DNA of 64,000 bases from Rhodoplanes sp. Z2-YC6860. Its GTDB lineage: Bacteria; Pseudomonadota; Alphaproteobacteria; Rhizobiales; Xanthobacteraceae. Shown here piece by piece: positions 1-64,000 of this stretch. Position numbers and translations under genes: made by a program. Position 1 is the first letter of the stretch. Each line of letters begins with the position of its first letter. Location of the stretch: the NCBI RefSeq assembly GCF_001579845.1, contig NZ_CP007440.1:3308029-3372028 (forward strand), written 5' to 3'. The notes beneath the pieces were generated by a model. The model was not told where the DNA came from and made no database searches. It saw nothing but the letters and a program-made list of their open reading frames with translations.

Positions 1-404
1 AGACCGAGCAGGAATTCATCGAACGCGCGGTGGAGTTCGGCAACGATCCGTCAAAGCTTGCGCCGATCAAAGCGAAGCTGATCGCGGGCCGCGACACGTG
101 TCTCCTGTTCGACACGCCCAATCTGGTGCGGCATCTCGAGGATCTCTACCGGCAGATGTGGGCCGACCTGATCCGTGGCGCGATTCCCATGCCGGACATG
201 CGCAACCTCGACGTCTATCACGAGATCGGACTCGGTCTCGACATCGAGAATATCGAGGTACTCGATGATGACGCCTACATCGCTCTCTATCGGGAAAAGC
301 TTGCCGAATGGAATGAGGTCTATCCGGTCATGCCGGACAGCCGTTTGTGGCGCGATGGTGCGCCCCGCATCGAGGCGCTGGGCGACAAGCGGGCTGTTGC
401 CTGA
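1..404 (+). CDS. C-terminal fragment of O-GlcNAc-transferase-like (SPINDLY-type) protein, cut by window edge
   Basis: The reading frame is open from base 3, so the gene starts before the window; the GTG at base 30 is only an internal candidate. About 133 residues are visible, ending in TGA. The segment with GRDTCLLFDT, a helix with HLEDLYRQMW and the late MPDSRLWRDG resembles the C-terminal end of bacterial TPR-linked GT41 proteins, which transfer N-acetylglucosamine or a related sugar to proteins. The TPR and catalytic regions would lie upstream and cannot be seen. The family call rests on this tail only; another glycosyltransferase tail is possible. Confidence 0.55.
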   Translation, partial: TEQEFIERAVEFGNDPSKLAPIKAKLIAGRDTCLLFDTPNLVRHLEDLYRQMWADLIRGAIPMPDMRNLDVYHEIGLGLDIENIEVLDDDAYIALYREKLAEWNEVYPVMPDSRLWRDGAPRIEALGDKRAVA

Positions 405-466
405 CGAACGGTGCTCTGGAAAGTCACCGTTTGGCCGTGCACAATCGGACTGTGGTTGGACGATCG

Positions 467-886
467 ATGAATTTGTCATCCGGAATCCGTGCGTGTCTGC
501 TCGGCGTCGCGCTGGCGATCGGGCTTGCCGGCTGCAATGCCGAGTGGCAGCGAAACCGCGATCTGGCCACACGCCAGAACACGACGCCGCCGATCAGCTA
601 TCGCAGCGATATCATCGCGTTCATGCACACCTACTTGAACGATCCATCGCAGATCCGCGACGCCGCGGTGTCGGAGCCGGCGCTCAAGGATTTCGATAAT
701 GCCAGCCGTTATGCTGTCTGCGTGCGCTACAACGCCCGCAAGAGCAACGGGCAGTATGCCGGTACCAAGGACAGCCTGGTGCTGTTCCGCGATGGCCGCC
801 TCGACCGCATGGTCGACAATGGCCGCGAGGCCTGCAAGGACGCGGCTTACCAGCCGTTCCCCGAGTTGGAGAAGCTGACGCGCTGA
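467..886 (+). CDS. small lipoprotein of unknown function
   Basis: A 139-residue protein that starts at the ATG at 467 rather than at the longer in-frame ORF start, because a signal peptide begins exactly there. The hydrophobic stretch ends in LAGC, a lipobox, with Cys at about residue 23, so the mature protein should be a lipid-anchored envelope protein. The rest is hydrophilic, with two further cysteines (CVRY and EACKD) that could form a disulfide. No family was recognised. It lies about 60 bases after the glycosyltransferase-like gene and faces a secreted-protein gene across two hairpin repeats. Confidence 0.7.
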   Translation: MNLSSGIRACLLGVALAIGLAGCNAEWQRNRDLATRQNTTPPISYRSDIIAFMHTYLNDPSQIRDAAVSEPALKDFDNASRYAVCVRYNARKSNGQYAGTKDSLVLFRDGRLDRMVDNGREACKDAAYQPFPELEKLTR

Positions 887-899
887 CCTGGGTTGGCTA

Positions 900-929
900 G
901 GATCTGTTCAACTCCGTTGAATCAGATCC
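900..929. repeat. imperfect palindrome (hairpin)
   Basis: GGATCTGTTCAAC at 900-912 pairs with GTTGAATCAGATCC at 916-929, with one bulged base and a three-base loop. It sits just after the lipoprotein stop and is followed immediately by a second hairpin. Paired hairpins of this look are frequent between genes in Hyphomicrobiales; it may also stop transcription from both sides. Confidence 0.6.
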
Positions 930-937
930 GCGTTGTT

Positions 938-986
938 GGGCATGATCTTTTCCGAAAACCGCTTCACACTTTTCGGGATCATGCCC
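938..986. repeat. long intergenic palindrome of the Hyphomicrobiales dispersed type
   Basis: GGGCATGATC at 938-947 is the exact reverse complement of GATCATGCCC at 977-986, and the inner CCGAAAA and TTTTCGG also pair, giving a stem of about 17 base pairs with a loop of about 11. The pattern CATGATCTTTTCCGAAAA ... TTTTCGGGATCATG is one I know as a widely dispersed intergenic repeat in this order. It lies between two convergent genes and touches the stop codon of the minus-strand one. Confidence 0.7.
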
Positions 987-1660
987 TAGCTGAACAGCTG
1001 CTTGATCATCGCCATGAGCGCGACGTAGCCGTCGCCGATCACAGACCAGAACCGGCCCATCCAGGTGTCGTCGCGGAACGCGGTGCTATTGGTGGTGTCA
1101 GGAGCCGGTGCCGGCGCGCTGCTCGGCTTGTATTGCTCGGTGCGAAACTCGTTGGCGTCAGCCCATTTGGCGCGGTCGGGATTATCGTTTTCGGCTCCGG
1201 GCGCCGTTCCGTTCGTTTCGGCCGGTGGCTTATCGGATTTGCTCATCGCGAGATCGATCGCGTTGACTTCGTCTCCGGACACCACCTGCACGTCGCCTTC
1301 GGAATGCTCCGTGTCGGCGCTGGCGGCGGTCGGCAACGCAGGCTGCTGCTCGGGTGACGGCGCCACGGCATCTTCCGAAGCGCGAGTCGCCGTCTTCACC
1401 GGATGCCGGTGCTTGGTCGCGGTTTTCTTGGCGGACGCTGTCGCGGCGGGTGCGGCAGCCTTGGCGGTCCCGGCCTTGCCGGAGCCGTTCACGAAATTCA
1501 TCAGATTGAGCGGCTGAGTTGAGCTGCACGATGCGCCGTTGCAGGCGCCTGCGGATTGCGCGGTGACGTCGAGCGCAGCCAGCAGTCCGAGGACCAGGGC
1601 GACACAGGAGACGATGGCGCGAAACATCATGATACGCATTCCCACGTTATGGGATGGCAT
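986..1660 (-). CDS. secreted Ala/Pro-rich protein of unknown function
   Basis: About 224 residues. The ATG at 1660 is preferred because a GGGGGCG stretch precedes it closely; the ATG at 1639 is an alternative that leaves the same signal peptide. After the hydrophobic segment (SCVALVLGLLAALDVTA) comes a Cys-containing patch (CNGASC), then a long low-complexity region rich in Ala, Lys, Pro and Asp, and a short C-terminal hydrophobic helix (GDGYVALMAMIKQLF). This suggests an exported protein, possibly attached to the membrane at its C terminus. No known family was seen. It is convergent with the lipoprotein gene. Confidence 0.6.
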   Translation of the reverse strand: MPSHNVGMRIMMFRAIVSCVALVLGLLAALDVTAQSAGACNGASCSSTQPLNLMNFVNGSGKAGTAKAAAPAATASAKKTATKHRHPVKTATRASEDAVAPSPEQQPALPTAASADTEHSEGDVQVVSGDEVNAIDLAMSKSDKPPAETNGTAPGAENDNPDRAKWADANEFRTEQYKPSSAPAPAPDTTNSTAFRDDTWMGRFWSVIGDGYVALMAMIKQLFS

Positions 1661-1873
1661 ATCGCCCCCGCGGGATGACCCGAGCTGGGCGCAATTGCGG
1701 AAATCCCCGCCCAAACCGTGACCGGATTGGGGGATGTGGGAAGGTGGTTTATCCCCTGTGGAACAAGTCGCAGGCAAAGCCGGGAATATGGCCGTTTGTG
1801 ATTGAAGTTGCTGGCTGATTCATGCTTGTTGGAGGTTCCGGGAACACTGGGTTCCCGGCTGTCCCGTCTGCCG

Positions 1874-3928
1874 ATGACCCTGGCTGCGCTGCAAATTCCG
1901 GCCCTATTACCGGCTTTCACCGGACTATGGTGTGTTGCCGCGCTGCTGGTGACCGCAGCCCTGGGGGTCCTGATTGGCGGGCGGTCTTGGAGCTTCGCGC
2001 CGATTTATGGCGCTTGCCTCCTGATCAGCCTGGTCGGCTTCGCCGCAGCCTTCTCCCATCTGTGGCTCGGAGCAGCGCCCGAAACAGTAAGTCTGCCGAT
2101 CGGGCTGCCCGGCGTCGGCAGCCGATTCCGCCTGGATTCGCTTGCCGCCTTTTTTCTGCTGGTCGTCAATCTCGGCGGGGGCCTCGCAAGTCTCTATGCG
2201 CTCGGCTACGGCCGGCATGAGACGTCGCCGCTGCGGGTGCTGCCATTCTATCCGGCCTATCTCGCCGGCATGAATATGGTCGCGCTCGCTGACGATGCGG
2301 TTTCGTTCCTGATCGCCTGGGAGTTCATGTCGCTGTCGTCCTGGGCGCTTGTGGTGTCGAACCATCGTGCGCCGGAGAACGTTCGCGCCGGCTTTGTGTA
2401 TCTGCTGATGGCGAGCATCGGCACGTTGACGCTGGTGCTGGCCTTCGGCGTGCTGGCCGGCGTCACGGGTGACTACAGTTTTGCTGCCATGCGCGCGCAT
2501 CATCTTGACGCCTTCGCGGCAGGTCTCGTGTTCTTGCTGGCGTTGCTCGGGGCCGGCTCAAAGGCCGGTCTCGTGCCGCTGCATATCTGGCTGCCGCTCG
2601 CGCATCCGGCCGCACCGAGCCACGTCTCCGCGCTGATGAGCGGTGTGATGACCAAGATCGCGATCTATGGCTTCATCCGCATCGCGTTTGATCTCGCGGG
2701 CACACCCGCCTGGTGGTGGGGGCTAATCGTGCTCGCCATTGGCGGCGCCACCGCTGTGCTTGGCGTGCTTTATGCGGTGATGCAGCAGGACGTGAAGCGG
2801 CTGCTGGCATATTCGACCGTCGAGAATGTCGGCATTGTGTTCATCGGGCTCGGGCTCGGCCTGGCATTTCGGGCCAGCGATATGCCGGTGCTGTCGGCGC
2901 TTGGCGTCACGGCCGCGCTGCTGCACGTGTTCAACCATTCGCTGTTCAAGAGTCTGTTGTTCTTCGGCGCGGGCGCCCTCGTCGAGGCGACCGGCGAGCG
3001 CAACATGGAAAAGCTCGGAGGTCTGATTCACCGCCTGCCGCGCACCGCGGTTGTGTTCCTGGTCGGCTGCGTCGCGACTGCGGGCCTGCCGCCTCTCAAC
3101 GGCTTCGTTTCGGAATGGCTGACCTTCCAGGCCATTCTGGTCGGGCCCGAACTGCCACAATGGGGTCTGCGTTTCATCGTTCCCGCGGTCGGCGCCATGC
3201 TCGCGCTCGCGGCAGCGGTCGCCGCCGCCTGTTTCGTCAAGGCCTATGGCATCGTTTTCCTTGGCCGGCCACGCAGCCCTGCGGCCGGCGCGGCGCACGA
3301 AACCGATGCGTTCTCGCTCGCCGCGATGTTTATCCTCGCCGGACTTTGCTTCCTGGCGGGCGTGCTGCCGGGGCCGGTCATCGATTTCATCGCGCCGGTG
3401 GTGCAGGGGCTCGCGGGCGAGAGTCTGCCTGTGCAACTCGGACAGGCCTGGATGCAGAATTGGGCCTCACTGGTCCCGATTGCTTCCGGCCGCAGCTCCT
3501 ACAACGGGCTCCTGATTTTCGGCTTCCTCGCGGCATCTGGCGTGCTCACTGCGCTCGCAGTGCATCGCTTTGCGACTCGGGTCACCCGCCGGAGCGACAT
3601 CTGGGACTGCGGCTATCCGGACCCGACGCCGGCTGCGCAATACAGCAGCTCGAGTTTTGCCATGCCGATCCGCCGGGTGTTCGGCGTGACCGTGTTCCAG
3701 GTGCGAGAGACGGTCGACATGCCGCGGCCGGGCGAGACACGGCCCGGGCATTTCCGGGTGAGGGTGATCGATCCGGCCTGGCACTGGCTCTACGGGCCCG
3801 TGGTGCGCACGGTCGGGCGTGTCTCGGCCGCGCTGAACGGGCTGCAGTTCCTTTCGATCCGCCGTTATCTCAGCCTGGTGTTCGTGACGCTTGTGCTGCT
3901 TCTGATGGTGGTCGCGGCATGGCGATAG
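1874..3928 (+). CDS. hyfB: hydrogenase-4-type membrane subunit B (NuoL/Mrp antiporter family)
   Basis: A 684-residue, almost wholly hydrophobic protein with about 16 membrane segments. It belongs to the proton-conducting antiporter family shared by complex I NuoL/M/N and HyfB. The core motifs LIAWEFMSLSSW, KAGLVPLHIWLPLAHPAAPS and the lysine-bearing LFKSLLFFGAGA are intact. After the pump domain the HyfB-type tail follows (SDIWDCGYP ... RPGHFRVRVIDP) with a last transmembrane helix. ATG 1874 was chosen because the hydrophobic N terminus begins there; TTG 1802 would add a polar leader. It is the first gene of a six-gene operon and overlaps hyfC by 10 bases. Its role is inferred as proton translocation driven by the peripheral arm. 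Confidence 0.88.
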   Translation: MTLAALQIPALLPAFTGLWCVAALLVTAALGVLIGGRSWSFAPIYGACLLISLVGFAAAFSHLWLGAAPETVSLPIGLPGVGSRFRLDSLAAFFLLVVNLGGGLASLYALGYGRHETSPLRVLPFYPAYLAGMNMVALADDAVSFLIAWEFMSLSSWALVVSNHRAPENVRAGFVYLLMASIGTLTLVLAFGVLAGVTGDYSFAAMRAHHLDAFAAGLVFLLALLGAGSKAGLVPLHIWLPLAHPAAPSHVSALMSGVMTKIAIYGFIRIAFDLAGTPAWWWGLIVLAIGGATAVLGVLYAVMQQDVKRLLAYSTVENVGIVFIGLGLGLAFRASDMPVLSALGVTAALLHVFNHSLFKSLLFFGAGALVEATGERNMEKLGGLIHRLPRTAVVFLVGCVATAGLPPLNGFVSEWLTFQAILVGPELPQWGLRFIVPAVGAMLALAAAVAAACFVKAYGIVFLGRPRSPAAGAAHETDAFSLAAMFILAGLCFLAGVLPGPVIDFIAPVVQGLAGESLPVQLGQAWMQNWASLVPIASGRSSYNGLLIFGFLAASGVLTALAVHRFATRVTRRSDIWDCGYPDPTPAAQYSSSSFAMPIRRVFGVTVFQVRETVDMPRPGETRPGHFRVRVIDPAWHWLYGPVVRTVGRVSAALNGLQFLSIRRYLSLVFVTLVLLLMVVAAWR

Positions 3929-4875
3929 TGCTCGAACTCGCAGCGCAGGCGCTGCAGATGCTGTTGGTGCTGGCCTTGGCTCCGCTGATGCTCGGCATCA
4001 CCCGCAAGATCAAGGCACGGCTTCTGCGCCGGGTGGGGCCGCCGACCTGGCAGCCTTATCTCGACATCTGGAAGCTTCTGCACAAGGAGGCTGTGCTGGC
4101 GCACAACGCTTCCTGGCTTTATCGCACGGCGCCTTATTTCTTGTTCGCCACCACCTGGGTCGCGGCGGCGCTGGTGCCGACCTATGCGACCAACCTGATG
4201 TTCTCCTGGAGCGCCGATCTGATTGCGATCGTGGCGCTGCTCGCCACCGGCCGCTTTGCGCTGGCGCTCGCCGGGATGGATGTCGGCACGGCTTTCGGTG
4301 GGATCGGCTCCTCCCGCGAGATGATGATCGCTTCGCTCGCCGAGCCCGCGATGCTGCTCGTGGTGTTCAGCGTCGCGTTGATCGCCGGCACCACGCAACT
4401 TTCCAGCATGGCGGCGCTTTTCATCCATGGCAGCGTGGGCCTTCGCGTGTCGCTCGGGCTCGCAATGTTCGCCTTCATCTTTGTGGCGATCGCGGAGAAT
4501 GCCCGCATTCCGGTCGACAATCCGGCGACCCATCTCGAACTCACCATGGTGCATGAGGCCATGGTGTTGGAGTATTCCGGCCGCCATCTGGCGATGATCG
4601 AGGCCGCGGCGGGGCTGAAGCTGCTTTTCTATTTTTCGCTGCTGGCCTGCCTGTTCGTGCCGTTCGGCATGGTCACCGGCGACAAGAACACCGACGCGGT
4701 GCTGATCGGGCTGATGACCTATCTCGGCAAGATCGTGCTGCTGGCCGTGCTGCTGCCGATCGGCGAGACCTCGGTCGCGAAAATGCGGGTGTTCCGCTAC
4801 CCGATCTTCCTCGGCAGCGCCTTCGCGGCGAGTGCGCTCGCCGTGTTCCTGCTGTTCGTGTCGCGGAGCTTCTGA
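3919..4875 (+). CDS. hyfC: hydrogenase-4-type membrane subunit C (NuoH-like)
   Basis: A 318-residue membrane protein, matching the usual HyfC/HycD length of about 315. Complex-I NuoH-like marks are present: RRVGPPTWQPYLDIWKL near the N terminus, FGGIGSSREMM in the middle, and the acidic stretch ENARIPVDNPATHLELTMVHEAMVLEYSG. In the family this subunit docks the peripheral arm to the membrane and couples electron transfer to proton pumping. The start codon lies inside the end of hyfB, and the stop TGA shares its last base with the hyfE ATG, so translation is probably coupled. Confidence 0.88.
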   Translation: MAIVLELAAQALQMLLVLALAPLMLGITRKIKARLLRRVGPPTWQPYLDIWKLLHKEAVLAHNASWLYRTAPYFLFATTWVAAALVPTYATNLMFSWSADLIAIVALLATGRFALALAGMDVGTAFGGIGSSREMMIASLAEPAMLLVVFSVALIAGTTQLSSMAALFIHGSVGLRVSLGLAMFAFIFVAIAENARIPVDNPATHLELTMVHEAMVLEYSGRHLAMIEAAAGLKLLFYFSLLACLFVPFGMVTGDKNTDAVLIGLMTYLGKIVLLAVLLPIGETSVAKMRVFRYPIFLGSAFAASALAVFLLFVSRSF

Positions 4876-5546
4876 TGCACAACATCGGCTTCGACGTTGC
4901 GCATCTCCTGGCTGGCTCCATGCTCTGCCTGAGCTTTGTGCTGCTTTACCAGGACCGCATGACTGCGGTGCTCAATGTGTTCGCGCTGCAGGCCATCGCG
5001 CTTTCACTGTCGGTCGCCTGGCAGGCCTATATCCAGGAGGCCCCGCATCTCCTGATCACCGCCGTCATCGCGGTTGTCATGAAGGGCTTTGTCATTCCGG
5101 CGGCGCTGCACCGGATCGTGCGCCGGCTCGGCATTCATCGCGAGATCGAGAAGGTGATCGCTGCAGGTCCCGTGATGCTCATCGGCCTGGGCCTTGTCGC
5201 GTTGTCGATCCTGCTGGTGCTGCCGGTCGGGCAGAGCGTGAGCCTTCTCGCGCGCGAGGATCTGGCGTTTGCGCTGGCCGTCATTCTCCTGGGCCTCCTG
5301 ATGATGATCACCCGCTACAATGCGGTGACGCAGATCGTTGGCTTCATGTCACTGGAGAATGGACTGGTGCTGGCCGCGACCGGCGCCAAGGGCATGCCCC
5401 TTGTGGTTGAAATCTCGGTGGCGTTCTCGGTGTTGATCGCTTTCATCGTGTTCGGGATCTTCGTGTTCCGCATTCGCGAGCGTTTCGACACCGTGGACGT
5501 CGGTGCGCTTGATCAGTTCCGCGGCGAGCGGAGGGATCAGACATGA
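4875..5546 (+). CDS. hyfE: hydrogenase-4-type membrane subunit E (NuoK-like)
   Basis: A 223-residue protein with about seven membrane segments, the expected size for HyfE. Segments around TAVLNVFALQAIALSLSVAW and ITRYNAVTQIVGFMSLENGL carry the buried acidic residue typical of NuoK-like subunits. The charged cytoplasmic tail (RIRERFDTVDVGALDQFRG) is usual in HyfE. It starts on the last base of the hyfC stop and its own stop overlaps the hyfF start (ATGA). It is inferred to be part of the antiporter-like membrane arm. Confidence 0.87.
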   Translation: MHNIGFDVAHLLAGSMLCLSFVLLYQDRMTAVLNVFALQAIALSLSVAWQAYIQEAPHLLITAVIAVVMKGFVIPAALHRIVRRLGIHREIEKVIAAGPVMLIGLGLVALSILLVLPVGQSVSLLAREDLAFALAVILLGLLMMITRYNAVTQIVGFMSLENGLVLAATGAKGMPLVVEISVAFSVLIAFIVFGIFVFRIRERFDTVDVGALDQFRGERRDQT

Positions 5547-7042
5547 TCCCGTCCATCCCGCTGGCGTCCGCTGCCGCAGCCATAGCTGAGTTCTGGGCCG
5601 GACTGCCGGTCACGCCGCTGCAGGCGGTGCTGATCATTCCGGCGATGGCCGTCGTCCTGCTGGCGCTCATTCCTGCTTATCGTCTGGGCGCCTTGCTCAA
5701 CGTACTGGCGTCGGGATTGACGTTCTTCGCCGGCGCTTCGCTCCTGCTCGATCCGCGCTACCGCACCGACATTCTCATCGTCGACGATTTCAACATCTAT
5801 CTCGTCATCCTCACCACGTTCGTCGCCTTCACCACCTCGATCTTCAGCGCGAGCTATATCGGTCACGAGCTCGAGACCGGCCGGCTGACACCGCGTTTCC
5901 TGCGCTATTACCACGCACTTTATCAAGCCATGACCGGCGCCATGAACGTGGCGCTGGTTGCCAACAATGTCGGGCTGCTCTGGGTCGGCGTCGAGGTCGC
6001 GACCCTCACCACCGTGATGATGGTCGGCATCTACCGCACGCCGGAGGCTGTCGAGGCGGCATGGAAATACTTCATCCTCGGTTCTGTCGGCATCGCGCTT
6101 GCGTTCTTCGGCACCATCCTGGTCTATCTCGTGGCCCAGGAGGTGGTGGGCGAGGGACTTCAGGCCATGGCTTGGGACACGATGCGGGCCTCGGCCTCGC
6201 GCTTCGATCCCAAACTCCTGTCGCTCGCCTTCGTTTTCCTTCTGGTTGGCTACGGCACCAAGGTCGGGCTGGCGCCGTTTCACGCCTGGCTGCCTGACGC
6301 CCATGCCGAAGGCCCGACGCCGATCTCAGCGGTGCTGTCGGGGCTCCTTCTGAATGTGGCGCTTTATGCACTCTTGCGCTTCAAAATGATCCTTGCGGCC
6401 AACGCAGCGACCATCAATGTCGGTCTGATCCTGATCGCGCTCGGCCTCATCAGCCTGATCTTTGCCGGCTTCATGCTCTACCGTCGCCGCGATATCAAAC
6501 GGCTGTTTGCGTACTCCTCGATCGAGCACATGGGCGTGATCACCTTCGCCTTTGGCATGGGTGGACCGCTTGCGAATTTCGCAGGCCTTCTGCACATGAC
6601 CATGCACTCGCTGACAAAATCAGCGATCTTTTTCGCCGTGGGCCATATCGCCCAGGTCAAGGGCACGCAGCGCATCGCCGACATCAAGGGCTTGTCGGCA
6701 AGCCATCCGGTGCTGGCGGTTGGCCTGGCGCTCGGCGTGATCGCAATCGCAGGCCTTCCGCCGTTCGGCGTGTTCACATCCGAATTCATGCTGCTGTCCT
6801 CGACCTTCGCGCGGCAGCCGTGGCTTGCCGTCGCCCTGGTGTTCGGCCTGGTGGTCGCCTTCGGCGCTCTCATCTTGCGTCTGTCGGATGTGATGTTCGG
6901 CGAAGCGAGCGGCCCGCCCGGCAAGATCAAGGCGACCTACGCGCCGCTGTTCCTGCATCTGGCGCTGGTGCTGGCCGCCGGTCTTTGGTTGCCCGAGCCG
7001 GTGGTGCGCTGGTTTCGCGCCGTCGCGACGCAGTTGGGATGA
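5543..7042 (+). CDS. hyfF: hydrogenase-4-type membrane subunit F (NuoM/N antiporter family)
   Basis: A 499-residue member of the proton-antiporter family with about 14 membrane segments. The signatures GLLWVGVEVATLTT (conserved Glu), KVGLAPFHAWLPDAHAEGPTPISA and SLTKSAIFFAVGHIAQ (conserved Lys) are intact. HyfF is slightly longer in E. coli (526), so this is a normal family member. The start overlaps the hyfE stop by four bases (ATGA), and its own end overlaps hyfG the same way. With hyfB it gives the complex two antiporter-like subunits. Confidence 0.88.
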   Translation: MIPSIPLASAAAAIAEFWAGLPVTPLQAVLIIPAMAVVLLALIPAYRLGALLNVLASGLTFFAGASLLLDPRYRTDILIVDDFNIYLVILTTFVAFTTSIFSASYIGHELETGRLTPRFLRYYHALYQAMTGAMNVALVANNVGLLWVGVEVATLTTVMMVGIYRTPEAVEAAWKYFILGSVGIALAFFGTILVYLVAQEVVGEGLQAMAWDTMRASASRFDPKLLSLAFVFLLVGYGTKVGLAPFHAWLPDAHAEGPTPISAVLSGLLLNVALYALLRFKMILAANAATINVGLILIALGLISLIFAGFMLYRRRDIKRLFAYSSIEHMGVITFAFGMGGPLANFAGLLHMTMHSLTKSAIFFAVGHIAQVKGTQRIADIKGLSASHPVLAVGLALGVIAIAGLPPFGVFTSEFMLLSSTFARQPWLAVALVFGLVVAFGALILRLSDVMFGEASGPPGKIKATYAPLFLHLALVLAAGLWLPEPVVRWFRAVATQLG

Positions 7043-8568
7043 TAGCGATGACGGGCAGCGACCGCCTCGCAAACCTGCTTGCCAACCGGGCGCCGGTGGC
7101 CGGGCACAAGCCGTGGCCGCGCTACGAACTCGATCCGGATGCCTGGAGCGCGGTGGCGCAGGCGCTCGGTGACGGTGGCGGCGATTTCCTGGGTCTCTGG
7201 GGCGAAAAGGACAACGTGCATCTCGCGCTCCGCATTGCCGGAGAGCCGCGGCCCTGCGTCATTACGGTGCGCACCCGAACCTCGGACTTTCCGTCCGTCG
7301 GGCGCTTCCATCCGGCGGCGCTGCGGCCCGAGCGCGCGCTGCGCGACCTCTATGGTTTCGCGCCGCTCGGCATTCCGGATCGCAGGCCGTGGCTCGATCA
7401 CGGCGCCTGGGGGATGCGTGCACCGCTCGGCTCGCGGCCGCCTGCGGCGCGCCGCGATCCCGCGGCTTACGATTTCCTGCCGGTGCAAGGGCAGGGGTTG
7501 CATCAGGTTCCGGTCGGTCCCGTGCACGCCGGCACGATCGAGCCCGGTCATTTCCGCTTCACCGTTAACGGCGAGACCGTGGCGCGGCTGGAACAGCGGT
7601 TCGGCTATGTCCACCGTGGCGTCGACGGGCTCCTCACCGACACCGACATCGAGCCTGCGGGGCGCGTGGTCGCGCGCATCTCGGGCGATTCCACGGTGGC
7701 TTACAGCTTTGCCTATGCCCGCGCCGTGGAGGCGGCCCTCGACATCGATCCGCCGCCTCGCGCGAAAATCCTGCGCGGCGTCATGGCCGAGCTGGAGCGC
7801 CTCGCAAATCATCTCGGCGACATCGGCGCCATTTGTAACGACGCGGCGTTCTCGCTGATCCACGCCCATTGCGGCATCTTCCGCGAGCGTGTGCTCGCAG
7901 CGACCGACCGGGCCTTCAATCACCGCCTGATGATGGACCGCATCGTGCCGGGCGGCACCGAGGATGCGGCACCGGCGGCGCCGCGCGCGTTGCTGCAGAT
8001 GATTGAAGAGCTCGAAAGGCCGTTCGCCGAGATCGTCCGGCTCTATGACGACACGCCGTCCCTGCAGGACCGCACCTGCAACACCGGCTTCGTCAGCAAG
8101 GAACTGGTCGAGCGCTGGGGCGCGGGCGGCTTTGTGGGCCGCGCTTCGGGCCGAGACTTCGACACCCGCCGTGATGTGCCTTACGCGCCCTACGACGAAG
8201 CGAAATTCGAGGTGCCGGTGCTGACCTCGGGCGACGTCGATGGTCGGGTCTGGGTGCGCATCCGCGAGGTCGAGCAGAGCATCGCGCTGCTCAAACACTG
8301 GCTTGCCGATATCCCCCCCGGCGACACGCGGGTCAATCTGCCGAAGTTCGAAGGCACCCGCGAGGGCATCGCCATGGTCGAGGCGTTTCGCGGCGACGTG
8401 CTGGTCTGGGTGCGCGTGCTCGATGGCCGCATTGCGCGCTGTTACGCTCGCGACGCCTCGTGGTTCCAGTGGCCGCTGCTCGAAACCGCGATCGAGGGCA
8501 ACATCGTTGCGGACTTCCCGATCTGCAACAAGTCGTTCAACTGCTCCTACGCGGGAGCCGACCTCTGA
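7039..8568 (+). CDS. hyfG: large subunit of hydrogenase-4-like complex, NuoCD-type, lacking most NiFe ligands
   Basis: A 509-residue protein. The first 160 residues correspond to the NuoC/30-kDa part, the rest to the NuoD/NiFe-large-subunit part (GHFRFTVNGETVARLEQRFGYVHRG opens it). In active group-4 hydrogenases the first metal motif reads RVCGIC; here the aligned positions read RISGDS, so both cysteines are serine (S215 and S218). At the C terminus DPCxxC is replaced by FNCSYA, keeping one Cys (C502) and changing the other to Ala (A505). The protein also stops shortly after, with no extension that would be cleaved during metal insertion. ATG 7039 overlaps the hyfF stop (ATGA). It therefore resembles the energy-converting-hydrogenase-related (Ehr) class rather than a hydrogen-evolving enzyme. 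Confidence 0.85.
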   Translation: MIAMTGSDRLANLLANRAPVAGHKPWPRYELDPDAWSAVAQALGDGGGDFLGLWGEKDNVHLALRIAGEPRPCVITVRTRTSDFPSVGRFHPAALRPERALRDLYGFAPLGIPDRRPWLDHGAWGMRAPLGSRPPAARRDPAAYDFLPVQGQGLHQVPVGPVHAGTIEPGHFRFTVNGETVARLEQRFGYVHRGVDGLLTDTDIEPAGRVVARISGDSTVAYSFAYARAVEAALDIDPPPRAKILRGVMAELERLANHLGDIGAICNDAAFSLIHAHCGIFRERVLAATDRAFNHRLMMDRIVPGGTEDAAPAAPRALLQMIEELERPFAEIVRLYDDTPSLQDRTCNTGFVSKELVERWGAGGFVGRASGRDFDTRRDVPYAPYDEAKFEVPVLTSGDVDGRVWVRIREVEQSIALLKHWLADIPPGDTRVNLPKFEGTREGIAMVEAFRGDVLVWVRVLDGRIARCYARDASWFQWPLLETAIEGNIVADFPICNKSFNCSYAGADL

Positions 8569-9119
8569 TGCGCACGCTCCTGCTCAAATCGCTGTTTTCC
8601 AGACCGGTGACGACGCCGGCGCCGCGGCCCGATGCCTTGCCGGCGTCGACCGACGATCCGCTGCTCGCCGAACTCGGCAAGGCGCTGGAGATGCGCACGC
8701 GCAAGCTGTTCGGCCGCTCCATCACGATCCGCGAGGTCGATGCCGGCTCCTGCAACGGCTGCGAGCTCGAGATCAACGCGCTCAGCAATTCGATCTACGA
8801 CATCGAGCGTTTCGGCATGAAGTTCGCGGCTTCGCCGCGCCATTGCGACGTGCTGCTGGTGACAGGGCCGGTGACGCACAACATGCGTACGGCGCTGGAG
8901 CGCACTTACGCGGCGATGCCCGAGCCGAAATGGGTGATCGCGGCGGGTGATTGCGCGGCAGGCTGCGGCGTGTTCGCGCAGAGCTACGCCACGGTTGGCG
9001 CAGTGGACTCCGTCGTGCCGGTCGACCTGGTCATTCGCGGCTGCCCGCCGCAGCCGATCGATTTGCTGAAGGGGTTGCTGTCGCTGATGGAAAAAGCGGT
9101 CGGTGCGGCGAAGCGGTAA
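8568..9119 (+). CDS. hyfI: proximal iron-sulfur subunit of hydrogenase-4-like complex (NuoB-like)
   Basis: A 183-residue NuoB/HycG-type small subunit. The ligands for the proximal [4Fe-4S] cluster appear complete: C62 and C65 in SCNGCELE, C129 in GDCAAGCG and C159 in RGCPPQP. The start ATG overlaps the hyfG stop (TGATG). It is the last gene of the operon; a palindromic repeat follows. Because the cluster is conserved while the adjacent metal site in hyfG is not, electrons can probably still reach the interface between these two subunits, where complex I binds quinone. Confidence 0.88.
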   Translation: MRTLLLKSLFSRPVTTPAPRPDALPASTDDPLLAELGKALEMRTRKLFGRSITIREVDAGSCNGCELEINALSNSIYDIERFGMKFAASPRHCDVLLVTGPVTHNMRTALERTYAAMPEPKWVIAAGDCAAGCGVFAQSYATVGAVDSVVPVDLVIRGCPPQPIDLLKGLLSLMEKAVGAAKR

Positions 9120-9158
9120 AGCCAACGCTCTGCGTCAGTGCTGCAACAGGCACACTTC

Positions 9159-9240
9159 ACCTCTCCCATGGGGAGAGGTCGCCTTGCGAAGCAAGGCGGG
9201 TGAGAGGGTACGGTCTATCGATAGTCCGACGGGAGAGGGA
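9159..9240. repeat. cluster of short palindromes after hyfI
   Basis: ACCTCTCCC at 9159-9167 pairs with GGGAGAGGT at 9171-9179. GCCTTGC at 9181-9187 then pairs with GCAAGGC at 9191-9197. A further self-complementary CTATCGATAG lies at 9225-9234. The combination of a CTCTCCC/GGGAGAG hairpin and a GCGAAGC-loop hairpin is a common intergenic repeat in Bradyrhizobium-like genomes. It separates two convergent genes and may terminate both. Confidence 0.65.
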
Positions 9241-9270
9241 GTTCACCGCCGATGCGGTGACAGAGCGGAA

Positions 9271-10701
9271 TCACTGCTCCCACGCACTCTTGCCGCTGGG
9301 CTTCGCCAGCGGCGATTTCTCGCGCGAGACATATTCGCCTCCGCCGGGCTTGCCGACGAGGGCCCCATCGCGCACCACGAAGCGGCCGCGCACCATGGTC
9401 GAAACCGGCCAGCCCTTTACTTTGATGCCTTCGTAGGGCGTGTAGTCGCTGCCGTGATGCAGCAGCGGCTGCGCAATCGTCAGCTCCCGCTCCGGATCCC
9501 AGATCGCGATGTCGGCGTCGCTACCGACCGCGATCGTGCCCTTCTTCGGATAAAGCCCGTAGGTCTTGGCATGGTTGGTCGCGGTCAGCGCGACGAACTC
9601 GTTGAGTGAAATGCGGCCCTTGCCGACACCCTCGGAGAACAAGATCGGCAGCCGCGTCTCGACGCCCGGAATGCCGTTCGGCACCCAGCGAAACGATGTG
9701 CGGCCGCGCGGCGCGAGCTTGCCCTGCGGATCGTCGTAGCGGAACGGGCAGTGGTCCGACGAGAACAGCGAGAACACATGCTGCTGCAGCCCCTCCCAGC
9801 AGGCCTGCTGGCTCGCCTCGTCGCGGGGCGGGGGCGAGCAGACGTATTTGGCGCCCTCCATGTTCAGCCCCTCGAGGTCTTTCGCGGTCAGCACGAGATA
9901 TTGCGGACAGGTCTCGCCGTAGATCTTCAGGCCGCGCTGCTGCGCGCGGCGAATTTCTTCCATCGCCTCCCGGTTCGACACGTGCACGATCATGATCGGC
10001 ACGTCGACGATCTCCGACAGCGAGATCGCGCGATGCGTCGCCTCGCGCTCGACAGGAATGGGCCGCGACGCAGCGTGATAATGCGGCGCGGTTTTGCCGG
10101 CGCGCTCCAGGCGATCGGTCAGGAAGCGGATGGCGTCGTAATTCTCGGCGTGCACCATCACCAGCGCACCGGTCTCGCGCGCCACCGCCATGACGTTCAG
10201 CATCTCCATGTCGGACAGCGCCATGCCCTCATAGGTCATGAACACCTTGAACGAGGTGTAGCCGTCATCGACCAGGGCCGGGAGCTCCTGGCCGAGCACG
10301 CGATCGGTGGCATCGGCGATGATCAGGTGGAACGACACGTCGACGTAGCACTGGCCGTCGGCTTTGGCGTGATACTGCTTCACCACCTCGCGCAGACTTT
10401 CGCCCTTCTGCTGCATGGCAAAGGGCAGCACCATGGTGTTGCCGCCGAAGGCCGCGGCGCGCGTGCCCGAGGCAAAGTCATCGGCCATCACGATGCCGGG
10501 CCCGGACGGCTGGGCGAAATGCACGTGGCTGTCGATGCCGCCGGGCAGCACGAGCTTGCCGGTTGCGTCGACGATCTCGGACGCGGTGCCGAGATTGGCA
10601 CCGAGCGCCGCGATGCGCCCGCCGCTGATGCCGACGTCGCACTGGAAGGTGTCGGAGGCGGTTGCCACCGTGCCGCCACGGATGATGGTGTCGTACGTCA
10701 T
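9271..10701 (-). CDS. dihydropyrimidinase / D-hydantoinase
   Basis: A 476-residue cyclic amidohydrolase. All metal ligands of the family are visible: H59 and H61 in the DSHVHF motif, the lysine expected to be carboxylated (K152 in TSFKVFMTY), H184 in VHAEN, H240 in VHVSN and D316 in SSDHCPF. Such enzymes open dihydropyrimidines or hydantoins to N-carbamoyl amino acids in the cytosol, in reductive pyrimidine breakdown or hydantoin use. A clear ribosome site (GGAGATC) precedes the ATG. The usual partner, an N-carbamoyl amino-acid hydrolase, is not adjacent, but a candidate lies at 41243. The exact substrate cannot be decided from sequence. Confidence 0.87.
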   Translation of the reverse strand: MTYDTIIRGGTVATASDTFQCDVGISGGRIAALGANLGTASEIVDATGKLVLPGGIDSHVHFAQPSGPGIVMADDFASGTRAAAFGGNTMVLPFAMQQKGESLREVVKQYHAKADGQCYVDVSFHLIIADATDRVLGQELPALVDDGYTSFKVFMTYEGMALSDMEMLNVMAVARETGALVMVHAENYDAIRFLTDRLERAGKTAPHYHAASRPIPVEREATHRAISLSEIVDVPIMIVHVSNREAMEEIRRAQQRGLKIYGETCPQYLVLTAKDLEGLNMEGAKYVCSPPPRDEASQQACWEGLQQHVFSLFSSDHCPFRYDDPQGKLAPRGRTSFRWVPNGIPGVETRLPILFSEGVGKGRISLNEFVALTATNHAKTYGLYPKKGTIAVGSDADIAIWDPERELTIAQPLLHHGSDYTPYEGIKVKGWPVSTMVRGRFVVRDGALVGKPGGGEYVSREKSPLAKPSGKSAWEQ

Positions 10702-10773
10702 CGGATCTCCGCGATCCTCCTAGCATTCATTTCGGCAGGCCGGTCAAGCTATTGGAAATACATCATAATATGA

Positions 10774-10809
10774 AACGGGCGGGCCCTGCCACTGGCAGGC
10801 CCGCCCGTT
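10774..10809 (-). terminator. strong GC hairpin, probable terminator of the DUF1080 gene
   Basis: A stem of about 15 base pairs is formed by AACGGGCGGGCCCTGCC and GGCAGGCCCGCCCGTT with one bulge and a three-base loop. It lies 20 bases past the stop of the minus-strand DUF1080 gene. A T-rich run is present on the plus-strand side, while the minus-strand side has a shorter one, so it could act in both directions. Confidence 0.6.
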
Positions 10810-10828
10810 CTTTTTGCAGTCCGCGCGG

Positions 10829-11428
10829 TCAGAGCTTCTTGATCTCGACCTTGCGGAATTTCACCGTGCCCTGGCCGAACTGCAGCGCGATCGGGCCTTC
10901 GGCATGATCGGTATTCTCGGCGCCGTCCACCGTCTTCACGCCGTTGAGCGTGATGGTGAACTTCGGACCCTTCACGACGATCTCATAGGTGTTCCATTTG
11001 CCGCCGGTCTTGACCACGGCCAAAGTCTTGGCGAACGGCACGATGGCGCCGGTGCCGTAGGTCGGATCGGGCCGGGTGTCGAAAATGTTCACCTCGTAGC
11101 CGGTCTTGCTGCTGATGTTCTTGGGATCGCTGTTGCGGACGAAGATGCCGCTGTTGGCGTCGTCGCTGACCCAGAATTCGGCGCGGATCTCGAAGTCCTT
11201 GAAGGACTCCTTGGAAACGAGATAGGCGGCTACGGCCTTGGGGTCCTTCTTGTCGACGGCGATCACCGAGCCGTCCTCGATCTTGAAGGTCGCGGTGCCG
11301 TCGCCCTGCCATTGGTCGAGGTTCTTGCCGTCGAACAGGGTGATCCAGCCGTCTGCTCCTGATGCTGCACCGGCTGCTGCGAATGCAGAAACCAGCAGCG
11401 CAGATGCGAGTGTCGCCCAGCGTGTCAT
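10829..11428 (-). CDS. secreted DUF1080 (3-keto-disaccharide hydrolase-like, LamG-fold) protein
   Basis: A 199-residue protein with a signal peptide (WATLASALLVSAFAAAGAASG). The mature part has the family marks of DUF1080: GWITLFDGKNLDQWQG, then DFEIRAEFWVSDDANSGIFVRN, and a C-terminal QFGQGTVKFRKVEIKKL. The domain is a jelly-roll related to laminin-G folds; some members cleave 3-keto-glycosides, others are thought to bind sugars. Here it is a single-domain periplasmic protein. It is divergent from hpaH and ends at a strong hairpin. The family is clear; the substrate is unknown. Confidence 0.8.
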   Translation of the reverse strand: MTRWATLASALLVSAFAAAGAASGADGWITLFDGKNLDQWQGDGTATFKIEDGSVIAVDKKDPKAVAAYLVSKESFKDFEIRAEFWVSDDANSGIFVRNSDPKNISSKTGYEVNIFDTRPDPTYGTGAIVPFAKTLAVVKTGGKWNTYEIVVKGPKFTITLNGVKTVDGAENTDHAEGPIALQFGQGTVKFRKVEIKKL

Positions 11429-11571
11429 GAAGTCCTCCCTAAGGGTTATGGTTATGGGACTAGGCTAGCAAAGCGGCGTCTCCTCCGTTAGGGGGATGCC
11501 CTGCAATCGCGTGGATTGATTTCCGGGCGCTGGACGGGGCAGGATCGCGCCGCAAAAAGGGAGGAATTCCG

Positions 11572-12354
11572 ATGCTTTCGGACGCTGACCGCAACAAGGC
11601 CGCCGACATCCTGATGGAGGCGCACAAGACCAAGAAACAGGCGGTCCAGCTCTCGACCACCTATCCGGGCATCACCATCGAGGACGCCTATTCGATCTCG
11701 ACCATCGTGCACAAGCGCCAGGTCGCGGCGGGGCGGAAGCTGATCGGCCACAAGGTCGGGCTGACCTCCAAGGCCATGCAGCGCTCCTCGCAGATCGACG
11801 AGCCGGACTTCGGCTACCTGCACGACGACATGATCATCGCGGACGGCGCCAAGGTGCCGCACGCCAATTATTGCCGGCCGCGCGTCGAGGTCGAACTGGC
11901 CTTCGTGCTCGGCAAGAAGCTGATGGGCCCGGGCGTGGGACTGACCGATGTGCTGGCCGCGACCGACTACGTCGTGCCTGCGCTCGAAATCGTCGACGCC
12001 CGCGTGCAGGACCCGCGCAAGATCTTCGACACCGTGTCGGACAACGGCGCCGCCGCCGGCATCGTGATGGGCGGCCGTCCGGTGCGGCCGATGGATGTCG
12101 ACCTGCGCTGGGTCGGCGGCATCATGTACGTGAACTCCGAGATCGAGGAGACCGGCGTTGCCGCGGGCGTGCTCGGTCATCCGGCGATGGGCGTGGCCTG
12201 GCTCGCCAACAAGCTCGGCACTTTGGGCACGCCACTGGAGCCCGGCCACGTGGTGCTCGCGGGCTCGTTCACCCGCGTGGTGTTCGCCAAGAAGGGCGAC
12301 ACGCTGCACGGAGACTTTGGCGCGCTCGGCGGCATCTCGTTGCAGTTCGTTTGA
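11572..12354 (+). CDS. hpaH: 2-oxo-hept-4-ene-1,7-dioate hydratase (HpaH type)
   Basis: A 260-residue member of the fumarylacetoacetase-like hydratase family. It shows the HpaH-like start (ADILMEAHKTKKQAVQLS), the IGHKVGLTSKAMQ loop, and the metal-binding acidic cluster in CRPRVEVELAFVLGK and ALEIVDARV. In homoprotocatechuate breakdown HpaH adds water to 2-oxohept-4-ene-1,7-dioate. GGAGGAATTCCG just before the ATG is a good ribosome site. The next gene encodes the matching aldolase, with a palindromic repeat between them. 2-Hydroxypentadienoate hydratase (MhpD) is a less likely alternative. Confidence 0.85.
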   Translation: MLSDADRNKAADILMEAHKTKKQAVQLSTTYPGITIEDAYSISTIVHKRQVAAGRKLIGHKVGLTSKAMQRSSQIDEPDFGYLHDDMIIADGAKVPHANYCRPRVEVELAFVLGKKLMGPGVGLTDVLAATDYVVPALEIVDARVQDPRKIFDTVSDNGAAAGIVMGGRPVRPMDVDLRWVGGIMYVNSEIEETGVAAGVLGHPAMGVAWLANKLGTLGTPLEPGHVVLAGSFTRVVFAKKGDTLHGDFGALGGISLQFV

Positions 12355-12382
12355 TGGGCAGCGCCTCCACATAAACGGTGTC

Positions 12383-12463
12383 ATGCCCGCGCTTGTCGCG
12401 GGCATCCCGCTTAGGAGGGCATAATGCCTCCCTAAGCGAGATGGCCGGGACAGGCCCGGCCAT
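12383..12463. repeat. three consecutive palindromes between hpaH and hpaI
   Basis: ATGCCCGCG (12383-12391) pairs with CGCGGGCAT (12397-12405). GCTTAGGAGGGCAT (12409-12422) pairs imperfectly with ATGCCTCCCTAAGC (12424-12437). ATGGCCGGG (12441-12449) pairs with CCCGGCCAT (12455-12463). The GTCATGCCCGCG ... CGCGGGCATCC form is a dispersed intergenic repeat in this bacterial group. It lies inside a probable two-gene unit and may affect mRNA processing. Confidence 0.7.
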
Positions 12464-12500
12464 GACGTGGCAATGACTGGGGCAACAAGGACCACAAATC

Positions 12501-13271
12501 ATGGACATGCCGCGCAACCACTTCAAACACGCCATCGCCAAGGGCCAGTTGCAGATCGGCCTTTGGTGCAGCCTGTGCAGCACGGTCGCGACCGAAATCG
12601 TGTCGCATTCGGGCTACGACTGGCTCCTGCTCGACACCGAGCACTCGCCGAACGACGTGCCCGACATCCTGGCGCAGCTTCAGGCCGCCCAGTCCGGCAC
12701 CGCGTCCTGCATCGTGCGTCCGGCCTGGAACGACATGGTGCTGATCAAGCGCTATCTCGACATCGGCGCCCAGACCCTGCTGCTGCCGTTCGTACAGACT
12801 CCGGAAGAAGCCAAGCGCGCCGTGGAGTGGACGCGCTATCCGCCGAAGGGCATGCGCGGCATCACCGGCTCGGGACGGGCGAGCCGCTACGGCCGGGTGA
12901 AGGACTATCTGAAGAACGCTTCGAGCGAGATCTGCGTGCTAGTGCAGGTGGAGACCCGCGAAGCCTTGAAGCAGATCGAGGCCATCGCCTCGGTCGAAGG
13001 CATCGACGGCGTGTTCATCGGTCCCAACGATCTGTCGGCCTCGTTCGGCCATATCGGCAACTGGGGCCATGCCGAGGTGCAGGACGCGATCCAGGACGCA
13101 GCCCAGAAGCTCAAGAAGGTGGGCAAGGCCGCTGGCATCCTCACGCCCAACGAGGAAGAAGCTAAGAAATTCATCCAGTGGGGCTACACCTTCGTGGCGG
13201 TCGGCGCTGACATTGGACTTCTTGCGAAGAACGCCGATGGCTTGGCGAAGCGGTTCAAGCCGGGTACGTAA
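12501..13271 (+). CDS. hpaI: 4-hydroxy-2-oxoheptanedioate aldolase (HpcH/HpaI family)
   Basis: A 256-residue class II pyruvate aldolase. Expected active-site residues are visible: D45 and H48 in LLDTEHSPND, R73 in CIVRPAW, the metal ligands E151 in VQVET and D177 in FIGPNDLSAS. HpaI splits 4-hydroxy-2-oxoheptane-1,7-dioate into pyruvate and succinate semialdehyde, the step after HpaH. Together the two genes could handle the end of a meta-cleavage pathway, but the upstream dioxygenase, dehydrogenase and isomerase genes are not in this window. Promiscuous use of other 4-hydroxy-2-oxo acids is common in the family. Confidence 0.87.
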   Translation: MDMPRNHFKHAIAKGQLQIGLWCSLCSTVATEIVSHSGYDWLLLDTEHSPNDVPDILAQLQAAQSGTASCIVRPAWNDMVLIKRYLDIGAQTLLLPFVQTPEEAKRAVEWTRYPPKGMRGITGSGRASRYGRVKDYLKNASSEICVLVQVETREALKQIEAIASVEGIDGVFIGPNDLSASFGHIGNWGHAEVQDAIQDAAQKLKKVGKAAGILTPNEEEAKKFIQWGYTFVAVGADIGLLAKNADGLAKRFKPGT

Positions 13272-13315
13272 GGGCCCAAATCAAACCGAAAAGCCAACCA
13301 AGAGGCTCGACCCGC

Positions 13316-14137
13316 GTGCCGTGGCAGAACGTTCCCCGCGCCAATTTCATGTTCCTGCATGCCGCACGGATGCAGGCGCATTACGCCACGCAATGGCTGG
13401 CGCGCGCCGCGCGTGCCTACATCGCCGAGCAGCCGAACGATTGGCACACCAATCTCGGCTGGGATGACGCGTTCGGCGGGCTCGTCACCCATCCGCTGCC
13501 GGACGGCTCGCGGCTCGGGCTCCGCATTTCGGACCTGACACTGGCCTTCCTGGACCAGCATCCGCACGAGCTTGCGCTCGACGGCCGCGCCGAAGCCGAG
13601 GTGCTGACCTGGCTCCGCGGCCATGTCTCCGCCCGCAATCTCGTCTCGGGCAAGCTCGACGCGCCGCTGCCCTACACGCTTCCCGATCATGCGCTGGCGC
13701 TCGGCGGTCGCTATTCGCTCGACGAGTATGGCGACGCCTTCAAGGTGCTCAGCACGTGGTACGCCAACGCCCATGCCGCGCTGTCAGCCGCGCAACGCCA
13801 TCTGGCCTCGAAGAAGCTCAAGGCACCGGTGGTGCGGTGCTGGCCGCATCATTTCGACCTCGACACGCTGGTCGAACTCGGCCGCGGCCGCACCATGGGG
13901 CTCGGCTATTGTCCCGGCGATGAGTTCTGCGACGAGCCGTATTTCTACACCTCGATGGTTCCGGAGCCGTCGATTCCGAAGCTCCCGCTGCTGCCCGCCA
14001 TGGCGCACTGGCACACCTATAAATTTCTCGCCGCGCTCGCGCCCGCACATAAGATCGTCGCGTCGCACGATCAGGGCGACTACGTGAAGCAATTCCTCGA
14101 CGTATCCGTATCGGCCGCGCTCAACGCATTGCGATAG
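13316..14137 (+). CDS. conserved protein of unknown function
   Basis: A 273-residue soluble protein starting at a GTG with AGAGG about ten bases upstream; ATG 13349 is a possible later start. The C-terminal half has a distinctive pattern: a WPHHFDLDTLVEL stretch, then GYCPGDEFCDEPYFYTSM, then a helix-rich tail with HWHTYKF and ASHDQGDYV. Conserved-looking histidines and acidic residues suggest a binding or enzymatic site. A weak likeness to DUF5996 proteins is possible but I would not rely on it. It follows hpaI by 44 bases and may share its transcript. Confidence 0.65.
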   Translation: MPWQNVPRANFMFLHAARMQAHYATQWLARAARAYIAEQPNDWHTNLGWDDAFGGLVTHPLPDGSRLGLRISDLTLAFLDQHPHELALDGRAEAEVLTWLRGHVSARNLVSGKLDAPLPYTLPDHALALGGRYSLDEYGDAFKVLSTWYANAHAALSAAQRHLASKKLKAPVVRCWPHHFDLDTLVELGRGRTMGLGYCPGDEFCDEPYFYTSMVPEPSIPKLPLLPAMAHWHTYKFLAALAPAHKIVASHDQGDYVKQFLDVSVSAALNALR

Positions 14138-14328
14138 GTTGCGGGGTGCCATATATGCCAGCCCATAGCGGCTGACGCGGCCGTCTTGGTGCGACATTAC
14201 GGCTAGTCCCACATTCTCTCCGCGCTCCTATCATCGGGGCGTTCGGGGGAAGCGCATGGGGATGGGGAAATTTGCGGCCTCGATGGCCGCGAGGAAATGC
14301 GTTCATTTCTTCGCGATGCAGGCCGGCG

Positions 14329-15834
14329 ATGTCTGAAACATCAGGCACCCGTAATGTTCGGAGCTTCGTGCACGCCGGAGCCGGCGCGCGGTCGGATACG
14401 CATGCGCTGCGCAATCTCGCCGTGTCGCTTGGTGTGCTGTGGTCGGTCGCATTCGTGGTGGTCGGGCTCCACTATCATCTGCAGCTCTACGCCGATGGCT
14501 CTCTGTTCTCCTACGCGGTCGCGACGCAAGACGCCTGGGCCTTTCACTGGCACAACATTTCCGGCCGGGTGTTCGTCTATCTCTATGCGTATCTGCCCTC
14601 GCAAGCTTATGTGGGGCTGTTCAACGACGCCTGGGGCGGCGTCGTGGTCTACGGCTTTCTGTTTTTCATCGCGCCGCTGCTCGGGCTGATCGCGACCTAC
14701 GTGGCGGATCGCTCGGAAAACCGCATCATCTTCGTGTATGCCTGCGCGTCGACGGCGACCCTATGCCCGCTGGTGTTTGGTTTTCCGACCGAGGTCTGGA
14801 TCTCGCATGCCTTGTTCTGGCCGGCGCTCGCCCTCTGTCGCCATGCCCGCAGCACCCTGGGCGGCGCCGTGCTGGTGTTTCTGACGATGCTTGCGCTGTC
14901 GCTGACGCATGGCGGCGCGCTGTTGTTCATCATGGCCATCATCGTGACGCTGGCGTTGCGAGGCACGCGCGATCCTGCGTTCCTGCGCGGCATCGGAACA
15001 TTCTTCCTGGTGCTCGCGGTCTGGAGCACGATCAAGGAGGCAATTCCGCCCGATGCGTATCTCGCGAAGGTTCTGAGAAACGCAGCGTTGCACGTGTTCG
15101 ATATCTCGATTCTGGACGGCGCGCTCATGTTGCTGCTCGGCGGAGCGCTGGCGAGCTACGCGGCCGCGTTTTTCCTGTTCCAAAGGCTCAGCGGCGACAA
15201 CATCCCGGCCGAGAAGGTCCACGTCTATGCGGCGTCGGTCGTGGTGGTGGGCCTTGCCGTCTATTGGCTCGGGTTCGACCATGCGCTGCATGCCGACAAC
15301 AGGTACTATCTGAGAACGGTTCTGCTGATCGTGACACCGGGCTTCGGCATGCTGGCCGCAAGCAGCATGCTTGCGACCGAGAACCGGCTCGATCTGCCGC
15401 GGTCGCTGCTCCGGCTGGTTCCCCTCATGCATCATGGCGTGACCGTCCGGCTCGCCGCCGGTGCGCTTTCGCTGGTGACGTTGGTGCAGGTGGTCGAAAC
15501 CGGAAAATTCGTGGCGGGCTGGACCGAATACACCGCGGCGGTCCAAAAGCTCGTGATGAGCGCTGCATCGGACCCGGCGCTTGGCAACGACAGCCTCGTC
15601 TCCTCAAGCCGGATCGACAAGGAGCTGAACCGGCTATCATGGTCGTCGACCACGCCTTACTTGTCGGTTTTGCTCGCGCCGAAGCTCAAGCCACGACGGC
15701 TGATCGCCGATCCGGATTCGGGATTCTTCTGGCTCTCCTGCCGGACCGCGACAGCCAATCTGCGGGCCGAGCGCGCCGTACCCGTCGAAAGCCGTCACCT
15801 TGTGCAGATGGAAGCGTGCCTGCACAGACGCTAG
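14329..15834 (+). CDS. polytopic membrane protein of unknown function
   Basis: About 501 residues from ATG 14329, which has AGG eight bases upstream; the longer ORF would add an Arg-rich leader. The first 30 residues are polar, then about ten hydrophobic segments follow (for example SLGVLWSVAFVVVGLHY and AVLVFLTMLALSLTHGG). A soluble C-terminal part of roughly 80 residues contains WSSTTPYLSVLLAP and three cysteines near the end. The layout resembles membrane glycosyltransferase or polymer-handling proteins of the kind near polysaccharide genes, but no signature residues allow that call. It appears to be transcribed alone. Confidence 0.65.
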   Translation: MSETSGTRNVRSFVHAGAGARSDTHALRNLAVSLGVLWSVAFVVVGLHYHLQLYADGSLFSYAVATQDAWAFHWHNISGRVFVYLYAYLPSQAYVGLFNDAWGGVVVYGFLFFIAPLLGLIATYVADRSENRIIFVYACASTATLCPLVFGFPTEVWISHALFWPALALCRHARSTLGGAVLVFLTMLALSLTHGGALLFIMAIIVTLALRGTRDPAFLRGIGTFFLVLAVWSTIKEAIPPDAYLAKVLRNAALHVFDISILDGALMLLLGGALASYAAAFFLFQRLSGDNIPAEKVHVYAASVVVVGLAVYWLGFDHALHADNRYYLRTVLLIVTPGFGMLAASSMLATENRLDLPRSLLRLVPLMHHGVTVRLAAGALSLVTLVQVVETGKFVAGWTEYTAAVQKLVMSAASDPALGNDSLVSSSRIDKELNRLSWSSTTPYLSVLLAPKLKPRRLIADPDSGFFWLSCRTATANLRAERAVPVESRHLVQMEACLHRR

Positions 15835-16355
15835 CGATAGCGTGCAAACATTTCGCTTTGCATTTCCGCAAATCACGAGTAGACGCGATTCTACCTCGTT
15901 CACTGAGGGCGTCGACTAGGGACGTCTATTTGGCGGAGCGGGGTGTGGCGCCTGCAGGCGTGGTTCGTGACCGCGTCCCAGGGTGCGATGCCATCGTCCG
16001 TCCCCGATGAGGGGGCCGCCTTCAGTGGTAGGGCGCGATCGGGTGAAGGGCCAAGGCAACGCGACCTTAGGGAAGGGTTCGTCCCGCACCGTCCGATCGA
16101 ATCTCGAGCGAGGGTATCGCGATAAATCGCCACCAGTGGAGCGCCGAGAGGCGAGCGGGCCTGATCGCAAAGGCCCGCGGCACCTCTCGCAAAGGTGCCC
16201 CCAAGGTGCGCCGTCTCGGCGCTCCGCTCCCTCACTCATGTGAGGGATGAGGAAGGATAGAGGCGCTGGCCCCGCGCCTGCTTTGAAGGGGCCGATGAAT
16301 CACGCCCGCTGTTTGACAAGTGAATCTGGAGCACGATGCGTTCGTGCCACGTCGG
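15835..16355. other. 520-base non-coding stretch with stacked hairpins, possible multicopy element
   Basis: I find no convincing gene here; the open frames on both strands have no recognisable domain and no ribosome site. At 16155-16246 three hairpins stand in series: GCGGGCC with GGCCCGC (16155-16178), GGCACCT with AGGTGCC (16179-16199) and CCCTCAC with GTGAGGG (16229-16246). The first two share the loop word TCGCAAAGG. The tract 15940-16140 looks like a repeated non-coding sequence known to me from Bradyrhizobium-like genomes, which I cannot verify. Confidence 0.4.
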
Positions 16356-17342
16356 TCATTGCTTGTTGAGCAGATCGAGCACGCCCTGCTTTAAAGCCTC
16401 GCGTTCGGTTTTCGGGGCTTCGACGCCCATCGCCTGCAACTCGTTCAGCGAGGCCTGAGAGGCCAATGGAGCGATGTGCACGGCTTCGCGAAAATCGGCG
16501 ATGGCATGTTCGCGGTCGCCTTTCATGCGGTAAGCGACGCCGCGGCTATGGTGCAACTCGACCATCTTATAGGGCGTCAGCCGGATCGCCTCGGTGTAGT
16601 CGGCAATGGCGAGATCGAACTCGCCTTTGTCCCGATAGGAATTGCCGCGCGCCTCGAAGACGACGGACGAGGCCTGATCGCGGCGGATCAATTCGCTGTA
16701 GTCTGCAATAGCAAGATCGTGCTCACCCTTGCGCTGATAGACCTCTGCACGCCTCAGATACCCATACCAATACGTTGGTGCCAGGCGGATTTCCTCGCTC
16801 AGATCGGCGATCGCGCGATCATTGTCGCCTTCGTTGAAATAGAGAATGCCGCGGTAGAGGTAAGTATCCGCCATGTCCGGCTTGAGCCGGATGGCTTCCT
16901 CGAAGTCGGCCATCGCGTGCGCCCGGTCGCCGGCCAGATGGTGGCTGAAGCCGCGCATGCTGAAATGGAGAGCGTTCTTCGGCTCGATCCGTATCGCCGC
17001 ATCGAAGTCGGCGGTCGAGTCGTCAAATCGGGACATCTGCTGGTACAGCCCGGCGCGTTTGTAATAGGCGTAGGCGTCGCCCGGCGCGATCCGGATCGCT
17101 TCGGCAAGGTCCGCCAACGCTGCGTCGACATCGCCGTTATCGGCCCGGGCGACGCCGCGCTCGGTCAGGGCGTAGGCGCGGGTTTCCGGCCGGATGGTTT
17201 GAGTCTCGGCGATGAGCGTGCAGGCGGCGATCCGGCGCTCGTAACCGGCGGTGTGGCAATCCTGCAAGTCCTGCTGGTCCACCACCTGGACCTTGAACGT
17301 GAAGGCCGTGAGCAGGGTGAGAAGCGCTTTGAGGGCGAGCAT
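16356..17342 (-). CDS. exported TPR-repeat protein
   Basis: A 328-residue protein with a short hydrophobic N terminus (LALKALLTLLTAFTF), probably a signal peptide or anchor, followed by two cysteines (DCHT and AACTL). From about residue 50 to 290 there are seven tetratricopeptide repeats with the canonical Ala/Gly/Tyr pattern, such as RGVAYRMKGDREHAIADFREAV and RGILYFNEGDNDRAIADLSEEI. TPR arrays form a curved scaffold for protein binding. The partner is not evident. It is divergent from an NTF2-like gene, so the 200-base gap between them probably holds two promoters. Confidence 0.8.
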   Translation of the reverse strand: MLALKALLTLLTAFTFKVQVVDQQDLQDCHTAGYERRIAACTLIAETQTIRPETRAYALTERGVARADNGDVDAALADLAEAIRIAPGDAYAYYKRAGLYQQMSRFDDSTADFDAAIRIEPKNALHFSMRGFSHHLAGDRAHAMADFEEAIRLKPDMADTYLYRGILYFNEGDNDRAIADLSEEIRLAPTYWYGYLRRAEVYQRKGEHDLAIADYSELIRRDQASSVVFEARGNSYRDKGEFDLAIADYTEAIRLTPYKMVELHHSRGVAYRMKGDREHAIADFREAVHIAPLASQASLNELQAMGVEAPKTEREALKQGVLDLLNKQ

Positions 17343-17545
17343 GGCGGCGCCTGTGCAGTGCGAAAAGGTGGCTGCTTCCTTTGTCGGATGTGAGCGGCGC
17401 GAGGTTCAAGGGGGCAGGTCTGGCGGAAAACGCCGGGCGCGCCTGTTCAGCCGCCCGCGAATATGTGCTCTGATCATGCATCCGCTTCTTGGCCTGCCAA
17501 TCGCGAGCCTCGGGTTGCTGACGAATGAGAAATGAGGAAAGAACC

Positions 17546-17992
17546 ATGAGCCCACGTGCATTCGTCGTGTCGACACTCGCATTTGCCGCGCTCTTCGTTG
17601 GCGGCCTCAACGCCCCGGCACACGCGCAAAAGGCCGAGATCGAGCGCGTCAACGCGCAATGGACAGAATTCTTCAACAAGGGTGATTTCAATGGGGTCGC
17701 ATCTCTCTACACCGACGACGCCTTGGCGTTTCCGCCTGGCTCGCCGATGGTGAAAGGCAAGGCCGCCATCGGCGCGATGTGGAAGGCGCTGGCCGAGAAG
17801 GCGGGAGATCCCAAGGTCACCACGATCGAGGTGAAACGGCTTGGGCACTTCGCAGCGCGCGAGATCGGAACGTTCAGCCTGAAGACCAAGGAGCCGACAC
17901 CCAAGGAACTCACCGGCAAATATGTCGTGGTGTGGGAAAAGGTCCGTGGCCGTTGGAAGCTTGCCGCCGATATCTGGAACGACGGCAAATAG
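17546..17992 (+). CDS. periplasmic SnoaL/DUF4440-like (NTF2-fold) protein
   Basis: A 148-residue protein. ATG 17546 is preferred over the upstream ATG because AGGAAAG stands seven bases before it and a clean signal peptide begins there, ending in PAHAQ. The mature domain has the NTF2-like layout: a first helix with RVNAQWTEFFNKGDFNGVASLYTDDALAFPPG, a second helix with GKAAIGAMWKAL, and final strands with WEKVRGRWKLAADIWN. Members bind small ligands or act as isomerases; no catalytic residue can be assigned. It is convergent with the amidohydrolase gene. Confidence 0.75.
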   Translation: MSPRAFVVSTLAFAALFVGGLNAPAHAQKAEIERVNAQWTEFFNKGDFNGVASLYTDDALAFPPGSPMVKGKAAIGAMWKALAEKAGDPKVTTIEVKRLGHFAAREIGTFSLKTKEPTPKELTGKYVVVWEKVRGRWKLAADIWNDGK

Positions 17993-18016
17993 CCTTCCGC
18001 GAATCCGACCTGAACC

Positions 18017-18988
18017 TCACAACCGGAACAGTTTCTCCGCGTTGCCGTGGGCGATGCGCTCCTTGTCGGCGGCGGTGCAGGGAATCTGCCGCAGGAAGTC
18101 CATGGCCTGCTGCATGGACTGGTAGGGATAGTCGGCCGAAAACATGATCCGGTCGACGCTGCCAAGCTGGAGCAGCAGGTTGAGAAACAGCTCCGGGTAA
18201 TTCATGCCCGAGAAGGTGTAGTGCACGTTCTCCTTGAGATAGGCGCTGATCGGCTTCTTCAGCTTGGTCGTCGCCACCGGAATGATGTCGAGCCGCTGGA
18301 AGAAGAACGGCAGGCCTTCGCCCATGTGGCCGATCACGAACTGCAGCTTGGGGAAACGGTCGAACACGCCGCCGCAGACGATGCGGATCATGTGAACGGC
18401 GGTTTCAATGTGCCAGCCCCACGCACCGCCGGCGAGCATGTCGCTCACCATCGGTGAGAAGCCGCCATACGAAACGTCGGTCACCGCCTTGGGCGCCGGT
18501 GTCGGATGCAGATAGATCGGCACGTTGAGCGCTTCGGCGGCTTCCAGGATCGGCCAGAAGAACTGATTGTCGAGATAGCGGCCGTGGTTGTGGCCGTTGA
18601 CGACCGCGCCTTTGAAGCCTTGCTGGACGCGCCGCTGCAGTTCTTCGGCAGCGTCTTTGGGCGCTCCGGTCGGCAGGGCGGCGAGACCGGCGAAGCGGGT
18701 CGGATGCTTCTTCACCGCGTCGGCGAGATAGTCATTGGTGGCGCGCGCCATCGCGATGGAATCAGCGGTTTCCATCTGCTCGACACCCGGCGCTGACAGC
18801 GACAGCACCTGCATGTCGATGCCGGCGGCGTCCATTTCCGACAGACGTTTGGCGCCAAGGTCGCAAAGCCTGTCGAGGACAAGAAGATAACGGTCGCCGA
18901 TCTTCTCGGCGCGCTCTTTGACGAAGCGGGCGGGGCCATTGAAGAACTCCGGGGTGGCAAAATGTTCTTCAAGCGTGATCGTGCGCAT
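18017..18988 (-). CDS. amidohydrolase-family (ACMSD/gamma-resorcylate decarboxylase-like) enzyme
   Basis: A 323-residue amidohydrolase_2 protein. The N-terminal LEEHFATPEF carries the Glu-x-His-type metal site seen in dihydroxybenzoate and gamma-resorcylate decarboxylases. Other ligands sit in PIYLHPTPAP, VIGHMGEGLPFF and MFSADYPYQS. These enzymes remove a non-oxidative carboxyl group from aromatic acids or muconate derivatives. It is the last gene of a minus-strand cluster with a solute-binding protein, an NTF2-like protein, a metallo-beta-lactamase-like protein and an MFS transporter, which supports a role in breakdown of an unidentified aromatic or cyclic acid. Confidence 0.8.
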   Translation of the reverse strand: MRTITLEEHFATPEFFNGPARFVKERAEKIGDRYLLVLDRLCDLGAKRLSEMDAAGIDMQVLSLSAPGVEQMETADSIAMARATNDYLADAVKKHPTRFAGLAALPTGAPKDAAEELQRRVQQGFKGAVVNGHNHGRYLDNQFFWPILEAAEALNVPIYLHPTPAPKAVTDVSYGGFSPMVSDMLAGGAWGWHIETAVHMIRIVCGGVFDRFPKLQFVIGHMGEGLPFFFQRLDIIPVATTKLKKPISAYLKENVHYTFSGMNYPELFLNLLLQLGSVDRIMFSADYPYQSMQQAMDFLRQIPCTAADKERIAHGNAEKLFRL

Positions 18989-19039
18989 GCTCGGGGGATT
19001 TCCACTTTGATCGATGGGATGCTTTGTAAGGCTCGGCCA

Positions 19040-20005
19040 TCAGTTCTTGGGCTTGAAATCGATGGCCTTCACGACCGCCGCAACATTGGCGCTCTGCTCG
19101 GCGATCGCGGCGGCAAACTCTTTCGGCCCGCCGATGTTCATGATCTGGCCGGTGGCTTCCAGCCGTTCACCGATGCTGCCGTCCGCCGTGACGTCGCGCA
19201 CATCGGCGGCGATCTTTTCCCTGGTCTGCTCGGGTATCGCCTTGGTGCCGAACAGGCCGGCCATGCCTTCGAGCTCGAGCGAGGGGTAGCCTTGCTCCCG
19301 CGAGGTCGGGACGTCAGGCGCAGCCTTGACGCGATTCTTGTTGGTGATGGCGATCAGCTTGACGCGGTCGGCGCGCCACTGCGGCTGCACGATCGCGAGA
19401 GCCGACATCACCACCTGGATGCGGCCTTCGCCGAGGTCGGTCGGCGATTGGGCGATGTCGCGGTACGGCACCTGGGTGATCTGCAAATTCTCGTGGTGCA
19501 GATAGCCCCTGAATGTCAGTTCGGTGATGCCCTGCACAAGCCCGGAGTTGAATGGTGTGGGGGCTGCGCGAACGGCTTCCGTAAATTCCTTGATGTTGTT
19601 GTAGGGCGCGTCCTTTTTTACTGCGACGGCCAGGATGGTGTTGGACACCCGCGCGATCGGCATCAGATCGGCCGGGTTGTAGGACAGCTTGGCGTAGGTG
19701 AACGGATGCACGGTGAAGCCGCCCGAAGGTCCGAACATCAGCACGTGATCGTCGTTGGCGCCGAGCAGGGCCTGGATGGCGATGATGTTGTCGCCGCCCG
19801 GCTTGTTCTCGACCACGACCGGCTGGCCCCATTTGGTCTGGAGCTTTTCGGCCACCAGCCGAGCGCCGATATCGGCGCCGGCGCCTGGGCCGAACGGCAC
19901 GATGAATTTCACGGCCCGTGTCGGCCAGGTCTGAGCCTGCACGGGCGCAAGCATTGAAATGAGCAGCGCGAGGGCTGCGCCGATCCGCCGGAAATTCCGA
20001 TACAT
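19040..20005 (-). CDS. Bug/TctC-type periplasmic solute-binding protein
   Basis: A 321-residue exported protein with a signal peptide ending in PVQAQTW. The family start WPTRAVKFIVPFGPGAGADIGAR and the VVVENKPGG strand are clear, as is the GYPSLELEGMAGLFGTKAIPEQ loop in the second lobe. Bug proteins bind carboxylates and usually feed tripartite tricarboxylate transporters, but here no TctA or TctB membrane gene is present, a frequent situation in Bradyrhizobium-like and Bordetella-like genomes. It lies 11 bases after the NTF2-like gene, so the two are very likely co-transcribed. Confidence 0.85.
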   Translation of the reverse strand: MYRNFRRIGAALALLISMLAPVQAQTWPTRAVKFIVPFGPGAGADIGARLVAEKLQTKWGQPVVVENKPGGDNIIAIQALLGANDDHVLMFGPSGGFTVHPFTYAKLSYNPADLMPIARVSNTILAVAVKKDAPYNNIKEFTEAVRAAPTPFNSGLVQGITELTFRGYLHHENLQITQVPYRDIAQSPTDLGEGRIQVVMSALAIVQPQWRADRVKLIAITNKNRVKAAPDVPTSREQGYPSLELEGMAGLFGTKAIPEQTREKIAADVRDVTADGSIGERLEATGQIMNIGGPKEFAAAIAEQSANVAAVVKAIDFKPKN

Positions 20006-20016
20006 GGCCGCCGCGC

Positions 20017-20466
20017 TCAGAGTTTGGTTGCCGCGCGCGACAGAAGCTTCCAGTCCGCGCCGCGTTTCTGCCAGTTCATCAGGATGTGCAGCTTGTTGCC
20101 GCTTTTCTTGCCGTCGGCGATGGCCTCGCTTTCGCTCACCCAGTTGAACCGAACGATGGCAGCATCGCCGACAATCCGGATTTTCGGGTCCTGATAGGCG
20201 AGCGACAGGAACTTGGTTTTCCGGTCGGTGGCGTTCTTGATGAAGGTCGCCTTGTCCTCGATCCGGCCGTCGGAGTGACTGTAGCTGAGCTCCGGCGCGC
20301 AGAGAGCGTCGAGCACCTTGCCGTCGGTTGCAACCTGGGCGGCGCGAAACGCCTCGATGTTCTTTGCCACGGCGTCTTCGTCAGGCGAGGCCGCAAGGGT
20401 CGGCACAGCACCGAGAAGTCCAATGGCAAGAGCGGGCAAAACCACCTGACGGCGATCGATGTTCAT
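20017..20466 (-). CDS. exported NTF2-like (DUF4440) protein
   Basis: A 149-residue protein with an N terminus of Tat-like look (MNIDRRQVVLPALAIGLLGA) and a processing site near TLAAS. The mature domain shows an NTF2-fold helix pair (AVAKNIEAFRAAQVATDGKVLDALCAPELSYSHSDG) and terminal strands with NWQKRGADWKLLSRA. GGGAGGAACAG directly before the ATG is a strong ribosome site. It is placed between the Bug protein and a metallo-beta-lactamase-like gene, and probably acts on or carries the same compound. The function itself is not known. Confidence 0.75.
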   Translation of the reverse strand: MNIDRRQVVLPALAIGLLGAVPTLAASPDEDAVAKNIEAFRAAQVATDGKVLDALCAPELSYSHSDGRIEDKATFIKNATDRKTKFLSLAYQDPKIRIVGDAAIVRFNWVSESEAIADGKKSGNKLHILMNWQKRGADWKLLSRAATKL

Positions 20467-20535
20467 CTGTTCCTCCCGAATTGGTTTGAGCGCAGTCTTG
20501 CAGCCGCGCTCATTTTTGTCGAGCAGTCGTCGCGG

Positions 20536-21390
20536 TCAGGAAAACTTGACCGGTCCTCCACCTTCCAGCTCGTAGCTGCCGTCGCCGCGGATGATTTCCA
20601 GATACCGCTCGGCCGACTTCTCCAGCACCGTCTTGCCGTTCGACCAGATGGTGCGATCGGGAAAGGCGCCATGGATACGGTCGAACTTGTACGGCTTGAG
20701 CGAATTCACGATTCCCTCGACCCGCGGCCCCGACATCGGAATGAAATTCGGATAGCTCCACATGAAGCTCACCGACTTGTTGTCCTGCACCACCTGGACA
20801 ATGTCGCCGGAGAGGAGCGCGCCCTTGCCGCCGGCGCCTTGCGCCCAGTGCAGCGTGGTGCCGCCCGGATAGTGACCGCCCGAGCAGATCAGCGTGAGGC
20901 CGGGCAGCAGCTCTTTGGTCTCGCCCTCCCAGAGTTTGATCGCCGGATCGCCGCGCATGATCCATTTCTTGTCGGCGGCGTGCAGATGGACCGGGATGCC
21001 GCCGAAGGCGCGGCTCCATTCCGCCATGCACGTGTAGTAGTGCGGGTGCGAGATCGCGATGGCTTTCAGCCCGCCCAGCCCGTTGATCAGTTCGACAGTG
21101 GCCTGGTCGATCAGCGCGATGCAGTCCCAAAGTATGTTGCCCTGCGGCGTGCGCAGAAGCTGCGCGCGCTGGCCGATGCCGAACTGTGGGAACGTCGTGA
21201 TCGAGATCAGATTGGGCTCGAGCTCGCGCCAGCCGTTGGTGAAACGCTTCTGCAGGCTGTCGAGCGTGATCCAGGCCTGGCCGGCTGGCGGTACATATTG
21301 GCGCTCGTCGTCGCAGATCGGGCAGGCGGCCGGTGGCTTGTCGCTGGGCTCGTATTGCGTGCCGCAGGTGGTGCAGATGAAGGCGGGCAT
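20536..21390 (-). CDS. metallo-beta-lactamase-fold protein with N-terminal zinc ribbon
   Basis: A 284-residue protein from the ATG at 21390; the longer ORF only adds an Arg-rich stretch. The first 30 residues form a rubredoxin-like zinc ribbon with C6, C9, C23 and C26 (CTTC and CPIC). The rest is a metallo-beta-lactamase fold: SHPHYYTCMAEW stands where HxHxDH is expected, so H115 and H117 are kept but the Asp-His pair is replaced; later come SGGHYPGGTTLHW and LSGDIVQVV. Loss of part of the metal site suggests one metal ion or altered chemistry. It is in a minus-strand cluster with transport and decarboxylase genes. Confidence 0.75.
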   Translation of the reverse strand: MPAFICTTCGTQYEPSDKPPAACPICDDERQYVPPAGQAWITLDSLQKRFTNGWRELEPNLISITTFPQFGIGQRAQLLRTPQGNILWDCIALIDQATVELINGLGGLKAIAISHPHYYTCMAEWSRAFGGIPVHLHAADKKWIMRGDPAIKLWEGETKELLPGLTLICSGGHYPGGTTLHWAQGAGGKGALLSGDIVQVVQDNKSVSFMWSYPNFIPMSGPRVEGIVNSLKPYKFDRIHGAFPDRTIWSNGKTVLEKSAERYLEIIRGDGSYELEGGGPVKFS

Positions 21391-21448
21391 GACAGCTCCT
21401 GTCGAACGGCCAATCCTAGCGCGCAGTCCGCCCCGAAGGGGAGAGCGT

Positions 21449-22717
21449 TTAGGCCGCGGCGACCGCGGGCGTGGCTGCCCTGCGCCCGCCGCCGATGAAC
21501 AGCACCGCGACAGCCGCAATCAGACAAAGCGTTCCGGAGATCATGAAGGCCTGTGTGTAGCCGCCGAAACTTTCTCGGAACAGCCCACCAAAAAACGCGG
21601 CAGAAGCACCGCCGAGCTGGTGGCACATGAACACCCAGCCGTAGACCATGCCGCCTTTCTCCCGGCCGACCTTGTCGGTGACAAGACGCACCGTTGGGGC
21701 CACCGTCGCGAACCAGTCGAGACCATAGAATACCGCGAAAAACGTCATGGTGTAGAAGTCGACGAAAGAGAACGGCAGGTAGAGCAGCGACAGGCCGCGC
21801 AGCCCGTAATAGGCGAACAAGAGGTGGCGGTTGTCGAAACGGTCGGCGAGCCAGCCCGAGCAGGTCGTGCCAATGAAGTTGAAGAATCCCATGGTGGCGA
21901 GCAGCGCGGCGCCAGCCACCTCGGTCATGCCGTGGTCGATGCATGCCGGGATGAGATGCGTGCCGATCAGCCCGTTGGTCGAGGCGCCGCAGACGAAATA
22001 AGTCGAGCCGATCAGCCAGATGTCGCGATTGCGCACCGCGGTGCCCAATGCGCCAAAGGCGAGCGCAATCGGATTGCCTTGCGGCGGTTTGACCGGCTCC
22101 GGCGTGCCGGTTTCTCCGTAAGGCGCGAGGCCGATGTCCTGGGGCCGGTCGCGCATGATCAGAGCGACGAGAGGAATGACCATGCAGAGCACACCGGCGA
22201 TGGCCAGGACGGTGGTGCGCCAGCCGAACGCTGCCGTGACATTGGCCATCACCGGCAGGAAGATGAGCTGACCGGTCGAGGCGCCGCCGGAAAGTATGCC
22301 GACCGCAAGTCCGCGGCGCGCCGTGAACCATCGCGCCGCGATGGTGGCCGAGAGCACGGTGGCAAGAAAGCCGGTGCCGACGCCGACCAGCACGCCCCAC
22401 ATCAGGATGAGCTGCCAGGGGTAGCGCATCATTGAGGTGGAGGCGACGCCGAGACCGACCAGCGTCAGCGCGATCAACACCGAGCGGCGGATGCCGAAGC
22501 GCTCCATCACGGCGGCCGCGAACGGTCCGATGCAGCCGTAGAGCAGGAGATTGATCGAGACCGCAAAGCCGATGGTGGCGCGCGACCAGTGGAATTCTTC
22601 CTCCAGCGGTACCATCAGGATGCCGGGCGTCGAGCGAACGCCGGCACTCGTCAGCAACACCAGGCAGGTGATGCCGACGACGATCCAGGCGTAATGGATT
22701 TTCTTGAAAACCGGCAT
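21449..22717 (-). CDS. MFS transporter
   Basis: A 422-residue protein with 12 predicted membrane segments and a central hydrophilic loop around PEPVKPPQGNP. The family motif between helices 2 and 3 appears as AAVMERFGIRRS, and between helices 8 and 9 as GWLADRFDNRHLLF. The opening KKIHYAWIVVGITCLVLL is typical of oxalate/formate- and monocarboxylate-like MFS carriers, which move small organic acids. As the first gene of the cluster that ends with the amidohydrolase, it may import that pathway's substrate. The substrate is not known from sequence. Confidence 0.82.
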   Translation of the reverse strand: MPVFKKIHYAWIVVGITCLVLLTSAGVRSTPGILMVPLEEEFHWSRATIGFAVSINLLLYGCIGPFAAAVMERFGIRRSVLIALTLVGLGVASTSMMRYPWQLILMWGVLVGVGTGFLATVLSATIAARWFTARRGLAVGILSGGASTGQLIFLPVMANVTAAFGWRTTVLAIAGVLCMVIPLVALIMRDRPQDIGLAPYGETGTPEPVKPPQGNPIALAFGALGTAVRNRDIWLIGSTYFVCGASTNGLIGTHLIPACIDHGMTEVAGAALLATMGFFNFIGTTCSGWLADRFDNRHLLFAYYGLRGLSLLYLPFSFVDFYTMTFFAVFYGLDWFATVAPTVRLVTDKVGREKGGMVYGWVFMCHQLGGASAAFFGGLFRESFGGYTQAFMISGTLCLIAAVAVLFIGGGRRAATPAVAAA

Positions 22718-22820
22718 TTCCCGCCCTTTCTGGCCGGAAGACTAGCTCACGGTGTTCATGCTTGGCAGGAGAGGAAACGCATGGCTTGCGCGATTAAAGC
22801 AGAGGTGGGCTTGCAAAAAA

Positions 22821-22848
22821 CTGGGTCCCTGCGGAAGCGGGGACCCAG
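22821..22848. repeat. palindrome in gap between GST and MFS genes
   Basis: CTGGGTCCC at 22821-22829 pairs exactly with GGGACCCAG at 22840-22848 around a ten-base loop. The TGGGTCCC ... GGGACCCA hairpin with a GCGGAAGCG loop is a known dispersed intergenic form in Bradyrhizobium-like genomes. No T-run follows on the plus-strand side. Confidence 0.6.
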
Positions 22849-22899
22849 GGATTCAAACTCCAAAGTGCAATTCAATCTTAGGGAGTCACCGTGCGCCAT

Positions 22900-23532
22900 T
22901 CACGCCGGAATCGGCACATCGCCGACGTCCTTCGGCACCTTGTAGCCCTTCTGCGTCGCGGGCTTCTTGGCGATCGTCGTGTACCAGCGCAGCACGTTCG
23001 GATATTGCTTCATGTCGATGGTCTGCCACTCGTAGCGGCTGATCCACGGCCAGATCGCGATGTCGGCGATCGAATAATCGTCGGCGACATATTCGCGGCC
23101 TTCGAGGCGCTTATTCAGAACGCCGTAGAGCCGGTGCGCTTCCTTCAGATAGCGCTCCTCGGCGTAAGGCGCCTTGCCTGGATTGTACTTCACGAAGTGA
23201 TGGACCTGACCGAGCATCGGACCGGGACCGCCCATCTGCCAGTTGAGCCACTCGATGACCTTCCAGCGCTTCTCGCCGGACTTCGGCAAAAGCTTGCCGG
23301 ACTTGTCGCCGAGATACTGCAGGATCGCGCCTGACTCCATCAGCGACAGGCCGTTGTCGCGGTCGACGATCGCGGGGATGCGGTTGTTTGGGCTGATCTT
23401 GAGGAATTCCGGCTTGAACTGCTCGTCCTTGCCGATATCCACCGGATGCACGGTGTAGGGCAGGCCCATCTCTTCGAGCGCGATGGAGACCTTGCGGCCG
23501 TTCGGTGTGGTCCAGGTGTAGAGATCGATCAC
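22900..23532 (-). CDS. glutathione S-transferase (Nu-class, YfcG-like)
   Basis: A 210-residue protein. The N-terminal thioredoxin-like domain begins LYTWTTPNGRKVSIALEEMGLPY, the TPNGxK form of Nu-class enzymes such as YfcG and YghU, in which Thr and Asn bind glutathione. NNRIPAIVD supplies the cis-Pro, and LMESGAILQYLGDK the glutamyl-binding residues. The all-helical domain follows with SIADIAIWPW. Such proteins reduce disulfides or organic peroxides with glutathione in the cytosol. It starts 24 bases after the fused ureide enzyme gene, which suggests one transcript. Confidence 0.85.
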   Translation of the reverse strand: MIDLYTWTTPNGRKVSIALEEMGLPYTVHPVDIGKDEQFKPEFLKISPNNRIPAIVDRDNGLSLMESGAILQYLGDKSGKLLPKSGEKRWKVIEWLNWQMGGPGPMLGQVHHFVKYNPGKAPYAEERYLKEAHRLYGVLNKRLEGREYVADDYSIADIAIWPWISRYEWQTIDMKQYPNVLRWYTTIAKKPATQKGYKVPKDVGDVPIPA

Positions 23533-23556
23533 TGGGCGTTCCTCAATGTTGTCGTT

Positions 23557-24447
23557 TCAGCTTCCGCGGTAAGTCGTATAGTTCCAAGGCGTGGCGAGCA
23601 ACGGCACGTGATAGTGCCCTTCGGGCTCGGCGATCGAAAAGCGGATCGGCACCACATCGAGGAATGGCGGATCGGCGGATTGTGCATGCTTGAGGCCTGC
23701 GAAATACGCGCCGATGTGGAATGACAATTCATAAGTGCCGATGCGAAGCGGCTCGCCGCTGATCAGCGGCGCATCGGTCCGGCCGTCGGCGTTGGTGATG
23801 GTCTCCTTGAGCAAGCCGCGCGCGCTCGCACCGATCTCGTGCAGCGCGATCTTCACGCCGGGAGCAGGGCGTCCGCTGACCGTGTCGAGCACGTGGGTCG
23901 AGAGCCGTCCCGTCGTCGCAGGTTTGCCAGGGCCGTCGACCGCATCGACGAGCCGCAGCCGCGTGATCAGGCCGATCTCGGTGAGCGCGGCGGCGCGTTC
24001 GGTCTCGGCGTCATTGGACAGCCGGCGCTCGAACTGCCGCAGGATGGAATCGCGGGTGTGGCGACGGACGCAGATGATGAAGGGAAAACCGAATTTCTGA
24101 CGATAGGCCGCGTTCAGCCGGCTGAAGCGTTCGAACTCGTCCGCGCTCAAGCGGTCGAGGCCAAGCCCGCCCTGTTCGGCCTGCGAATGTCCGGTCAATT
24201 CAGCGCGTTTGACCCGGCTGCCCAGCTCCGGATGCTCATTGATGAAGGCCAGAATCTTGTCGACCGGCGCTTGCCGCACCGTTCGCATCATCGCCTCGTG
24301 CAGCGCCGCAACGGTCCCGTAGGGGCGGCCACCTGATACCGCCTCGGCCACCCAGGGCGCGCGTTCGAACGTTTTTTCGACTGCCGCGACAAATGAGTTG
24401 GCGGGCATGGCGTTGAGGGCGTCGAGCGTTTCCGACGGCTTGGTCAT
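23557..24447 (-). CDS. fused OHCU decarboxylase and 5-hydroxyisourate hydrolase
   Basis: A 296-residue two-domain enzyme. Residues 1-165 are a 2-oxo-4-hydroxy-4-carboxy-5-ureidoimidazoline decarboxylase with the FINEHPELG motif (H72, E74), EQGGLGLDRL and FPFIICVR. Residues 180-296 are a transthyretin-like 5-hydroxyisourate hydrolase with STHVLDTVSGRPA (H185), R223, HYHVPLL (H280) and the family-defining last four residues YRGS. The two domains carry out the two steps after urate oxidation, giving (S)-allantoin. The start is taken at the ATG at 24447; the longer frame is antisense to the sigma gene. The domain order is as in plant allantoin synthase. No uricase gene is in this window. Confidence 0.92.
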   Translation of the reverse strand: MTKPSETLDALNAMPANSFVAAVEKTFERAPWVAEAVSGGRPYGTVAALHEAMMRTVRQAPVDKILAFINEHPELGSRVKRAELTGHSQAEQGGLGLDRLSADEFERFSRLNAAYRQKFGFPFIICVRRHTRDSILRQFERRLSNDAETERAAALTEIGLITRLRLVDAVDGPGKPATTGRLSTHVLDTVSGRPAPGVKIALHEIGASARGLLKETITNADGRTDAPLISGEPLRIGTYELSFHIGAYFAGLKHAQSADPPFLDVVPIRFSIAEPEGHYHVPLLATPWNYTTYRGS

Positions 24448-24525
24448 GACCTCAGTTAACCACCCCCGAAAGGGGTTTGGCGACTGTTTTTGCTTGCGGA
24501 TCAAGGGGTTTGAGGAGAGATTGCA

Positions 24526-25149
24526 ATGCCTTTGAACCTGACGGCCATTAGCCGCGACAAACTCCACGAGAGCCGAGACTTGACTGCGAACCCAGCCACT
24601 TCGGACGAAGTCCTGATTGGACGGATCGCAAACGGGGACCGGCTTGCGATGCAGGTGCTCTTTGCCCGGCATCACGTGCGGGTATACCGGTTCGTCCTGC
24701 GGCTGGTTCGCGAAGAAGCCACCGCGGAGGACCTGATCAGCGAAGTGTTCCTCGATGTCTGGCGTCAGGCCGGGCGCTTCGAGGGACGGTCCCAGGTTTC
24801 GACCTGGCTGCTGGCCATCGCCCGCTTCAAGGCCTTGTCCGTTCTGCGCCGGAAACCGGAGCAGGAACTGGACGAGGAGATGGCGGAGGCGATCGAGGAC
24901 TCCTCGGACACCCCCGACGTCACGCTCGAGAAGAAGCAGAAGGCGGATGTGATCCGGCAATGCCTCGGCGGGCTTTCCGCGGATCACCGGGAGATCATCG
25001 ATCTGGTCTATTACCACGAGAAGTCCGTGGAAGAGGCGGCCGAGATCATTGGAATTCCGGAAGCAACCGTCAAAACGCGAATGTTCTACGCGCGTAAGAA
25101 GCTGGCAGAGCTGCTGAAAGCTCAGGGAATTGAAAGAGGTTGGCCATGA
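24526..25149 (+). CDS. ECF-type RNA polymerase sigma factor
   Basis: A 207-residue sigma-70 family protein with only regions 2 and 4. Region 2 covers about residues 35-100 (MQVLFARHHVRVYRFVLRLV, LISEVFLDVWRQAGRFEGRS, STWLLAIARFKAL). Region 4 covers 140-195 (LSADHREIIDLVYYHEKSVEEAAEIIGIPEATVKTRMFYARKKL) with a clear helix-turn-helix. A polar N-terminal extension of about 25 residues is unusual but seen in some subgroups. Its stop codon overlaps the start of the anti-sigma gene (ATGA), as is usual for a sigma/anti-sigma pair. The regulon and the signal are unknown. Confidence 0.92.
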   Translation: MPLNLTAISRDKLHESRDLTANPATSDEVLIGRIANGDRLAMQVLFARHHVRVYRFVLRLVREEATAEDLISEVFLDVWRQAGRFEGRSQVSTWLLAIARFKALSVLRRKPEQELDEEMAEAIEDSSDTPDVTLEKKQKADVIRQCLGGLSADHREIIDLVYYHEKSVEEAAEIIGIPEATVKTRMFYARKKLAELLKAQGIERGWP

Positions 25150-25823
25150 ACGCAGTCAAGAAAGAAGCGGGCGAGCTTCCGGAAGACATCGAACTCCTGC
25201 TGCCGTGGCATGCCGCGGGTACGCTGAGCCGCCGCGACGCAGCGCGCGTCGAGCAGGCGCTCGCCAACGACAACGAGCTGGCCGCCCGCTATGAGCTGGT
25301 GCGCGAGGAGCTGGGCGAAGCGATCCGGCTCAATGAAAACCTCGGTGCGCCGTCGGCGCGCGCCATGGAGGCGCTGTTCCAGAAGATCGACGCCGAGCCC
25401 AAGCGCGAGCCGAAGTCGACGTTTCGGCTCGGCGCCTGGCTGACCGAAATGTTCGCAAGCTTCTCGCCGCGCACGCTGGCCTACGGCGCGACGGCTGCTG
25501 CGCTCGCGATCGTGCTGCAGGCCGGCATCCTGGCTGGCGTGTTCGTGAAGCAGGGCACTGTGAGCGGCCCGGAGCTCGCCTCGGTGCGCGACACACAGCA
25601 GGCGGCTTACATCAACATCCGTTTCAAGCCCGAGGCGAGCGTTGCCGATATCACCCGCCTGCTCAGCGGCAACAACGCGGTGATCGTTACGAGTCCGTCC
25701 TCGACCGACGGCTTCTTTAAGGTGCGCGTCGGCGACAAGGCGATTTCCGATGCCGAGTTGAGCGCACTGACCAAGACGCTCCGTGACAATTCGGCGGTCA
25801 GCTTCGTAGCCAAGGCGCAGTAA
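25146..25823 (+). CDS. membrane anti-sigma factor with propeptide-like periplasmic domain
   Basis: A 225-residue protein. Residues 12-85 form the cytoplasmic sigma-binding part (IELLLPWHAAGTLSRRDAARVEQAL), with a His but no visible CxxC, so the zinc site of classical ZAS domains is absent. Residues 109-133 are one membrane helix. Residues 153-222 lie outside the inner membrane and read as a beta-alpha-beta-beta-alpha-beta unit, starting AYINIRFKPEASVADI and ending SAVSFVAK. This is the pattern of subtilisin propeptide (I9/fervidolysin-like) domains, and the next gene encodes a subtilase. ATG 25146 was chosen because it gives the ATGA overlap and has GAAAGAGG upstream. Confidence 0.82.
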   Translation: MNAVKKEAGELPEDIELLLPWHAAGTLSRRDAARVEQALANDNELAARYELVREELGEAIRLNENLGAPSARAMEALFQKIDAEPKREPKSTFRLGAWLTEMFASFSPRTLAYGATAAALAIVLQAGILAGVFVKQGTVSGPELASVRDTQQAAYINIRFKPEASVADITRLLSGNNAVIVTSPSSTDGFFKVRVGDKAISDAELSALTKTLRDNSAVSFVAKAQ

Positions 25824-25978
25824 CAGACGCCATCCCAGAACAATCAGGATGGCGCAAAACCTCCGGCCGGAAGGCCGCCTGATGCGAGCGGCCAAGGCCA
25901 GACACGGCGAGGCCACAAAGGCGTGGCACTGAGGCTCACGTTTCGCGGAAGGCGTTTTTTTGACGCGGAGGAGTTTTG

Positions 25979-27655
25979 ATGAGCATTTTGCATAAAGCTT
26001 TCAAGCCGATCGGCTTGCTGTCGGTTTCGATAGCCTCGGCCGTCGTCATTGTCGCCGCGGCCTCCTCAAGCTCGCAGGCGCAAGTTCGCGTGAACAGCAT
26101 GTCGATCGGCCCTCGTGGCGGCATGGGCGGCGGCGGCATGAGCATGGGCGGTTCGATGGGCGGCACGAGCTTCCGCGCCGAGCCGCGCTTCCAGCGCTTC
26201 GGAAATGATTCAGTGGTCGTGACCGGCGATGATGGCCGTCCGGGCCGTAGGCCGCCAGGCAAGCGCCCGCCGCGGCACATTGTTGGGCCGGTCATCGGCA
26301 CTGGCCTTGCCACCGTCAGTCCGGGGCCTGCCGGGGCTGGCCCTCGACGACCGCCGGTCGGCAGCATCTATCTGCCGCCGCCGAACGAACTGCGCTACGT
26401 CAAGGACGAAGTGCTGCTTGAATTCGCCGGCAGGGTCTCGCCGCAAGTGAGCAATGCGGTCGCGCTGCGCAATCGTTTGACCCGGGTCGAGTCGGTCTAT
26501 CTGCCGCTGACCAACACCACGATGTTCCGTTGGAAGATTCCCGACGGCCGTTCTGTCCCGACGGTGCTCAACCAGCTCGGCCGCGAGCGCGGCATCGCCT
26601 TCCGGCAACCGAATTTCATCTACGTCACCGTGCAATCACAAAGCGGAGAGGCCGCCGAAGCCAAACCGGAGGTCAAATCCGAAGCGCAGCCGGAGCCGGC
26701 CGCAGGCATGACGCTGCAAGCAGCGCCTGAGGCCGCGCCGGAGCCGAAACCCGCCGCGGCGGCGGCAGCCACGCTGCCGCAGGCCGCAGGCGATCCGGCC
26801 CAATACGCGATCCGCAAGCTCCACCTGGGCGAGGCGCACAATCTCGCCAATGGCGACAAGGTCCTGGTGGCGGTGATCGATTCCGGGGTCGACCTCGGCC
26901 ATCCCGAATTGCAGGGCGCGGTGGCGGGCTCGTTCGACGCTTTGGAGAAGCCCGAGAAGCCTCACACCCACGGCACTGCGATCGCTGGCGCAATCGTCGC
27001 TCATGCCCGTCTGATGGGCGCGGCGCCCGCCGCGCGAATCCTGGCGATCCGCGCGTTCGGCACCACCGGCGCCGGCAGCGACGCCACCACCATGGCGATC
27101 ATCAAGGGCCTGAAATACGCCACCGACCAGAAGGCGCGTGTGATCAACATGAGCTTCGCCGGCCCGACCGATCCGGGGCTCGGCCGGCATCTCGCTGCCG
27201 TGAAGGCCAACGGCGCGGTGCTGGTCGCGGCCGCCGGCAATTTCGGTCCGAAGTCGGGACCGCAATATCCGGCCGCTGATCCGAACGTGATCGCCGTGTC
27301 GGCGACCGACACCAACGACCAGATTTTCAAGGCCTCGAACATCGGTCCGCACATCGCGGTCACGGCGCCCGGCGTCGACATCCTGCTGCCTGCGCCTGAC
27401 AACGATTACCAGCTCACTTCGGGCACGTCGTTCTCGGCGGCTTACGTGAGCGGCGTCGCGGCGCTGATCCTGCAGCGGGCGCCCGAGCTCAAGCCCGACG
27501 GCGTGCGCAAGATATTGGAGCAGACCGCGAAGGATCTGGGCCCCAAGGGCAAGGATCCGGAATATGGCGCGGGCCTGGTCGATGCCTATCAGGCCATCCT
27601 TGCGGTGCAGGCGAGCGGGCAGGGCGCGCCGCAGCCCAGGATGACGGCGCAATAG
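25979..27655 (+). CDS. exported subtilisin-like (S8) serine protease
   Basis: A 558-residue protease. GGAGGAG precedes ATG 25979. The order is: signal peptide (10-34), a Gly/Met-rich segment (40-65), a Pro/Arg-rich linker (85-135), a propeptide-like domain (139-217: YVKDEVLLEFAGRVS to FRQPNFIYV), an Ala/Glu/Pro linker (220-275) and the S8 catalytic domain with D301 in VIDSGVDLGHPE, H331 in HGTAIAG and S484 in SGTSFSAAYVSG. All three catalytic residues are intact. It lies 155 bases after the anti-sigma gene, on the same strand, and ends before a good terminator. It is probably periplasmic or secreted, with a role linked to the sigma/anti-sigma pair. Confidence 0.9.
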   Translation: MSILHKAFKPIGLLSVSIASAVVIVAAASSSSQAQVRVNSMSIGPRGGMGGGGMSMGGSMGGTSFRAEPRFQRFGNDSVVVTGDDGRPGRRPPGKRPPRHIVGPVIGTGLATVSPGPAGAGPRRPPVGSIYLPPPNELRYVKDEVLLEFAGRVSPQVSNAVALRNRLTRVESVYLPLTNTTMFRWKIPDGRSVPTVLNQLGRERGIAFRQPNFIYVTVQSQSGEAAEAKPEVKSEAQPEPAAGMTLQAAPEAAPEPKPAAAAAATLPQAAGDPAQYAIRKLHLGEAHNLANGDKVLVAVIDSGVDLGHPELQGAVAGSFDALEKPEKPHTHGTAIAGAIVAHARLMGAAPAARILAIRAFGTTGAGSDATTMAIIKGLKYATDQKARVINMSFAGPTDPGLGRHLAAVKANGAVLVAAAGNFGPKSGPQYPAADPNVIAVSATDTNDQIFKASNIGPHIAVTAPGVDILLPAPDNDYQLTSGTSFSAAYVSGVAALILQRAPELKPDGVRKILEQTAKDLGPKGKDPEYGAGLVDAYQAILAVQASGQGAPQPRMTAQ

Positions 27656-27680
27656 ACCTTCGGTGCAGATAGATCGGAAG

Positions 27681-27711
27681 GGGCCGGATATTTTCCGGCC
27701 CTTTCTGTTTT
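27681..27711 (+). terminator. Rho-independent terminator after the subtilase gene
   Basis: GGGCCGGA (27681-27688) and TCCGGCCC (27694-27701) form a perfect eight-pair stem with a five-base loop, followed by TTTCTGTTTT. It lies about 25 bases after the stop codon and closes the sigma/anti-sigma/protease unit. Confidence 0.85.
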
Positions 27712-27849
27712 CTGCGATGCAACCGCCATTGTGACTTTTCGCACTCCCCGCGCGGTGCAGCGGAATTGCGCTGAACCTTTGTCCCGCGGTCCCGACCAAT
27801 GGCCATGAGGACCGTTCCGGTCCACCAGAGATACCCAAGGGAGAGTGTC

Positions 27850-28119
27850 ATGAATTTGAAGTCGAAGATTGCCGCGGGCCTTGCTGTTGTGGCGCTCGCC
27901 GCGAGCCTCACGGTTCCGACCAGCGCCGCGAATGCGGGCGGCCATCATGGCTGGGGCATTGCCGGTGCGGTGATCGGCGGCGCCATCGTCGCCGGTGCGG
28001 TTGCCAACGCTTACGCCGAACCGGTCTACGTCGATGGCTATCGCCGCTGCCGCTTCGAGCGCCAGTACAACTCCTACGGCGACTACGTCGGAACCGCGAA
28101 GGTCTGCCGTTACTACTGA
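27850..28119 (+). CDS. small exported glycine-zipper protein
   Basis: An 89-residue protein starting at ATG 27850 with GGGAGAG nearby. A signal peptide (LAVVALAASLTVPTSAANA) is followed by GGHHGWGIAGAVIGGAIVAGAVANAYA, a small-residue stretch with GxxxG spacing as in glycine-zipper membrane proteins. The end (CRFERQYNSYGDYVGTAKVCRYY) is rich in Tyr and Arg with two Cys that may form a disulfide. It resembles the small envelope proteins that are abundant in Hyphomicrobiales. It stands alone between two terminators. Confidence 0.75.
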   Translation: MNLKSKIAAGLAVVALAASLTVPTSAANAGGHHGWGIAGAVIGGAIVAGAVANAYAEPVYVDGYRRCRFERQYNSYGDYVGTAKVCRYY

Positions 28120-28178
28120 TCACGGTGCTGCGGCCGGCGCGCACGCCCCCGCCTTCCCCTCGCGTCGGTCTCACAGGG

Positions 28179-28215
28179 CCCGCCCGGATGGTTCGCCGTC
28201 CGGACGGGTTCTTTT
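28179..28215 (+). terminator. Rho-independent terminator after small exported protein
   Basis: CCCGCCCGGA (28179-28188) pairs with TCCGGACGGG (28199-28208) except for one C-A mismatch, around a ten-base loop, followed by TTCTTTTTT. It lies 60 bases after the stop. Confidence 0.75.
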
Positions 28216-28396
28216 TTGTGCAGTTTTATGACGCCCAACCAGCGGAATGCGTGGCATCAAGTTTGGCAATCAGACTTTGGGGGGTCTGGACGGCTTCCGC
28301 GAAGCCCTTCTAAATGGCGATGTTCTGGGAGTGGATGCGTGTCCGGTGGTCTGAGGGGGCTGTCCGGGCCAAAGGCGCATCCAGGGAAACGCGCCG

Positions 28397-29149
28397 ATGG
28401 CCGAATGCATCCTCGAGACCGAGGGGCTGACCAAGGAGTTTGCCGGTTTCGTCGCTGTCAACGGCGTCAATCTGCGCGTGGAGCGCGGTTCGGTGCACGC
28501 GTTGATCGGCCCGAATGGCGCCGGCAAGACCACTTGCTTCAATCTGCTCACCAAATTCCTGCAGCCCACACGCGGGCGTATCGTCTACAAAGGCAACGAC
28601 ATCACCGCGATGCAGCCGGCCGACGTCGCGCGTCTCGGCATGGTGCGCTCGTTCCAGATATCGGCGGTGTTCCCGCATCTCACGGTGCTGGAGAATGTCC
28701 GCATTGCGCTGCAGCGCGAGCGTGGCGGCTCATTCGACTTCTGGCGTTCGCGCCGCGTGCTCAACCGTTATAACGAACGTGCGCTGTCTCTGATCAATGA
28801 CGTGGGTCTCACGGAGTTCGCCGGCATTGCCGCGGTGGAGTTGCCGTATGGCCGAAAGCGCGCGCTCGAAATTGCGACCACGCTCGCGCTCGATCCGGAG
28901 ATGCTGCTGCTCGACGAGCCCACCGCCGGCATGGGTCATGAGGATATCGATCGGATCGCTGCGCTCATCAAACGCGTGGCCGCCGACCGCACCGTGCTGA
29001 TGGTCGAGCACAATCTGAGCGTCGTCGAGAACCTCTGCCACCGCATCACCGTGCTGACACGCGGTCGCGTGCTGGCCGAAGGCGACTACGCCACGGTGTC
29101 GAGCAATCCGGAGGTGCGCGAGGCGTATATGGGGACCGGCCATGCTTGA
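28397..29149 (+). CDS. livG: branched-chain amino-acid type ABC transporter ATPase (LivG)
   Basis: A 250-residue ABC ATPase. Walker A is GPNGAGKTT, the signature region is degenerate (VELPYGRKRALEIA), as usual for LivG, Walker B is MLLLDEPTAGMG and the switch His is in MVEHNLSVV. LivG and LivF form the ATP-driving pair of Liv-type importers for hydrophobic amino acids and, in this group of bacteria, many other small amides and acids. It is the first gene of a six- or seven-gene operon and overlaps livF by eight bases. Confidence 0.9.
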   Translation: MAECILETEGLTKEFAGFVAVNGVNLRVERGSVHALIGPNGAGKTTCFNLLTKFLQPTRGRIVYKGNDITAMQPADVARLGMVRSFQISAVFPHLTVLENVRIALQRERGGSFDFWRSRRVLNRYNERALSLINDVGLTEFAGIAAVELPYGRKRALEIATTLALDPEMLLLDEPTAGMGHEDIDRIAALIKRVAADRTVLMVEHNLSVVENLCHRITVLTRGRVLAEGDYATVSSNPEVREAYMGTGHA

Positions 29150-29858
29150 CGTGCGCGCGCCGCTCCTGTCGGTGAAAGACCTCAACGCCTGGTACGGCGA
29201 GTCTCATATTTTGCACGGCGTGTCGTTCGACGTGCATCAAGGCGAGGTCGTCACGCTGCTCGGAAGAAATGGCGCCGGCAAGACCACGACGATGAAATCG
29301 ATCATGGGCATCGTCGGCCAGCGCCGCGGCTCGGTGACGTTCGAAGGCCGCGAGCTCATTGGCTGCACGTCGAACGAGATCGCCCGCGCCGGCATCGCGC
29401 TCTGCCCTGAGGAGCGCGGCATCTTTGCGAGCCTGACGGTGCAGGAAAATCTGATGCTCCCGCCGCAAGTGCGGCAGGGCGGGCTCTCGCTCGACGCGAT
29501 CTTCGAATTGTTTCCCAATCTGAAAGAGCGGCTCGGTTCGAGCCAGGGCACCAAGCTCTCCGGCGGTGAGCAGCAGATGCTGGCGATCGGCCGTATCCTT
29601 CGCACCGGCGCGCGTCTACTTCTGCTCGATGAGCCGACCGAAGGGCTCGCGCCGGTCATCATCCAGCAGATCGGCAAGACGATCCGCACCTTGAAGCAGC
29701 AGGGCTTCACCATCCTGCTGGTCGAGCAGAACTTTCGCTTCGCGTCGACGGTGGCCGATCGCTACTATGTGATGGAGAACGGCCGCATGGTCGAAAATTT
29801 TGCGAGCTCGGAGCTCGAAGCCAATCTCGGCAAGCTGCACGAATATTTGGGAGTGTGA
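29142..29858 (+). CDS. livF: branched-chain amino-acid type ABC transporter ATPase (LivF)
   Basis: A 238-residue ABC ATPase with Walker A GRNGAGKTT, signature LSGGEQQMLAIGR, Walker B LLLLDEPTEGLAP and the switch His replaced by Gln in LVEQNFRF, as usual for LivF. FAVORED partner of LivG in the same transporter. The ATG lies inside the end of livG. The length is normal. The next gene, a binding protein, starts 41 bases later. Confidence 0.9.
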   Translation: MLDVRAPLLSVKDLNAWYGESHILHGVSFDVHQGEVVTLLGRNGAGKTTTMKSIMGIVGQRRGSVTFEGRELIGCTSNEIARAGIALCPEERGIFASLTVQENLMLPPQVRQGGLSLDAIFELFPNLKERLGSSQGTKLSGGEQQMLAIGRILRTGARLLLLDEPTEGLAPVIIQQIGKTIRTLKQQGFTILLVEQNFRFASTVADRYYVMENGRMVENFASSELEANLGKLHEYLGV

Positions 29859-29899
29859 CGAGAACAACGGAACGAAAATAAAGTTCGGGAGGATACTGG

Positions 29900-31111
29900 G
29901 TGAAGCGGATCATGATCTTGGCAGGGCTCGCCGCGATGCTTTCGGTGGGCGTCGCGCATGCGCAGCAGGTCAACGTCAAGGTCGGCGTGCTCACCGACAT
30001 GTCGAGCCTCTATGCCGACGTGACCGGCCCTGGCTCGCTGATTGCCGCCAGGATGGCGGCGGCCGATTTCATGAAGGATCATCCCAACGTCAAGGTCGAG
30101 GTGGTCGGCGGCGATCACCAGAACAAAGCCGATGTCGGCACCGGCCTGGCCAACCAATGGTTCGATTCCGACAAGGTCGACATGATCGTCGACGTGCCGA
30201 ATTCGGGCGTGGGCCTCGCCGTCAGCCAGGTCGCGAGCCAGAAGAACAAGGTGTTCATCGGCTCCGGCCCCGCAACGTCGGACCTTACGGGCGCCAAGTG
30301 CAACGCCAACACCGTGCATTGGACTTACGACACCTGGATGCTCGCCAACGGCACCGGCAAGGCCATCGTCAAGACCGGCGGCGACACCTGGTTCTTCCTC
30401 ACCGCTGACTATGCTTTCGGTCAGGCGCTCGAGCGTGACACGACGGAGGTGATCGAGAAGAACGGCGGCAAGGTGCTCGGCAGGGTCCGCCATCCGCTGA
30501 ACACCGCGGACTTCTCCTCGTTCCTGCTGCAGGCGCAGTCATCGAAGGCGAAAGTCATCGGCCTTGCCAATGCCGGCGGCGACACCATCAACTCGATCAA
30601 GCAGGCCGCCGAGTTCGGCGTCGTCAAGGGCGGTCAGAGCCTCGCAGGCCTCCTGGTGTTCGCGAGCGACGTGAATGCGCTCGGCCTCAACATCGCGCAA
30701 GGCCTGATCTTCACCGAGACCTGGTATTGGGATTTGAACGACAACAGCCGTGCCTGGACCAAACGCTGGCAGGGCGAGCGCAACGCGGCCAACAAGGTGC
30801 CGACCATGAACATGGCCGGCGTCTATGCCGGCACGCTCCACTATCTGAAGGCGGTGACGGCGCTGAAGAGCGCGGCCGACGGCAAGGCCGTGGTGGCCGA
30901 GATGAAAAAGCTTCCGACCGACGATCCGCTGTTCGGCAAGGGCAGCATCCGCGCCGACGGCCGCAAGCTCCACCCGGCCTATCTGTTCGAAGTCAAGAAA
31001 CCGTCGGAATCGAAGTACCCCGGCGACTTCTACAAGACCCGCGCCACCATTCCGGCCGAGGAGGCTTTCCGTCCGTTGAAGGATGGCGGGTGTCCGCTCG
31101 TGAGCGGCTAA
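29900..31111 (+). CDS. periplasmic binding protein of Liv-type transporter, copy 1
   Basis: A 403-residue exported protein beginning at GTG 29900, with GGGAGGAT about eight bases upstream. The signal peptide ends in VAHAQQ. The mature protein is a type I periplasmic binding protein with VGVLTDMSSLYADVTGPG, the central VDMIVDVPNSGVGLAVSQV strand and a hinge around FFLTADYAFGQALERDT. Such domains bind amino acids or related compounds between two lobes. It is followed by a very similar second copy of the same length, so the two come from a tandem duplication. Ligand unknown. Confidence 0.87.
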   Translation: MKRIMILAGLAAMLSVGVAHAQQVNVKVGVLTDMSSLYADVTGPGSLIAARMAAADFMKDHPNVKVEVVGGDHQNKADVGTGLANQWFDSDKVDMIVDVPNSGVGLAVSQVASQKNKVFIGSGPATSDLTGAKCNANTVHWTYDTWMLANGTGKAIVKTGGDTWFFLTADYAFGQALERDTTEVIEKNGGKVLGRVRHPLNTADFSSFLLQAQSSKAKVIGLANAGGDTINSIKQAAEFGVVKGGQSLAGLLVFASDVNALGLNIAQGLIFTETWYWDLNDNSRAWTKRWQGERNAANKVPTMNMAGVYAGTLHYLKAVTALKSAADGKAVVAEMKKLPTDDPLFGKGSIRADGRKLHPAYLFEVKKPSESKYPGDFYKTRATIPAEEAFRPLKDGGCPLVSG

Positions 31112-31158
31112 CAGGTGAACGGTTGAACGAACGATCAAGGAAAGAAGGAGAACGACGA

Positions 31159-32370
31159 ATGAAAAGACTCTTGAGCTTGGCGGCGATCGGCGCCGCGCTC
31201 GCCTGCGCCCCCGCGCAGGCGGAAGATATCAACGTCAAGATTGGCGTCCTGACGGACATGTCGAGCCTCTACGCCGACCTCGGCGGCCCGGGCTCGGTCG
31301 TGGCGGCGAAACTCGCGATCGCCGACTTCACCAAGGATCATCCCAACGTCAAGGTTGAGCTGATTTCCGGCGACCATCAGAACAAGGCCGATGTCGGCTC
31401 GAACCTCGCCAACCAGTGGTTCGATGTCGACAAGGTCGACATGATCATCGACACGCCGAATTCGGGCGTGGCGCTCGCGGTCAGCCAGATCGCGGCCAGC
31501 AAGAACAAGCTGTTCATCGGCTCCGGTCCTGCCGCTTCGGACCTCACTGGCTCGAAGTGCAACGCCAACACCATCCACTGGACCTACGACACCTGGATGC
31601 TCGCCAACGGCACCGGCAAGGCGATCGTCAAGACCGGCGGCGACACCTGGTTCTTCCTCACCGCCGACTACGCTTTCGGCCATGCACTCGAGCGCGACAC
31701 CGGCGAAGTGGTCGAGAAGAACGGCGGCAAGGTGCTGGGCAAGGTGCGCCATCCGCTGAACACGGCCGATTTTTCCTCGTTCCTGCTGCAGGCGCAGTCG
31801 TCGAAGGCCAAGGTGATCGGCCTCGCCAACGCCGGCGGCGACACCGTCAACTCGATCAAGCAGGCGGCCGAGTTCGGCATCGTCAAGGGCGGCCAGAAGC
31901 TCGCCGGCCTCCTTGTGTTCGCAAGCGACATCAACGCGCTCGGCCTGCAGACCGCGCAGGGCCTGACCTTCACCGAGACCTGGTACTGGGACATGAACGA
32001 TGCCAACCGCGCCTGGACCAAGCGTTGGCAGGAAGAGCGTAAGGCTGCCGGCAAGTTCCCGACCATGGTCCATGCCGGCGTCTATTCCGGCGTCCTGCAT
32101 TATCTGAAGGCGCGCGCTGCGCTTGGCGGCTCGCCGGACGGCAAGACTGTCACGGCGAAGATGAAGGAACTGAAGACCGACGATCCGCTGTTCGGCAAGG
32201 GCGAGATCCGCGTCGACGGCCGCAAGATCCACGACGCGTATCTGTTTGAGGTCAAGAAGCCGTCGGAATCGAAGCACCCCGGCGACTTCTACACGCTGAA
32301 GGCCACCATCCCGGCGGCGGAAGCCTTCCGTCCGCTCAAGGAAGGCGGCTGCCCGCTGGTAAGCGGCTAA
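31159..32370 (+). CDS. periplasmic binding protein of Liv-type transporter, copy 2
   Basis: A 403-residue exported protein from ATG 31159 with GAAGGAG upstream; its signal peptide ends in PAQAED. It aligns with the preceding protein without gaps by eye, and long stretches are identical, for example around TWFFLTADYAFG and HPLNTADFSSFLLQAQSSKAK. Differences sit in and near the signal peptide, in the early part (LGGPGSVVAAKLAIADF against VTGPGSLIAARMAAADF) and around residues 300-350. That pattern fits a diverged duplicate, possibly with a different ligand range. It is followed by a perfect palindrome and then the permease genes. Confidence 0.87.
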   Translation: MKRLLSLAAIGAALACAPAQAEDINVKIGVLTDMSSLYADLGGPGSVVAAKLAIADFTKDHPNVKVELISGDHQNKADVGSNLANQWFDVDKVDMIIDTPNSGVALAVSQIAASKNKLFIGSGPAASDLTGSKCNANTIHWTYDTWMLANGTGKAIVKTGGDTWFFLTADYAFGHALERDTGEVVEKNGGKVLGKVRHPLNTADFSSFLLQAQSSKAKVIGLANAGGDTVNSIKQAAEFGIVKGGQKLAGLLVFASDINALGLQTAQGLTFTETWYWDMNDANRAWTKRWQEERKAAGKFPTMVHAGVYSGVLHYLKARAALGGSPDGKTVTAKMKELKTDDPLFGKGEIRVDGRKIHDAYLFEVKKPSESKHPGDFYTLKATIPAAEAFRPLKEGGCPLVSG

Positions 32371-32380
32371 GACACGCTCT

Positions 32381-32409
32381 CGTGTCCCGGGCATCGTGCC
32401 CGGGACACG
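32381..32409 (+). repeat. perfect 13-base-pair hairpin inside the liv operon
   Basis: CGTGTCCCGGGCA at 32381-32393 is exactly complementary to TGCCCGGGACACG at 32397-32409, with loop TCG. No T-run follows. It sits 11 bases after the stop of the second binding-protein gene and 25 before livH. Hairpins here often stabilise the upstream binding-protein mRNA relative to permease mRNA; this copy also resembles dispersed palindromes of this bacterial group. Confidence 0.7.
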
Positions 32410-32433
32410 AACCTGCGGGATTGACGCAAACGC

Positions 32434-33321
32434 ATGTTTGAAATCTTCGGCATTCCATCCGCGGCCCTGTTCGGACAGCTGTTGATCGGCCTGATCAACG
32501 GCTCGTTCTATGCGCTCCTGAGTCTCGGCCTTGCCGTGATCTTTGGCATGCTCAACATCATCAATTTCGCCCACGGCGCCCAGTACATGCTGGGCGCGTT
32601 TGCGGCCTACTTGCTGCTCGAACTGCTCGGCGTGAACTATTGGTGGGCGCTGCTTGTTGCGCCGCTGATCGTCGGTCTGATCGGCGTCGTCATCGAGCGT
32701 ACGCTGCTGCAGTGGCTTTATAAGCTCGATCACCTCTACGGATTGCTGTTGACGTTCGGGCTTGCACTGGTCATCGAGGGTCTCGTTCGCAATCGCTACG
32801 GTTCGGCGGGCCTGCCTTACACGGTGCCGGAATCGCTCACTGGCGGCACCAATCTCGGTTTCATGTTCCTGCCGAACTATCGCGCCTGGGTGATCGCCGC
32901 CTCGCTCGGCGTCTGCCTGGCGACCTGGTTCGTGATCGAGCGCACCAAGCTCGGCGCGTATCTCCGTGCGGCAACCGAGAACCCCACGCTGGTCCGCGCC
33001 TTTGGCATCAACGTGCCGCTCATGATCACGCTGACTTACGGTTTCGGCGCGGCGCTGGCGGCGTTCGCCGGCGTGATGGCAGCGCCGATCTACAACGTCA
33101 GCCCGCAGATGGGGTCGTCGCTGATCATCGTGGTGTTCGCGGTCGTGGTGATCGGCGGCATGGGCTCGATCATGGGCGCGATCGTCACGGGTTTCGGGCT
33201 CGGCATTGTTGAGGGCCTGACCAAGGTATTTTTCCCGGAGGCGTCCAACACCGTGATCTTCGTCGTCATGGCCATCGTGCTCCTGGTTCGGCCCGCGGGC
33301 CTGTTTGGACGGAGGACATGA
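32434..33321 (+). CDS. livH: Liv-type ABC transporter permease (LivH)
   Basis: A 295-residue membrane protein with about eight segments. Family marks are LLIGLINGSFYALLSLGLAVIFGMLNIINFAHG near the N terminus and RAATENPTLVRAFGINV, the cytoplasmic loop that contacts the ATPases. GGMGSIMGAIVTGFGLGIVEG near the end is also typical. It pairs with LivM to form the membrane channel. The stop overlaps the livM start (ATGA). No strong ribosome site precedes its ATG, which may lower its level compared with the binding proteins. Confidence 0.9.
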   Translation: MFEIFGIPSAALFGQLLIGLINGSFYALLSLGLAVIFGMLNIINFAHGAQYMLGAFAAYLLLELLGVNYWWALLVAPLIVGLIGVVIERTLLQWLYKLDHLYGLLLTFGLALVIEGLVRNRYGSAGLPYTVPESLTGGTNLGFMFLPNYRAWVIAASLGVCLATWFVIERTKLGAYLRAATENPTLVRAFGINVPLMITLTYGFGAALAAFAGVMAAPIYNVSPQMGSSLIIVVFAVVVIGGMGSIMGAIVTGFGLGIVEGLTKVFFPEASNTVIFVVMAIVLLVRPAGLFGRRT

Positions 33322-34301
33322 GCATGGAGCAGCGCATCGAGGCGGCTGCGCCGACGGCTTCCGCCGCTCATTCCTCGCGAAGTTGGAGCGAGCCGCTCGT
33401 CTTCGTCATCATGGTGGCGCTGCTCGTGATTGCGCCCAAGGCGATCTATCCGATGTTCATCATGCAGGCGCTGTGCTTTGCGCTGTTCGCCTGCGCGTTC
33501 AATCTGCTGATCGGCTATGTCGGGCTGCTCTCGTTCGGCCACGCGCTCTACTTCGGTTGGGCGAGCTATCTCGCGGCCCACTCGGCCAAGGTCTGGGGGT
33601 TCCCGCCCGAGCTTGCGATCCTGACCGGCACGCTGACCGCCTGCCTGCTCGGCATCATCTCGGGTTCGCTCGCGATCCGCCGCCAGGGCATCTATTTCGC
33701 GATGATCACGCTTGCGCTCGCGCAGATGATGTTCTTCTTCGCGCTGCAACTGAAATTCACCGGCGGCGAGGACGGCATCCAGGCGGTACCGCGCGGCAAG
33801 CTGTTCGGTTCGATCGATCTGTCCGATCAGACCAACATGTACTTCACCACGGTCGGCATATTCCTGTTTGGCTTCCTCCTGATCTACCGCATCATCCATT
33901 CGCCGTTTGGCGAGGTGCTGAAAGGCATTCGCGAGAATGAGGCGCGGGCGATTTCGCTCGGCTACAAGACCGACCGCTACAAGCTGATGGCCTTTGTGCT
34001 GTCGGCAACCCTCGCGGGCCTGGCCGGCTCGACCAAGGCGATCGTGTTGCAGATTGCGTCACTGACCGACGTCGACTGGCCAATGTCGGGCGAGGTGGTG
34101 TTGATGGCCCTCGTCGGAGGGCTTGGCACGGTGTTCGGGCCGGTGGCCGGGGCATTCATCGTCGTTGCCATGCAGAACTATCTCGCCCAGGTCGGGCAGT
34201 GGGTCACGGTGATCCAAGGCGTGATCTTCGTCGTCTGCGTGCTGGCCTTCCGTCGCGGCGTGATCGGCGAAATCGCGCACCATCTGCGGATCAAGCTGTA
34301 G
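33318..34301 (+). CDS. livM: Liv-type ABC transporter permease (LivM)
   Basis: A 327-residue membrane protein with about nine segments. The core shows FNLLIGYVGLLSFGHALYFGWASYLAAHS, the ATPase-contacting loop GEVLKGIRENEARAISLGYKT, and ALVGGLGTVFGPVAGAFIVVAMQNYL. A soluble N-terminal stretch of about 30 residues precedes the first helix. It completes the transporter encoded from livG onward. Translation is probably coupled to livH through the ATGA overlap. A RidA-like gene follows after 131 bases. Confidence 0.9.
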   Translation: MSMEQRIEAAAPTASAAHSSRSWSEPLVFVIMVALLVIAPKAIYPMFIMQALCFALFACAFNLLIGYVGLLSFGHALYFGWASYLAAHSAKVWGFPPELAILTGTLTACLLGIISGSLAIRRQGIYFAMITLALAQMMFFFALQLKFTGGEDGIQAVPRGKLFGSIDLSDQTNMYFTTVGIFLFGFLLIYRIIHSPFGEVLKGIRENEARAISLGYKTDRYKLMAFVLSATLAGLAGSTKAIVLQIASLTDVDWPMSGEVVLMALVGGLGTVFGPVAGAFIVVAMQNYLAQVGQWVTVIQGVIFVVCVLAFRRGVIGEIAHHLRIKL

Positions 34302-34432
34302 ACAGGAACAGCCGGCCAAGAGTCCACATGTGGCTCTGGGTCCTCTGCATTTCACCTGTGCATCGCCGGGCTTGTTCGTGCCGTGCGTGTCCCCAATAAT
34401 CACTTTGAACATCAAGGCAAAAGGACAACCCC

Positions 34433-34894
34433 ATGAGCGCTGAAGCCCGTTTGAAGCAACTCGGTCTCGTGCTGCCGCAGGTGCCGACGCCGGTGGCCAA
34501 CTATCTGCCGTATCGCATCGCCGGTAATCTTCTGTTTCTTGCCGGGCAGGGGCCGCGCGACGACAAGGGCAATACGCTGTCCGGCAAGGTCGGCGCTGAC
34601 GTCACGGTCGAGGAGGGCTATCGCCGCGCTCGCATCATCGGCTTGCAACTCCTTTCGACCATGCGCACTGCGCTCGGCTCGCTCGACCGCGTCGACACCA
34701 TCTTGAAGATGCTGGTGATGGTCAACGCGGTGCCGGACTTCAAGGAGCAGCCCAAGGTGGCAAACGGCATGTCGGACCTGTTCGTCGAGGTGTTCGGCGA
34801 GAACGGCAAACATGCCCGTTCGGCGGTCGGCATGGGCTCGCTGCCGGGGCAGATTTCGGTCGAAATCGAGGGAATTGTCTCGATCAAGCCTTAG
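34433..34894 (+). CDS. RidA/YjgF-family protein
   Basis: A 153-residue member of the Rid superfamily, with AAGGA before the ATG. Family marks are NYLPYRIAGNLLFLAGQGP near the start, MVMVNAVPDFKEQPKVANG in the middle and ARSAVGMGSLPGQISVEIEG at the end, where the conserved Arg that binds the substrate carboxylate lies. Archetypal RidA hydrolyses reactive enamine/imine intermediates; this longer form belongs to a subgroup whose reaction is less certain. Position after a Liv-type importer suggests a role in handling the imported nitrogen compound. Confidence 0.85.
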   Translation: MSAEARLKQLGLVLPQVPTPVANYLPYRIAGNLLFLAGQGPRDDKGNTLSGKVGADVTVEEGYRRARIIGLQLLSTMRTALGSLDRVDTILKMLVMVNAVPDFKEQPKVANGMSDLFVEVFGENGKHARSAVGMGSLPGQISVEIEGIVSIKP

Positions 34895-35113
34895 GCGCTG
34901 TCTCGCGGCAGATAACGCCGCTCAAGCCTATCGGGCACTTTGAGAATTTCACATGACGGTGCCCCAGAGTGCCTGCTCATGGCCGATTGGGCCTGTCAAC
35001 AAGGCTGTGCATAACGTGTTGAGCGCCTGTGTTCGTCAAACGCACGCATTGCTCGTGTGCGAATCCCGACTAAGCATCTTGCCTGTCGCTATTGTGCGAC
35101 AGGCGGATCGATC

Positions 35114-35452
35114 ATGGCGCATCGTGAATTCGAGTGCCCTGTTCCGCGTATCTCGGGGCTTCCTCAAACCATGGTCAAAGCCACGGTCAAGCTGGAAGCC
35201 ACTGCGTTGAAATGGCGCGCGCTCGCCGAGCGCCGTCGAGATCATTATTTCGATCTGTATAAGAGCGGCCGCTGGCGGCACTACTACACCGATGAGAAAT
35301 TCCTCGCTGAGCTGCGCGCCGCGATTGCTCTGGCGCAGCGCTGGGCCAAGATCGCGCCGCTGCCCGAAGAGCGCGCAGCCGCCAATGCAGAGGCGCCTGA
35401 TCGGCCGAGGGCCGCCGAACTGATGAAGGCGATCGAGAGCAGGGCAGCTTAG
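35114..35452 (+). CDS. small conserved protein, probably TIGR03809 family
   Basis: A 112-residue basic protein. ATG 35114 is preferred over GTG 35057, which would add a Cys-rich leader; no strong ribosome site decides it. A helical core reads ALKWRALAERRRDHYFDLYKSGRWRHYYTDEKFLAELRAAIALAQRWAKIAP when cut at its motifs, with the dense WRHYYT patch most distinctive. I recognise this pattern from a short protein family restricted to Bradyrhizobium relatives, likely TIGR03809. No biochemical function is known. It stands alone between two gaps of about 200 bases. Confidence 0.65.
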   Translation: MAHREFECPVPRISGLPQTMVKATVKLEATALKWRALAERRRDHYFDLYKSGRWRHYYTDEKFLAELRAAIALAQRWAKIAPLPEERAAANAEAPDRPRAAELMKAIESRAA

Positions 35453-35654
35453 CGCACGTCCTCCTTATCCGGCTCATCCGAGCGCATCTGCCTGCGCCAT
35501 CGCATTGGCACACGCGTGATCACCTCGCTATGAAGGGGCTGATGGATCACGGCAATGTCCGCCCACGGCTTGGAGGACTTGCCGTGGCCGCTCATGTGGC
35601 TACTCTACCGTAAGTATAATGAGCGGGGGATACACTTAGACGAACGGAGTACCC

Positions 35655-36833
35655 ATGGCCGCGGACCGCAACAGCAGCGAACAGAAAATCCTCGACTGGC
35701 TCGGCACCCAGCACGGCGCCATGCTGGCGCTGCTTGAGACGCTGGTAAACACCGACAGCGGCTCCTACGACAAGCCGGGCGTCGACGCGGTCGGCGGTCA
35801 TATCCGCAGCTTCCTCCTGGGCCACGGCATCGCATCCGAAGTCACGCCCGACGTGCAATTCGGCGACGCCATCAGCGCCACGGTCGGGCGGGGCGGAGGC
35901 AGCAACCGCCCGATCCTGCTGATGGGCCATCGCGACACGGTGTTCCCAAAAGGCGAGCCGACGCGCCGGCCATTCAAGGTCGAGGGCGACCGCGCCTATG
36001 GTCCGGGAGTTGCCGACATGAAAGCAGGTCTGGTGATGAACTGTTTCGTGCTCGCCGCGATCCAGCAATTCGGCGGCGCGCCGGCGCCGGTGATGGCGCT
36101 CTTTACGGGAGACGAAGAGATCGGTTCGCCGTTCTCGCGGAAGGTCATCGAGGCGCATGCCCGGGCGGCGCGTGTCTGCTTCAACTCCGAGCCGGGCCGC
36201 GGACGCGGCGCCGCCGTGACCGGGCGAAAGGGCGGCGTGTTCATGCGCTTCGAGATCACCGGCAAGGCCGCGCATTCGGGAGCGAATTTCGAGGTCGGCA
36301 TCAGCGCCATCAACGAGCTCGCGCACAAGATCTTGGCGCTCAGCGCGCTGAGCGATCCGAAGAACGGCATCACCCTCAATGTCGGCGTCGTGTCGGGTGG
36401 CCAGACCGTCAACACCGTGGCGCCATGGGCCAAGGGCGAGGTCGACCTGCGCTTCATTACGCCGGATCAGCGCAACGACACCTTCGCCAAGATCGAGGCC
36501 ATCATGGCCAAGAGCTTCGTGCCGGGCACGAGCGCCAGGCTCGAGATCACCGGCGAGTTTCTGCCGTTGGTCGAAACCGATGAGGGCAAGGCGCTGTACG
36601 AGCACTATGCGGCGAGCCTGAAGGCGCTGGGCGTCACCGACACCTCGGCACTCTTTACCGGCGGATGCGCCGATTCAGGCTTTGCTTCCGCGGCCGGCAC
36701 ACCGACCATCTGCGCGGTCGGACCGGTCGGTGGCCGGGCGCATTCGCCCGACGAGTATCTGGAGATCGACACGCTGGTGCCGCGCGCGAAGGCGCTGGCG
36801 CTGGCGGTGCTGCGGCTCAGCGCCGGAAATTAG
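35655..36833 (+). CDS. M20-family metallopeptidase, glutamate carboxypeptidase-like
   Basis: A 392-residue zinc peptidase. Metal and catalytic residues are in MGHRDTVFP (His and the adjacent Asp), YGPGVADMKAG (bridging Asp), TGDEEIGS (catalytic Glu and metal Glu), NSEPGR and, near the end, GRAHSPDEYLE (His). A dimerisation domain with GKAAHSGANFEVG is inserted between these, as in carboxypeptidase G2. Members remove C-terminal glutamate or hydrolyse N-acyl amino acids. No signal peptide is seen, so it is probably cytosolic, unlike the Pseudomonas enzyme. The substrate is not fixed by sequence. Confidence 0.85.
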   Translation: MAADRNSSEQKILDWLGTQHGAMLALLETLVNTDSGSYDKPGVDAVGGHIRSFLLGHGIASEVTPDVQFGDAISATVGRGGGSNRPILLMGHRDTVFPKGEPTRRPFKVEGDRAYGPGVADMKAGLVMNCFVLAAIQQFGGAPAPVMALFTGDEEIGSPFSRKVIEAHARAARVCFNSEPGRGRGAAVTGRKGGVFMRFEITGKAAHSGANFEVGISAINELAHKILALSALSDPKNGITLNVGVVSGGQTVNTVAPWAKGEVDLRFITPDQRNDTFAKIEAIMAKSFVPGTSARLEITGEFLPLVETDEGKALYEHYAASLKALGVTDTSALFTGGCADSGFASAAGTPTICAVGPVGGRAHSPDEYLEIDTLVPRAKALALAVLRLSAGN

Positions 36834-36849
36834 CGCGTGTACTTGTTAG

Positions 36850-36960
36850 ATTCGCGATGTCCGCCATTGGGATTAGAGCAGACATAGAATTGAGGCCGCT
36901 CACTATCGTCCAATGCCCTGACTGCGACATCACACCTACCTTCAGCCTTCTATCCCGAGC
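36850..36960. repeat. probable dispersed short repeat before a PF04392 gene
   Basis: The segment encodes, on both strands, short strings of the type MSAIGIRADI and MSQSGHW. I know these as artefact peptides of short non-coding repeats that are common between genes in Bradyrhizobium-like genomes. There is no ribosome site or plausible protein. A related trace (MSAKCHKQTS on the minus strand) lies near 39040-39110. The identification is from memory of the pattern, not from a search. Confidence 0.4.
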
Positions 36961-36996
36961 GGCTACGATGCGCCAACTCGCAACGTGGGGGCAGGC

Positions 36997-37953
36997 ATGA
37001 GGCGGCGGGAGTTTGTCGCAGCGGTTGTGGGTGCAACTGCCATAAGGCCGGCCACGGTTTTTGGGCAGCCACGCGACCGCATTTGGCGTATCGGCATTCT
37101 GTTGGTCGGTGGCTTGGAGCCCCTGGGACCGTTTCGCGAGGCGCTTGGCGAGCTTGGCTATCTTGAAGGAAAGAATATTCGGATTGATATCCGGTCCGGC
37201 CAAGGTCAGGACGAGCGGCTTCCGTCGTTGGCGTCTGATTTGGTTCGGGACGGCGTCGATGTGATGATCGCGGTGCAGACCCCCGCCGCTCACGCCGCCA
37301 AGAATGCGACGCGCACCGTCCCGATAGTGGTTATGGCTGGCGACCCTATCGGAACCGGTTTGATCAGGAGTCTGGCGCGACCCGAGGGCAATATCACCGG
37401 CATGTCGGTTACGGCAGCCGAGGCCGTGGCGAAAAGTCTGGAACTGATCCCTGAGATTATTCCGGAAGCGCGCCGTGTCGGCGTACTGGGCAATGCCGAC
37501 GATTTGTTCATGAAGCCATTCTTCGATCAAATCCAGCAAGGAGCTTCGGGTCTTGGCCTCGAGGTCCGCGAGGTCGTCATACGCAGCAACGATGACCTGG
37601 ACAGCGCGTTTGAGACACTCATTCGTGATGGTGCAAAGGCGGTTATCGTCCAGGGTAGTCTGCCGGTGAAAAAGACGGTTGACCTCGCTCTCAAGCATCG
37701 ACTGCCGTCGCTCTCGACCCAAAAGTCAGCCGTACAAGCTGGGCTTTTAATGTCGTACAGCGCGAGCTTCAGTGAACGAGCGCGCGTTCTTGCGCGCTAT
37801 GTCGATCAAATCTTCAAGGGTGCGAAGCCTGCCGATCTACCGGTGCAGCAACCGAGCAAATACGAACTTGTGATCAACATGAAAACCGCGAAGACGATCG
37901 GCCTCACCGTGTCTCCGATGGTTTTGGCCCGCGCCGATGAGGTGCTCGAATAA
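36997..37953 (+). CDS. Tat-exported PF04392-type ABC solute-binding protein
   Basis: A 318-residue protein from ATG 36997, after GGGGGCAGG. The first residues RRREFVAAVVGATAI form a twin-arginine signal. The mature protein has the PF04392 pattern: WRIGILLVGG, GYLEGKNIRIDIRSGQG, DVMIAVQTPAAHAAKNATRTVPIVV and GDPIGTGLIRSLARPEGNITGMS. These are type I periplasmic binding folds of the TrpX kind. They are expanded in Bradyrhizobium relatives and usually have no adjacent permease, as here. The ligand is unknown. Codon use is slightly less GC-rich than the neighbours. Confidence 0.85.
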   Translation: MRRREFVAAVVGATAIRPATVFGQPRDRIWRIGILLVGGLEPLGPFREALGELGYLEGKNIRIDIRSGQGQDERLPSLASDLVRDGVDVMIAVQTPAAHAAKNATRTVPIVVMAGDPIGTGLIRSLARPEGNITGMSVTAAEAVAKSLELIPEIIPEARRVGVLGNADDLFMKPFFDQIQQGASGLGLEVREVVIRSNDDLDSAFETLIRDGAKAVIVQGSLPVKKTVDLALKHRLPSLSTQKSAVQAGLLMSYSASFSERARVLARYVDQIFKGAKPADLPVQQPSKYELVINMKTAKTIGLTVSPMVLARADEVLE

Positions 37954-38331
37954 GTCGGGCCTGGGTCGGCGAATGGTGCGTTTCGCAAGAAAGCGGCGCC
38001 TCCCACCTCTGTTATCGAAAGCAGACCAAACGGTTGCAAATGGACCTAAATCGACGTTCGTGACCTGTGGCGCCGCGAGCGACCTTCTGCTGACTGAGCG
38101 CAATCGGCAAACGGCGGCGCGCTTCTGTTCGTTCAATCGATTTGCTATCCTGAACTTGTAAATATTAGAAATTTTCTGTGAGCTGCCAACGGGTGACGCC
38201 GAAGCCCTTTTTTAAACGGCAGCGATGGTGCCATCGGTGGGCGCTTCACTCCCATTCCAGCTTCGCCTTGTAGTCCATGCTCACCTTGGCCCGAGAGTCT
38301 GGTGAGCGTTCAACCAATTTGGGAGATCACC
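37954..38331. other. 378-base gap with no supported gene
   Basis: No ORF here has a ribosome site and a plausible composition. The segment 38160-38215 is locally AT-rich (TAAATATTAGAAATTTTC), which could hold a promoter for the following gene. The stretch 38050-38130 resembles decayed intergenic repeats of this group. Confidence 0.4.
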
Positions 38332-38844
38332 ATGAAACGAATTTGCAGCATGTTCGCCATCTCAGCATTTGCGCTTGCTTCACTGCCAAGTGGCGCCATC
38401 GGTCAGCAGAAAAGTCTGAAAGATCAGATCGTAGGATCATGGACTCTCGTCTCATGGGAGCAAACGTTGAAAGATGGCAGCAAGAACCACCGATTTGGAA
38501 GCAGCCCCAAAGGCATCAACACCTTTGATGCGGACGGGAACTTCTCGTTGATTATCATGCGACCGGATTTGCCGAAAATAGCTGCAGGTGACCCTGAGAA
38601 GCCGACAACCGACGAGGCACAGGCGATCACGAAGGGCGCGATTGCTTACTACGGCACCTACACGGTGAACGAGGCTGATAAAACGATAAACCTGAAGCTC
38701 ACAGGAACCACATTGGTCAATCAGATGGGAATGGACCAGAAGCGCGTCGTTACATCGATAAGTGGCAACGAAATGAAATACCGTAATCCGACCTCGGTTA
38801 CGAGCGGGGCCCAAATCGAGGTTGCGTGGAAACGCTCCAAGTGA
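38332..38844 (+). CDS. exported lipocalin-like domain protein
   Basis: A 170-residue protein from ATG 38332; the longer frame adds ten residues ahead of the signal peptide. The signal peptide (SMFAISAFALASLPSGAIGQQ) precedes a lipocalin-like beta-barrel domain: KDQIVGSWTLVSWEQ at the start is the hallmark, followed by FDADGNFSLIIMRPDLPK, AYYGTYTVNEADKTINLKLTGT and a last strand with IEVAWKRSK. Proteins of this family (PF13924) are small periplasmic proteins of mostly unknown ligand. The local GC content is lower than in most of the window, consistent with more recent acquisition. Confidence 0.75.
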   Translation: MKRICSMFAISAFALASLPSGAIGQQKSLKDQIVGSWTLVSWEQTLKDGSKNHRFGSSPKGINTFDADGNFSLIIMRPDLPKIAAGDPEKPTTDEAQAITKGAIAYYGTYTVNEADKTINLKLTGTTLVNQMGMDQKRVVTSISGNEMKYRNPTSVTSGAQIEVAWKRSK

Positions 38845-39146
38845 ACACGATACGAACGGTGTAGCGCTTCGCGCAGCCTCGCCTTGATTGCGGGCTTTAC
38901 GTCGCAGGAGGCCGCTTCAAACGCGGCCTCCCATTTGTCTGCCGATGATGCGATCGAAATGACCGCTGCGGCATTTGGCTGGTCGCACCGTCCTTGCTGC
39001 TTAGCCTTGCGGTCGGGGCGATCGAGTGATGTCTGCTTATGGCACTTCGCTGACATCGCGAGGGCGCATGGCCAAGTCCGCTTTCGGGGTGAAGCGGTCC
39101 GAACCAACTGCCGCTTCGCGCGGGCATCAGAACGATGCTGCCAAAG
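38845..39146. other. 300-base gap with repeat remnant
   Basis: No gene is supported. At about 39030-39110 the minus strand reads MSAKCHKQTSLDRP, the same kind of artefact peptide as near 36850, so this is probably a decayed dispersed repeat. GAGGCCGC and GCGGCCTC at 38910-38932 form a short inverted repeat that may end transcription of the lipocalin-like gene. Confidence 0.4.
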
Positions 39147-39920
39147 CTACATCGCCGCCTTCATGAATTGGCGCGGCGGCAGGTCGACGGGCGGCCGGGG
39201 CGGCACGACGGTGTCGGAAAACCAGTTCAACATTCGCGAGGGCAGGCGCTCGAGTGTCGAGACCGTGCTCTTCACTTTCGCCACCACGCCATGCTCGCTC
39301 GGCTCGGCCGACGGATCGGTCTGCTGGACCGCAGCCTGAGTATGGATTTGGGGCTGCGCCTGAACGGGGCCCTGCGCGGCGATTGGCGGCAGCGGCGCGG
39401 TGGTCACCGCCTGATGCAACTGCAACGGCTCACTGGCCATCGCTCTTTCGGTCTGGCTCTTGTCGAGGCGCGGCCTCTCGGTTTGTGCCCTGTCGATCTG
39501 CGGCCATTGCGCCGGAAGCGCAGCGACCGTTGCGGGGCCGGCAGCGGCCTTGGCGAGCTTCCTCTCGGAGGCTTCGCCGGCGCGGGTGACCGCGGCAGCG
39601 AGCGCGCGCAATTCGGCGGCCTTGGCTTCACGCAAGGCTTGGATCGCGTCGCGCTCGGCGGTCTTCAGCTTGTCGGTCTCTTGAGCGACCGCCTGGTCGG
39701 CGCGCTGGTGAGCCTCGGTCGACTTCTTGAGGTAGTCGGCCAGCAACGCCTGCTGCTCTCGCATGATCTGCACCAGTTCGGCGTTGCTCTGGGGCTGCGG
39801 CGCGGGCGGCTTGAAGTAATTGTTGATCAGGTAGGCGCCGATGGCACTCGCGATGGTGGCTGGCAGCAATTCGCAAAACAGCTTGGCAGCGAACTGGGAG
39901 TGGAAGAATCTCCGCAGCAT
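39147..39920 (-). CDS. membrane-anchored coiled-coil protein of unknown function
   Basis: A 257-residue protein. A single membrane segment lies near the N terminus (AKLFCELLPATIASAIGAYLI). Residues 45-115 are a charged helix rich in Ala, Gln, Glu and Lys with heptad spacing (AELVQIMREQQALLADYLKK onward), typical of a coiled coil. The rest is a Pro/Gln/Thr-rich linker followed by a C-terminal stretch with LERLPSRMLNWFSDTVVPPRPP. No family was recognised. It could be a structural or adaptor protein at the inner membrane. It is transcribed away from the old-yellow-enzyme gene. Confidence 0.65.
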   Translation of the reverse strand: MLRRFFHSQFAAKLFCELLPATIASAIGAYLINNYFKPPAPQPQSNAELVQIMREQQALLADYLKKSTEAHQRADQAVAQETDKLKTAERDAIQALREAKAAELRALAAAVTRAGEASERKLAKAAAGPATVAALPAQWPQIDRAQTERPRLDKSQTERAMASEPLQLHQAVTTAPLPPIAAQGPVQAQPQIHTQAAVQQTDPSAEPSEHGVVAKVKSTVSTLERLPSRMLNWFSDTVVPPRPPVDLPPRQFMKAAM

Positions 39921-40127
39921 GAATAAATCCCCTCGGCTCGAAACCCCGTGCTCCTATGGAACAAAGGTTCGGGACGGCAACGGGGCGCAATGTGGGAGAA
40001 TTTTCGGCAAGACACGTCCGAAACACTGTTGCGAGCCGCTTGGAGCCGCTCAGGACTGGTTCAGTGGCCTGCTTGCCGCTCTCTTTCCCGCCGCTATGAT
40101 CGCGGTTTGTTCATCGAAGGGTCCTCC

Positions 40128-41234
40128 ATGTCCTCTCTGTTTTCGTCTCTGAAGCTCGGTCCGGCCGAGCTGTCCAATCGCATTGTGGTCTCGCCGATGT
40201 GCCAGTACAGCGCCGATGACGGCAGCGTGACCGACTGGCACATGGCCCATCTGGGAATGCTGTCCAACTGCGGCGCCGGCCTCGTGATCGTCGAGGCCAC
40301 CCATGTGGAGCGGGCCGGTCGTATTACCCACGGCTGTGTTGGGCTCTACAGCGACCACAACGAGGCGGCACTTCAGCGCGTCATCGAGCATTGCCGGCGT
40401 GCCGGGACCGCCAAATGGGGCATTCAGATCGCCCATGCCGGCCGTAAGGCCTCGTCGCAACGGCCCTGGGAAGGCGCCGGAGCCCTGAAGGCGGGCCAGG
40501 ACCCCTGGGAGACCGTGGCGCCGTCGGCGCTGCCGTTCGGCCAGGGCTGGCACGTGCCGCGAGCGGCGACGCTCGAGGACATCGCCCATGTGCGCGGCGC
40601 CTTCGTCAACTCGGCCAAGCGCGCGGTCCGCATCGGCTTTGATGCCATCGAGCTGCACTACGCCCACGGCTATCTGGCTCATTCGTTCCTGTCGCCGGTC
40701 TCCAACCAGCGCACCGACCAGTACGGCGGGTCGTTGGAGAACCGCATGCGGCTCGGCCGCGAGATCGCGTGCGCGGTGCGCGAGGCGGTGCCGAAGAGCA
40801 TTGCGCTCGGCGCCCGCATCACCGGTGCCGACTGGCGCGATGACGGGCTCACACCCGATGACGCCGTGGCCTATGCCAAGGCGCTCAAGACCGATGGGCT
40901 CGACTACATCGACGTCTCATCGGGCGGCGTCACCGCCGACACCCGCACGCCCACGACGCCCGGCTACAACGTGCCGATCGCCGAGCGGATCAGGAAAGAG
41001 GCCGGCATCACCACCCGCGTCGTCGGCATGATCACCGCGCCGGCGCAGGCCGAAAGCATCGTTGCCGAAGGCAAAGCCGACATGGTGGCGCTCGGCCGCG
41101 GCATGCTCGACGATCCGCGCTGGGGCTGGCATGCGGGCGCCGAGCTCGGCGCCGACGTGGTGCGGGCGCCGCAGTATCTGCGCGCCGGTCCCAAGATGTG
41201 GTCGCCGGCGCAGCGAGCCCGCGTGGCCTCCTGA
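40128..41234 (+). CDS. NADH:flavin oxidoreductase, YqjM-like old yellow enzyme
   Basis: A 368-residue TIM-barrel flavoprotein. The class is shown by VVSPMCQYSADDG (Cys25 and Tyr27, the YqjM-type redox-tuning pair), IQIAHAGRKAS (substrate-binding His), FDAIELHYAHGYLAHSFLSP and RTDQYGGSLENRMRL. FMN phosphate-binding strands near the end contain ADMVALGRGMLDDP. Enzymes of this type reduce C=C bonds next to carbonyl or nitro groups with NAD(P)H. ATG 40128 is chosen from homology; the upstream frame has no domain. The next gene begins eight bases after the stop. Confidence 0.88.
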   Translation: MSSLFSSLKLGPAELSNRIVVSPMCQYSADDGSVTDWHMAHLGMLSNCGAGLVIVEATHVERAGRITHGCVGLYSDHNEAALQRVIEHCRRAGTAKWGIQIAHAGRKASSQRPWEGAGALKAGQDPWETVAPSALPFGQGWHVPRAATLEDIAHVRGAFVNSAKRAVRIGFDAIELHYAHGYLAHSFLSPVSNQRTDQYGGSLENRMRLGREIACAVREAVPKSIALGARITGADWRDDGLTPDDAVAYAKALKTDGLDYIDVSSGGVTADTRTPTTPGYNVPIAERIRKEAGITTRVVGMITAPAQAESIVAEGKADMVALGRGMLDDPRWGWHAGAELGADVVRAPQYLRAGPKMWSPAQRARVAS

Positions 41235-41242
41235 GTATCTCC

Positions 41243-42496
41243 ATGCGCAATCTCGCCATCGATGCCGAGCGGCTATGGGGCGAGATCATGGAGACCGCTG
41301 CCATCGGCGGCACGGCGAAGGGCGGCATCTGCCGCCTGACGCTGACCGACCTCGACCGCCAGGTGCGCGACTGGTTCAAGGCACGCGCCGAACAACTCGG
41401 CTGCACCATGACGGTCGATGACATGGGCGCAATGTTCGCCCGCCGCGCCGGCACCGCCGACGTGCCGCCGATCGCCATCGGCAGCCATCTCGACACGCAG
41501 CCGACAGGCGGCAAGTTCGATGGCGTGCTGGGCGTGCTCTCCGCGCTGGAAGCGTTGCGGACTCTGGTCGAGGCCGGTTACGAGACCTATGCGCCGATCG
41601 AGGTGGTGAACTGGACCAATGAGGAAGGCTCGCGTTTCGCGCCTGCCATGGTCGCCTCGGGCGTTTTTTCCAAGGCGCTCGCAAAGGACTTTGCGCAGTC
41701 GCAGAAGGACCGCGACGGCGTGACCTTTGCCGAGGCGCTCGACGCGATCGGCTATCGCGGAGCTGAATCCTGCGGCGAGCATGCGCTGTCGGCGTTCTTC
41801 GAGTTGCACATCGAGCAGGGTCCGCTCCTCGAAGCGGAGGGCAAAGACATCGGCATCGTCACCGGCGTGCAGGCGATGCGCTGGTACGAGGTGATACTCG
41901 CCGGTCAGGATGCCCACACCGGCGCGACGCCGATGCATCTGCGGAAGAATGCGCTCGTTGGCGCCGCGCGGATGATCGAAGCGGTGGACCGCATCGGCCA
42001 AAAGTATGCGCCCGGCGTTGCAACCGTGGGGCTGATCGAGAACCGGCCGAATTCGCGCAACGTCGTTCCAGGCGATGTGTTCTTCACCGTCGACCTGCGG
42101 CATCCCGACGATGACGCCGTCCAGGAGATGCAGGAGGAGTTCTACGACCATCTCCAGATCATCAGCGATGATCTCGGTCTTGATTGCGAGGGCAAGACGA
42201 TCTGGGAGCAGCCGGTGGTCAGGTTCGATCCCGACTGTGTCGCTGCAGTCCGAAGTGCCGCCGAGCTTTCCGGATACAGCGCGCGCGAGATCGTCTCTGG
42301 CGCGGGGCACGATGCGGCCTACGTCTCACGCGTCGCACCGTCGGCGATGATCTTCGTGCCGTGCCGCGACGGCATCAGCCACAACGAGGCCGAGTTCTCG
42401 TCCAAGGAGCAGTGCGCCAAGGGCGCGCAGGTGCTGCTGCAGGCCGTGCTCGATTACGATCGCAAGCTTGCCGAGCGGAGCTTGAAAACGGGTTGA
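41243..42496 (+). CDS. zinc-dependent N-carbamoyl amino-acid hydrolase / beta-ureidopropionase family (AmaB/HyuC)
   Basis: A 417-residue M20-like amidohydrolase. Metal residues lie in IGSHLDTQPTGGKFDG (His and Asp), WTNEEGSRFAP (catalytic and metal Glu), FELHIEQGP (His) and GISHNEAEFSS (His). The central QDAHTGATPMHLRKN region supplies the carboxylate-binding residues across the dimer. Such enzymes cleave N-carbamoyl-L-amino acids or N-carbamoyl-beta-alanine; related allantoate amidohydrolases are very close, so allantoate is an alternative, with a ureide enzyme at 23557. It is probably co-transcribed with the flavin oxidoreductase. Confidence 0.85.
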   Translation: MRNLAIDAERLWGEIMETAAIGGTAKGGICRLTLTDLDRQVRDWFKARAEQLGCTMTVDDMGAMFARRAGTADVPPIAIGSHLDTQPTGGKFDGVLGVLSALEALRTLVEAGYETYAPIEVVNWTNEEGSRFAPAMVASGVFSKALAKDFAQSQKDRDGVTFAEALDAIGYRGAESCGEHALSAFFELHIEQGPLLEAEGKDIGIVTGVQAMRWYEVILAGQDAHTGATPMHLRKNALVGAARMIEAVDRIGQKYAPGVATVGLIENRPNSRNVVPGDVFFTVDLRHPDDDAVQEMQEEFYDHLQIISDDLGLDCEGKTIWEQPVVRFDPDCVAAVRSAAELSGYSAREIVSGAGHDAAYVSRVAPSAMIFVPCRDGISHNEAEFSSKEQCAKGAQVLLQAVLDYDRKLAERSLKTG

Positions 42497-42506
42497 TGCC
42501 AGCGGC

Positions 42507-43523
42507 TCAGGCGGCAAGGCCGGGTTCGCGCCCGTGATGCGGGCAGAGCTGCACTTCGACGGTGATGTGCGACAGGCTTGGCAACCCGTGCAGTCTCTCC
42601 TTGTAGTGCCGCGGCTCCCCCGGCTCGTCGCTGACGATCGTGACCACCACAGCCGTGTGGCCGGGACCCAGTCGCCAGAGATGCAGATCAGCGACGCGGT
42701 CGTCGCCGATCTCGAGCTTTTCGCGAATTTTCTGGGCGAGGCCCGGATCGGGCACAGCGTCGGTCAGCACCGCGCCTGAGGCGCGCATCAGATTGATCGA
42801 CCATTGTCCAACCAGGATCGCGCCAGCGACTCCCATGATCGGATCGAGCCAGTTCAGCCCGTAGTAGCGGCCGGCGAGCAGCGCCGCGATCGCCAGCACG
42901 GACGTCGCCGCGTCGGCGAGCACGTGGAAATAGGCCGAGCTCAGATTGTGGTCGCGATGCAGATCGCCGTGATGATGATCGTGGTCATGGTCGTGATCAT
43001 CGTGCTCGTCATGATCGTGGTCATGATCATGCGCGTGGCCGTGGCCATGCGAGTGGCCATGATCGTGATCGCCGCCGAGCAGCCAGGCGCTTGCGATATT
43101 GACCAGAAGACCGACCACGGCGATCGGAATCGCCTCGTCGAATCTGATCGCGACCGGGCTGTAGAGCCGCATCAGCGACTCATAGCCGACCGCCAGCGCG
43201 ACGACGCCGAGGATCACGGCGCTGCCGAAGCTTGCGAGATCGCCGATCTTGCCGGTGCCGAAGCTGAAGCCCGGATCGCGAGCGTGGCGCCGCGCGTAGA
43301 GATAGGCCAGCGCCGCAATGGTCAGCGCGCCGGCGTGCGTCATCATATGCAGGCCGTCGGCGAGCAGCGCCATCGAGCCGAAGGCGACGCCCGCGACGAT
43401 CTCCACCACCATCATTCCGGCGGTGAGCGCCACCACGAACCAGGTGCGGCGCTCGTTGCGGGCGTGATCGCGACCCAGATAGACGTGATCGTGGGTCCAG
43501 CGCTCCATCGAGTGTGAGTGCAT
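42507..43523 (-). CDS. dmeF: cation diffusion facilitator with His-rich loop (DmeF-like)
   Basis: A 338-residue inner-membrane exporter with six membrane helices. ATG 43523 begins the real protein (MHSHSMERWTHDHVYLG), already His-rich. Helix 2 contains LADGLHMMTHAG, in which the second metal residue of the usual HxxxD pair is His, as in DmeF, and helix 5 contains HVLADAATS. Between helices 4 and 5 is a long loop, about residues 149-192, made almost only of His and Asp. DmeF exports Co, Ni and other divalent ions using the proton gradient. The C-terminal domain has the metal-binding VEVQLCPHH. No dmeR-type regulator gene is adjacent. Confidence 0.85.
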   Translation of the reverse strand: MHSHSMERWTHDHVYLGRDHARNERRTWFVVALTAGMMVVEIVAGVAFGSMALLADGLHMMTHAGALTIAALAYLYARRHARDPGFSFGTGKIGDLASFGSAVILGVVALAVGYESLMRLYSPVAIRFDEAIPIAVVGLLVNIASAWLLGGDHDHGHSHGHGHAHDHDHDHDEHDDHDHDHDHHHGDLHRDHNLSSAYFHVLADAATSVLAIAALLAGRYYGLNWLDPIMGVAGAILVGQWSINLMRASGAVLTDAVPDPGLAQKIREKLEIGDDRVADLHLWRLGPGHTAVVVTIVSDEPGEPRHYKERLHGLPSLSHITVEVQLCPHHGREPGLAA

Positions 43524-43545
43524 TGTCGTGATCCGTGTTGGGCGC

Positions 43546-44355
43546 CTATCGTGCGCCTTGCGTTGCGGCCGTCGCGGTGGTCTGCGGCCAGCCGATCCGG
43601 CCGAACGCTGGAAGCTTGATACCTGGATCGCGCAAATCGAGACCCGCGACAAGGCCGAGTACGTTGAGTTCCACGCCTTCCACCCAGCCAATCTTGATGC
43701 CCAGAAGGCCCCACAGGCTCGCCTCGATGCCGGTCCGGCTGCCGGTCAAGCCGGCGTAAGGCCATGGCCGAAAGTCGCGCCCGATGGCGTTGGACGGCAA
43801 CTGCGCCTCGGCCTCCGGGATGGTGCGCAGGATCGTGGCAATGAAGGTGTTGCTGTTGGGCCCCGGCCAGATACGGTAGTCGCCTTCGTGGGAATACTGA
43901 TAGCCCCGGATCGCGGCGTCGACGCGCGGGATCAGCGCCTTCGCGCGGGGGCCGGAGATGTCAACCACCACCTGGCCGTATTCGCCGAACCACAGGTCCG
44001 GAGGCCACCAGTTCAGCCGCACGGGGCTGCCCCAACCGGCGACGTCATAGCGCCGCCAGGCGCGTTCGTTTTCACCCTTGACCACGACCCAGCTGTGGAC
44101 CGCAACCACGCCCTTCCAGCCGCGGGTGCGGCCCGACATCACGAGGATCCGTGCGTCCGGGTGCTGCGCAGCCGGCGGCAGATGGCTCATCACCGTGCGG
44201 TCCCAATCGCTCCAACGGGTGGGCCCGCCGCGGTAAGCCAACACACCGGCGCCGACAAAGACGGGAAGTAGAAATATGATGAGGAAGGAGAGCATGAAGC
44301 GCTTGCGGCGGCGCCTCGGGGGCGGGGCTGCCGGTGAAGTGGCGTCCGTGGTCAT
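43546..44355 (-). CDS. DUF3750 protein, membrane-anchored
   Basis: A 269-residue protein from the ATG at 44355. A basic N terminus (PPPRRRRKRF) precedes one membrane helix (MLSFLIIFLLPVFVGAGVLAY). The rest lies in the periplasm and contains the DUF3750 pattern: AVHSWVVVKGENERAWRRYDVAGWG, NWWPPDLWFGEY, HEGDYRIWPGPNSNTFIATI and PSNAIGRDFRPWP. The Tyr/Trp/Pro-rich core with an invariant-looking His-Ser may be enzymatic, but no reaction is known. The gene is divergent from the asparaginase gene, and its stop lies 22 bases before the dmeF start, so the two may be co-transcribed. Confidence 0.8.
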   Translation of the reverse strand: MTTDATSPAAPPPRRRRKRFMLSFLIIFLLPVFVGAGVLAYRGGPTRWSDWDRTVMSHLPPAAQHPDARILVMSGRTRGWKGVVAVHSWVVVKGENERAWRRYDVAGWGSPVRLNWWPPDLWFGEYGQVVVDISGPRAKALIPRVDAAIRGYQYSHEGDYRIWPGPNSNTFIATILRTIPEAEAQLPSNAIGRDFRPWPYAGLTGSRTGIEASLWGLLGIKIGWVEGVELNVLGLVAGLDLRDPGIKLPAFGRIGWPQTTATAATQGAR

Positions 44356-44420
44356 GAGGATGCCAGTATAGATCGGTTCTCGACGCAATCGTGGCAAGGG
44401 GCGCCTCTGCGGCATTTGGG

Positions 44421-45425
44421 ATGAATAACCCCGTCTTGGTCGAGGTGCTGCGTGGCGAGGCGGTCGAGAGCCGCCACGCTGGCGCGGTGGTGGCCGTCGA
44501 TGCCGACGGCCGCAAGGTGCTCGCGCTGGGCGACGTCAAGCGCCGGGTATTTCCACGTTCCGCGATCAAGGCCATTCAGGCCCTGCCGTTGGTCGAGAGC
44601 GGCGCCGCCGACCGTTACGGCTTCGGTCCCGAGGAGTTGGCGCTGGCCTGCGCGTCGCATAGCGGCGAGCCTGGCCATGTGGCGGTGGTCGAGCGGATGC
44701 TGGCACGGCTTTCCCTCGATGAGGGCGCGCTGAAATGCGGCGTGCATTGGCCGATCCACCAGGCCTCGGCACAGGCTTTGGCGCATGCCGGCGGCATGGC
44801 CAGAGCGGTTCACAACAACTGTTCAGGAAAGCATGCGGGCTTTCTTTGCCTGGCCTGCTCGATCGACGCCGATCCCACACGTTATGTGCAGCCGTCGCAT
44901 CCGGTGCAGCGGCTGGTGCGGGATACACTGGAGGTCTTGAGCGGTGCATCCCTGCCGCCAGAGGTCTGCGCGGTCGACGGCTGCTCGGTGCCAACCTGGG
45001 CGTTGCCGCTCGACGCGCTGGCGCTGACCTTCGCCCGTTTCGCAACCGGCGCACGGATGCTTCCGGAGCGGGCGCACGCCGCGGCGCGGCTGCGCGAGGC
45101 TTGCACCACCTGGCCTTGGCACGTCGCCGGCACGGGACGTTTTTGCACCGACGTGATGACGCTGTTCGGCGCTCGACTGTTTCTCAAGACCGGCGCCGAG
45201 GGCGTCTACTGCGCAGCGTTGCCGGAACTCGGTATCGGAATCGCGGTGAAAAGCGACGACGGCGCCGGACGAGCCGCCGAGGTGATGGTCGCGGCCGCTT
45301 TAGATCGTCTCCTCAACAACGATGTCGACAGCGCTGCCCTTGAACCGTTTGTGCGGCCAATAATCCGCAACTGGAACGGCATCGTGGTCGGCGGCATGCG
45401 GCCGACCGAGGCGTTCAAGCCCTGA
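44421..45425 (+). CDS. Rhizobium-type (ReAV-like) L-asparaginase
   Basis: A 334-residue protein of the PF06089 family, unrelated in sequence to the E. coli-type asparaginases. Signature segments are FPRSAIKAIQALPLVESG (Ser and Lys of the active site), ALACASHSGEPGHV (second Ser) and HNNCSGKHAGFL (Cys and Lys of the zinc site), with another Cys in CAVDGCSVPTW. Rhizobium etli ReAV hydrolyses asparagine to aspartate and ammonia by such a Ser-Lys mechanism. ATG 44421 is taken as the start, since homology begins there (NNPVLVEVLRG). It is divergent from the DUF3750 gene. Confidence 0.85.
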   Translation: MNNPVLVEVLRGEAVESRHAGAVVAVDADGRKVLALGDVKRRVFPRSAIKAIQALPLVESGAADRYGFGPEELALACASHSGEPGHVAVVERMLARLSLDEGALKCGVHWPIHQASAQALAHAGGMARAVHNNCSGKHAGFLCLACSIDADPTRYVQPSHPVQRLVRDTLEVLSGASLPPEVCAVDGCSVPTWALPLDALALTFARFATGARMLPERAHAAARLREACTTWPWHVAGTGRFCTDVMTLFGARLFLKTGAEGVYCAALPELGIGIAVKSDDGAGRAAEVMVAAALDRLLNNDVDSAALEPFVRPIIRNWNGIVVGGMRPTEAFKP

Positions 45426-45579
45426 CCAAACCGAAGGCGTCGCACATCGTGTTTGCCGCATTGCCGCAAACGCGATGTGCGCATAGGCCATTGAATCCGA
45501 ACGCAGATCGAGGTGGGAACGGACAACAGGGTATGTCGTTTTTTTAATGCGGCGGGAGGCGGGAACCAAGGAGGACGTC

Positions 45580-45816
45580 ATGAGCGACTTCCATCACGAT
45601 TCCAACGTTCCACGGAATGGCTTCGACGAACTGGGGGCCTACGAGAAGCGTATTCAATGGGCTGCAGCGGGCGTGCTGTTGTTGCTGTGCGCAGGCATTT
45701 TCGCTCTCGCGCTGCTCTCTGGCGGTGATACGCAAACTGCGATGAATTCGCCGACTGCCGAAACAACCGGGTCGGCCGCAAATCTGACGGCACCGCCCCC
45801 GCAGCTTCGAAAATAG
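45580..45816 (+). CDS. small single-span membrane protein
   Basis: A 78-residue protein from ATG 45580, with AGGAGG eight bases upstream, a strong site. Residues 1-30 are polar with many His and Asp (SDFHHDSNVPRNGFDEL); 31-52 form one membrane helix (WAAAGVLLLLCAGIFALALL); the tail is rich in Thr, Ala and Pro. Small anchored proteins of this kind are frequent in Hyphomicrobiales but no function can be assigned. A strong terminator follows directly. Confidence 0.7.
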   Translation: MSDFHHDSNVPRNGFDELGAYEKRIQWAAAGVLLLLCAGIFALALLSGGDTQTAMNSPTAETTGSAANLTAPPPQLRK

Positions 45817-45833
45817 GATTTTGCAATAAAAAA

Positions 45834-45859
45834 CCCCGGCTTCCGGCCGGGGCTTTTTT
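45834..45859 (+). terminator. Rho-independent terminator
   Basis: CCCCGGC (45834-45840) pairs with GCCGGGG (45846-45852) around a five-base loop, followed by CTTTTTTG; an A-run precedes the stem, so the hairpin can also serve the minus-strand decarboxylase genes. It lies 18 bases after the small membrane-protein gene. Confidence 0.85.
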
Positions 45860-45895
45860 GTCTCGGACGATCGGCGTGCGGATTAGGCGTACGGA

Positions 45896-46465
45896 TTACT
45901 TGGCGCCGAGCGCGTCGCGAAACGCCTCGCGCACGTGAGCGCCATGCAGGCGGCTGTAATCGCGCTGCTGCTCGCCGCTCGACACGATCCTCAGACACGT
46001 GAAGACCGGCCCGGGGTCAGCCAGGATCGCACCGGCCTGCTGCTCAAACACCTTGAGGTCAGAGAACTCGTGAACGTTCTGATGCCCAGCCGAGCGGGCG
46101 ATGCCCGCGAAGCTCACCGCGCCACGGCCCGGGATCGGATGACCGCCATTTGCTTCATAGGTGCCGTTTTCCATGACGAAGTGATAGAGATTCTTGGGAG
46201 CGGCTTCGGCCGACGTGACCAGCGTGCCGAGGTTCATCAGCAGACTGCCGTCGCCGTCGAGCACGATCACGCGGCGGTCCGGGCGGCCGAGTGCGACGCC
46301 GAGCGCATGCGACGATGCGAGCCCCATGGCTCCATGAAACGGATAGTTGAGCGGGCTCGGCCGGATGTCGATCCAGTCGAACGCAGTCGAATAGACCGGC
46401 AGCACGATGTCGGTTTCCGTGACGTGACGGGCGATCGCCTTGAGGCATTCCTTGCGATCCATCAT
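45896..46465 (-). CDS. beta subunit of a two-subunit thiamine-diphosphate decarboxylase (sulfopyruvate/phosphonopyruvate decarboxylase-like)
   Basis: A 189-residue pyrophosphate-binding half of a ThDP enzyme. The GDG...N motif reads GDGSLLMNLGTLVTSAEAAPKN and ends with MENGTYEANGGHP, which binds Mg and diphosphate. The whole protein corresponds to the C-terminal half of phosphonopyruvate decarboxylase or to ComE. The start overlaps the stop of the alpha gene (ATGA). Together the pair should decarboxylate a 2-oxo acid to an aldehyde. Whether the substrate carries a sulfonate, phosphonate or other group cannot be told, since no sulfolactate or phosphonate genes are nearby. Confidence 0.82.
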   Translation of the reverse strand: MMDRKECLKAIARHVTETDIVLPVYSTAFDWIDIRPSPLNYPFHGAMGLASSHALGVALGRPDRRVIVLDGDGSLLMNLGTLVTSAEAAPKNLYHFVMENGTYEANGGHPIPGRGAVSFAGIARSAGHQNVHEFSDLKVFEQQAGAILADPGPVFTCLRIVSSGEQQRDYSRLHGAHVREAFRDALGAK

Positions 46466-47001
46466 GCGGGCCTCTGTCCAATCAGCATCACGGTCGGTTT
46501 GCTATCCTTGTAGGCGGCCTCGATGGCCGGTCGGATCTTCGCCACGTCCGACTGCTGTTCGATGTTGTGATAGCCGATGCCCATGGCATCGAGGATCGGC
46601 TCGACGATCCGCACGCCGTAGCGGTTCGACTGCCGCGGCATCACGCCGACCTCCTTTTCGAGGAGGCCGACCATCATGCAGATCGGAAGTCCATACTCGA
46701 CCGCAACGCCGCGTATCGCATTGATGGAATCCAGGAGTCCGGTCTGTTGGATCAAAAGAAGCCCGCGCTTGCCGGCGAAGGCCAGGCCCGCGCAGATGGC
46801 GACGCCCTCGTCCTCCTTGCAGATGCGGACGAGCCGTGGGCCGGCGCCCCTGGCCAGCGGCCGCAGCAGGCCTTCGCTGGTGGTGATATCGGGCACCGAA
46901 ATCACGAACTCGATGCCGCTTGAGTTGATTTCCTTGATGATGCTTTCGCCGGATAAACCGGTCACGGAGCGGCTTGCCGCCGCATTGGCCGTCGCTGGCA
47001 T
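46462..47001 (-). CDS. alpha subunit of the same thiamine-diphosphate decarboxylase
   Basis: A 179-residue pyrimidine-binding half of a ThDP enzyme. The catalytic Glu that activates the cofactor lies in RICKEDEGVAICAGLAFAGKRGLLL. The early GESIIKEINSSGIEFVISVPD and the later GLLDSINAIRGVAVEYGLPICMMVG fit ComD-like and phosphonopyruvate-decarboxylase N-terminal halves. It is the first gene of the pair. Splitting into two genes is as in methanogen sulfopyruvate decarboxylase, while phosphonopyruvate decarboxylases are usually one chain. The gene is probably preceded by its own promoter in the gap before 47335. Confidence 0.82.
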   Translation of the reverse strand: MPATANAAASRSVTGLSGESIIKEINSSGIEFVISVPDITTSEGLLRPLARGAGPRLVRICKEDEGVAICAGLAFAGKRGLLLIQQTGLLDSINAIRGVAVEYGLPICMMVGLLEKEVGVMPRQSNRYGVRIVEPILDAMGIGYHNIEQQSDVAKIRPAIEAAYKDSKPTVMLIGQRPA

Positions 47002-47334
47002 TCCCTATCCCCTGCAAGTCTTGTCCCAAATGCTAACACGAGACATTTGCCGCAGGCGAGGGGCCTGCCGGGCTGGCATGCAATGCCGACCGCTGAACCG
47101 GCATACGGAGGCCTTGCGAGATAGCAGTCGCAATCCGAACCGGACTTAGCCGAAGGTTAACCAGGTTGCCGAACCGCGCTTCGAGACAAATGGATGTTGG
47201 CATTTTCAGAGCTATGACAATTGCGGTCAAAGGCTTTGCACGCAGCACAACGAGAATCGAAGGAACGTCGGCACCGCACAGACAAAGGCTGCTTCATAAA
47301 GGGACGCGATCGAGAATCCATAGAGCGAGAATTC
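47002..47334. other. 333-base divergent intergenic region
   Basis: The gap separates the minus-strand decarboxylase pair from the plus-strand DUF2336 gene, so it must hold promoters for both. I see no gene, no strong hairpin and no clear promoter boxes. An in-frame extension of the DUF2336 ORF crosses the second half but has no ribosome site. Confidence 0.4.
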
Positions 47335-48435
47335 ATGAGCGAGACGGCAGAAGAAATCTCCGGCGCTTTGACCCAGGTGCTCTGCAATCGCAGCGCCGGC
47401 GAACGCGGCCGCGTGGTGCGGCAGGTGGCCGATCTGTTTCTGACGCAGCACGGCAGCTATTCGGGCGAACAGGTCGATCTGTTCGACAGCGTGATCATGA
47501 AGATGGTCGGCCAGGTCGACGAGGCGGTCCGCGTCTATCTGTCCGAGAGGCTCGCACCGATCGGCAACGCGCCACGCGAGGTGATCATGACCCTTGCGGG
47601 AGACGCGGCGATCGCGGTCGCGGGGCCGGTTCTGACGCAATCGCTGGCGCTCGAAGAGGAGTTTCTCCTCGACAGCGCCCGGATGCGCAGCCAGCAGCAC
47701 CTGATCGCGATCTCGTCACGCAAAATGATCGGGTCGCGCGTCACTGACGTGCTGATCGATCGCGGCGATGATCAGGTGGTGATGGCGTTGGCGCAGAACG
47801 GTGGAGCTGTGCTCTCCGAGCGCGGCTACACCGCGATGGTCGAGCGCGCGCACGACAACCGGCGGCTCGCGTCGGCGGTTTGGAGCCGGCCGGACATTCC
47901 GCGGCCGCATCTCGTAGCGCTGTTCGAGAAAGCCTCCGAAGCCGTGCGCCGCCAACTCGAAGCGGAGGGCGGAGCCAAGGCCGAGGAGGTCGCGGCAGCC
48001 ATCGGTCTGGCGCGCCGACGGCTTAAGGAGGCCTCGCAAGAGAGATCGACGGCCTATGCCGAAGCACGCAAGCAGATCGCAACACTGAAGGAAACCGGCG
48101 GCCTGTCGGAGGCGCACATTCTCTCGTTTGCCCGGCAGGGTCAGTTTGAAGCGGTCGTAACCGCAGTGTCAGAGTTCGGGCAGATTCCGGCAATCGACAC
48201 TGAACGCATGATCCTCGATCCGAACTGTGATCGCCTGTTCGTCGTTGCCAAAGCGATCGGACTGTCCTGGATCTGCGTGCGGCAGATCGTGCTGCTTAAC
48301 GAAGCAGCACCGCGCGCGGGCGAGCATACCGGGCGGCTGCGTGCCAAGTATCAGGCCATCCCTCACGAGGTCGCAGCCAAGGGCCTTCGCTTTCACCAGT
48401 TGCGAGAGCGGGCCCGCCACGGCGCCATGCGCTGA
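47335..48435 (+). CDS. DUF2336 protein
   Basis: A 366-residue, mainly helical protein starting at ATG 47335. The pattern of DUF2336 is visible: RGRVVRQVADLFLTQHGSYSGEQVDLFDSVIMKMV, then repeats with LAGDAAIAVAGPVLTQSLALEEEFLLDSARMRSQQHLIAISSRK and VTDVLIDRGDDQVVMALAQNGGAVLSERGYTAMVERA. The repeats look like HEAT-type helical pairs. The family is restricted to alphaproteobacteria and has no established biochemical role, though some members are linked to cell-cycle or motility signalling. No signal peptide. It is probably a cytosolic adaptor. Confidence 0.8.
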   Translation: MSETAEEISGALTQVLCNRSAGERGRVVRQVADLFLTQHGSYSGEQVDLFDSVIMKMVGQVDEAVRVYLSERLAPIGNAPREVIMTLAGDAAIAVAGPVLTQSLALEEEFLLDSARMRSQQHLIAISSRKMIGSRVTDVLIDRGDDQVVMALAQNGGAVLSERGYTAMVERAHDNRRLASAVWSRPDIPRPHLVALFEKASEAVRRQLEAEGGAKAEEVAAAIGLARRRLKEASQERSTAYAEARKQIATLKETGGLSEAHILSFARQGQFEAVVTAVSEFGQIPAIDTERMILDPNCDRLFVVAKAIGLSWICVRQIVLLNEAAPRAGEHTGRLRAKYQAIPHEVAAKGLRFHQLRERARHGAMR

Positions 48436-48465
48436 GCATGGCACCGTAACGGAGCGGTGTGTCGC

Positions 48466-48792
48466 CTACCGCAGCCCGGCGCGCACGGCTCCTGCCGGGA
48501 TGATGCGGCGCGAGGGCTTGCGCTCCACCACGACGGTGCGCGGCGCCGAGGCCGGGCCGGTGAAGGCTACGGTCTTGATGACATCCCTGCGCGGCGGCGC
48601 GAGCTTGAGCAGCTCGGCGCGGGCCTCCTCACGGGGAACCCCCATCAGCGAGGCCGCGATGTCGGCCTGTTCATCGATGTCGTCGGACAGTCCCTGAGCG
48701 GCGGTGATCGCCTCCTGAAGCGTCGGCGCATCAACGCGTACGCGGCGCGGACCGTACTTGGTTTTCCAGGTTTGCTGGTTGTTTTTGCTCAT
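48466..48792 (-). CDS. small basic protein of unknown function
   Basis: A 108-residue protein from ATG at 48792; the longer frame adds an unlikely Arg-rich leader. It begins SKNNQQTWKTKYGPRRVRVDAPTLQEAITAAQGLSDD and has a helical middle with EQADIAASLMGVPREEARAELLKL. The C-terminal 35 residues are very basic (VVVERKPSRRIIP). The composition suggests a nucleic-acid- or membrane-associated protein, but no domain was recognised. It is convergent with the DUF2336 gene. Confidence 0.6.
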   Translation of the reverse strand: MSKNNQQTWKTKYGPRRVRVDAPTLQEAITAAQGLSDDIDEQADIAASLMGVPREEARAELLKLAPPRRDVIKTVAFTGPASAPRTVVVERKPSRRIIPAGAVRAGLR

Positions 48793-48950
48793 GAATCGTC
48801 GAATTCCCGGTTCAATTCCGGCCGGACAATGCCCTATTTTGTGCATTGCAGCAAGAGTTGCGTTTGCATGGGTGTCCAAGGGGCCCAACAGAGGTGGAAA
48901 ACCGCCCGCGCGAGGCTCGCGCGGGCGTCCGAACCGGCGAGCCCTGGCAG

Positions 48951-51326
48951 CTACCACCTGAACGAGGTGGCAATCTCGTAGGTGCGCGGAGCGCCGAGAT
49001 AGATCTGGTCCGGGTAGCCGGGATCGGAGAACGCGGCATAGGTCTTGTCGGTCACGTTGCGGACCCGAAAGCTGACACGCGCCTTATCGAGTTGCGGCAA
49101 GTCGAGATCACGGCCGGGAATGTCGATGTAGGCGAACAGGTCCGCGGTGGTATAGGGCTCCATCACGGTGGTATCGTCCTCGAAAAGGTAGCGTCGGCCG
49201 ACGTGGCGCACCTGGGCACCGACCTCGACGGGCCAGCGCCACTTGTTCCAGCGATACGATCCGCCCGCGTTGATGATCAGCGGCGCGACATTCGACGGCG
49301 TGTTGCCGGTGAACACGTCGAAGTCCTTGTAGCGCGACTCGGTCACAGCGACATTGCCCCAGAATTTCCAGCCGTCGAACGGCCGCACGGCCGCCGCGAA
49401 TTCGAGGCCGCGAGTGTTGACCTCGCCGGCGAGTGTGGTGATCGCGTTGGTGAGCGCCACATACACGTTGTGCCGCGTGATGTCGTAGGCCGAGAACGTC
49501 CACTCGGCCCGATTGTCCCAGAACAGGTGCTTGACGCCGGTCTCGTAAATGCGCGCTTCGGTCAGCTCAAGCGAGGTTCCCGGCCGGATGGAGAAGATGC
49601 CGGCCGCGGCGGGATCGTAGGCCGTTGCGGTCATCGCATAAAACATCAGGTTGCGGATCGGCTCGAAGGTCACGCCCGCGCGGTAGGAAACGGGATTCCA
49701 CGCCTTCGTGAAGAAAGAGGCCGGCGGGGACGTGCCGTCGAAGTTGACGCGGTCGCTGCTGAGCGCGAAGTGCTCGTAGCGAAGACCGCCGATGAGCGAC
49801 AGCCAATTCGTGAGCTTGAGCCGGTCCTCGACCGATACAGCGAGCGTATCGAGCCGCTTGCCAATCTTGTCCGGCTGGAGGTCACCGTAGGTGCCGCGGT
49901 CCGGGCTGAAGATGTCGACGGTGTCCTGCGGAAAGCCGCCGGCATGCTGGCTGAAGGTCAGCCAGTTGCGGCTCATCTGCAGCCCGAGCGCTGCGCGATT
50001 TTCCAGCCCGAACAGCCGCGTATCCCAGACCACGTCGGTGTTGTTGCCGACCAGGCGCTGGTCATGCCCGACGAAGAAACGGTCACGATCAATCGTGTTG
50101 GTTGTGCCGTTGAAGGCGTAGGTTTCGCTGTCGAGCCAGTGGCGTCTTGCTTGGTAGTAATAGCTCTGGTTCTTGACCGTCAGATCGGTGTACGGCGTCC
50201 ACACGAAGCCGGAGCGCACCCAGAGCTCCTCGGCGGCGGTTGAATTGTCGAGGACGTTGTAGTTGGTTTTGAGTGTTCTTCTATCGATCGTCACCGGCGC
50301 GATCGTCGAGCCATCGAAGGTGCTGACTGCACTGCCTGACACGACGCCGCGAACAGCATTTGATCCAGCGGAAGACGTCGGTACCAAAGGCGTGCCCCAG
50401 TAGGCGCGGCCTTCATCCCTTTTGTACTCGATAGCAGCGAACATCTTGAACGAACTGTTTGCGCGATAGTCGAGCTGTGCCGCTATGTTGGTGAGATCGC
50501 GGTCGGAATCGTTGATGAAACCGTTGACGCGCGAACCGGCCACATCGAAGCGATAGTCGAGCCCTGGCAGGGCGGTGCTGCCGCCGGAGCCGTAATGCGT
50601 TCGTGTGGAGCCGAGCGAGTCGACCGACACGTCGAGTTCGCTCCGGATCGGGCCGCTGGTCGGCTGGCGGCTGACATAGTTGACCGATCCGCCGATCGCG
50701 TTGAGCCCGCTCATCAGCGCGGAAGGGCCTTTGAGGAATTCGATCTGCGATAGGTTCGCGGTGTCCATCGTGCGCGCCGAGATGCTCGCCGGGCCGGTCG
50801 AGATGCCGTTGTAGAGAACGTTCACCTCGCCGAAGCTGAAACCGCGCATCGAGAAGTTGGCGGGTGCACCGGCCACGTCGACAGCAAGTACGCCAGTGGC
50901 GGCGTTCGCAGCCTCGGCGGTGGTGCGAACGCCAAGCTCGCGCATGGCCTGCTGGTCGACCACCTCGACGCTGGCCGGCGACTGGCGCGGCGTAAGCCCG
51001 AGCCGGCTCGCGCTTTCTGCGACCATGTTGGTGTTGAGCGGGCTTCTGGCCGTTTCGCTTGGGCTCAGCGGGGGCATGGGGGCGGGCAGGGGATTGCGTC
51101 CGCGCTGCGCTGGCTCGGCACCCCGCCGGGCCGCTTTCTTCTTTTTGGTGGTCACCTGAATGCGCGGCAAATGCGTCCGCCGCGACTGCTCTGCGCTTTG
51201 TGCCAGAGCCGGACTTAAATCACTCTGCATCAGGAACAGGGATGGCCCGAACAGCACGATCGAGCCCGCACCAAGCAACCACGCGCGCGAACGCGCACGC
51301 AGGGAGCCAACAGATTTGGAAATCAT
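48951..51326 (-). CDS. TonB-dependent outer-membrane receptor under cobalamin riboswitch control
   Basis: A 791-residue outer-membrane receptor. After a signal peptide come a basic, Lys-rich linker, a plug domain (about 115-235: PASVEVVDQQAMRELG, FSMRGFSFGEVNVLYNGIS, QIEFLKGPSALMSG, GSVNYVSRQPT) and a 22-strand barrel ending in the aromatic residue of EIATSFRW. By sequence it is closest to siderophore (FhuA/FpvA-like) receptors, but the cobalamin riboswitch directly upstream indicates that it imports a corrinoid or is at least repressed by B12. The ATG at 51326 begins the signal peptide; GTG 51362 is an alternative. No TonB, ExbB or ABC importer is adjacent. Confidence 0.85.
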   Translation of the reverse strand: MISKSVGSLRARSRAWLLGAGSIVLFGPSLFLMQSDLSPALAQSAEQSRRTHLPRIQVTTKKKKAARRGAEPAQRGRNPLPAPMPPLSPSETARSPLNTNMVAESASRLGLTPRQSPASVEVVDQQAMRELGVRTTAEAANAATGVLAVDVAGAPANFSMRGFSFGEVNVLYNGISTGPASISARTMDTANLSQIEFLKGPSALMSGLNAIGGSVNYVSRQPTSGPIRSELDVSVDSLGSTRTHYGSGGSTALPGLDYRFDVAGSRVNGFINDSDRDLTNIAAQLDYRANSSFKMFAAIEYKRDEGRAYWGTPLVPTSSAGSNAVRGVVSGSAVSTFDGSTIAPVTIDRRTLKTNYNVLDNSTAAEELWVRSGFVWTPYTDLTVKNQSYYYQARRHWLDSETYAFNGTTNTIDRDRFFVGHDQRLVGNNTDVVWDTRLFGLENRAALGLQMSRNWLTFSQHAGGFPQDTVDIFSPDRGTYGDLQPDKIGKRLDTLAVSVEDRLKLTNWLSLIGGLRYEHFALSSDRVNFDGTSPPASFFTKAWNPVSYRAGVTFEPIRNLMFYAMTATAYDPAAAGIFSIRPGTSLELTEARIYETGVKHLFWDNRAEWTFSAYDITRHNVYVALTNAITTLAGEVNTRGLEFAAAVRPFDGWKFWGNVAVTESRYKDFDVFTGNTPSNVAPLIINAGGSYRWNKWRWPVEVGAQVRHVGRRYLFEDDTTVMEPYTTADLFAYIDIPGRDLDLPQLDKARVSFRVRNVTDKTYAAFSDPGYPDQIYLGAPRTYEIATSFRW

Positions 51327-51370
51327 AACGCCACAGTCCAACGGCGAACGCTTAACCGTCACCGCGACTG

Positions 51371-51414
51371 CTGACTTGTTCCTGCCTTCGCCCCTGAGGG
51401 GCAGGAAGCGTCAG
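51371..51414 (-). promoter_or_regulatory. hairpin between riboswitch and receptor gene, probable expression platform
   Basis: CTGAC and GTCAG form the outer stem and TTCCTGCC (51379-51386) pairs with GGCAGGAA (51400-51407). There is no U-run on the transcript side, so a block of translation initiation fits better than termination. The hairpin ends 44 bases ahead of the chosen start codon. Confidence 0.55.
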
Positions 51415-51469
51415 TCGTTGTCGTCGCATCGGCACACCCCGGCCGACACGCTCGCGCGTGACCATTGCT

Positions 51470-51648
51470 GGTGGCAGATCTCCTGGCTCACGGGTCGCTG
51501 TTTTCGCCCGCCTTCCCAGGAATTCACATTCCCAGTGGCATGATCGGGCGGAAACTCGCCGCTTACAGTTGCGGGGGCAGCCGCGGCATTGTGTGCAAAG
51601 CGCACACGCACCGCGTTCCCTTTTGATCCCTTGCGGGAACCACCGGGA
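51470..51648 (-). promoter_or_regulatory. cobalamin (adenosylcobalamin-type) riboswitch
   Basis: Read on the minus strand, the conserved blocks appear in order: CCGGTGGTTCCC, AAAAGGGAACGCGGTG, GCTGCCCCCGCAACTGTAAG with the following CGGCGAG, CCACTGG, TTCCTGGGAAGG and GAGCCAGGAGATCTGCC. These are the core of the class-I cobalamin riboswitch, including the B12 box and the closing GCCAGGAGA element. It precedes the TonB-dependent receptor. Binding of adenosylcobalamin is expected to lower expression. No second riboswitch is seen in the window. Confidence 0.95.
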
Positions 51649-51728
51649 GCAAACCTCGCATCAGAACGCGGATCGCGTCAACCCGCTTTTGCTCGCCTGC
51701 GCTATTCGCCGCGCCAACTGTCGTGCCG

Positions 51729-52247
51729 TTATTGAGCGAAATCCGCACAGCGCTGGATCTGGTCGGCGTTGCCCCACGGCATGATCGGCACCGAGGAGGT
51801 CGAGTTCTTCGGCGAGCCCTCGATCACCCTGTCGGAATAGACCATGTAGACAAGCACGTTCCGCTTGGTGTCGCAGCCGCGCACGATCTGCATCTTCTTG
51901 AAAAACAGCGAGCGGCGTTTGCGGAACATGTCGTCGCCTTGCTCGAATTTCTCCTTGAAGCGGATCGGTCCGACCTGCCGGCAGGCGAGCGAGATGTCGG
52001 AGACCTCTTCGGCAAGTCCGACCCAGCCCTTGAAGCCGCCTTTCTCCGGCACGGTGAAATGGCAGGCGACGCCTTCAACCAAGGGATCGTCGAGTCCGTA
52101 GGTCGCAAGCTTGTCGTTGGGTGAAACCCATTTGAAGACCGTGGAGCGCTTGAAGATCAGGTCGGGCTCGTCGGCCGCGAAGGCCGCCGTGGCTGTACCT
52201 GCAAAAAGGCCCAACAGCAGCGTCAGCGATCGCAGCACAGCAGGCAT
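51729..52247 (-). CDS. CreA-family exported protein
   Basis: A 172-residue protein from the ATG at 52247; the ORF continues upstream without a signal peptide. A signal peptide ends near AAFAAD. The mature domain matches CreA: VGLAEEVSDISLACRQVGPI, then FEQGDDMFRKRRSLFFKKMQIVRGCDTKRNVLVYMVYSDRVIEGSPKNS read in pieces. Cysteines in VACHF, LACRQ, RGCD and RCAD may form disulfides. CreA is a widely conserved periplasmic protein of unknown function. It is transcribed toward the riboswitch region and ends about 80 bases short of it. Confidence 0.85.
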   Translation of the reverse strand: MPAVLRSLTLLLGLFAGTATAAFAADEPDLIFKRSTVFKWVSPNDKLATYGLDDPLVEGVACHFTVPEKGGFKGWVGLAEEVSDISLACRQVGPIRFKEKFEQGDDMFRKRRSLFFKKMQIVRGCDTKRNVLVYMVYSDRVIEGSPKNSTSSVPIMPWGNADQIQRCADFAQ

Positions 52248-52498
52248 CACGTGATCTCCGTCAACCGATTCGATGCGACGCGCCAAGTGGCGGCGCCTGG
52301 AAGCCGTTAGATGGCGAGGTCGGAGAAAAAAGCCAATGTCGCCCAATGTCAGGAAAGGCGCTGCAGGTGGGAATGCGCCTGCAACCTGATGCGGCGAATT
52401 ACCAGTTTCAGGTTGTATTGCGGGGGAATAAGTTCCCAATGGCCACGACACCTCCGTTCAACCTAAGATGTTGTCGGGGACGCTAGTCTGGGGGTGTG

Positions 52499-52672
52499 GT
52501 GTTGAAAAAACCGGCGTGCGAAGACGCGGAATACATTGCAGAAATGTGCGGCGAACTCGCGAGGCTTGCCGAGCGAGGGGGATTTCAAGTCGGCGCGTAT
52601 TTGCTGAGCATGGCTCAGCTCGAATTCCAAAAACACGCCGGGCAGGATTGTTCGGTCGATACGGCGAACTGA
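52499..52672 (+). CDS. 57-residue small protein of unknown function
   Basis: The frame starts at GTG 52499 (GTG 52496 and TTG 52502 are alternatives) with GGGGG a few bases upstream and ends at TGA 52670-52672. The core reads DAEYIAEMCGELARLAE and then GAYLLSMAQLEFQ, two amphipathic helices with conserved-looking Ala and Leu spacing. I recognise this two-helix pattern from very short proteins common in Bradyrhizobium relatives. The function is unknown. It is 72 bases ahead of the LysR gene on the same strand. Confidence 0.6.
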   Translation: MLKKPACEDAEYIAEMCGELARLAERGGFQVGAYLLSMAQLEFQKHAGQDCSVDTAN

Positions 52673-52744
52673 CAGTTATCTTGAGCTGCCGTCCGTTCCG
52701 ACACACTCAGGCTCGCGTGGAGCTTTGTTTGATGGCGGCCCGAC

Positions 52745-53704
52745 ATGACTGAGATCGAAACGCGGTTGTTTCGCTATTTCGTGGGGCTTGCCGAAGAGCA
52801 GCACTTCGGCCGCGCGGCGATGAATCTCGGAATCAGTGCGCCGACGCTCACGCAGCAGATCAAGAAGCTCGAGCAGCAGCTCGGCGCCAAGCTCGTACAG
52901 CGGCGCGGCAACACCCATGTCGAACTGACCGAAGCCGGCCTTCGCGTGCTGGACCGCGCCCGGAATGTCCTGCGCGAAGCCAAGGAGGCGGTGGCCGTCG
53001 CCCGCCAGGCAGCACGCGGCGAGGTCGGCCGCATCGAGGTCGGGTTCATGCCCTCGGTGGTCTGGTCCGGATTGGTGCAGAAATTCATCGGCGAATTCCA
53101 GCATGAGAATCCTGGAATCGAAATCTTTCTGCACATGATGAATGTCGAGGAGCAGCATACCGCGCTGGTTCAGGAAGAGCTCGATTGCGGGTTTGTCCGC
53201 AGCCCGCTGAAATTTCCACCACGAATTGCCGGGATCGATGTGTTCCGACAGCCGATGGTGCTGGCCATGCCGCAACAGCATCGTTTGGCGGCGCACGCAT
53301 CCATCGACCCGGCGGAGCTGACGAATGAGATTTTTGTCAATCCGCCGACGGTGTTCGAGCTGGCATTCTGGGACGATACGAGGGCGATCGCAGCGCTTGG
53401 CAATTTTATCCCGAAAGTCGAAAAGCGCACTCACGACATGATCATGAGTCTCGCCTATGTGGCAGCGGGATACGGAATTGCGATCGTCGCGAAATCGTTC
53501 GAGAAGATCGGCATCCCGAACATCGTCTTCCGCGACTTTGTGCCGACCGCTGCACCGATCTCGACGGTGGCTTTCGCATATCGCCCGAACAACTCGTCAC
53601 CGGCGGTGAAAATGCTCGTGTCTTTCATGCGCCGCTTCGCGCTTGAGAAATCGACGTCGTCGAAGGCGGCTGGTCTTCCGGAGGGGCGTCTCGGTGAGCT
53701 TTGA
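52745..53704 (+). CDS. LysR-family transcriptional regulator
   Basis: A 319-residue regulator. The winged helix-turn-helix covers residues 5-62 (LFRYFVGLAEEQHFGRAAMNLGISAPTLTQQIKKLEQQLGAKLVQR). The effector domain follows from about residue 90 with VGFMPSVVWSGLVQKFIGEFQ. LysR proteins usually control a neighbouring gene together with a small ligand. The next gene, a Bug binding protein, overlaps the end of this one by 11 bases, so they are co-transcribed, unlike the usual divergent arrangement. The ligand may be the carboxylate bound by that protein. Confidence 0.88.
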   Translation: MTEIETRLFRYFVGLAEEQHFGRAAMNLGISAPTLTQQIKKLEQQLGAKLVQRRGNTHVELTEAGLRVLDRARNVLREAKEAVAVARQAARGEVGRIEVGFMPSVVWSGLVQKFIGEFQHENPGIEIFLHMMNVEEQHTALVQEELDCGFVRSPLKFPPRIAGIDVFRQPMVLAMPQQHRLAAHASIDPAELTNEIFVNPPTVFELAFWDDTRAIAALGNFIPKVEKRTHDMIMSLAYVAAGYGIAIVAKSFEKIGIPNIVFRDFVPTAAPISTVAFAYRPNNSSPAVKMLVSFMRRFALEKSTSSKAAGLPEGRLGEL

Positions 53705-54671
53705 CCGGCGGCGATTTTTGCACCTGTGCGTCGGAGCTGTCTCGTTCGCTTCTGCACCGCGCTCCGTCTTGGCAAACGTTTTCCCGAATCGGCCGGTTAA
53801 GATCATCGTGCCTTTCGCGCCGGGCGGGATCGGCGACATCCTGATGCGGCTGATTGGCGCCCGACTGCAAGAACGGCTGGCGCAACCCTTCATCGTCGAG
53901 AACCGGCCCGGCGCGGGCGGCAATCTCGGCGCCGAACTGGTCGCGAAATCGCCCGGCGACGGCTACACGCTGTTGTCCACGGGCACGCCCAACACCATCA
54001 ACGCGTCCTACTACGATAAGCTCAATTTCGATTTCATCCGCGATCTTACGCCGGTCGCGGGCGTCACCCGCGGTCCGCTGTTCATGGTGGTCAATCCGTC
54101 GGTGCCGGCGCAGAGCGTTCCAGACTTCATCGCCTATGCCAAAGCAAACCCGGGCCAGATCGCGATGGCCTCGTCCGGCAATGGCACCGCGCCACACCTG
54201 TCCGGCGAACTGTTCAAGATGATGGCCGGCGTCGACATGGTGCATGTGCCCTATCGCAGTGAAGGGCCCGCGATCGCCGACGTCGTGAGCGGGCAGGTGC
54301 AGCTGATGTTCCCCAATCCGCCGGCCGCGATCGCGCACATCCACGCGGGAAGGTTGCGGGCCCTCGCGGTGACCAGCGCCGAGCCGGTTGCGGCGCTGCC
54401 CGGGGTGCCGGCGCTTGGCAGCTTCGTTCCGGGATACGAGGCGACGGCATGGCTTGGGCTTGGCGCGCCGCGCAGCACGCCGCCGGATGTCATCGACAAG
54501 CTCAACAGGGAAATCAACGCGATTCTGACCACGCCCGTGATGCAAGAGCGCATCGTGGCGTTGGGCAGCACGGCTTTTGTGGCAACGCCGGTTGAACTCG
54601 CCGCGTTCATCGAGGCGACAACCGGCACATGGGCGAAGGTCATCGCCTTCGCCGGGATCAAGGCGCAGTAG
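53694..54671 (+). CDS. Bug/TctC-type solute-binding protein, Tat-like signal
   Basis: A 325-residue protein starting at GTG 53694, which has GGAGGGG eight bases upstream and lies within the end of the LysR gene. The N terminus has a twin-arginine-like signal (FDRRRFLHLCVGAVSF). The mature protein has the Bug pattern RPVKIIVPFAPGGIGDILMRLIG, VENRPGAGGNLG and, near the end, GYEATAWLGLGAPRSTP. It binds an unknown carboxylate in the periplasm. No tripartite transporter membrane gene is present. Coupled translation with the LysR regulator suggests they sense or take up the same compound. Confidence 0.87.
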   Translation: MSFDRRRFLHLCVGAVSFASAPRSVLANVFPNRPVKIIVPFAPGGIGDILMRLIGARLQERLAQPFIVENRPGAGGNLGAELVAKSPGDGYTLLSTGTPNTINASYYDKLNFDFIRDLTPVAGVTRGPLFMVVNPSVPAQSVPDFIAYAKANPGQIAMASSGNGTAPHLSGELFKMMAGVDMVHVPYRSEGPAIADVVSGQVQLMFPNPPAAIAHIHAGRLRALAVTSAEPVAALPGVPALGSFVPGYEATAWLGLGAPRSTPPDVIDKLNREINAILTTPVMQERIVALGSTAFVATPVELAAFIEATTGTWAKVIAFAGIKAQ

Positions 54672-54681
54672 CTTCAGCCAA

Positions 54682-54873
54682 TCAATTGGGTGCCGAAGGC
54701 ACGCTTCGGGATTGGCTGCTCATGTCCGTTGGCGCGTTGGCGGGGGTATGAGGGCCCCAAAGCATGTTGGCGCCCATGATACCCAGGATGAGAAGCACAA
54801 TTCCCGCCGAGACACCGTACATGAGGCGCATTTCGCGCTTATTCCGAGCCACGACATCATCGTCTTCGGTCAT
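54682..54873 (-). CDS. small membrane protein
   Basis: A 63-residue protein from the ATG at 54873, with GGGAG six bases before it. Residues 1-17 are acidic and basic (TEDDDVVARNKREMR), residues 18-38 form one membrane helix (MYGVSAGIVLLILGIMGANML), and the tail is polar (PTDMSSQSRSVPSAPN). No function is known. It ends 11 bases from the Bug gene, to which it is convergent. Confidence 0.65.
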   Translation of the reverse strand: MTEDDDVVARNKREMRLMYGVSAGIVLLILGIMGANMLWGPHTPANAPTDMSSQSRSVPSAPN

Positions 54874-54979
54874 TGCCAGCTCCCACGAAATAGGGGTCGC
54901 CCGCAATCCAACCAACGAAGCTGTAGGGTGCCGGGTTCCACGCTTGCGGAACCCATTGATTTGACGGCCGATCCTGAGG

Positions 54980-56362
54980 CTAGCGGACCCGGTTGCCGCT
55001 GACCTGCAGATTGGCGTAACGCGCGCTGTCGCGCTCGAGATCGGTGACCGGCCGCGCGAAGTCCATGCCGACGATCGCACCCTTGGCCGCGCCCGAGATC
55101 AGGTTGCCCGAGATCACCGCGGCGCCAGCGCCGTTCGATACCGACACCGCGATGCCATGACGCGCGTTGCGCACCACGTTGCCGGTGACCGAGACGTCGC
55201 GCATATAGGCGCCCCAGCCGATGCTGATGCCGGCGCTCGGTGCGCCTTCGATCACGTTGCCGTTGATCGCGACGTCGGCCTCGGCGGCGATGCCGATGCC
55301 CGCGCCGTCATTCGGATCGGTGCCGGCTGGGCGCTTGTTCTTGAGATTGCGAATGAGGTTGCCCTGCACGGTGGCGAGACGTCCACCCTCGTTGAAGTTG
55401 ACCACCGCGACACCGATCGCGGCGCCGTCGACGGTGTTGTTGGAGATCACCGCGCCCTCAAAGCCGAACTCCGAATAGATCGCCACCTCGCCCACGTCAG
55501 TCGCCAGGTTGTTGGCGATCTGGATGTTGGAGGCGGCGTTGCCGCGCACCGCCGAGAACGCCGCCCGTGCGATGCGGTTGCCGCGCACGATCACGTTGCC
55601 CGAGCGGAACACGTTGATGGCGTTGCCGTACTGACCCGAACCGCCTGAGGCGTTGCGGATGTCTTCGACGCGGTTGTCGAGGATCAGCGTGCCGTCATCG
55701 CCCTGCCGCGAGCGATGCACCAGGATGCCGCCGTCACCGGCGCCGCGAACGGTGTTCGCCGAGATGGTGAGGCCTCGGGCATCGAGCGAGTAGATCGCGA
55801 CATCGGCGGAGTTGACGATGGTGTTGCCGCTGACGGTGCCCTGCACCGCGTCGAGGCGAATGCCGGCATGGCCGGAATTCACGATCTCGCAATCGGTGAT
55901 GCGAACTTCATTGCACTGGTCGAAATGCACCAGCGCGGTGTTCTGAGGCAGGGGGCGGCCGGCGCCGTCGAGCACGAGGCCGGCAAGCGTGGTGTGCTCG
56001 GCGCCGACTGCAGAAATCAGAGTTGGATTGGGTGCATTGCGCAGCGCTCCTGCCGCGAGGACCAGCCGGGTTGCGCCACGGACGCCGACGATCTGGGCGT
56101 AGCTTGGAAGCTTCAGCCCTGCGACACGATAGTCGCCGGGACCGAGCATCAGCGGCACGCGTGCGCCCGCAGCCCTGTCGATCGCGGCCTGGAGCATTGC
56201 GGTCTGATCGGCGCCGCCGCCGGCACGCACACCAAGCTGCGTGGCGTCGATACCGAAGGTCGAAAGCGGCGCGGCCGCGGCCGGAGTGGCCAGCCCGACT
56301 GTGGCTGGAACCGCACCGGTAAGCGCGGAAACGGCGATGAGACGGCGGCGGTTCAGTTCCAT
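54980..56362 (-). CDS. Tat-exported right-handed beta-helix protein (TIGR03808-like)
   Basis: A 460-residue protein. ATG at 56362 gives a twin-arginine signal (ELNRRRLIAVSALTGAVPA). The mature part begins with a pectate-lyase-like start (AMLQAAIDRAAGARVPLMLGPGDYRVAGLKLP) and then about 14 coils of roughly 22 residues in which Asn, Gly, Val and Ile recur, such as NTIVNSADVAIYSLDA and NRIARAAFSAVRGNAA. These form a right-handed parallel beta-helix. The pattern fits the TIGR03808 family, known from alphaproteobacteria. It may bind or act on a polysaccharide outside the cell; no catalytic residue can be assigned. Confidence 0.82.
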   Translation of the reverse strand: MELNRRRLIAVSALTGAVPATVGLATPAAAAPLSTFGIDATQLGVRAGGGADQTAMLQAAIDRAAGARVPLMLGPGDYRVAGLKLPSYAQIVGVRGATRLVLAAGALRNAPNPTLISAVGAEHTTLAGLVLDGAGRPLPQNTALVHFDQCNEVRITDCEIVNSGHAGIRLDAVQGTVSGNTIVNSADVAIYSLDARGLTISANTVRGAGDGGILVHRSRQGDDGTLILDNRVEDIRNASGGSGQYGNAINVFRSGNVIVRGNRIARAAFSAVRGNAASNIQIANNLATDVGEVAIYSEFGFEGAVISNNTVDGAAIGVAVVNFNEGGRLATVQGNLIRNLKNKRPAGTDPNDGAGIGIAAEADVAINGNVIEGAPSAGISIGWGAYMRDVSVTGNVVRNARHGIAVSVSNGAGAAVISGNLISGAAKGAIVGMDFARPVTDLERDSARYANLQVSGNRVR

Positions 56363-56503
56363 GTCCGAACTCCGAGATGCATCAGGCGAGATCATTTCAA
56401 GTCTCGGGCCAGCGTTTTCGAAGGTTGGTTGTGCCGGGGTGGCACAAAACGAGACGCGAGCTGTCCCCTTCGAGGAATGCTGGCACAGCGGCCAAACGGT
56501 TAA

Positions 56504-57487
56504 TCAGAGGCCAAGCGCGGCTGCGATCTCGTCGACCGCCAAGGTCGGCGACAGGCGGCCCTCGGCGACGGCCGCCTCGATCTGCGGCAGCCGGGCGCGC
56601 AGGCCCGCATCGGTATGGAGCCTTGCGAAGACACGCTGCTCGAGCATCGACCACATCCACTTCACCTGTTGTTCGCGCCGGCGCTGCGCCAGCTCACCGG
56701 TGCCGGTCATGCGCTCGCGATGGAGCACGACTTGCCCCCACAACCCGGCGACGCCATCGCCGGTCAGCGCCGAATAGGTCACGACCGGCGGAGTCCAGTT
56801 TGTCGAGCGCGGCGTCAGGATATGCAGCGCCGCGCGGTACTCCGCGGCCGCACTCTGGGCACGCTTGACGTTATCGCCGTCGGCTTTGTTGACCGCGATC
56901 ATGTCGGCGAGCTCGACAAGGCCCTTCTTGATGCCCTGCAATTCGTCGCCGGCGCCAGGCAGCATCAGCGCCAGGAAAAAATCGGTCATGTCGGCCACGG
57001 TGGTTTCCGACTGGCCGATACCGACGGTCTCCACCAGCACCACGTCGAAACCTGCAGCCTCGCAGAGCAGCATTGTCTCGCGCGTCATCGCGGCGACGCC
57101 GCCGAGCGTGCCGGACGACGGCGAGGGACGGATGAAAGCGTGTGTGTCATTGGCAAGCCGCGCCATCCGGGTCTTGTCGCCCAGGATCGAGCCACCGGTG
57201 CGGCTTGAGGACGGATCGACAGCCAGCACTGCAACCTTATGGCCCGCCCCAGTAAGATGCGTGCCGAGCGCGTCGATGCTGGTCGACTTGCCGACGCCCG
57301 GTGCGCCGGTGATGCCGACACGAATGGCCTTGCCGGTCAGCGGCAGCAGCTCTTGCACCAACTCGTGCGCCTGCCGGCGATGGTCGGCGCGCTTGCTCTC
57401 GATCAGCGTGATAGCGCGCGCGAGCGACGCGCGGTCGCCATCGCGGACGCGGCGGGCGAGGGCGGTGATGTCGAGGGCAGCGGCCAT
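56504..57487 (-). CDS. meaB: methylmalonyl-CoA mutase-associated GTPase (MeaB)
   Basis: A 327-residue G3E-family P-loop GTPase. Walker A is GAPGVGKS at residues 61-68, VLAVDPSSSRTGGSILGDKTRM is the switch I segment, LVETVGIGQSE is Walker B/switch II, and AVNKADGDN the base-recognition motif. MeaB checks loading of adenosylcobalamin into the mutase and protects it. The gene is the last of the mutase operon, 59 bases after the DUF3298 gene. The short helical tail matches dimerising MeaB proteins. Confidence 0.92.
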   Translation of the reverse strand: MAAALDITALARRVRDGDRASLARAITLIESKRADHRRQAHELVQELLPLTGKAIRVGITGAPGVGKSTSIDALGTHLTGAGHKVAVLAVDPSSSRTGGSILGDKTRMARLANDTHAFIRPSPSSGTLGGVAAMTRETMLLCEAAGFDVVLVETVGIGQSETTVADMTDFFLALMLPGAGDELQGIKKGLVELADMIAVNKADGDNVKRAQSAAAEYRAALHILTPRSTNWTPPVVTYSALTGDGVAGLWGQVVLHRERMTGTGELAQRRREQQVKWMWSMLEQRVFARLHTDAGLRARLPQIEAAVAEGRLSPTLAVDEIAAALGL

Positions 57488-57546
57488 GACGGGCTCAAAC
57501 TGTCACAGCGGCCGCGCCCGGAACAGCTGTTCCGGCGGTTGATCCC

Positions 57547-58374
57547 CTAGAGTTCTTTGTCTTTCTCGGGCCGCTCGCCGCCGAAGATCGCCGTGCCTTC
57601 CGGCGACAGGAACGATTTGAGATCGGTCCAGGGCACGAAAATCGTGTAGGGCCCGGCCGCATAGGCGTCGACGTCGTAGGCCGAGAAGTGGAAGGTGAGG
57701 CCTGAGCTTTTGCCGGCCGCGGTCGAAGGCGCAAGAGTGATCGGCCCGATCTTGAGAAGCTTCGGCTGGATGGCCCCGCGAAGCTGCTCGTCCCCGGCCA
57801 CCAGTTTCTCGGCCGACAGCTTCGGATCCTTCTTCTTCTCGTCGTCAGACAGTTCGCCGCGGCGGCGCTCATCCTTTTCCAAGGCCGTGGCGTTGCGCAC
57901 GAGCCTGGCGAGCGCCGTCATGGTCGGACCGTTGTCGGCCATCTCTTTGAAGAACGGCCGGACGCTGATGCGCTTCTTTGCGGTCTTGTCCCAGAGGATC
58001 GTGTCGGTGCGGGAGTTGGGATGGGCACCGCCGCCGTAAGTGCCGTCTTCGCGCAAGATGCTCACATAGCGGTCGCCGACCAGCGAGCGGAACGAATAGC
58101 TGCGGTCGTAGGTCCAGCGGCGGTCCTTGAACCATGCTTTGTTGGTTTTGTATTCCTGGTCCGCGTCAGCCCGCGATTTAGCAACGTAGCGCTGGCCTTC
58201 CGCCAGAAGATCGGCGGCGAGGCCGGGAACCGGCTTGAGCTCCTTGTCGATCGTGACAGTGATTTCGGCCGCGCGTGTCTTGATTTCAATCGCGGGCTTT
58301 TCGTCGATCTGTGCGGCGACAGGACTGGCAAGCGCTAGCACAACCGCTGCAGCGGCAAGAACAGAACGCTGCAT
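57547..58374 (-). CDS. exported DUF3298-like protein within the mutase operon
   Basis: A 275-residue protein with a signal peptide (LAAAAVVLALASPVAAQ). The mature protein has the DUF3298/RsiV-type elements RSYSFRSLVGDRYVSILREDGTYGGGAHPN (GGAHPN at 114-120), a lysine/glutamate-rich helical middle and C-terminal FHFSAYDVDAYAAGPYTIFVPWTDLKSFL. In RsiV this domain senses lysozyme at the cell surface, but in this protein no membrane anchor or sigma partner is present. It starts eight bases after the mutase large-subunit gene, so it is co-transcribed with the B12 enzyme, an unusual place for a periplasmic protein. Confidence 0.82.
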   Translation of the reverse strand: MQRSVLAAAAVVLALASPVAAQIDEKPAIEIKTRAAEITVTIDKELKPVPGLAADLLAEGQRYVAKSRADADQEYKTNKAWFKDRRWTYDRSYSFRSLVGDRYVSILREDGTYGGGAHPNSRTDTILWDKTAKKRISVRPFFKEMADNGPTMTALARLVRNATALEKDERRRGELSDDEKKKDPKLSAEKLVAGDEQLRGAIQPKLLKIGPITLAPSTAAGKSSGLTFHFSAYDVDAYAAGPYTIFVPWTDLKSFLSPEGTAIFGGERPEKDKEL

Positions 58375-58381
58375 TTCTGTT

Positions 58382-60534
<2,153 letters not shown>

Positions 60535-60538
<4 letters not shown>

Positions 60539-62397
60539 GATTTCGACTCCGGTTCGAGCCCGAGAATAGCATGCGCCGCCTTCAGAGTGGCGAGGATGTC
60601 GCCACCGGCAAAAATGAAGCTGCCGACACCCGCGGCCTTGTAGGGAGCCAGCTCCTTGGGCCGCCCTGCCAGATAAATGTGAGCCGCACCTGCATTCGCC
60701 AATGCTCCCGCGGCATCTGCGGCTTCGCTTTCGTAGACGGCGTCGGAGGAACAGAGGCACGCGAGCTTTGCCCCCGACGCCTTGAACGCCGCGATCATCT
60801 CGTCGCGGTTCTTGAAACCGTCGTTGGCGATCGCCTCGATGCCACCGGCCTCGAAGAAGTTCCTGGCGAAGGTGGCGCGCGCGGTGAATTCGGCGAGCGC
60901 GCCGAGATTGGCAAGAAAGATTTTGGGCCGAGCGCCGGTTGCGGCCAGAGCCCTGTCGGAGTTATCGCGCAGCATTTCGAAAGGCTCGGCGAGGCGATGC
61001 GGCGCGAGCGCCGGATATTGGATCGCCGCCGCAGGCGGCGGGATCGCAACGGGTGTGGCGGCGAGGACCTTTACGGGCGTTTCGGAGAGAAGCGGGTAAT
61101 CGCTGGTGCCGGTGAGCGAATCCTTGCGATGCACGACGGCGTTCTCGCGCTCTCCACGGACCTTCGCGACCTTCTCCTGAAACAGGCCTTTCTCCAGTGC
61201 GGCCGGAGCGCCGCCGGCGGCCTCGATCTCCTGGAACAGCGCCCAGGCGGCGCGGCAGAGCTTATCGGTCAGGTCCTCGATGCCGCCGGAGCCCGCCGCC
61301 GGATCGGCGACCTTGGCGAGATTGGATTCCTCCAGCAGCAAAAGCTGCGTGTTCCGCGCGATCCGCCGCGCAAAGCGGTCAGGAAGGCCCAGCGCCGCGG
61401 TGAACGGCAGAACGCTCACGGCGTCGGCACCGCCGATGCCTGCGGCGAAGGCCGCGATCGTGCCGCGCAACATATTCACCCACGGATCGCGCTTCGTCAT
61501 CGTCCGCCACGCCGTCTCGGCGGAGATGAATGCCGGCTTGGCAGCAAGCCCGCACGCTTGTTCGACCCGCGCCCAGAGCAGCCGCAGCGCCCGCAACTTG
61601 GCGACGGTGAGAAACTGATCGGCATCGGCTGAGAGGCGGAATTCGATCATCCCCCGTGCCGCGTCGAGCGCGATGCCCGCGCCTTCCAGCGCGCGCAGAT
61701 AAGCGACCGCGACCGCGAGCGCATAGGCGAGCTCCTGGACCTCCGACCCGCCGGCATTGTGCACGATGCGACCGTCCGCTGCCGCAAGCGGGCTCTTGAA
61801 ACCGGCCCTGGCGAGCGAGGCGACATGCTCGCCGAAGCGCGGCATCAGGTCACGATACGGAATCGGCAGCGTGCCGGTCAGCGTATGCGCGCCGAGCGCA
61901 TCATGGCCGAAGCGGACGTTGACCGCGCCGGGCGCATAGCCGCGCTGCTTGACCAGCGCTGCCACATGATCGGCGGCGTCCTTGGTCGGCTCGGCGGTTT
62001 GCAGCTCGACAGCGATGGCGTCGAGATGCACGCCTTCCAGGACGCGCGCAACGGACTTGGCATCGCCGGGAAGGCCGTAACCATAAGCGCCGACCGAGCC
62101 GGCAAACACCAGCGTGAGCGCGGTCGCGCCATTCTCGAGTTCGTGCAGCGCCTCGGCATTGGCGATGGCGGGATCCGGATGATCGACGCGCGCCTGGACC
62201 GACCATGGCCCGCTGCGGGCTGTGACCGGATTGGCGCCTGAGGGTCTTGGATAGAGCGGCTCGATCGGGATGCCGTCATAGGTCCTGGCGATCAGCCGCT
62301 CAAACGGCCGGTCCTTGAGCGCGGCGCGCACCAGCTTGAGCCAATCCTCCCGGCTGGCGGGTGGAAACTCGGCGGCGAGGGGCAATTCGTCTGTCAT
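60535..62397 (-). CDS. methylmalonyl-CoA mutase, small subunit
   Basis: A 620-residue homologue of the large subunit, the non-catalytic beta chain in the heterodimeric bacterial mutase. It has the barrel fold ([20 protein letters not shown] and [47 protein letters not shown]) and a C-terminal B12-domain-like region without the DxHxxG motif, as expected for a subunit that does not bind cobalamin. The ATG at 62397 follows a polar stretch; the longer frame adds 17 residues that do not match. It is the first gene of the operon and is divergent from the glycosyltransferase gene. Confidence 0.92.
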
Positions 62398-62575
62398 GGC
62401 CTCAAAATGCCACGGCGAAGCGGCAGCGCCAATGCGAACTCCGTCCAACCGAGCAAGAACCGTGCCCTGTTTGTCCCGCCGTCATAAGCGCCTTTTGCGA
62501 CTTGGCGGGAGCGGGCCCGCTGGCGCTCTGTCGAGGTCGCTACGGCTGATTTCGCCTTCGGGGAAGTCGCCCGGG

Positions 62576-62603
62576 CGTGATATCACCGCAAGACGTGATA
62601 TCA
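62576..62603. promoter_or_regulatory. two direct CGTGATATCA repeats, possible operator
   Basis: The ten-base word CGTGATATCA occurs at 62576-62585 and again at 62594-62603, with starts 18 bases apart, and its core TGATATCA is self-complementary. A T-run follows. It lies in the divergent gap between the mutase operon and the glycosyltransferase gene, 60 bases ahead of the latter. Two identical half-palindromic sites at near-two-turn spacing are what a dimeric regulator would bind. Confidence 0.4.
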
Positions 62604-62662
62604 TTTTTTCGAGCCGATTGCCCAGAAGTGACCGGTACGAGCGTGTATTGCCAGAGGAAGTT

Positions 62663-63541
62663 TTGAACGGTCCCGGTTTGAAATTCGACGATGCGGTTGG
62701 TACCACGGCCCGAGGCAGCCGGACTCTGGTCTTTCTGGCCACCTACAACGAACGCTCGAATATCGCAGCGCTGCTGGATGCGATTCTCGCCCTGCCGGTC
62801 GCTTGCGACGTGCTGGTCGTCGACGACAATTCGCCCGACGGTACGTCGCGGTTCGTCGCCGAGCGCGCGGCAGCAGATCCTCGCATCCATGTGCTCGTGC
62901 GGCCCAAGCGCCTTGGCATCGGTTCGGCGCACCGGCTGGGTTGGCTTCATGCTCGCCGCTTTGGCTACGGCCGTGTCGTCACCATGGATGCCGACATGTC
63001 GCATCAGCCGGCCGATATTCCACGCCTTCTGCGCGCCCTCGACGAGGGCGCCGATGTGGCCTTGGGCTCGCGCTTTGCACCTGGTGGCAAGCTCGATTAC
63101 CAGGGCTGGCGCTTGTTTCTGAGCCGCACGGCCAATTGGCTCGCTCGCAAAAGCCTGGGGCTTTCGCTGAGGGAATACACCAACTCGTTTCGCGCCGCGC
63201 GCCTCGATAAGCTGCCGCTCGGCTTGATCGAGGGACTCACCAACAACGGTTACGGGTTTTTTCTGGCCGAGACAGTCCGCACCGCGCGGCAGGGACTGCG
63301 GGTCGTCGAGATTCCGATCCACTTTCACGACCGCGGCGCCGGCCGCTCCAAGATGCCGAAATTTCAGATCGTTCTCGGGGTTGCGAACCTTCTCTATCTC
63401 GTCTTCGATCGGCGGACCTTCAAGCTCGGTCAAAACGGAAGTGGGGCCCGCTTCGAATGTGTTCACTGTGGCAAGCCATACGTCATCACGATGCACTTAG
63501 GCGCGAGAAAATGCCTTCTCTGCATGCGCGATCATGCCTGA
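62663..63541 (+). CDS. family-2 glycosyltransferase (dolichol-phosphate-mannose-synthase-like) with C-terminal zinc ribbon
   Basis: About 292 residues. No ATG fits; TTG 62663 has AGAGGAAG a few bases ahead and begins just before the domain, whereas the longer frame is polar. The GT-A fold is clear: TLVFLATYNERSNIAALLDAI, VVDDNSPDGT, the DxD motif DADMSHQ (109-111), and NSFRAARLD. Residues 215-235 contain GLTNNGYGFFLAETV. Polyprenyl-phosphate sugar synthases have this layout. The last 30 residues contain two CxxC pairs (C266/C269 and C284/C287), a zinc ribbon that I do not know from this family. Its partner is a GDP-mannose dehydratase gene 42 bases later. Confidence 0.82.
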   Translation: MNGPGLKFDDAVGTTARGSRTLVFLATYNERSNIAALLDAILALPVACDVLVVDDNSPDGTSRFVAERAAADPRIHVLVRPKRLGIGSAHRLGWLHARRFGYGRVVTMDADMSHQPADIPRLLRALDEGADVALGSRFAPGGKLDYQGWRLFLSRTANWLARKSLGLSLREYTNSFRAARLDKLPLGLIEGLTNNGYGFFLAETVRTARQGLRVVEIPIHFHDRGAGRSKMPKFQIVLGVANLLYLVFDRRTFKLGQNGSGARFECVHCGKPYVITMHLGARKCLLCMRDHA

Positions 63542-63583
63542 GATGCGCCGGTGCAGATTTTTCGCTGAGTTGCGGGTGACCGG

Positions 63584-64000
63584 ATGAAAACGGCACTGAT
63601 CTGCGGAGTATCCGGCCAGGACGGCGCATATCTGGCGAAGCTCCTGCTTGAAAAGGGCTATCGGGTCATCGGCACGTCACGCGATGCAACGACCGCGAGC
63701 TTTACGAACTTGCAGCGGCTGTCGATCCGGGAGCACGTCGAATGCCAATCGATGGTGCCGAGCAATTTCGACAACGTCATCCAGGCGCTCTCTCGAATCA
63801 GGCCAGACGAGATCTACAATCTGTCCGGCCTGAGCTCTGTCGGGCTTTCGTTCGAGCAACCGATCGAGACGATGGAAAGCGTCGCCAACGCCTCGATCAA
63901 TCTGATGGAGGCCGTCCGGTTCCTGGGCGGTGGCTCCCGCCTCTACAACGCGAGCTCGAGCGAGTGTTTCGGCGACACCGGCGACGAGGCAGCTTGCGAA
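63584..64000 (+). CDS. gmd: GDP-mannose 4,6-dehydratase, N-terminal part, cut by window edge
   Basis: The visible 139 residues belong to an extended short-chain dehydrogenase. The NADP-binding motif is GVSGQDGAYLAKLLLEKGYRVIG, the GxxGQDG form specific to Gmd. Later come PDEIYNLSGLSSVGLSFEQPIET and NASSSECFGD, where the SSSE is the Ser-Ser-Ser-Glu of the catalytic site. The enzyme makes GDP-4-keto-6-deoxymannose for fucose, rhamnose or perosamine in surface polysaccharide. It follows the glycosyltransferase gene, so the region beyond the window is likely a polysaccharide locus. The C-terminal two thirds are outside the window. Confidence 0.9.
   Translation, partial: MKTALICGVSGQDGAYLAKLLLEKGYRVIGTSRDATTASFTNLQRLSIREHVECQSMVPSNFDNVIQALSRIRPDEIYNLSGLSSVGLSFEQPIETMESVANASINLMEAVRFLGGGSRLYNASSSECFGDTGDEAACE

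Follow-up and report, generated by a model that had tools for sequence, protein, structure and literature searches.

The window analysed, a 64,000-nucleotide stretch of the Rhodoplanes sp. Z2-YC6860 genome, contains three consecutive genes encoding, in that order, an ECF sigma factor, an anti-sigma factor and a secreted S8 subtilase, as judged from gene calls and from Pfam and NCBIfam profiles (Table 1). A unit of this kind had been proposed in a first-pass annotation and is borne out. The sigma factor is recognized by PF04542 (58.7 bits), PF08281 (49.7 bits) and the NCBIfam models sigma70-ECF (110.6) and PRK12515 (332.3 bits, cut-off 236), and it has regions 2 and 4 only, as befits an ECF factor. 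Because the predicted promoter lies inside the 5' end of its open reading frame, the true start is probably the TTG at 24580, downstream of that element. The ATG of the anti-sigma gene overlaps the sigma stop codon. The anti-sigma factor of the window scores 18.2 bits with zf-HC2, the profile typical of class I anti-sigma factors, below the cut-off of 22.2, and has sub-threshold matches only to the NCBIfam anti-sigma models; a distant relative (locus L163) reaches 46.1 bits with zf-HC2. A sigma match accompanies the anti-sigma factor in 76 of the 80 near loci, and from this gene pairing the protein is putatively one that binds and inhibits its cognate sigma factor.

Table 1. Features of the cluster and of its candidate regulon (positions in the window).
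Feature	Position	Strand	Basis
Promoter-like element upstream of the TPR-like gene	17383..17409	-	promoter pattern searches
TPR-repeat-like protein, candidate regulon member	16356..17342	-	TPR assignment by eye
ECF sigma factor	24526..25149	+	PF04542 and PF08281 above cut-off; NCBIfam PRK12515
Predicted autoregulatory ECF promoter, TTGAACCT-N15-CGAC	24532..24558	+	conserved-element search
Anti-sigma factor: cytoplasmic N-domain, one TM helix, periplasmic C-domain	25146..25823	+	profiles, family alignment; topology by eye
Anti-sigma TM helix	about 25473-25550	+	by-eye reading of the sequence
Anti-sigma C-terminal propeptide-like domain, beta-alpha-beta-beta-alpha-beta	25596..25820	+	AlphaFold model and homology
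S8 subtilase with signal-peptide-like start	25979..27655	+	PF00082, 162.8 bits; export predicted by eye
Subtilase propeptide	26390..26629	+	AlphaFold; PF22148, 20.5 bits (cut-off 21)
Subtilase catalytic domain	26816..27595	+	triad codons 26879 (D), 26969 (H), 27428 (S)
Second promoter-like element, GAACC-N15-CGAC	27773..27796	+	window match at 27773
Small exported-looking protein, candidate regulon member	27850..28119	+	homologues 3' of S8 genes

The best Foldseek match of the subtilase is pro-subtilisin E (3whi). The catalytic triad of the window enzyme is intact, as the first-pass annotation had stated, and all 62 aligned proteases, among them this enzyme, retain D302, H332 and S485. That annotation had also assigned the same architecture to residues 153-222 of the anti-sigma factor and to residues 139-217 of the subtilase. 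AlphaFold models agree with this: both segments have the same E-H-E-E-H-E order rather than different folds, at residues 156-226 of the anti-sigma factor (mean pLDDT 84.6) and 141-218 of the protease (block means of pLDDT mostly 92-98).

Since the beta-alpha-beta-beta-alpha-beta fold is common, it does not by itself prove homology, and two unrelated neighbouring ferredoxin-like domains could have come to share it by convergence. Several searches are consistent with this possibility. Foldseek run with the anti-sigma C-domain gives an ACT domain as its first match, ranks ACT and S6 domains above propeptides and finds no PDB entry at E≤0.001; PDB sequence searches with the anti-sigma factor and the two domain profiles give no credible propeptide match. 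PF22148 (Fervidolysin_NPro) matches 31 of 54 propeptides; among the 61 anti-sigma domains of the near family it matches one, at E 0.18, and the C-domain from the window matches 0 Pfam families, hence not PF22148 either. With near-family profiles, the hhalign score between C-domain and propeptide is a weak 18.6, no better than the reversed controls (20.6 and 18.4), and other stretches of the protease score up to 17.1; close relatives alone therefore do not show homology. Deeper profiles, made by adding to the near sets 26 distant anti-sigma domains and 23 propeptide regions of their neighbours, give however a score of 33.9 (P 1.3e-5), with 12.2 and 10.6 for reversed profiles, at most 12.4 for 80 shuffles and at most 13.9 over all controls, including a same-fold ACT profile that is shallower. 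Furthermore, PF22148 is found at the C-terminus of three distant relatives within this anti-sigma family, at or above its cut-off of 21 bits (L137, 25.8; L163, 24.7; L135, 21.1), and L136 falls just below it (20.6). When 10 full anti-sigma proteins were scanned, 6 had no PF22148 match; at E≤1, the model is found in 7 of the 26 distant members. Shared ancestry of the anti-sigma C-domain and the protease propeptide is thus supported through distant relatives, and the deep-profile score together with the distant PF22148 matches led us to reject convergence, now very improbable, as the main explanation.

The first-pass annotation had asked whether the three-gene order recurs in Hyphomicrobiales, and it does so there and beyond. 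Among the 80 near loci, an S8 gene lies downstream on the same strand in 61, only remnants of one are seen in 5 and no S8 gene is adjacent in 10. In 26 distant loci from 13 families, picked by their anti-sigma factor alone, an S8 gene is present within 1.5-kb flanks in 25 loci and 12 families. A plasmid collection yields one more anti-sigma relative, on a Methylocapsa plasmid, with an S8 gene upstream of the sigma gene. As a point against the protease being the ligand, S8 genes also stand beside an ECF sigma gene with no anti-sigma factor of the same family (profile E≤0.01) on pSymA of Sinorhizobium meliloti, in Paracoccus and, less closely, in Methylorubrum.

The association is not universal. 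The first-pass annotation had considered that its idea of the protease as ligand would fail if sigma/anti-sigma pairs were widespread without the protease and the domain remained unchanged. This is so in part: 15 of the 80 near loci retain the anti-sigma domain but lack an intact adjacent protease, and in three further relatives, L022, L023 and L029, no S8 gene occurs within several kilobases. The objection is softened by four of six protease-less Bradyrhizobium, which retain decayed pieces of the protease gene, so that these losses look recent. A similar S8 protein (E≤1e-20) is absent from the whole genome in 7 of 14 searched genomes without an intact adjacent protease. There are protease-less loci that carry the sigma gene, the anti-sigma gene and the promoter element, and in the Bradyrhizobium set the ratio of C-domain to N-domain divergence is 1.79 without and 1.80 with the protease, with no sign of relaxed constraint on the domain.

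These loci are what would be expected if a former propeptide copy now senses another envelope protein, a peptide or a small molecule, the linkage to the protease being ancestral and the protease dispensable. Residue-level differences point the same way. A beta-1 position is Arg in 57 of 61 anti-sigma domains vs. Glu in 52 of 54 propeptides. In the near-family anti-sigma domain, 4-7 residues follow the conserved F77 (exactly 5 in 50 of 61 domains), and the Gln-Pro-Asn end motif of the propeptide, whose Asn is present in 54 of 54 propeptides, is missing. In propeptides, the C-terminal end motif and tail have a role in entering the active site. The ACT domain, first in the Foldseek ranking, is of a ligand-binding type. 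We nevertheless regard a different ligand as unlikely, considering the S8 gene kept in almost all distant loci and the protease remnants retained after at least five of the losses in the near family. In favor of the protease as ligand, distances between C-domains correlate with those between propeptides over 60 loci once sigma and N-domain distances are removed (partial r 0.45, vs. 0.13 for the N-domain), a weak signal given without a significance test.

Of 76 loci, 66 have the sequence GAACC-N15-17-CG[ACT]C close to the start of the sigma gene; the expected number is about 3. A stricter pattern gives two sites in the window vs. none in 100 shuffles, and has no match at the second element. Homologues of the small exported-looking protein follow the S8 gene in L035, L036, L037, L039 and L040, and also in L060 at 32% identity. 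Decay of the promoter along with protease loss was considered and not kept. Perfect sites are found in 2 of 6 protease-less loci vs. 20 of 25 (Fisher p 0.043, in a count that left out the L078 and L091 sites), but five of the six protease-less promoters depart from the 9-position pattern at one base at most, and the same one-base change is present in L069, which has a protease; the change therefore looks inherited by descent.

Only one of 45 assessable gaps between anti-sigma and S8 genes carries a promoter element, and the protease is therefore probably co-transcribed. This also fits a reading, modelled on RpoE6 of S. meliloti, that sees the subtilase chiefly as a product of sigma activity. 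The anti-sigma domain, tethered to the membrane, would then inhibit the protease or help it fold and so shield the envelope from it, any effect on sigma being secondary. In S. meliloti, the nearby serine protease gene SMa0142 is a sigma target, activated by overexpression of RpoE6 (PMC6180224), and the S8 gene divergent from an ECF sigma gene on pSymA is probably SMa0142. However, inhibition does not require a domain at the C-terminus of an anti-sigma factor, and neither the absence of the end motif in the near family nor retention of the domain after protease loss favors such a role; we hold this reading to be quite unlikely.

The cluster suggests, short of proof, that the enzyme encoded alongside is what the membrane anti-sigma factor senses. 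Tentatively, and with a little less than an even chance of being right, we propose a self-amplifying ECF module in which the periplasmic receptor derives from a fervidolysin-type propeptide and its ligand is the exported subtilase encoded alongside. The anti-sigma C-domain would dock onto the protease via its sheet face, and the load or activity of protease at the membrane would decide whether the anti-sigma factor is held or cut. Cutting would release the sigma factor, which would transcribe its own operon, yielding more protease, and also the genes of the small exported and TPR-like proteins. The docking and the cleavage are inferred, as are the direction of the signal and the membership of the regulon. 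Persistence of the domain without the protease and the missing end motif count against the protease being the sole ligand. A broader claim seems rather unlikely, namely that the captured propeptide is the receptor for its cognate protease in a phylum-wide switch, by which the cell counts secreted protease through occupancy or cutting and frees sigma without a DegS-type site-1 protease.

To our knowledge, the signals sensed by most anti-sigma factors with one transmembrane helix are unknown; here, comparative evidence points to a candidate ligand from the same cluster. If this is true, the domain by which a protease folds and inhibits itself has become a receptor for signals. New sensors might arise in this way, and other anti-sigma families could be examined for them. 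Among the literature matches listed, titles and abstract openings mention no propeptide-like anti-sigma domain, and an earlier description is possible.

Several known systems share parts of this arrangement. In the RpoE6/EcfR6/SMa0142 system of S. meliloti (ECF26), genes for an ECF sigma factor, an anti-sigma factor with one transmembrane helix and a serine protease adjoin (PMC6180224). That protease, probably the S8 protein found on pSymA, matches the S8 profile used here. Unlike in the window, its gene is divergent; at E≤0.01 our profile does not detect the anti-sigma factor of this system, whose C-domain, judged by eye, is unlike a propeptide, and the sigma factor is 27% identical to that of the window. 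The ECF26 promoter, GGAATA/GT (PMC6180224), also differs from the GAACC/CGAC found here, which sets the cluster apart from that group. Subtilase genes occur in the neighbourhood of group ECF54 as well, but with no anti-sigma factor, and the proposed proteolysis targets the sigma factor itself (PMC8999054). In the RseA/DegS/RseP system of Escherichia coli sigma-E, the periplasmic part of an anti-sigma factor with one transmembrane helix is removed and the ECF sigma factor is freed (PMC8103513). There, the first cut is made by an inner-membrane PDZ protease, whereas the window cluster encodes a subtilase. Likeness to RsiV of Bacillus subtilis sigma-V lies in an enzyme serving as the signal, although the lysozyme sensed by RsiV is not known to be co-encoded. 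RsiV binds this enzyme directly (PMC5014341), as we propose for the anti-sigma factor of the window. Finally, propeptide-like inhibitors of subtilases acting in trans do exist: Plasmodium SUB1-ProM, a stand-alone inhibitor for which no link to transcription is mentioned, is homologous to propeptides, has its gene next to those of subtilases and acts in trans (PMC6993865), as the anti-sigma domain may do here.

The module consists of genes for an ECF sigma factor (matching PF04542, PF08281 and NCBIfam PRK12515), an anti-sigma factor and an S8 subtilase; the start codon of the anti-sigma gene and the stop codon of the sigma gene overlap. The N-domain of the anti-sigma factor bears only a weak resemblance to zf-HC2 (18.2 bits, below the cut-off of 22.2); a single hydrophobic helix follows, then a periplasmic C-domain of about 75 residues. 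In the subtilase, a signal-peptide-like start, a Gly/Pro-rich stretch and a propeptide precede the catalytic domain. Its triad was described as intact in the first-pass annotation; indeed D302, H332 and S485 are present and conserved in all 62 proteins aligned, the window protein counted. The source genome (G000, 8.19 Mb, one contig) contains three S8 matches and no convincing anti-sigma paralogue (next match, E 0.325).

Features of the window, with by-eye names marked as such
Feature	Position	Strand
Three-gene unit: ECF sigma, anti-sigma, S8 subtilase, in that order	24526-27655	+
Predicted promoter element GAACC-N15-17-CG[ACT]C, within 5' end of sigma ORF	24532-24558	
Sigma translation start, TTG (probable)	24580	
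Anti-sigma start, ATG	25146	
S8 subtilase start, ATG	25979	
Looser promoter-like site, ahead of small-protein gene	27773	
Small-protein gene	27850-28119	
TPR-like protein after exact promoter-motif site (by eye)	16356-17342	
Two ABC-ATPase-like ORFs, then two consecutive binding-protein ORFs (by eye)	28397-32370	
The two binding-protein ORFs: branched-chain amino acid type, very similar mutually (by eye)	29900-31111; one ending 32370	
Cobalamin riboswitch RF00174, 125.6 bits	51456-51659	-

The architecture that the C-domain had been proposed to share with the propeptide was recovered by AlphaFold, using alignments of 61 and 47 sequences from the window and motif-found related loci. Both are E-H-E-E-H-E, the C-domain with E11-17 H23-32 E35-39 E48-52 H59-70 E75-81 (mean pLDDT 84.6; 76.5-84.6 over five models) and the propeptide, in a pro-plus-catalytic model, with E10-20 H25-34 E38-45 E50-56 H63-70 E76-87. 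Searched with the C-domain model, Foldseek gave zero matches at E<=0.001; 3ibw, which is an ACT domain, and ribosomal S6 came on top and, among the 50 matches listed, pro-subtilisin E (3whi_A) and the prosubtilisin propeptide (3cnq_P) ranked 18 and 25, each with probability 1.00. With the protease model, pro-subtilisin E ranked first and fervidolysin (1r6v) was among the matches listed. As modelled, the common architecture is a generic one.

Near relatives alone are insufficient for homology because controls reach similar hhalign scores: their profiles score 18.6 (P 0.007), reversed controls, each aligned over 11 columns, 20.6 and 18.4, a single shuffle out of 60 attains 18.6, and other 91-residue protease stretches outside the propeptide region reach at most 17.1. 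The fervidolysin prodomain PF22148 matches 31 of 54 propeptides vs 1 of 61 near anti-sigma domains (E 0.18). Deep profiles, enlarged by the domains of 26 distant anti-sigmas and by 23 propeptide regions from the neighbouring proteases, score 33.9 (P 1.3e-5, probability 80%, 66 colinear columns), with reversed controls at 12.2 and 10.6 and the top of 80 shuffles at 12.4. Distant anti-sigma domains score 29.3 with distant and 19.8 with near propeptides, near ones 24.9 with distant propeptides; a same-fold control of 25 ACT domains, a shallower profile, gives 13.9 over 11 columns. In a scan of full-length distant anti-sigmas (cut-off 21), PF22148 recognizes those of loci L137 (25.8 bits) and L163 (24.7), barely that of L135 (21.1), falls short at L136 (20.6) and has no match in six others; at E<=1 it is found in 7 of the 26 distant domains. 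The L163 protein also scores 46.1 bits for zf-HC2 and, judged by its sequence, is a plain anti-sigma factor bearing a subtilase prodomain.

The evidence best supports a protease-linked envelope switch in which the sensor part of the anti-sigma factor descended from a protease propeptide. The C-domain would dock on the protease, which may cleave the anti-sigma factor. Subtilisin propeptides pack their sheet face on the enzyme and their tail enters the active site. The propeptide end motif Gln-Pro-Asn is missing from the C-domain, which stops 4-7 residues past the conserved F77, and the beta-1 position is Arg in 57 of 61 anti-sigma domains vs Glu in 52 of 54 propeptides.

Recurrence was searched with the anti-sigma alone, each genome count including the own genome. 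It is present in 32 of 61 relatives; in the class at least 9 of 289 genomes have it and in the phylum sample at least 31 of 398, both being lower bounds since only some first-look candidates were scored. The distant set holds 26 non-independent loci (L134-L141, L152-L169; 13 families, seven loci from one), three further weak phylum-sample matches without locus being left out. An S8 gene lies within the 1.5-kb flanks in 25 of them, 22 same-strand downstream, two upstream (L152, L153) and one on the opposite strand (L169); none was found there at L168. Every one of ten additional same-family loci (L142-L151) has S8, and so do 24 of 29 relatives' loci (L005-L033, sharing part of their genomes with the 80 named loci); none was found near L022, L023 and L029, wider flanks included, and L020 and L032 contain the anti-sigma gene only partly. 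Among the 80 named near loci, the best ones out of 266 that a single motif retrieved, S8 is intact and same-strand downstream in 61, cut by a contig end past its start in 2 (L034, L076), a remnant in 5 (L053, L079, L080, L081, L093) and absent in 10 (L054, L063, L064, L065, L070, L071, L073, L075, L084, L087), L073 having one weak 38-residue match (E 0.005); the contig ends in 2 (L066, L096). The three-gene order, whose spread the first-pass annotation had left to a survey, does recur.

Among protease-lacking loci, L054 carries a truncated sigma gene and L080 a split one, and at L063, a second copy beside L038 within one assembly, no sigma gene was found; the L087 contig starts just ahead of the anti-sigma gene. 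A genome-wide S8 search covering 14 of 15 such loci (all but L084; some genomes are incomplete MAGs) found no similar S8 at E<=1e-20 in 7 of the 14 and recovered both protease-bearing controls. At L053 (6725-7237) the S8 gene is cut down to its signal-peptide and propeptide part, no catalytic domain being found in this remnant, which could encode a free propeptide or be decaying. L138-L141 carry a similar, apparently surface-type protein immediately upstream of sigma (by eye), and in Methylocapsa polymorpha a plasmid, pRX1, carries the module (L213), with S8 upstream of sigma.

Sigma/anti-sigma pairs that are widespread without the protease, their domain unchanged, had been named in the first-pass annotation as refuting the protease as direct ligand, and the evidence is divided. 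Six Bradyrhizobium without the protease have a C-domain/N-domain divergence ratio of 1.79, and the 27 loci with it (L088 and 26 named Bradyrhizobium) one of 1.80, so constraint is not relaxed; however, four of the six retain protease debris, and the loss may therefore be too recent to reveal relaxation. Outside this set the picture is mixed and sequences are few: 0.98 in three protease-less loci, 1.91 in three protease-bearing neighbours, and 2.84 in a five-member clade with no S8 seen. With sigma and N-domain distances removed, C-domain and propeptide distances correlate at 0.45 (N-domain 0.13); C-domain and sigma distances likewise give 0.45, and C-domain and catalytic domain 0.33 against 0.27. 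Such correlations give at most a weak hint of co-evolution.

In 66 of 76 loci (about 3 expected) the promoter-like element occurs between -200 and +30 relative to the sigma match; among the 10 where it was missed are three of the nearest relatives (L034-L036). Because it lies inside the window's sigma ORF, sigma translation probably starts at the TTG codon. The element is found in just 1 of 45 assessable anti-sigma/protease gaps; the protease is therefore probably read from the sigma promoter. Exact TTGAACCT-N15-CGAC sites number 10 in the own genome, vs 2 for the backwards pattern, and 9 of the 10 sit 21-70 bases ahead of a possible start codon, a count with no background figure beside it. 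The genes that follow (named by eye) include sigma, one LemA-like and three TPR-like proteins, and small proteins that look exported. The TPR-like proteins follow the motif copies at sites L202, L203 and L208 (by eye) and suggest a TPR-centred candidate regulon. Homologues of the small protein behind the looser site come after the protease gene in near relatives.

Among systems already described, the closest is that of the ECF26 sigma RpoE6 in S. meliloti: overexpressing it activates SMa0142, a divergently oriented serine protease gene (PMC6180224). An S8 gene is divergent from an ECF sigma in the corresponding pSymA stretch and likewise on a Paracoccus plasmid; S8/ECF-sigma linkage is therefore wider than the propeptide-bearing anti-sigma. 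The pSymA anti-sigma gave no match at E<=0.01 to the anti-sigma profile of the window family and, unlike that family, has a C-domain that seems not to be propeptide-like, judged by eye alone. ECF54 has subtilases and, according to PMC8999054, no anti-sigma, whereas the window module has one. The module is placed as a variant within ECF/anti-sigma systems.
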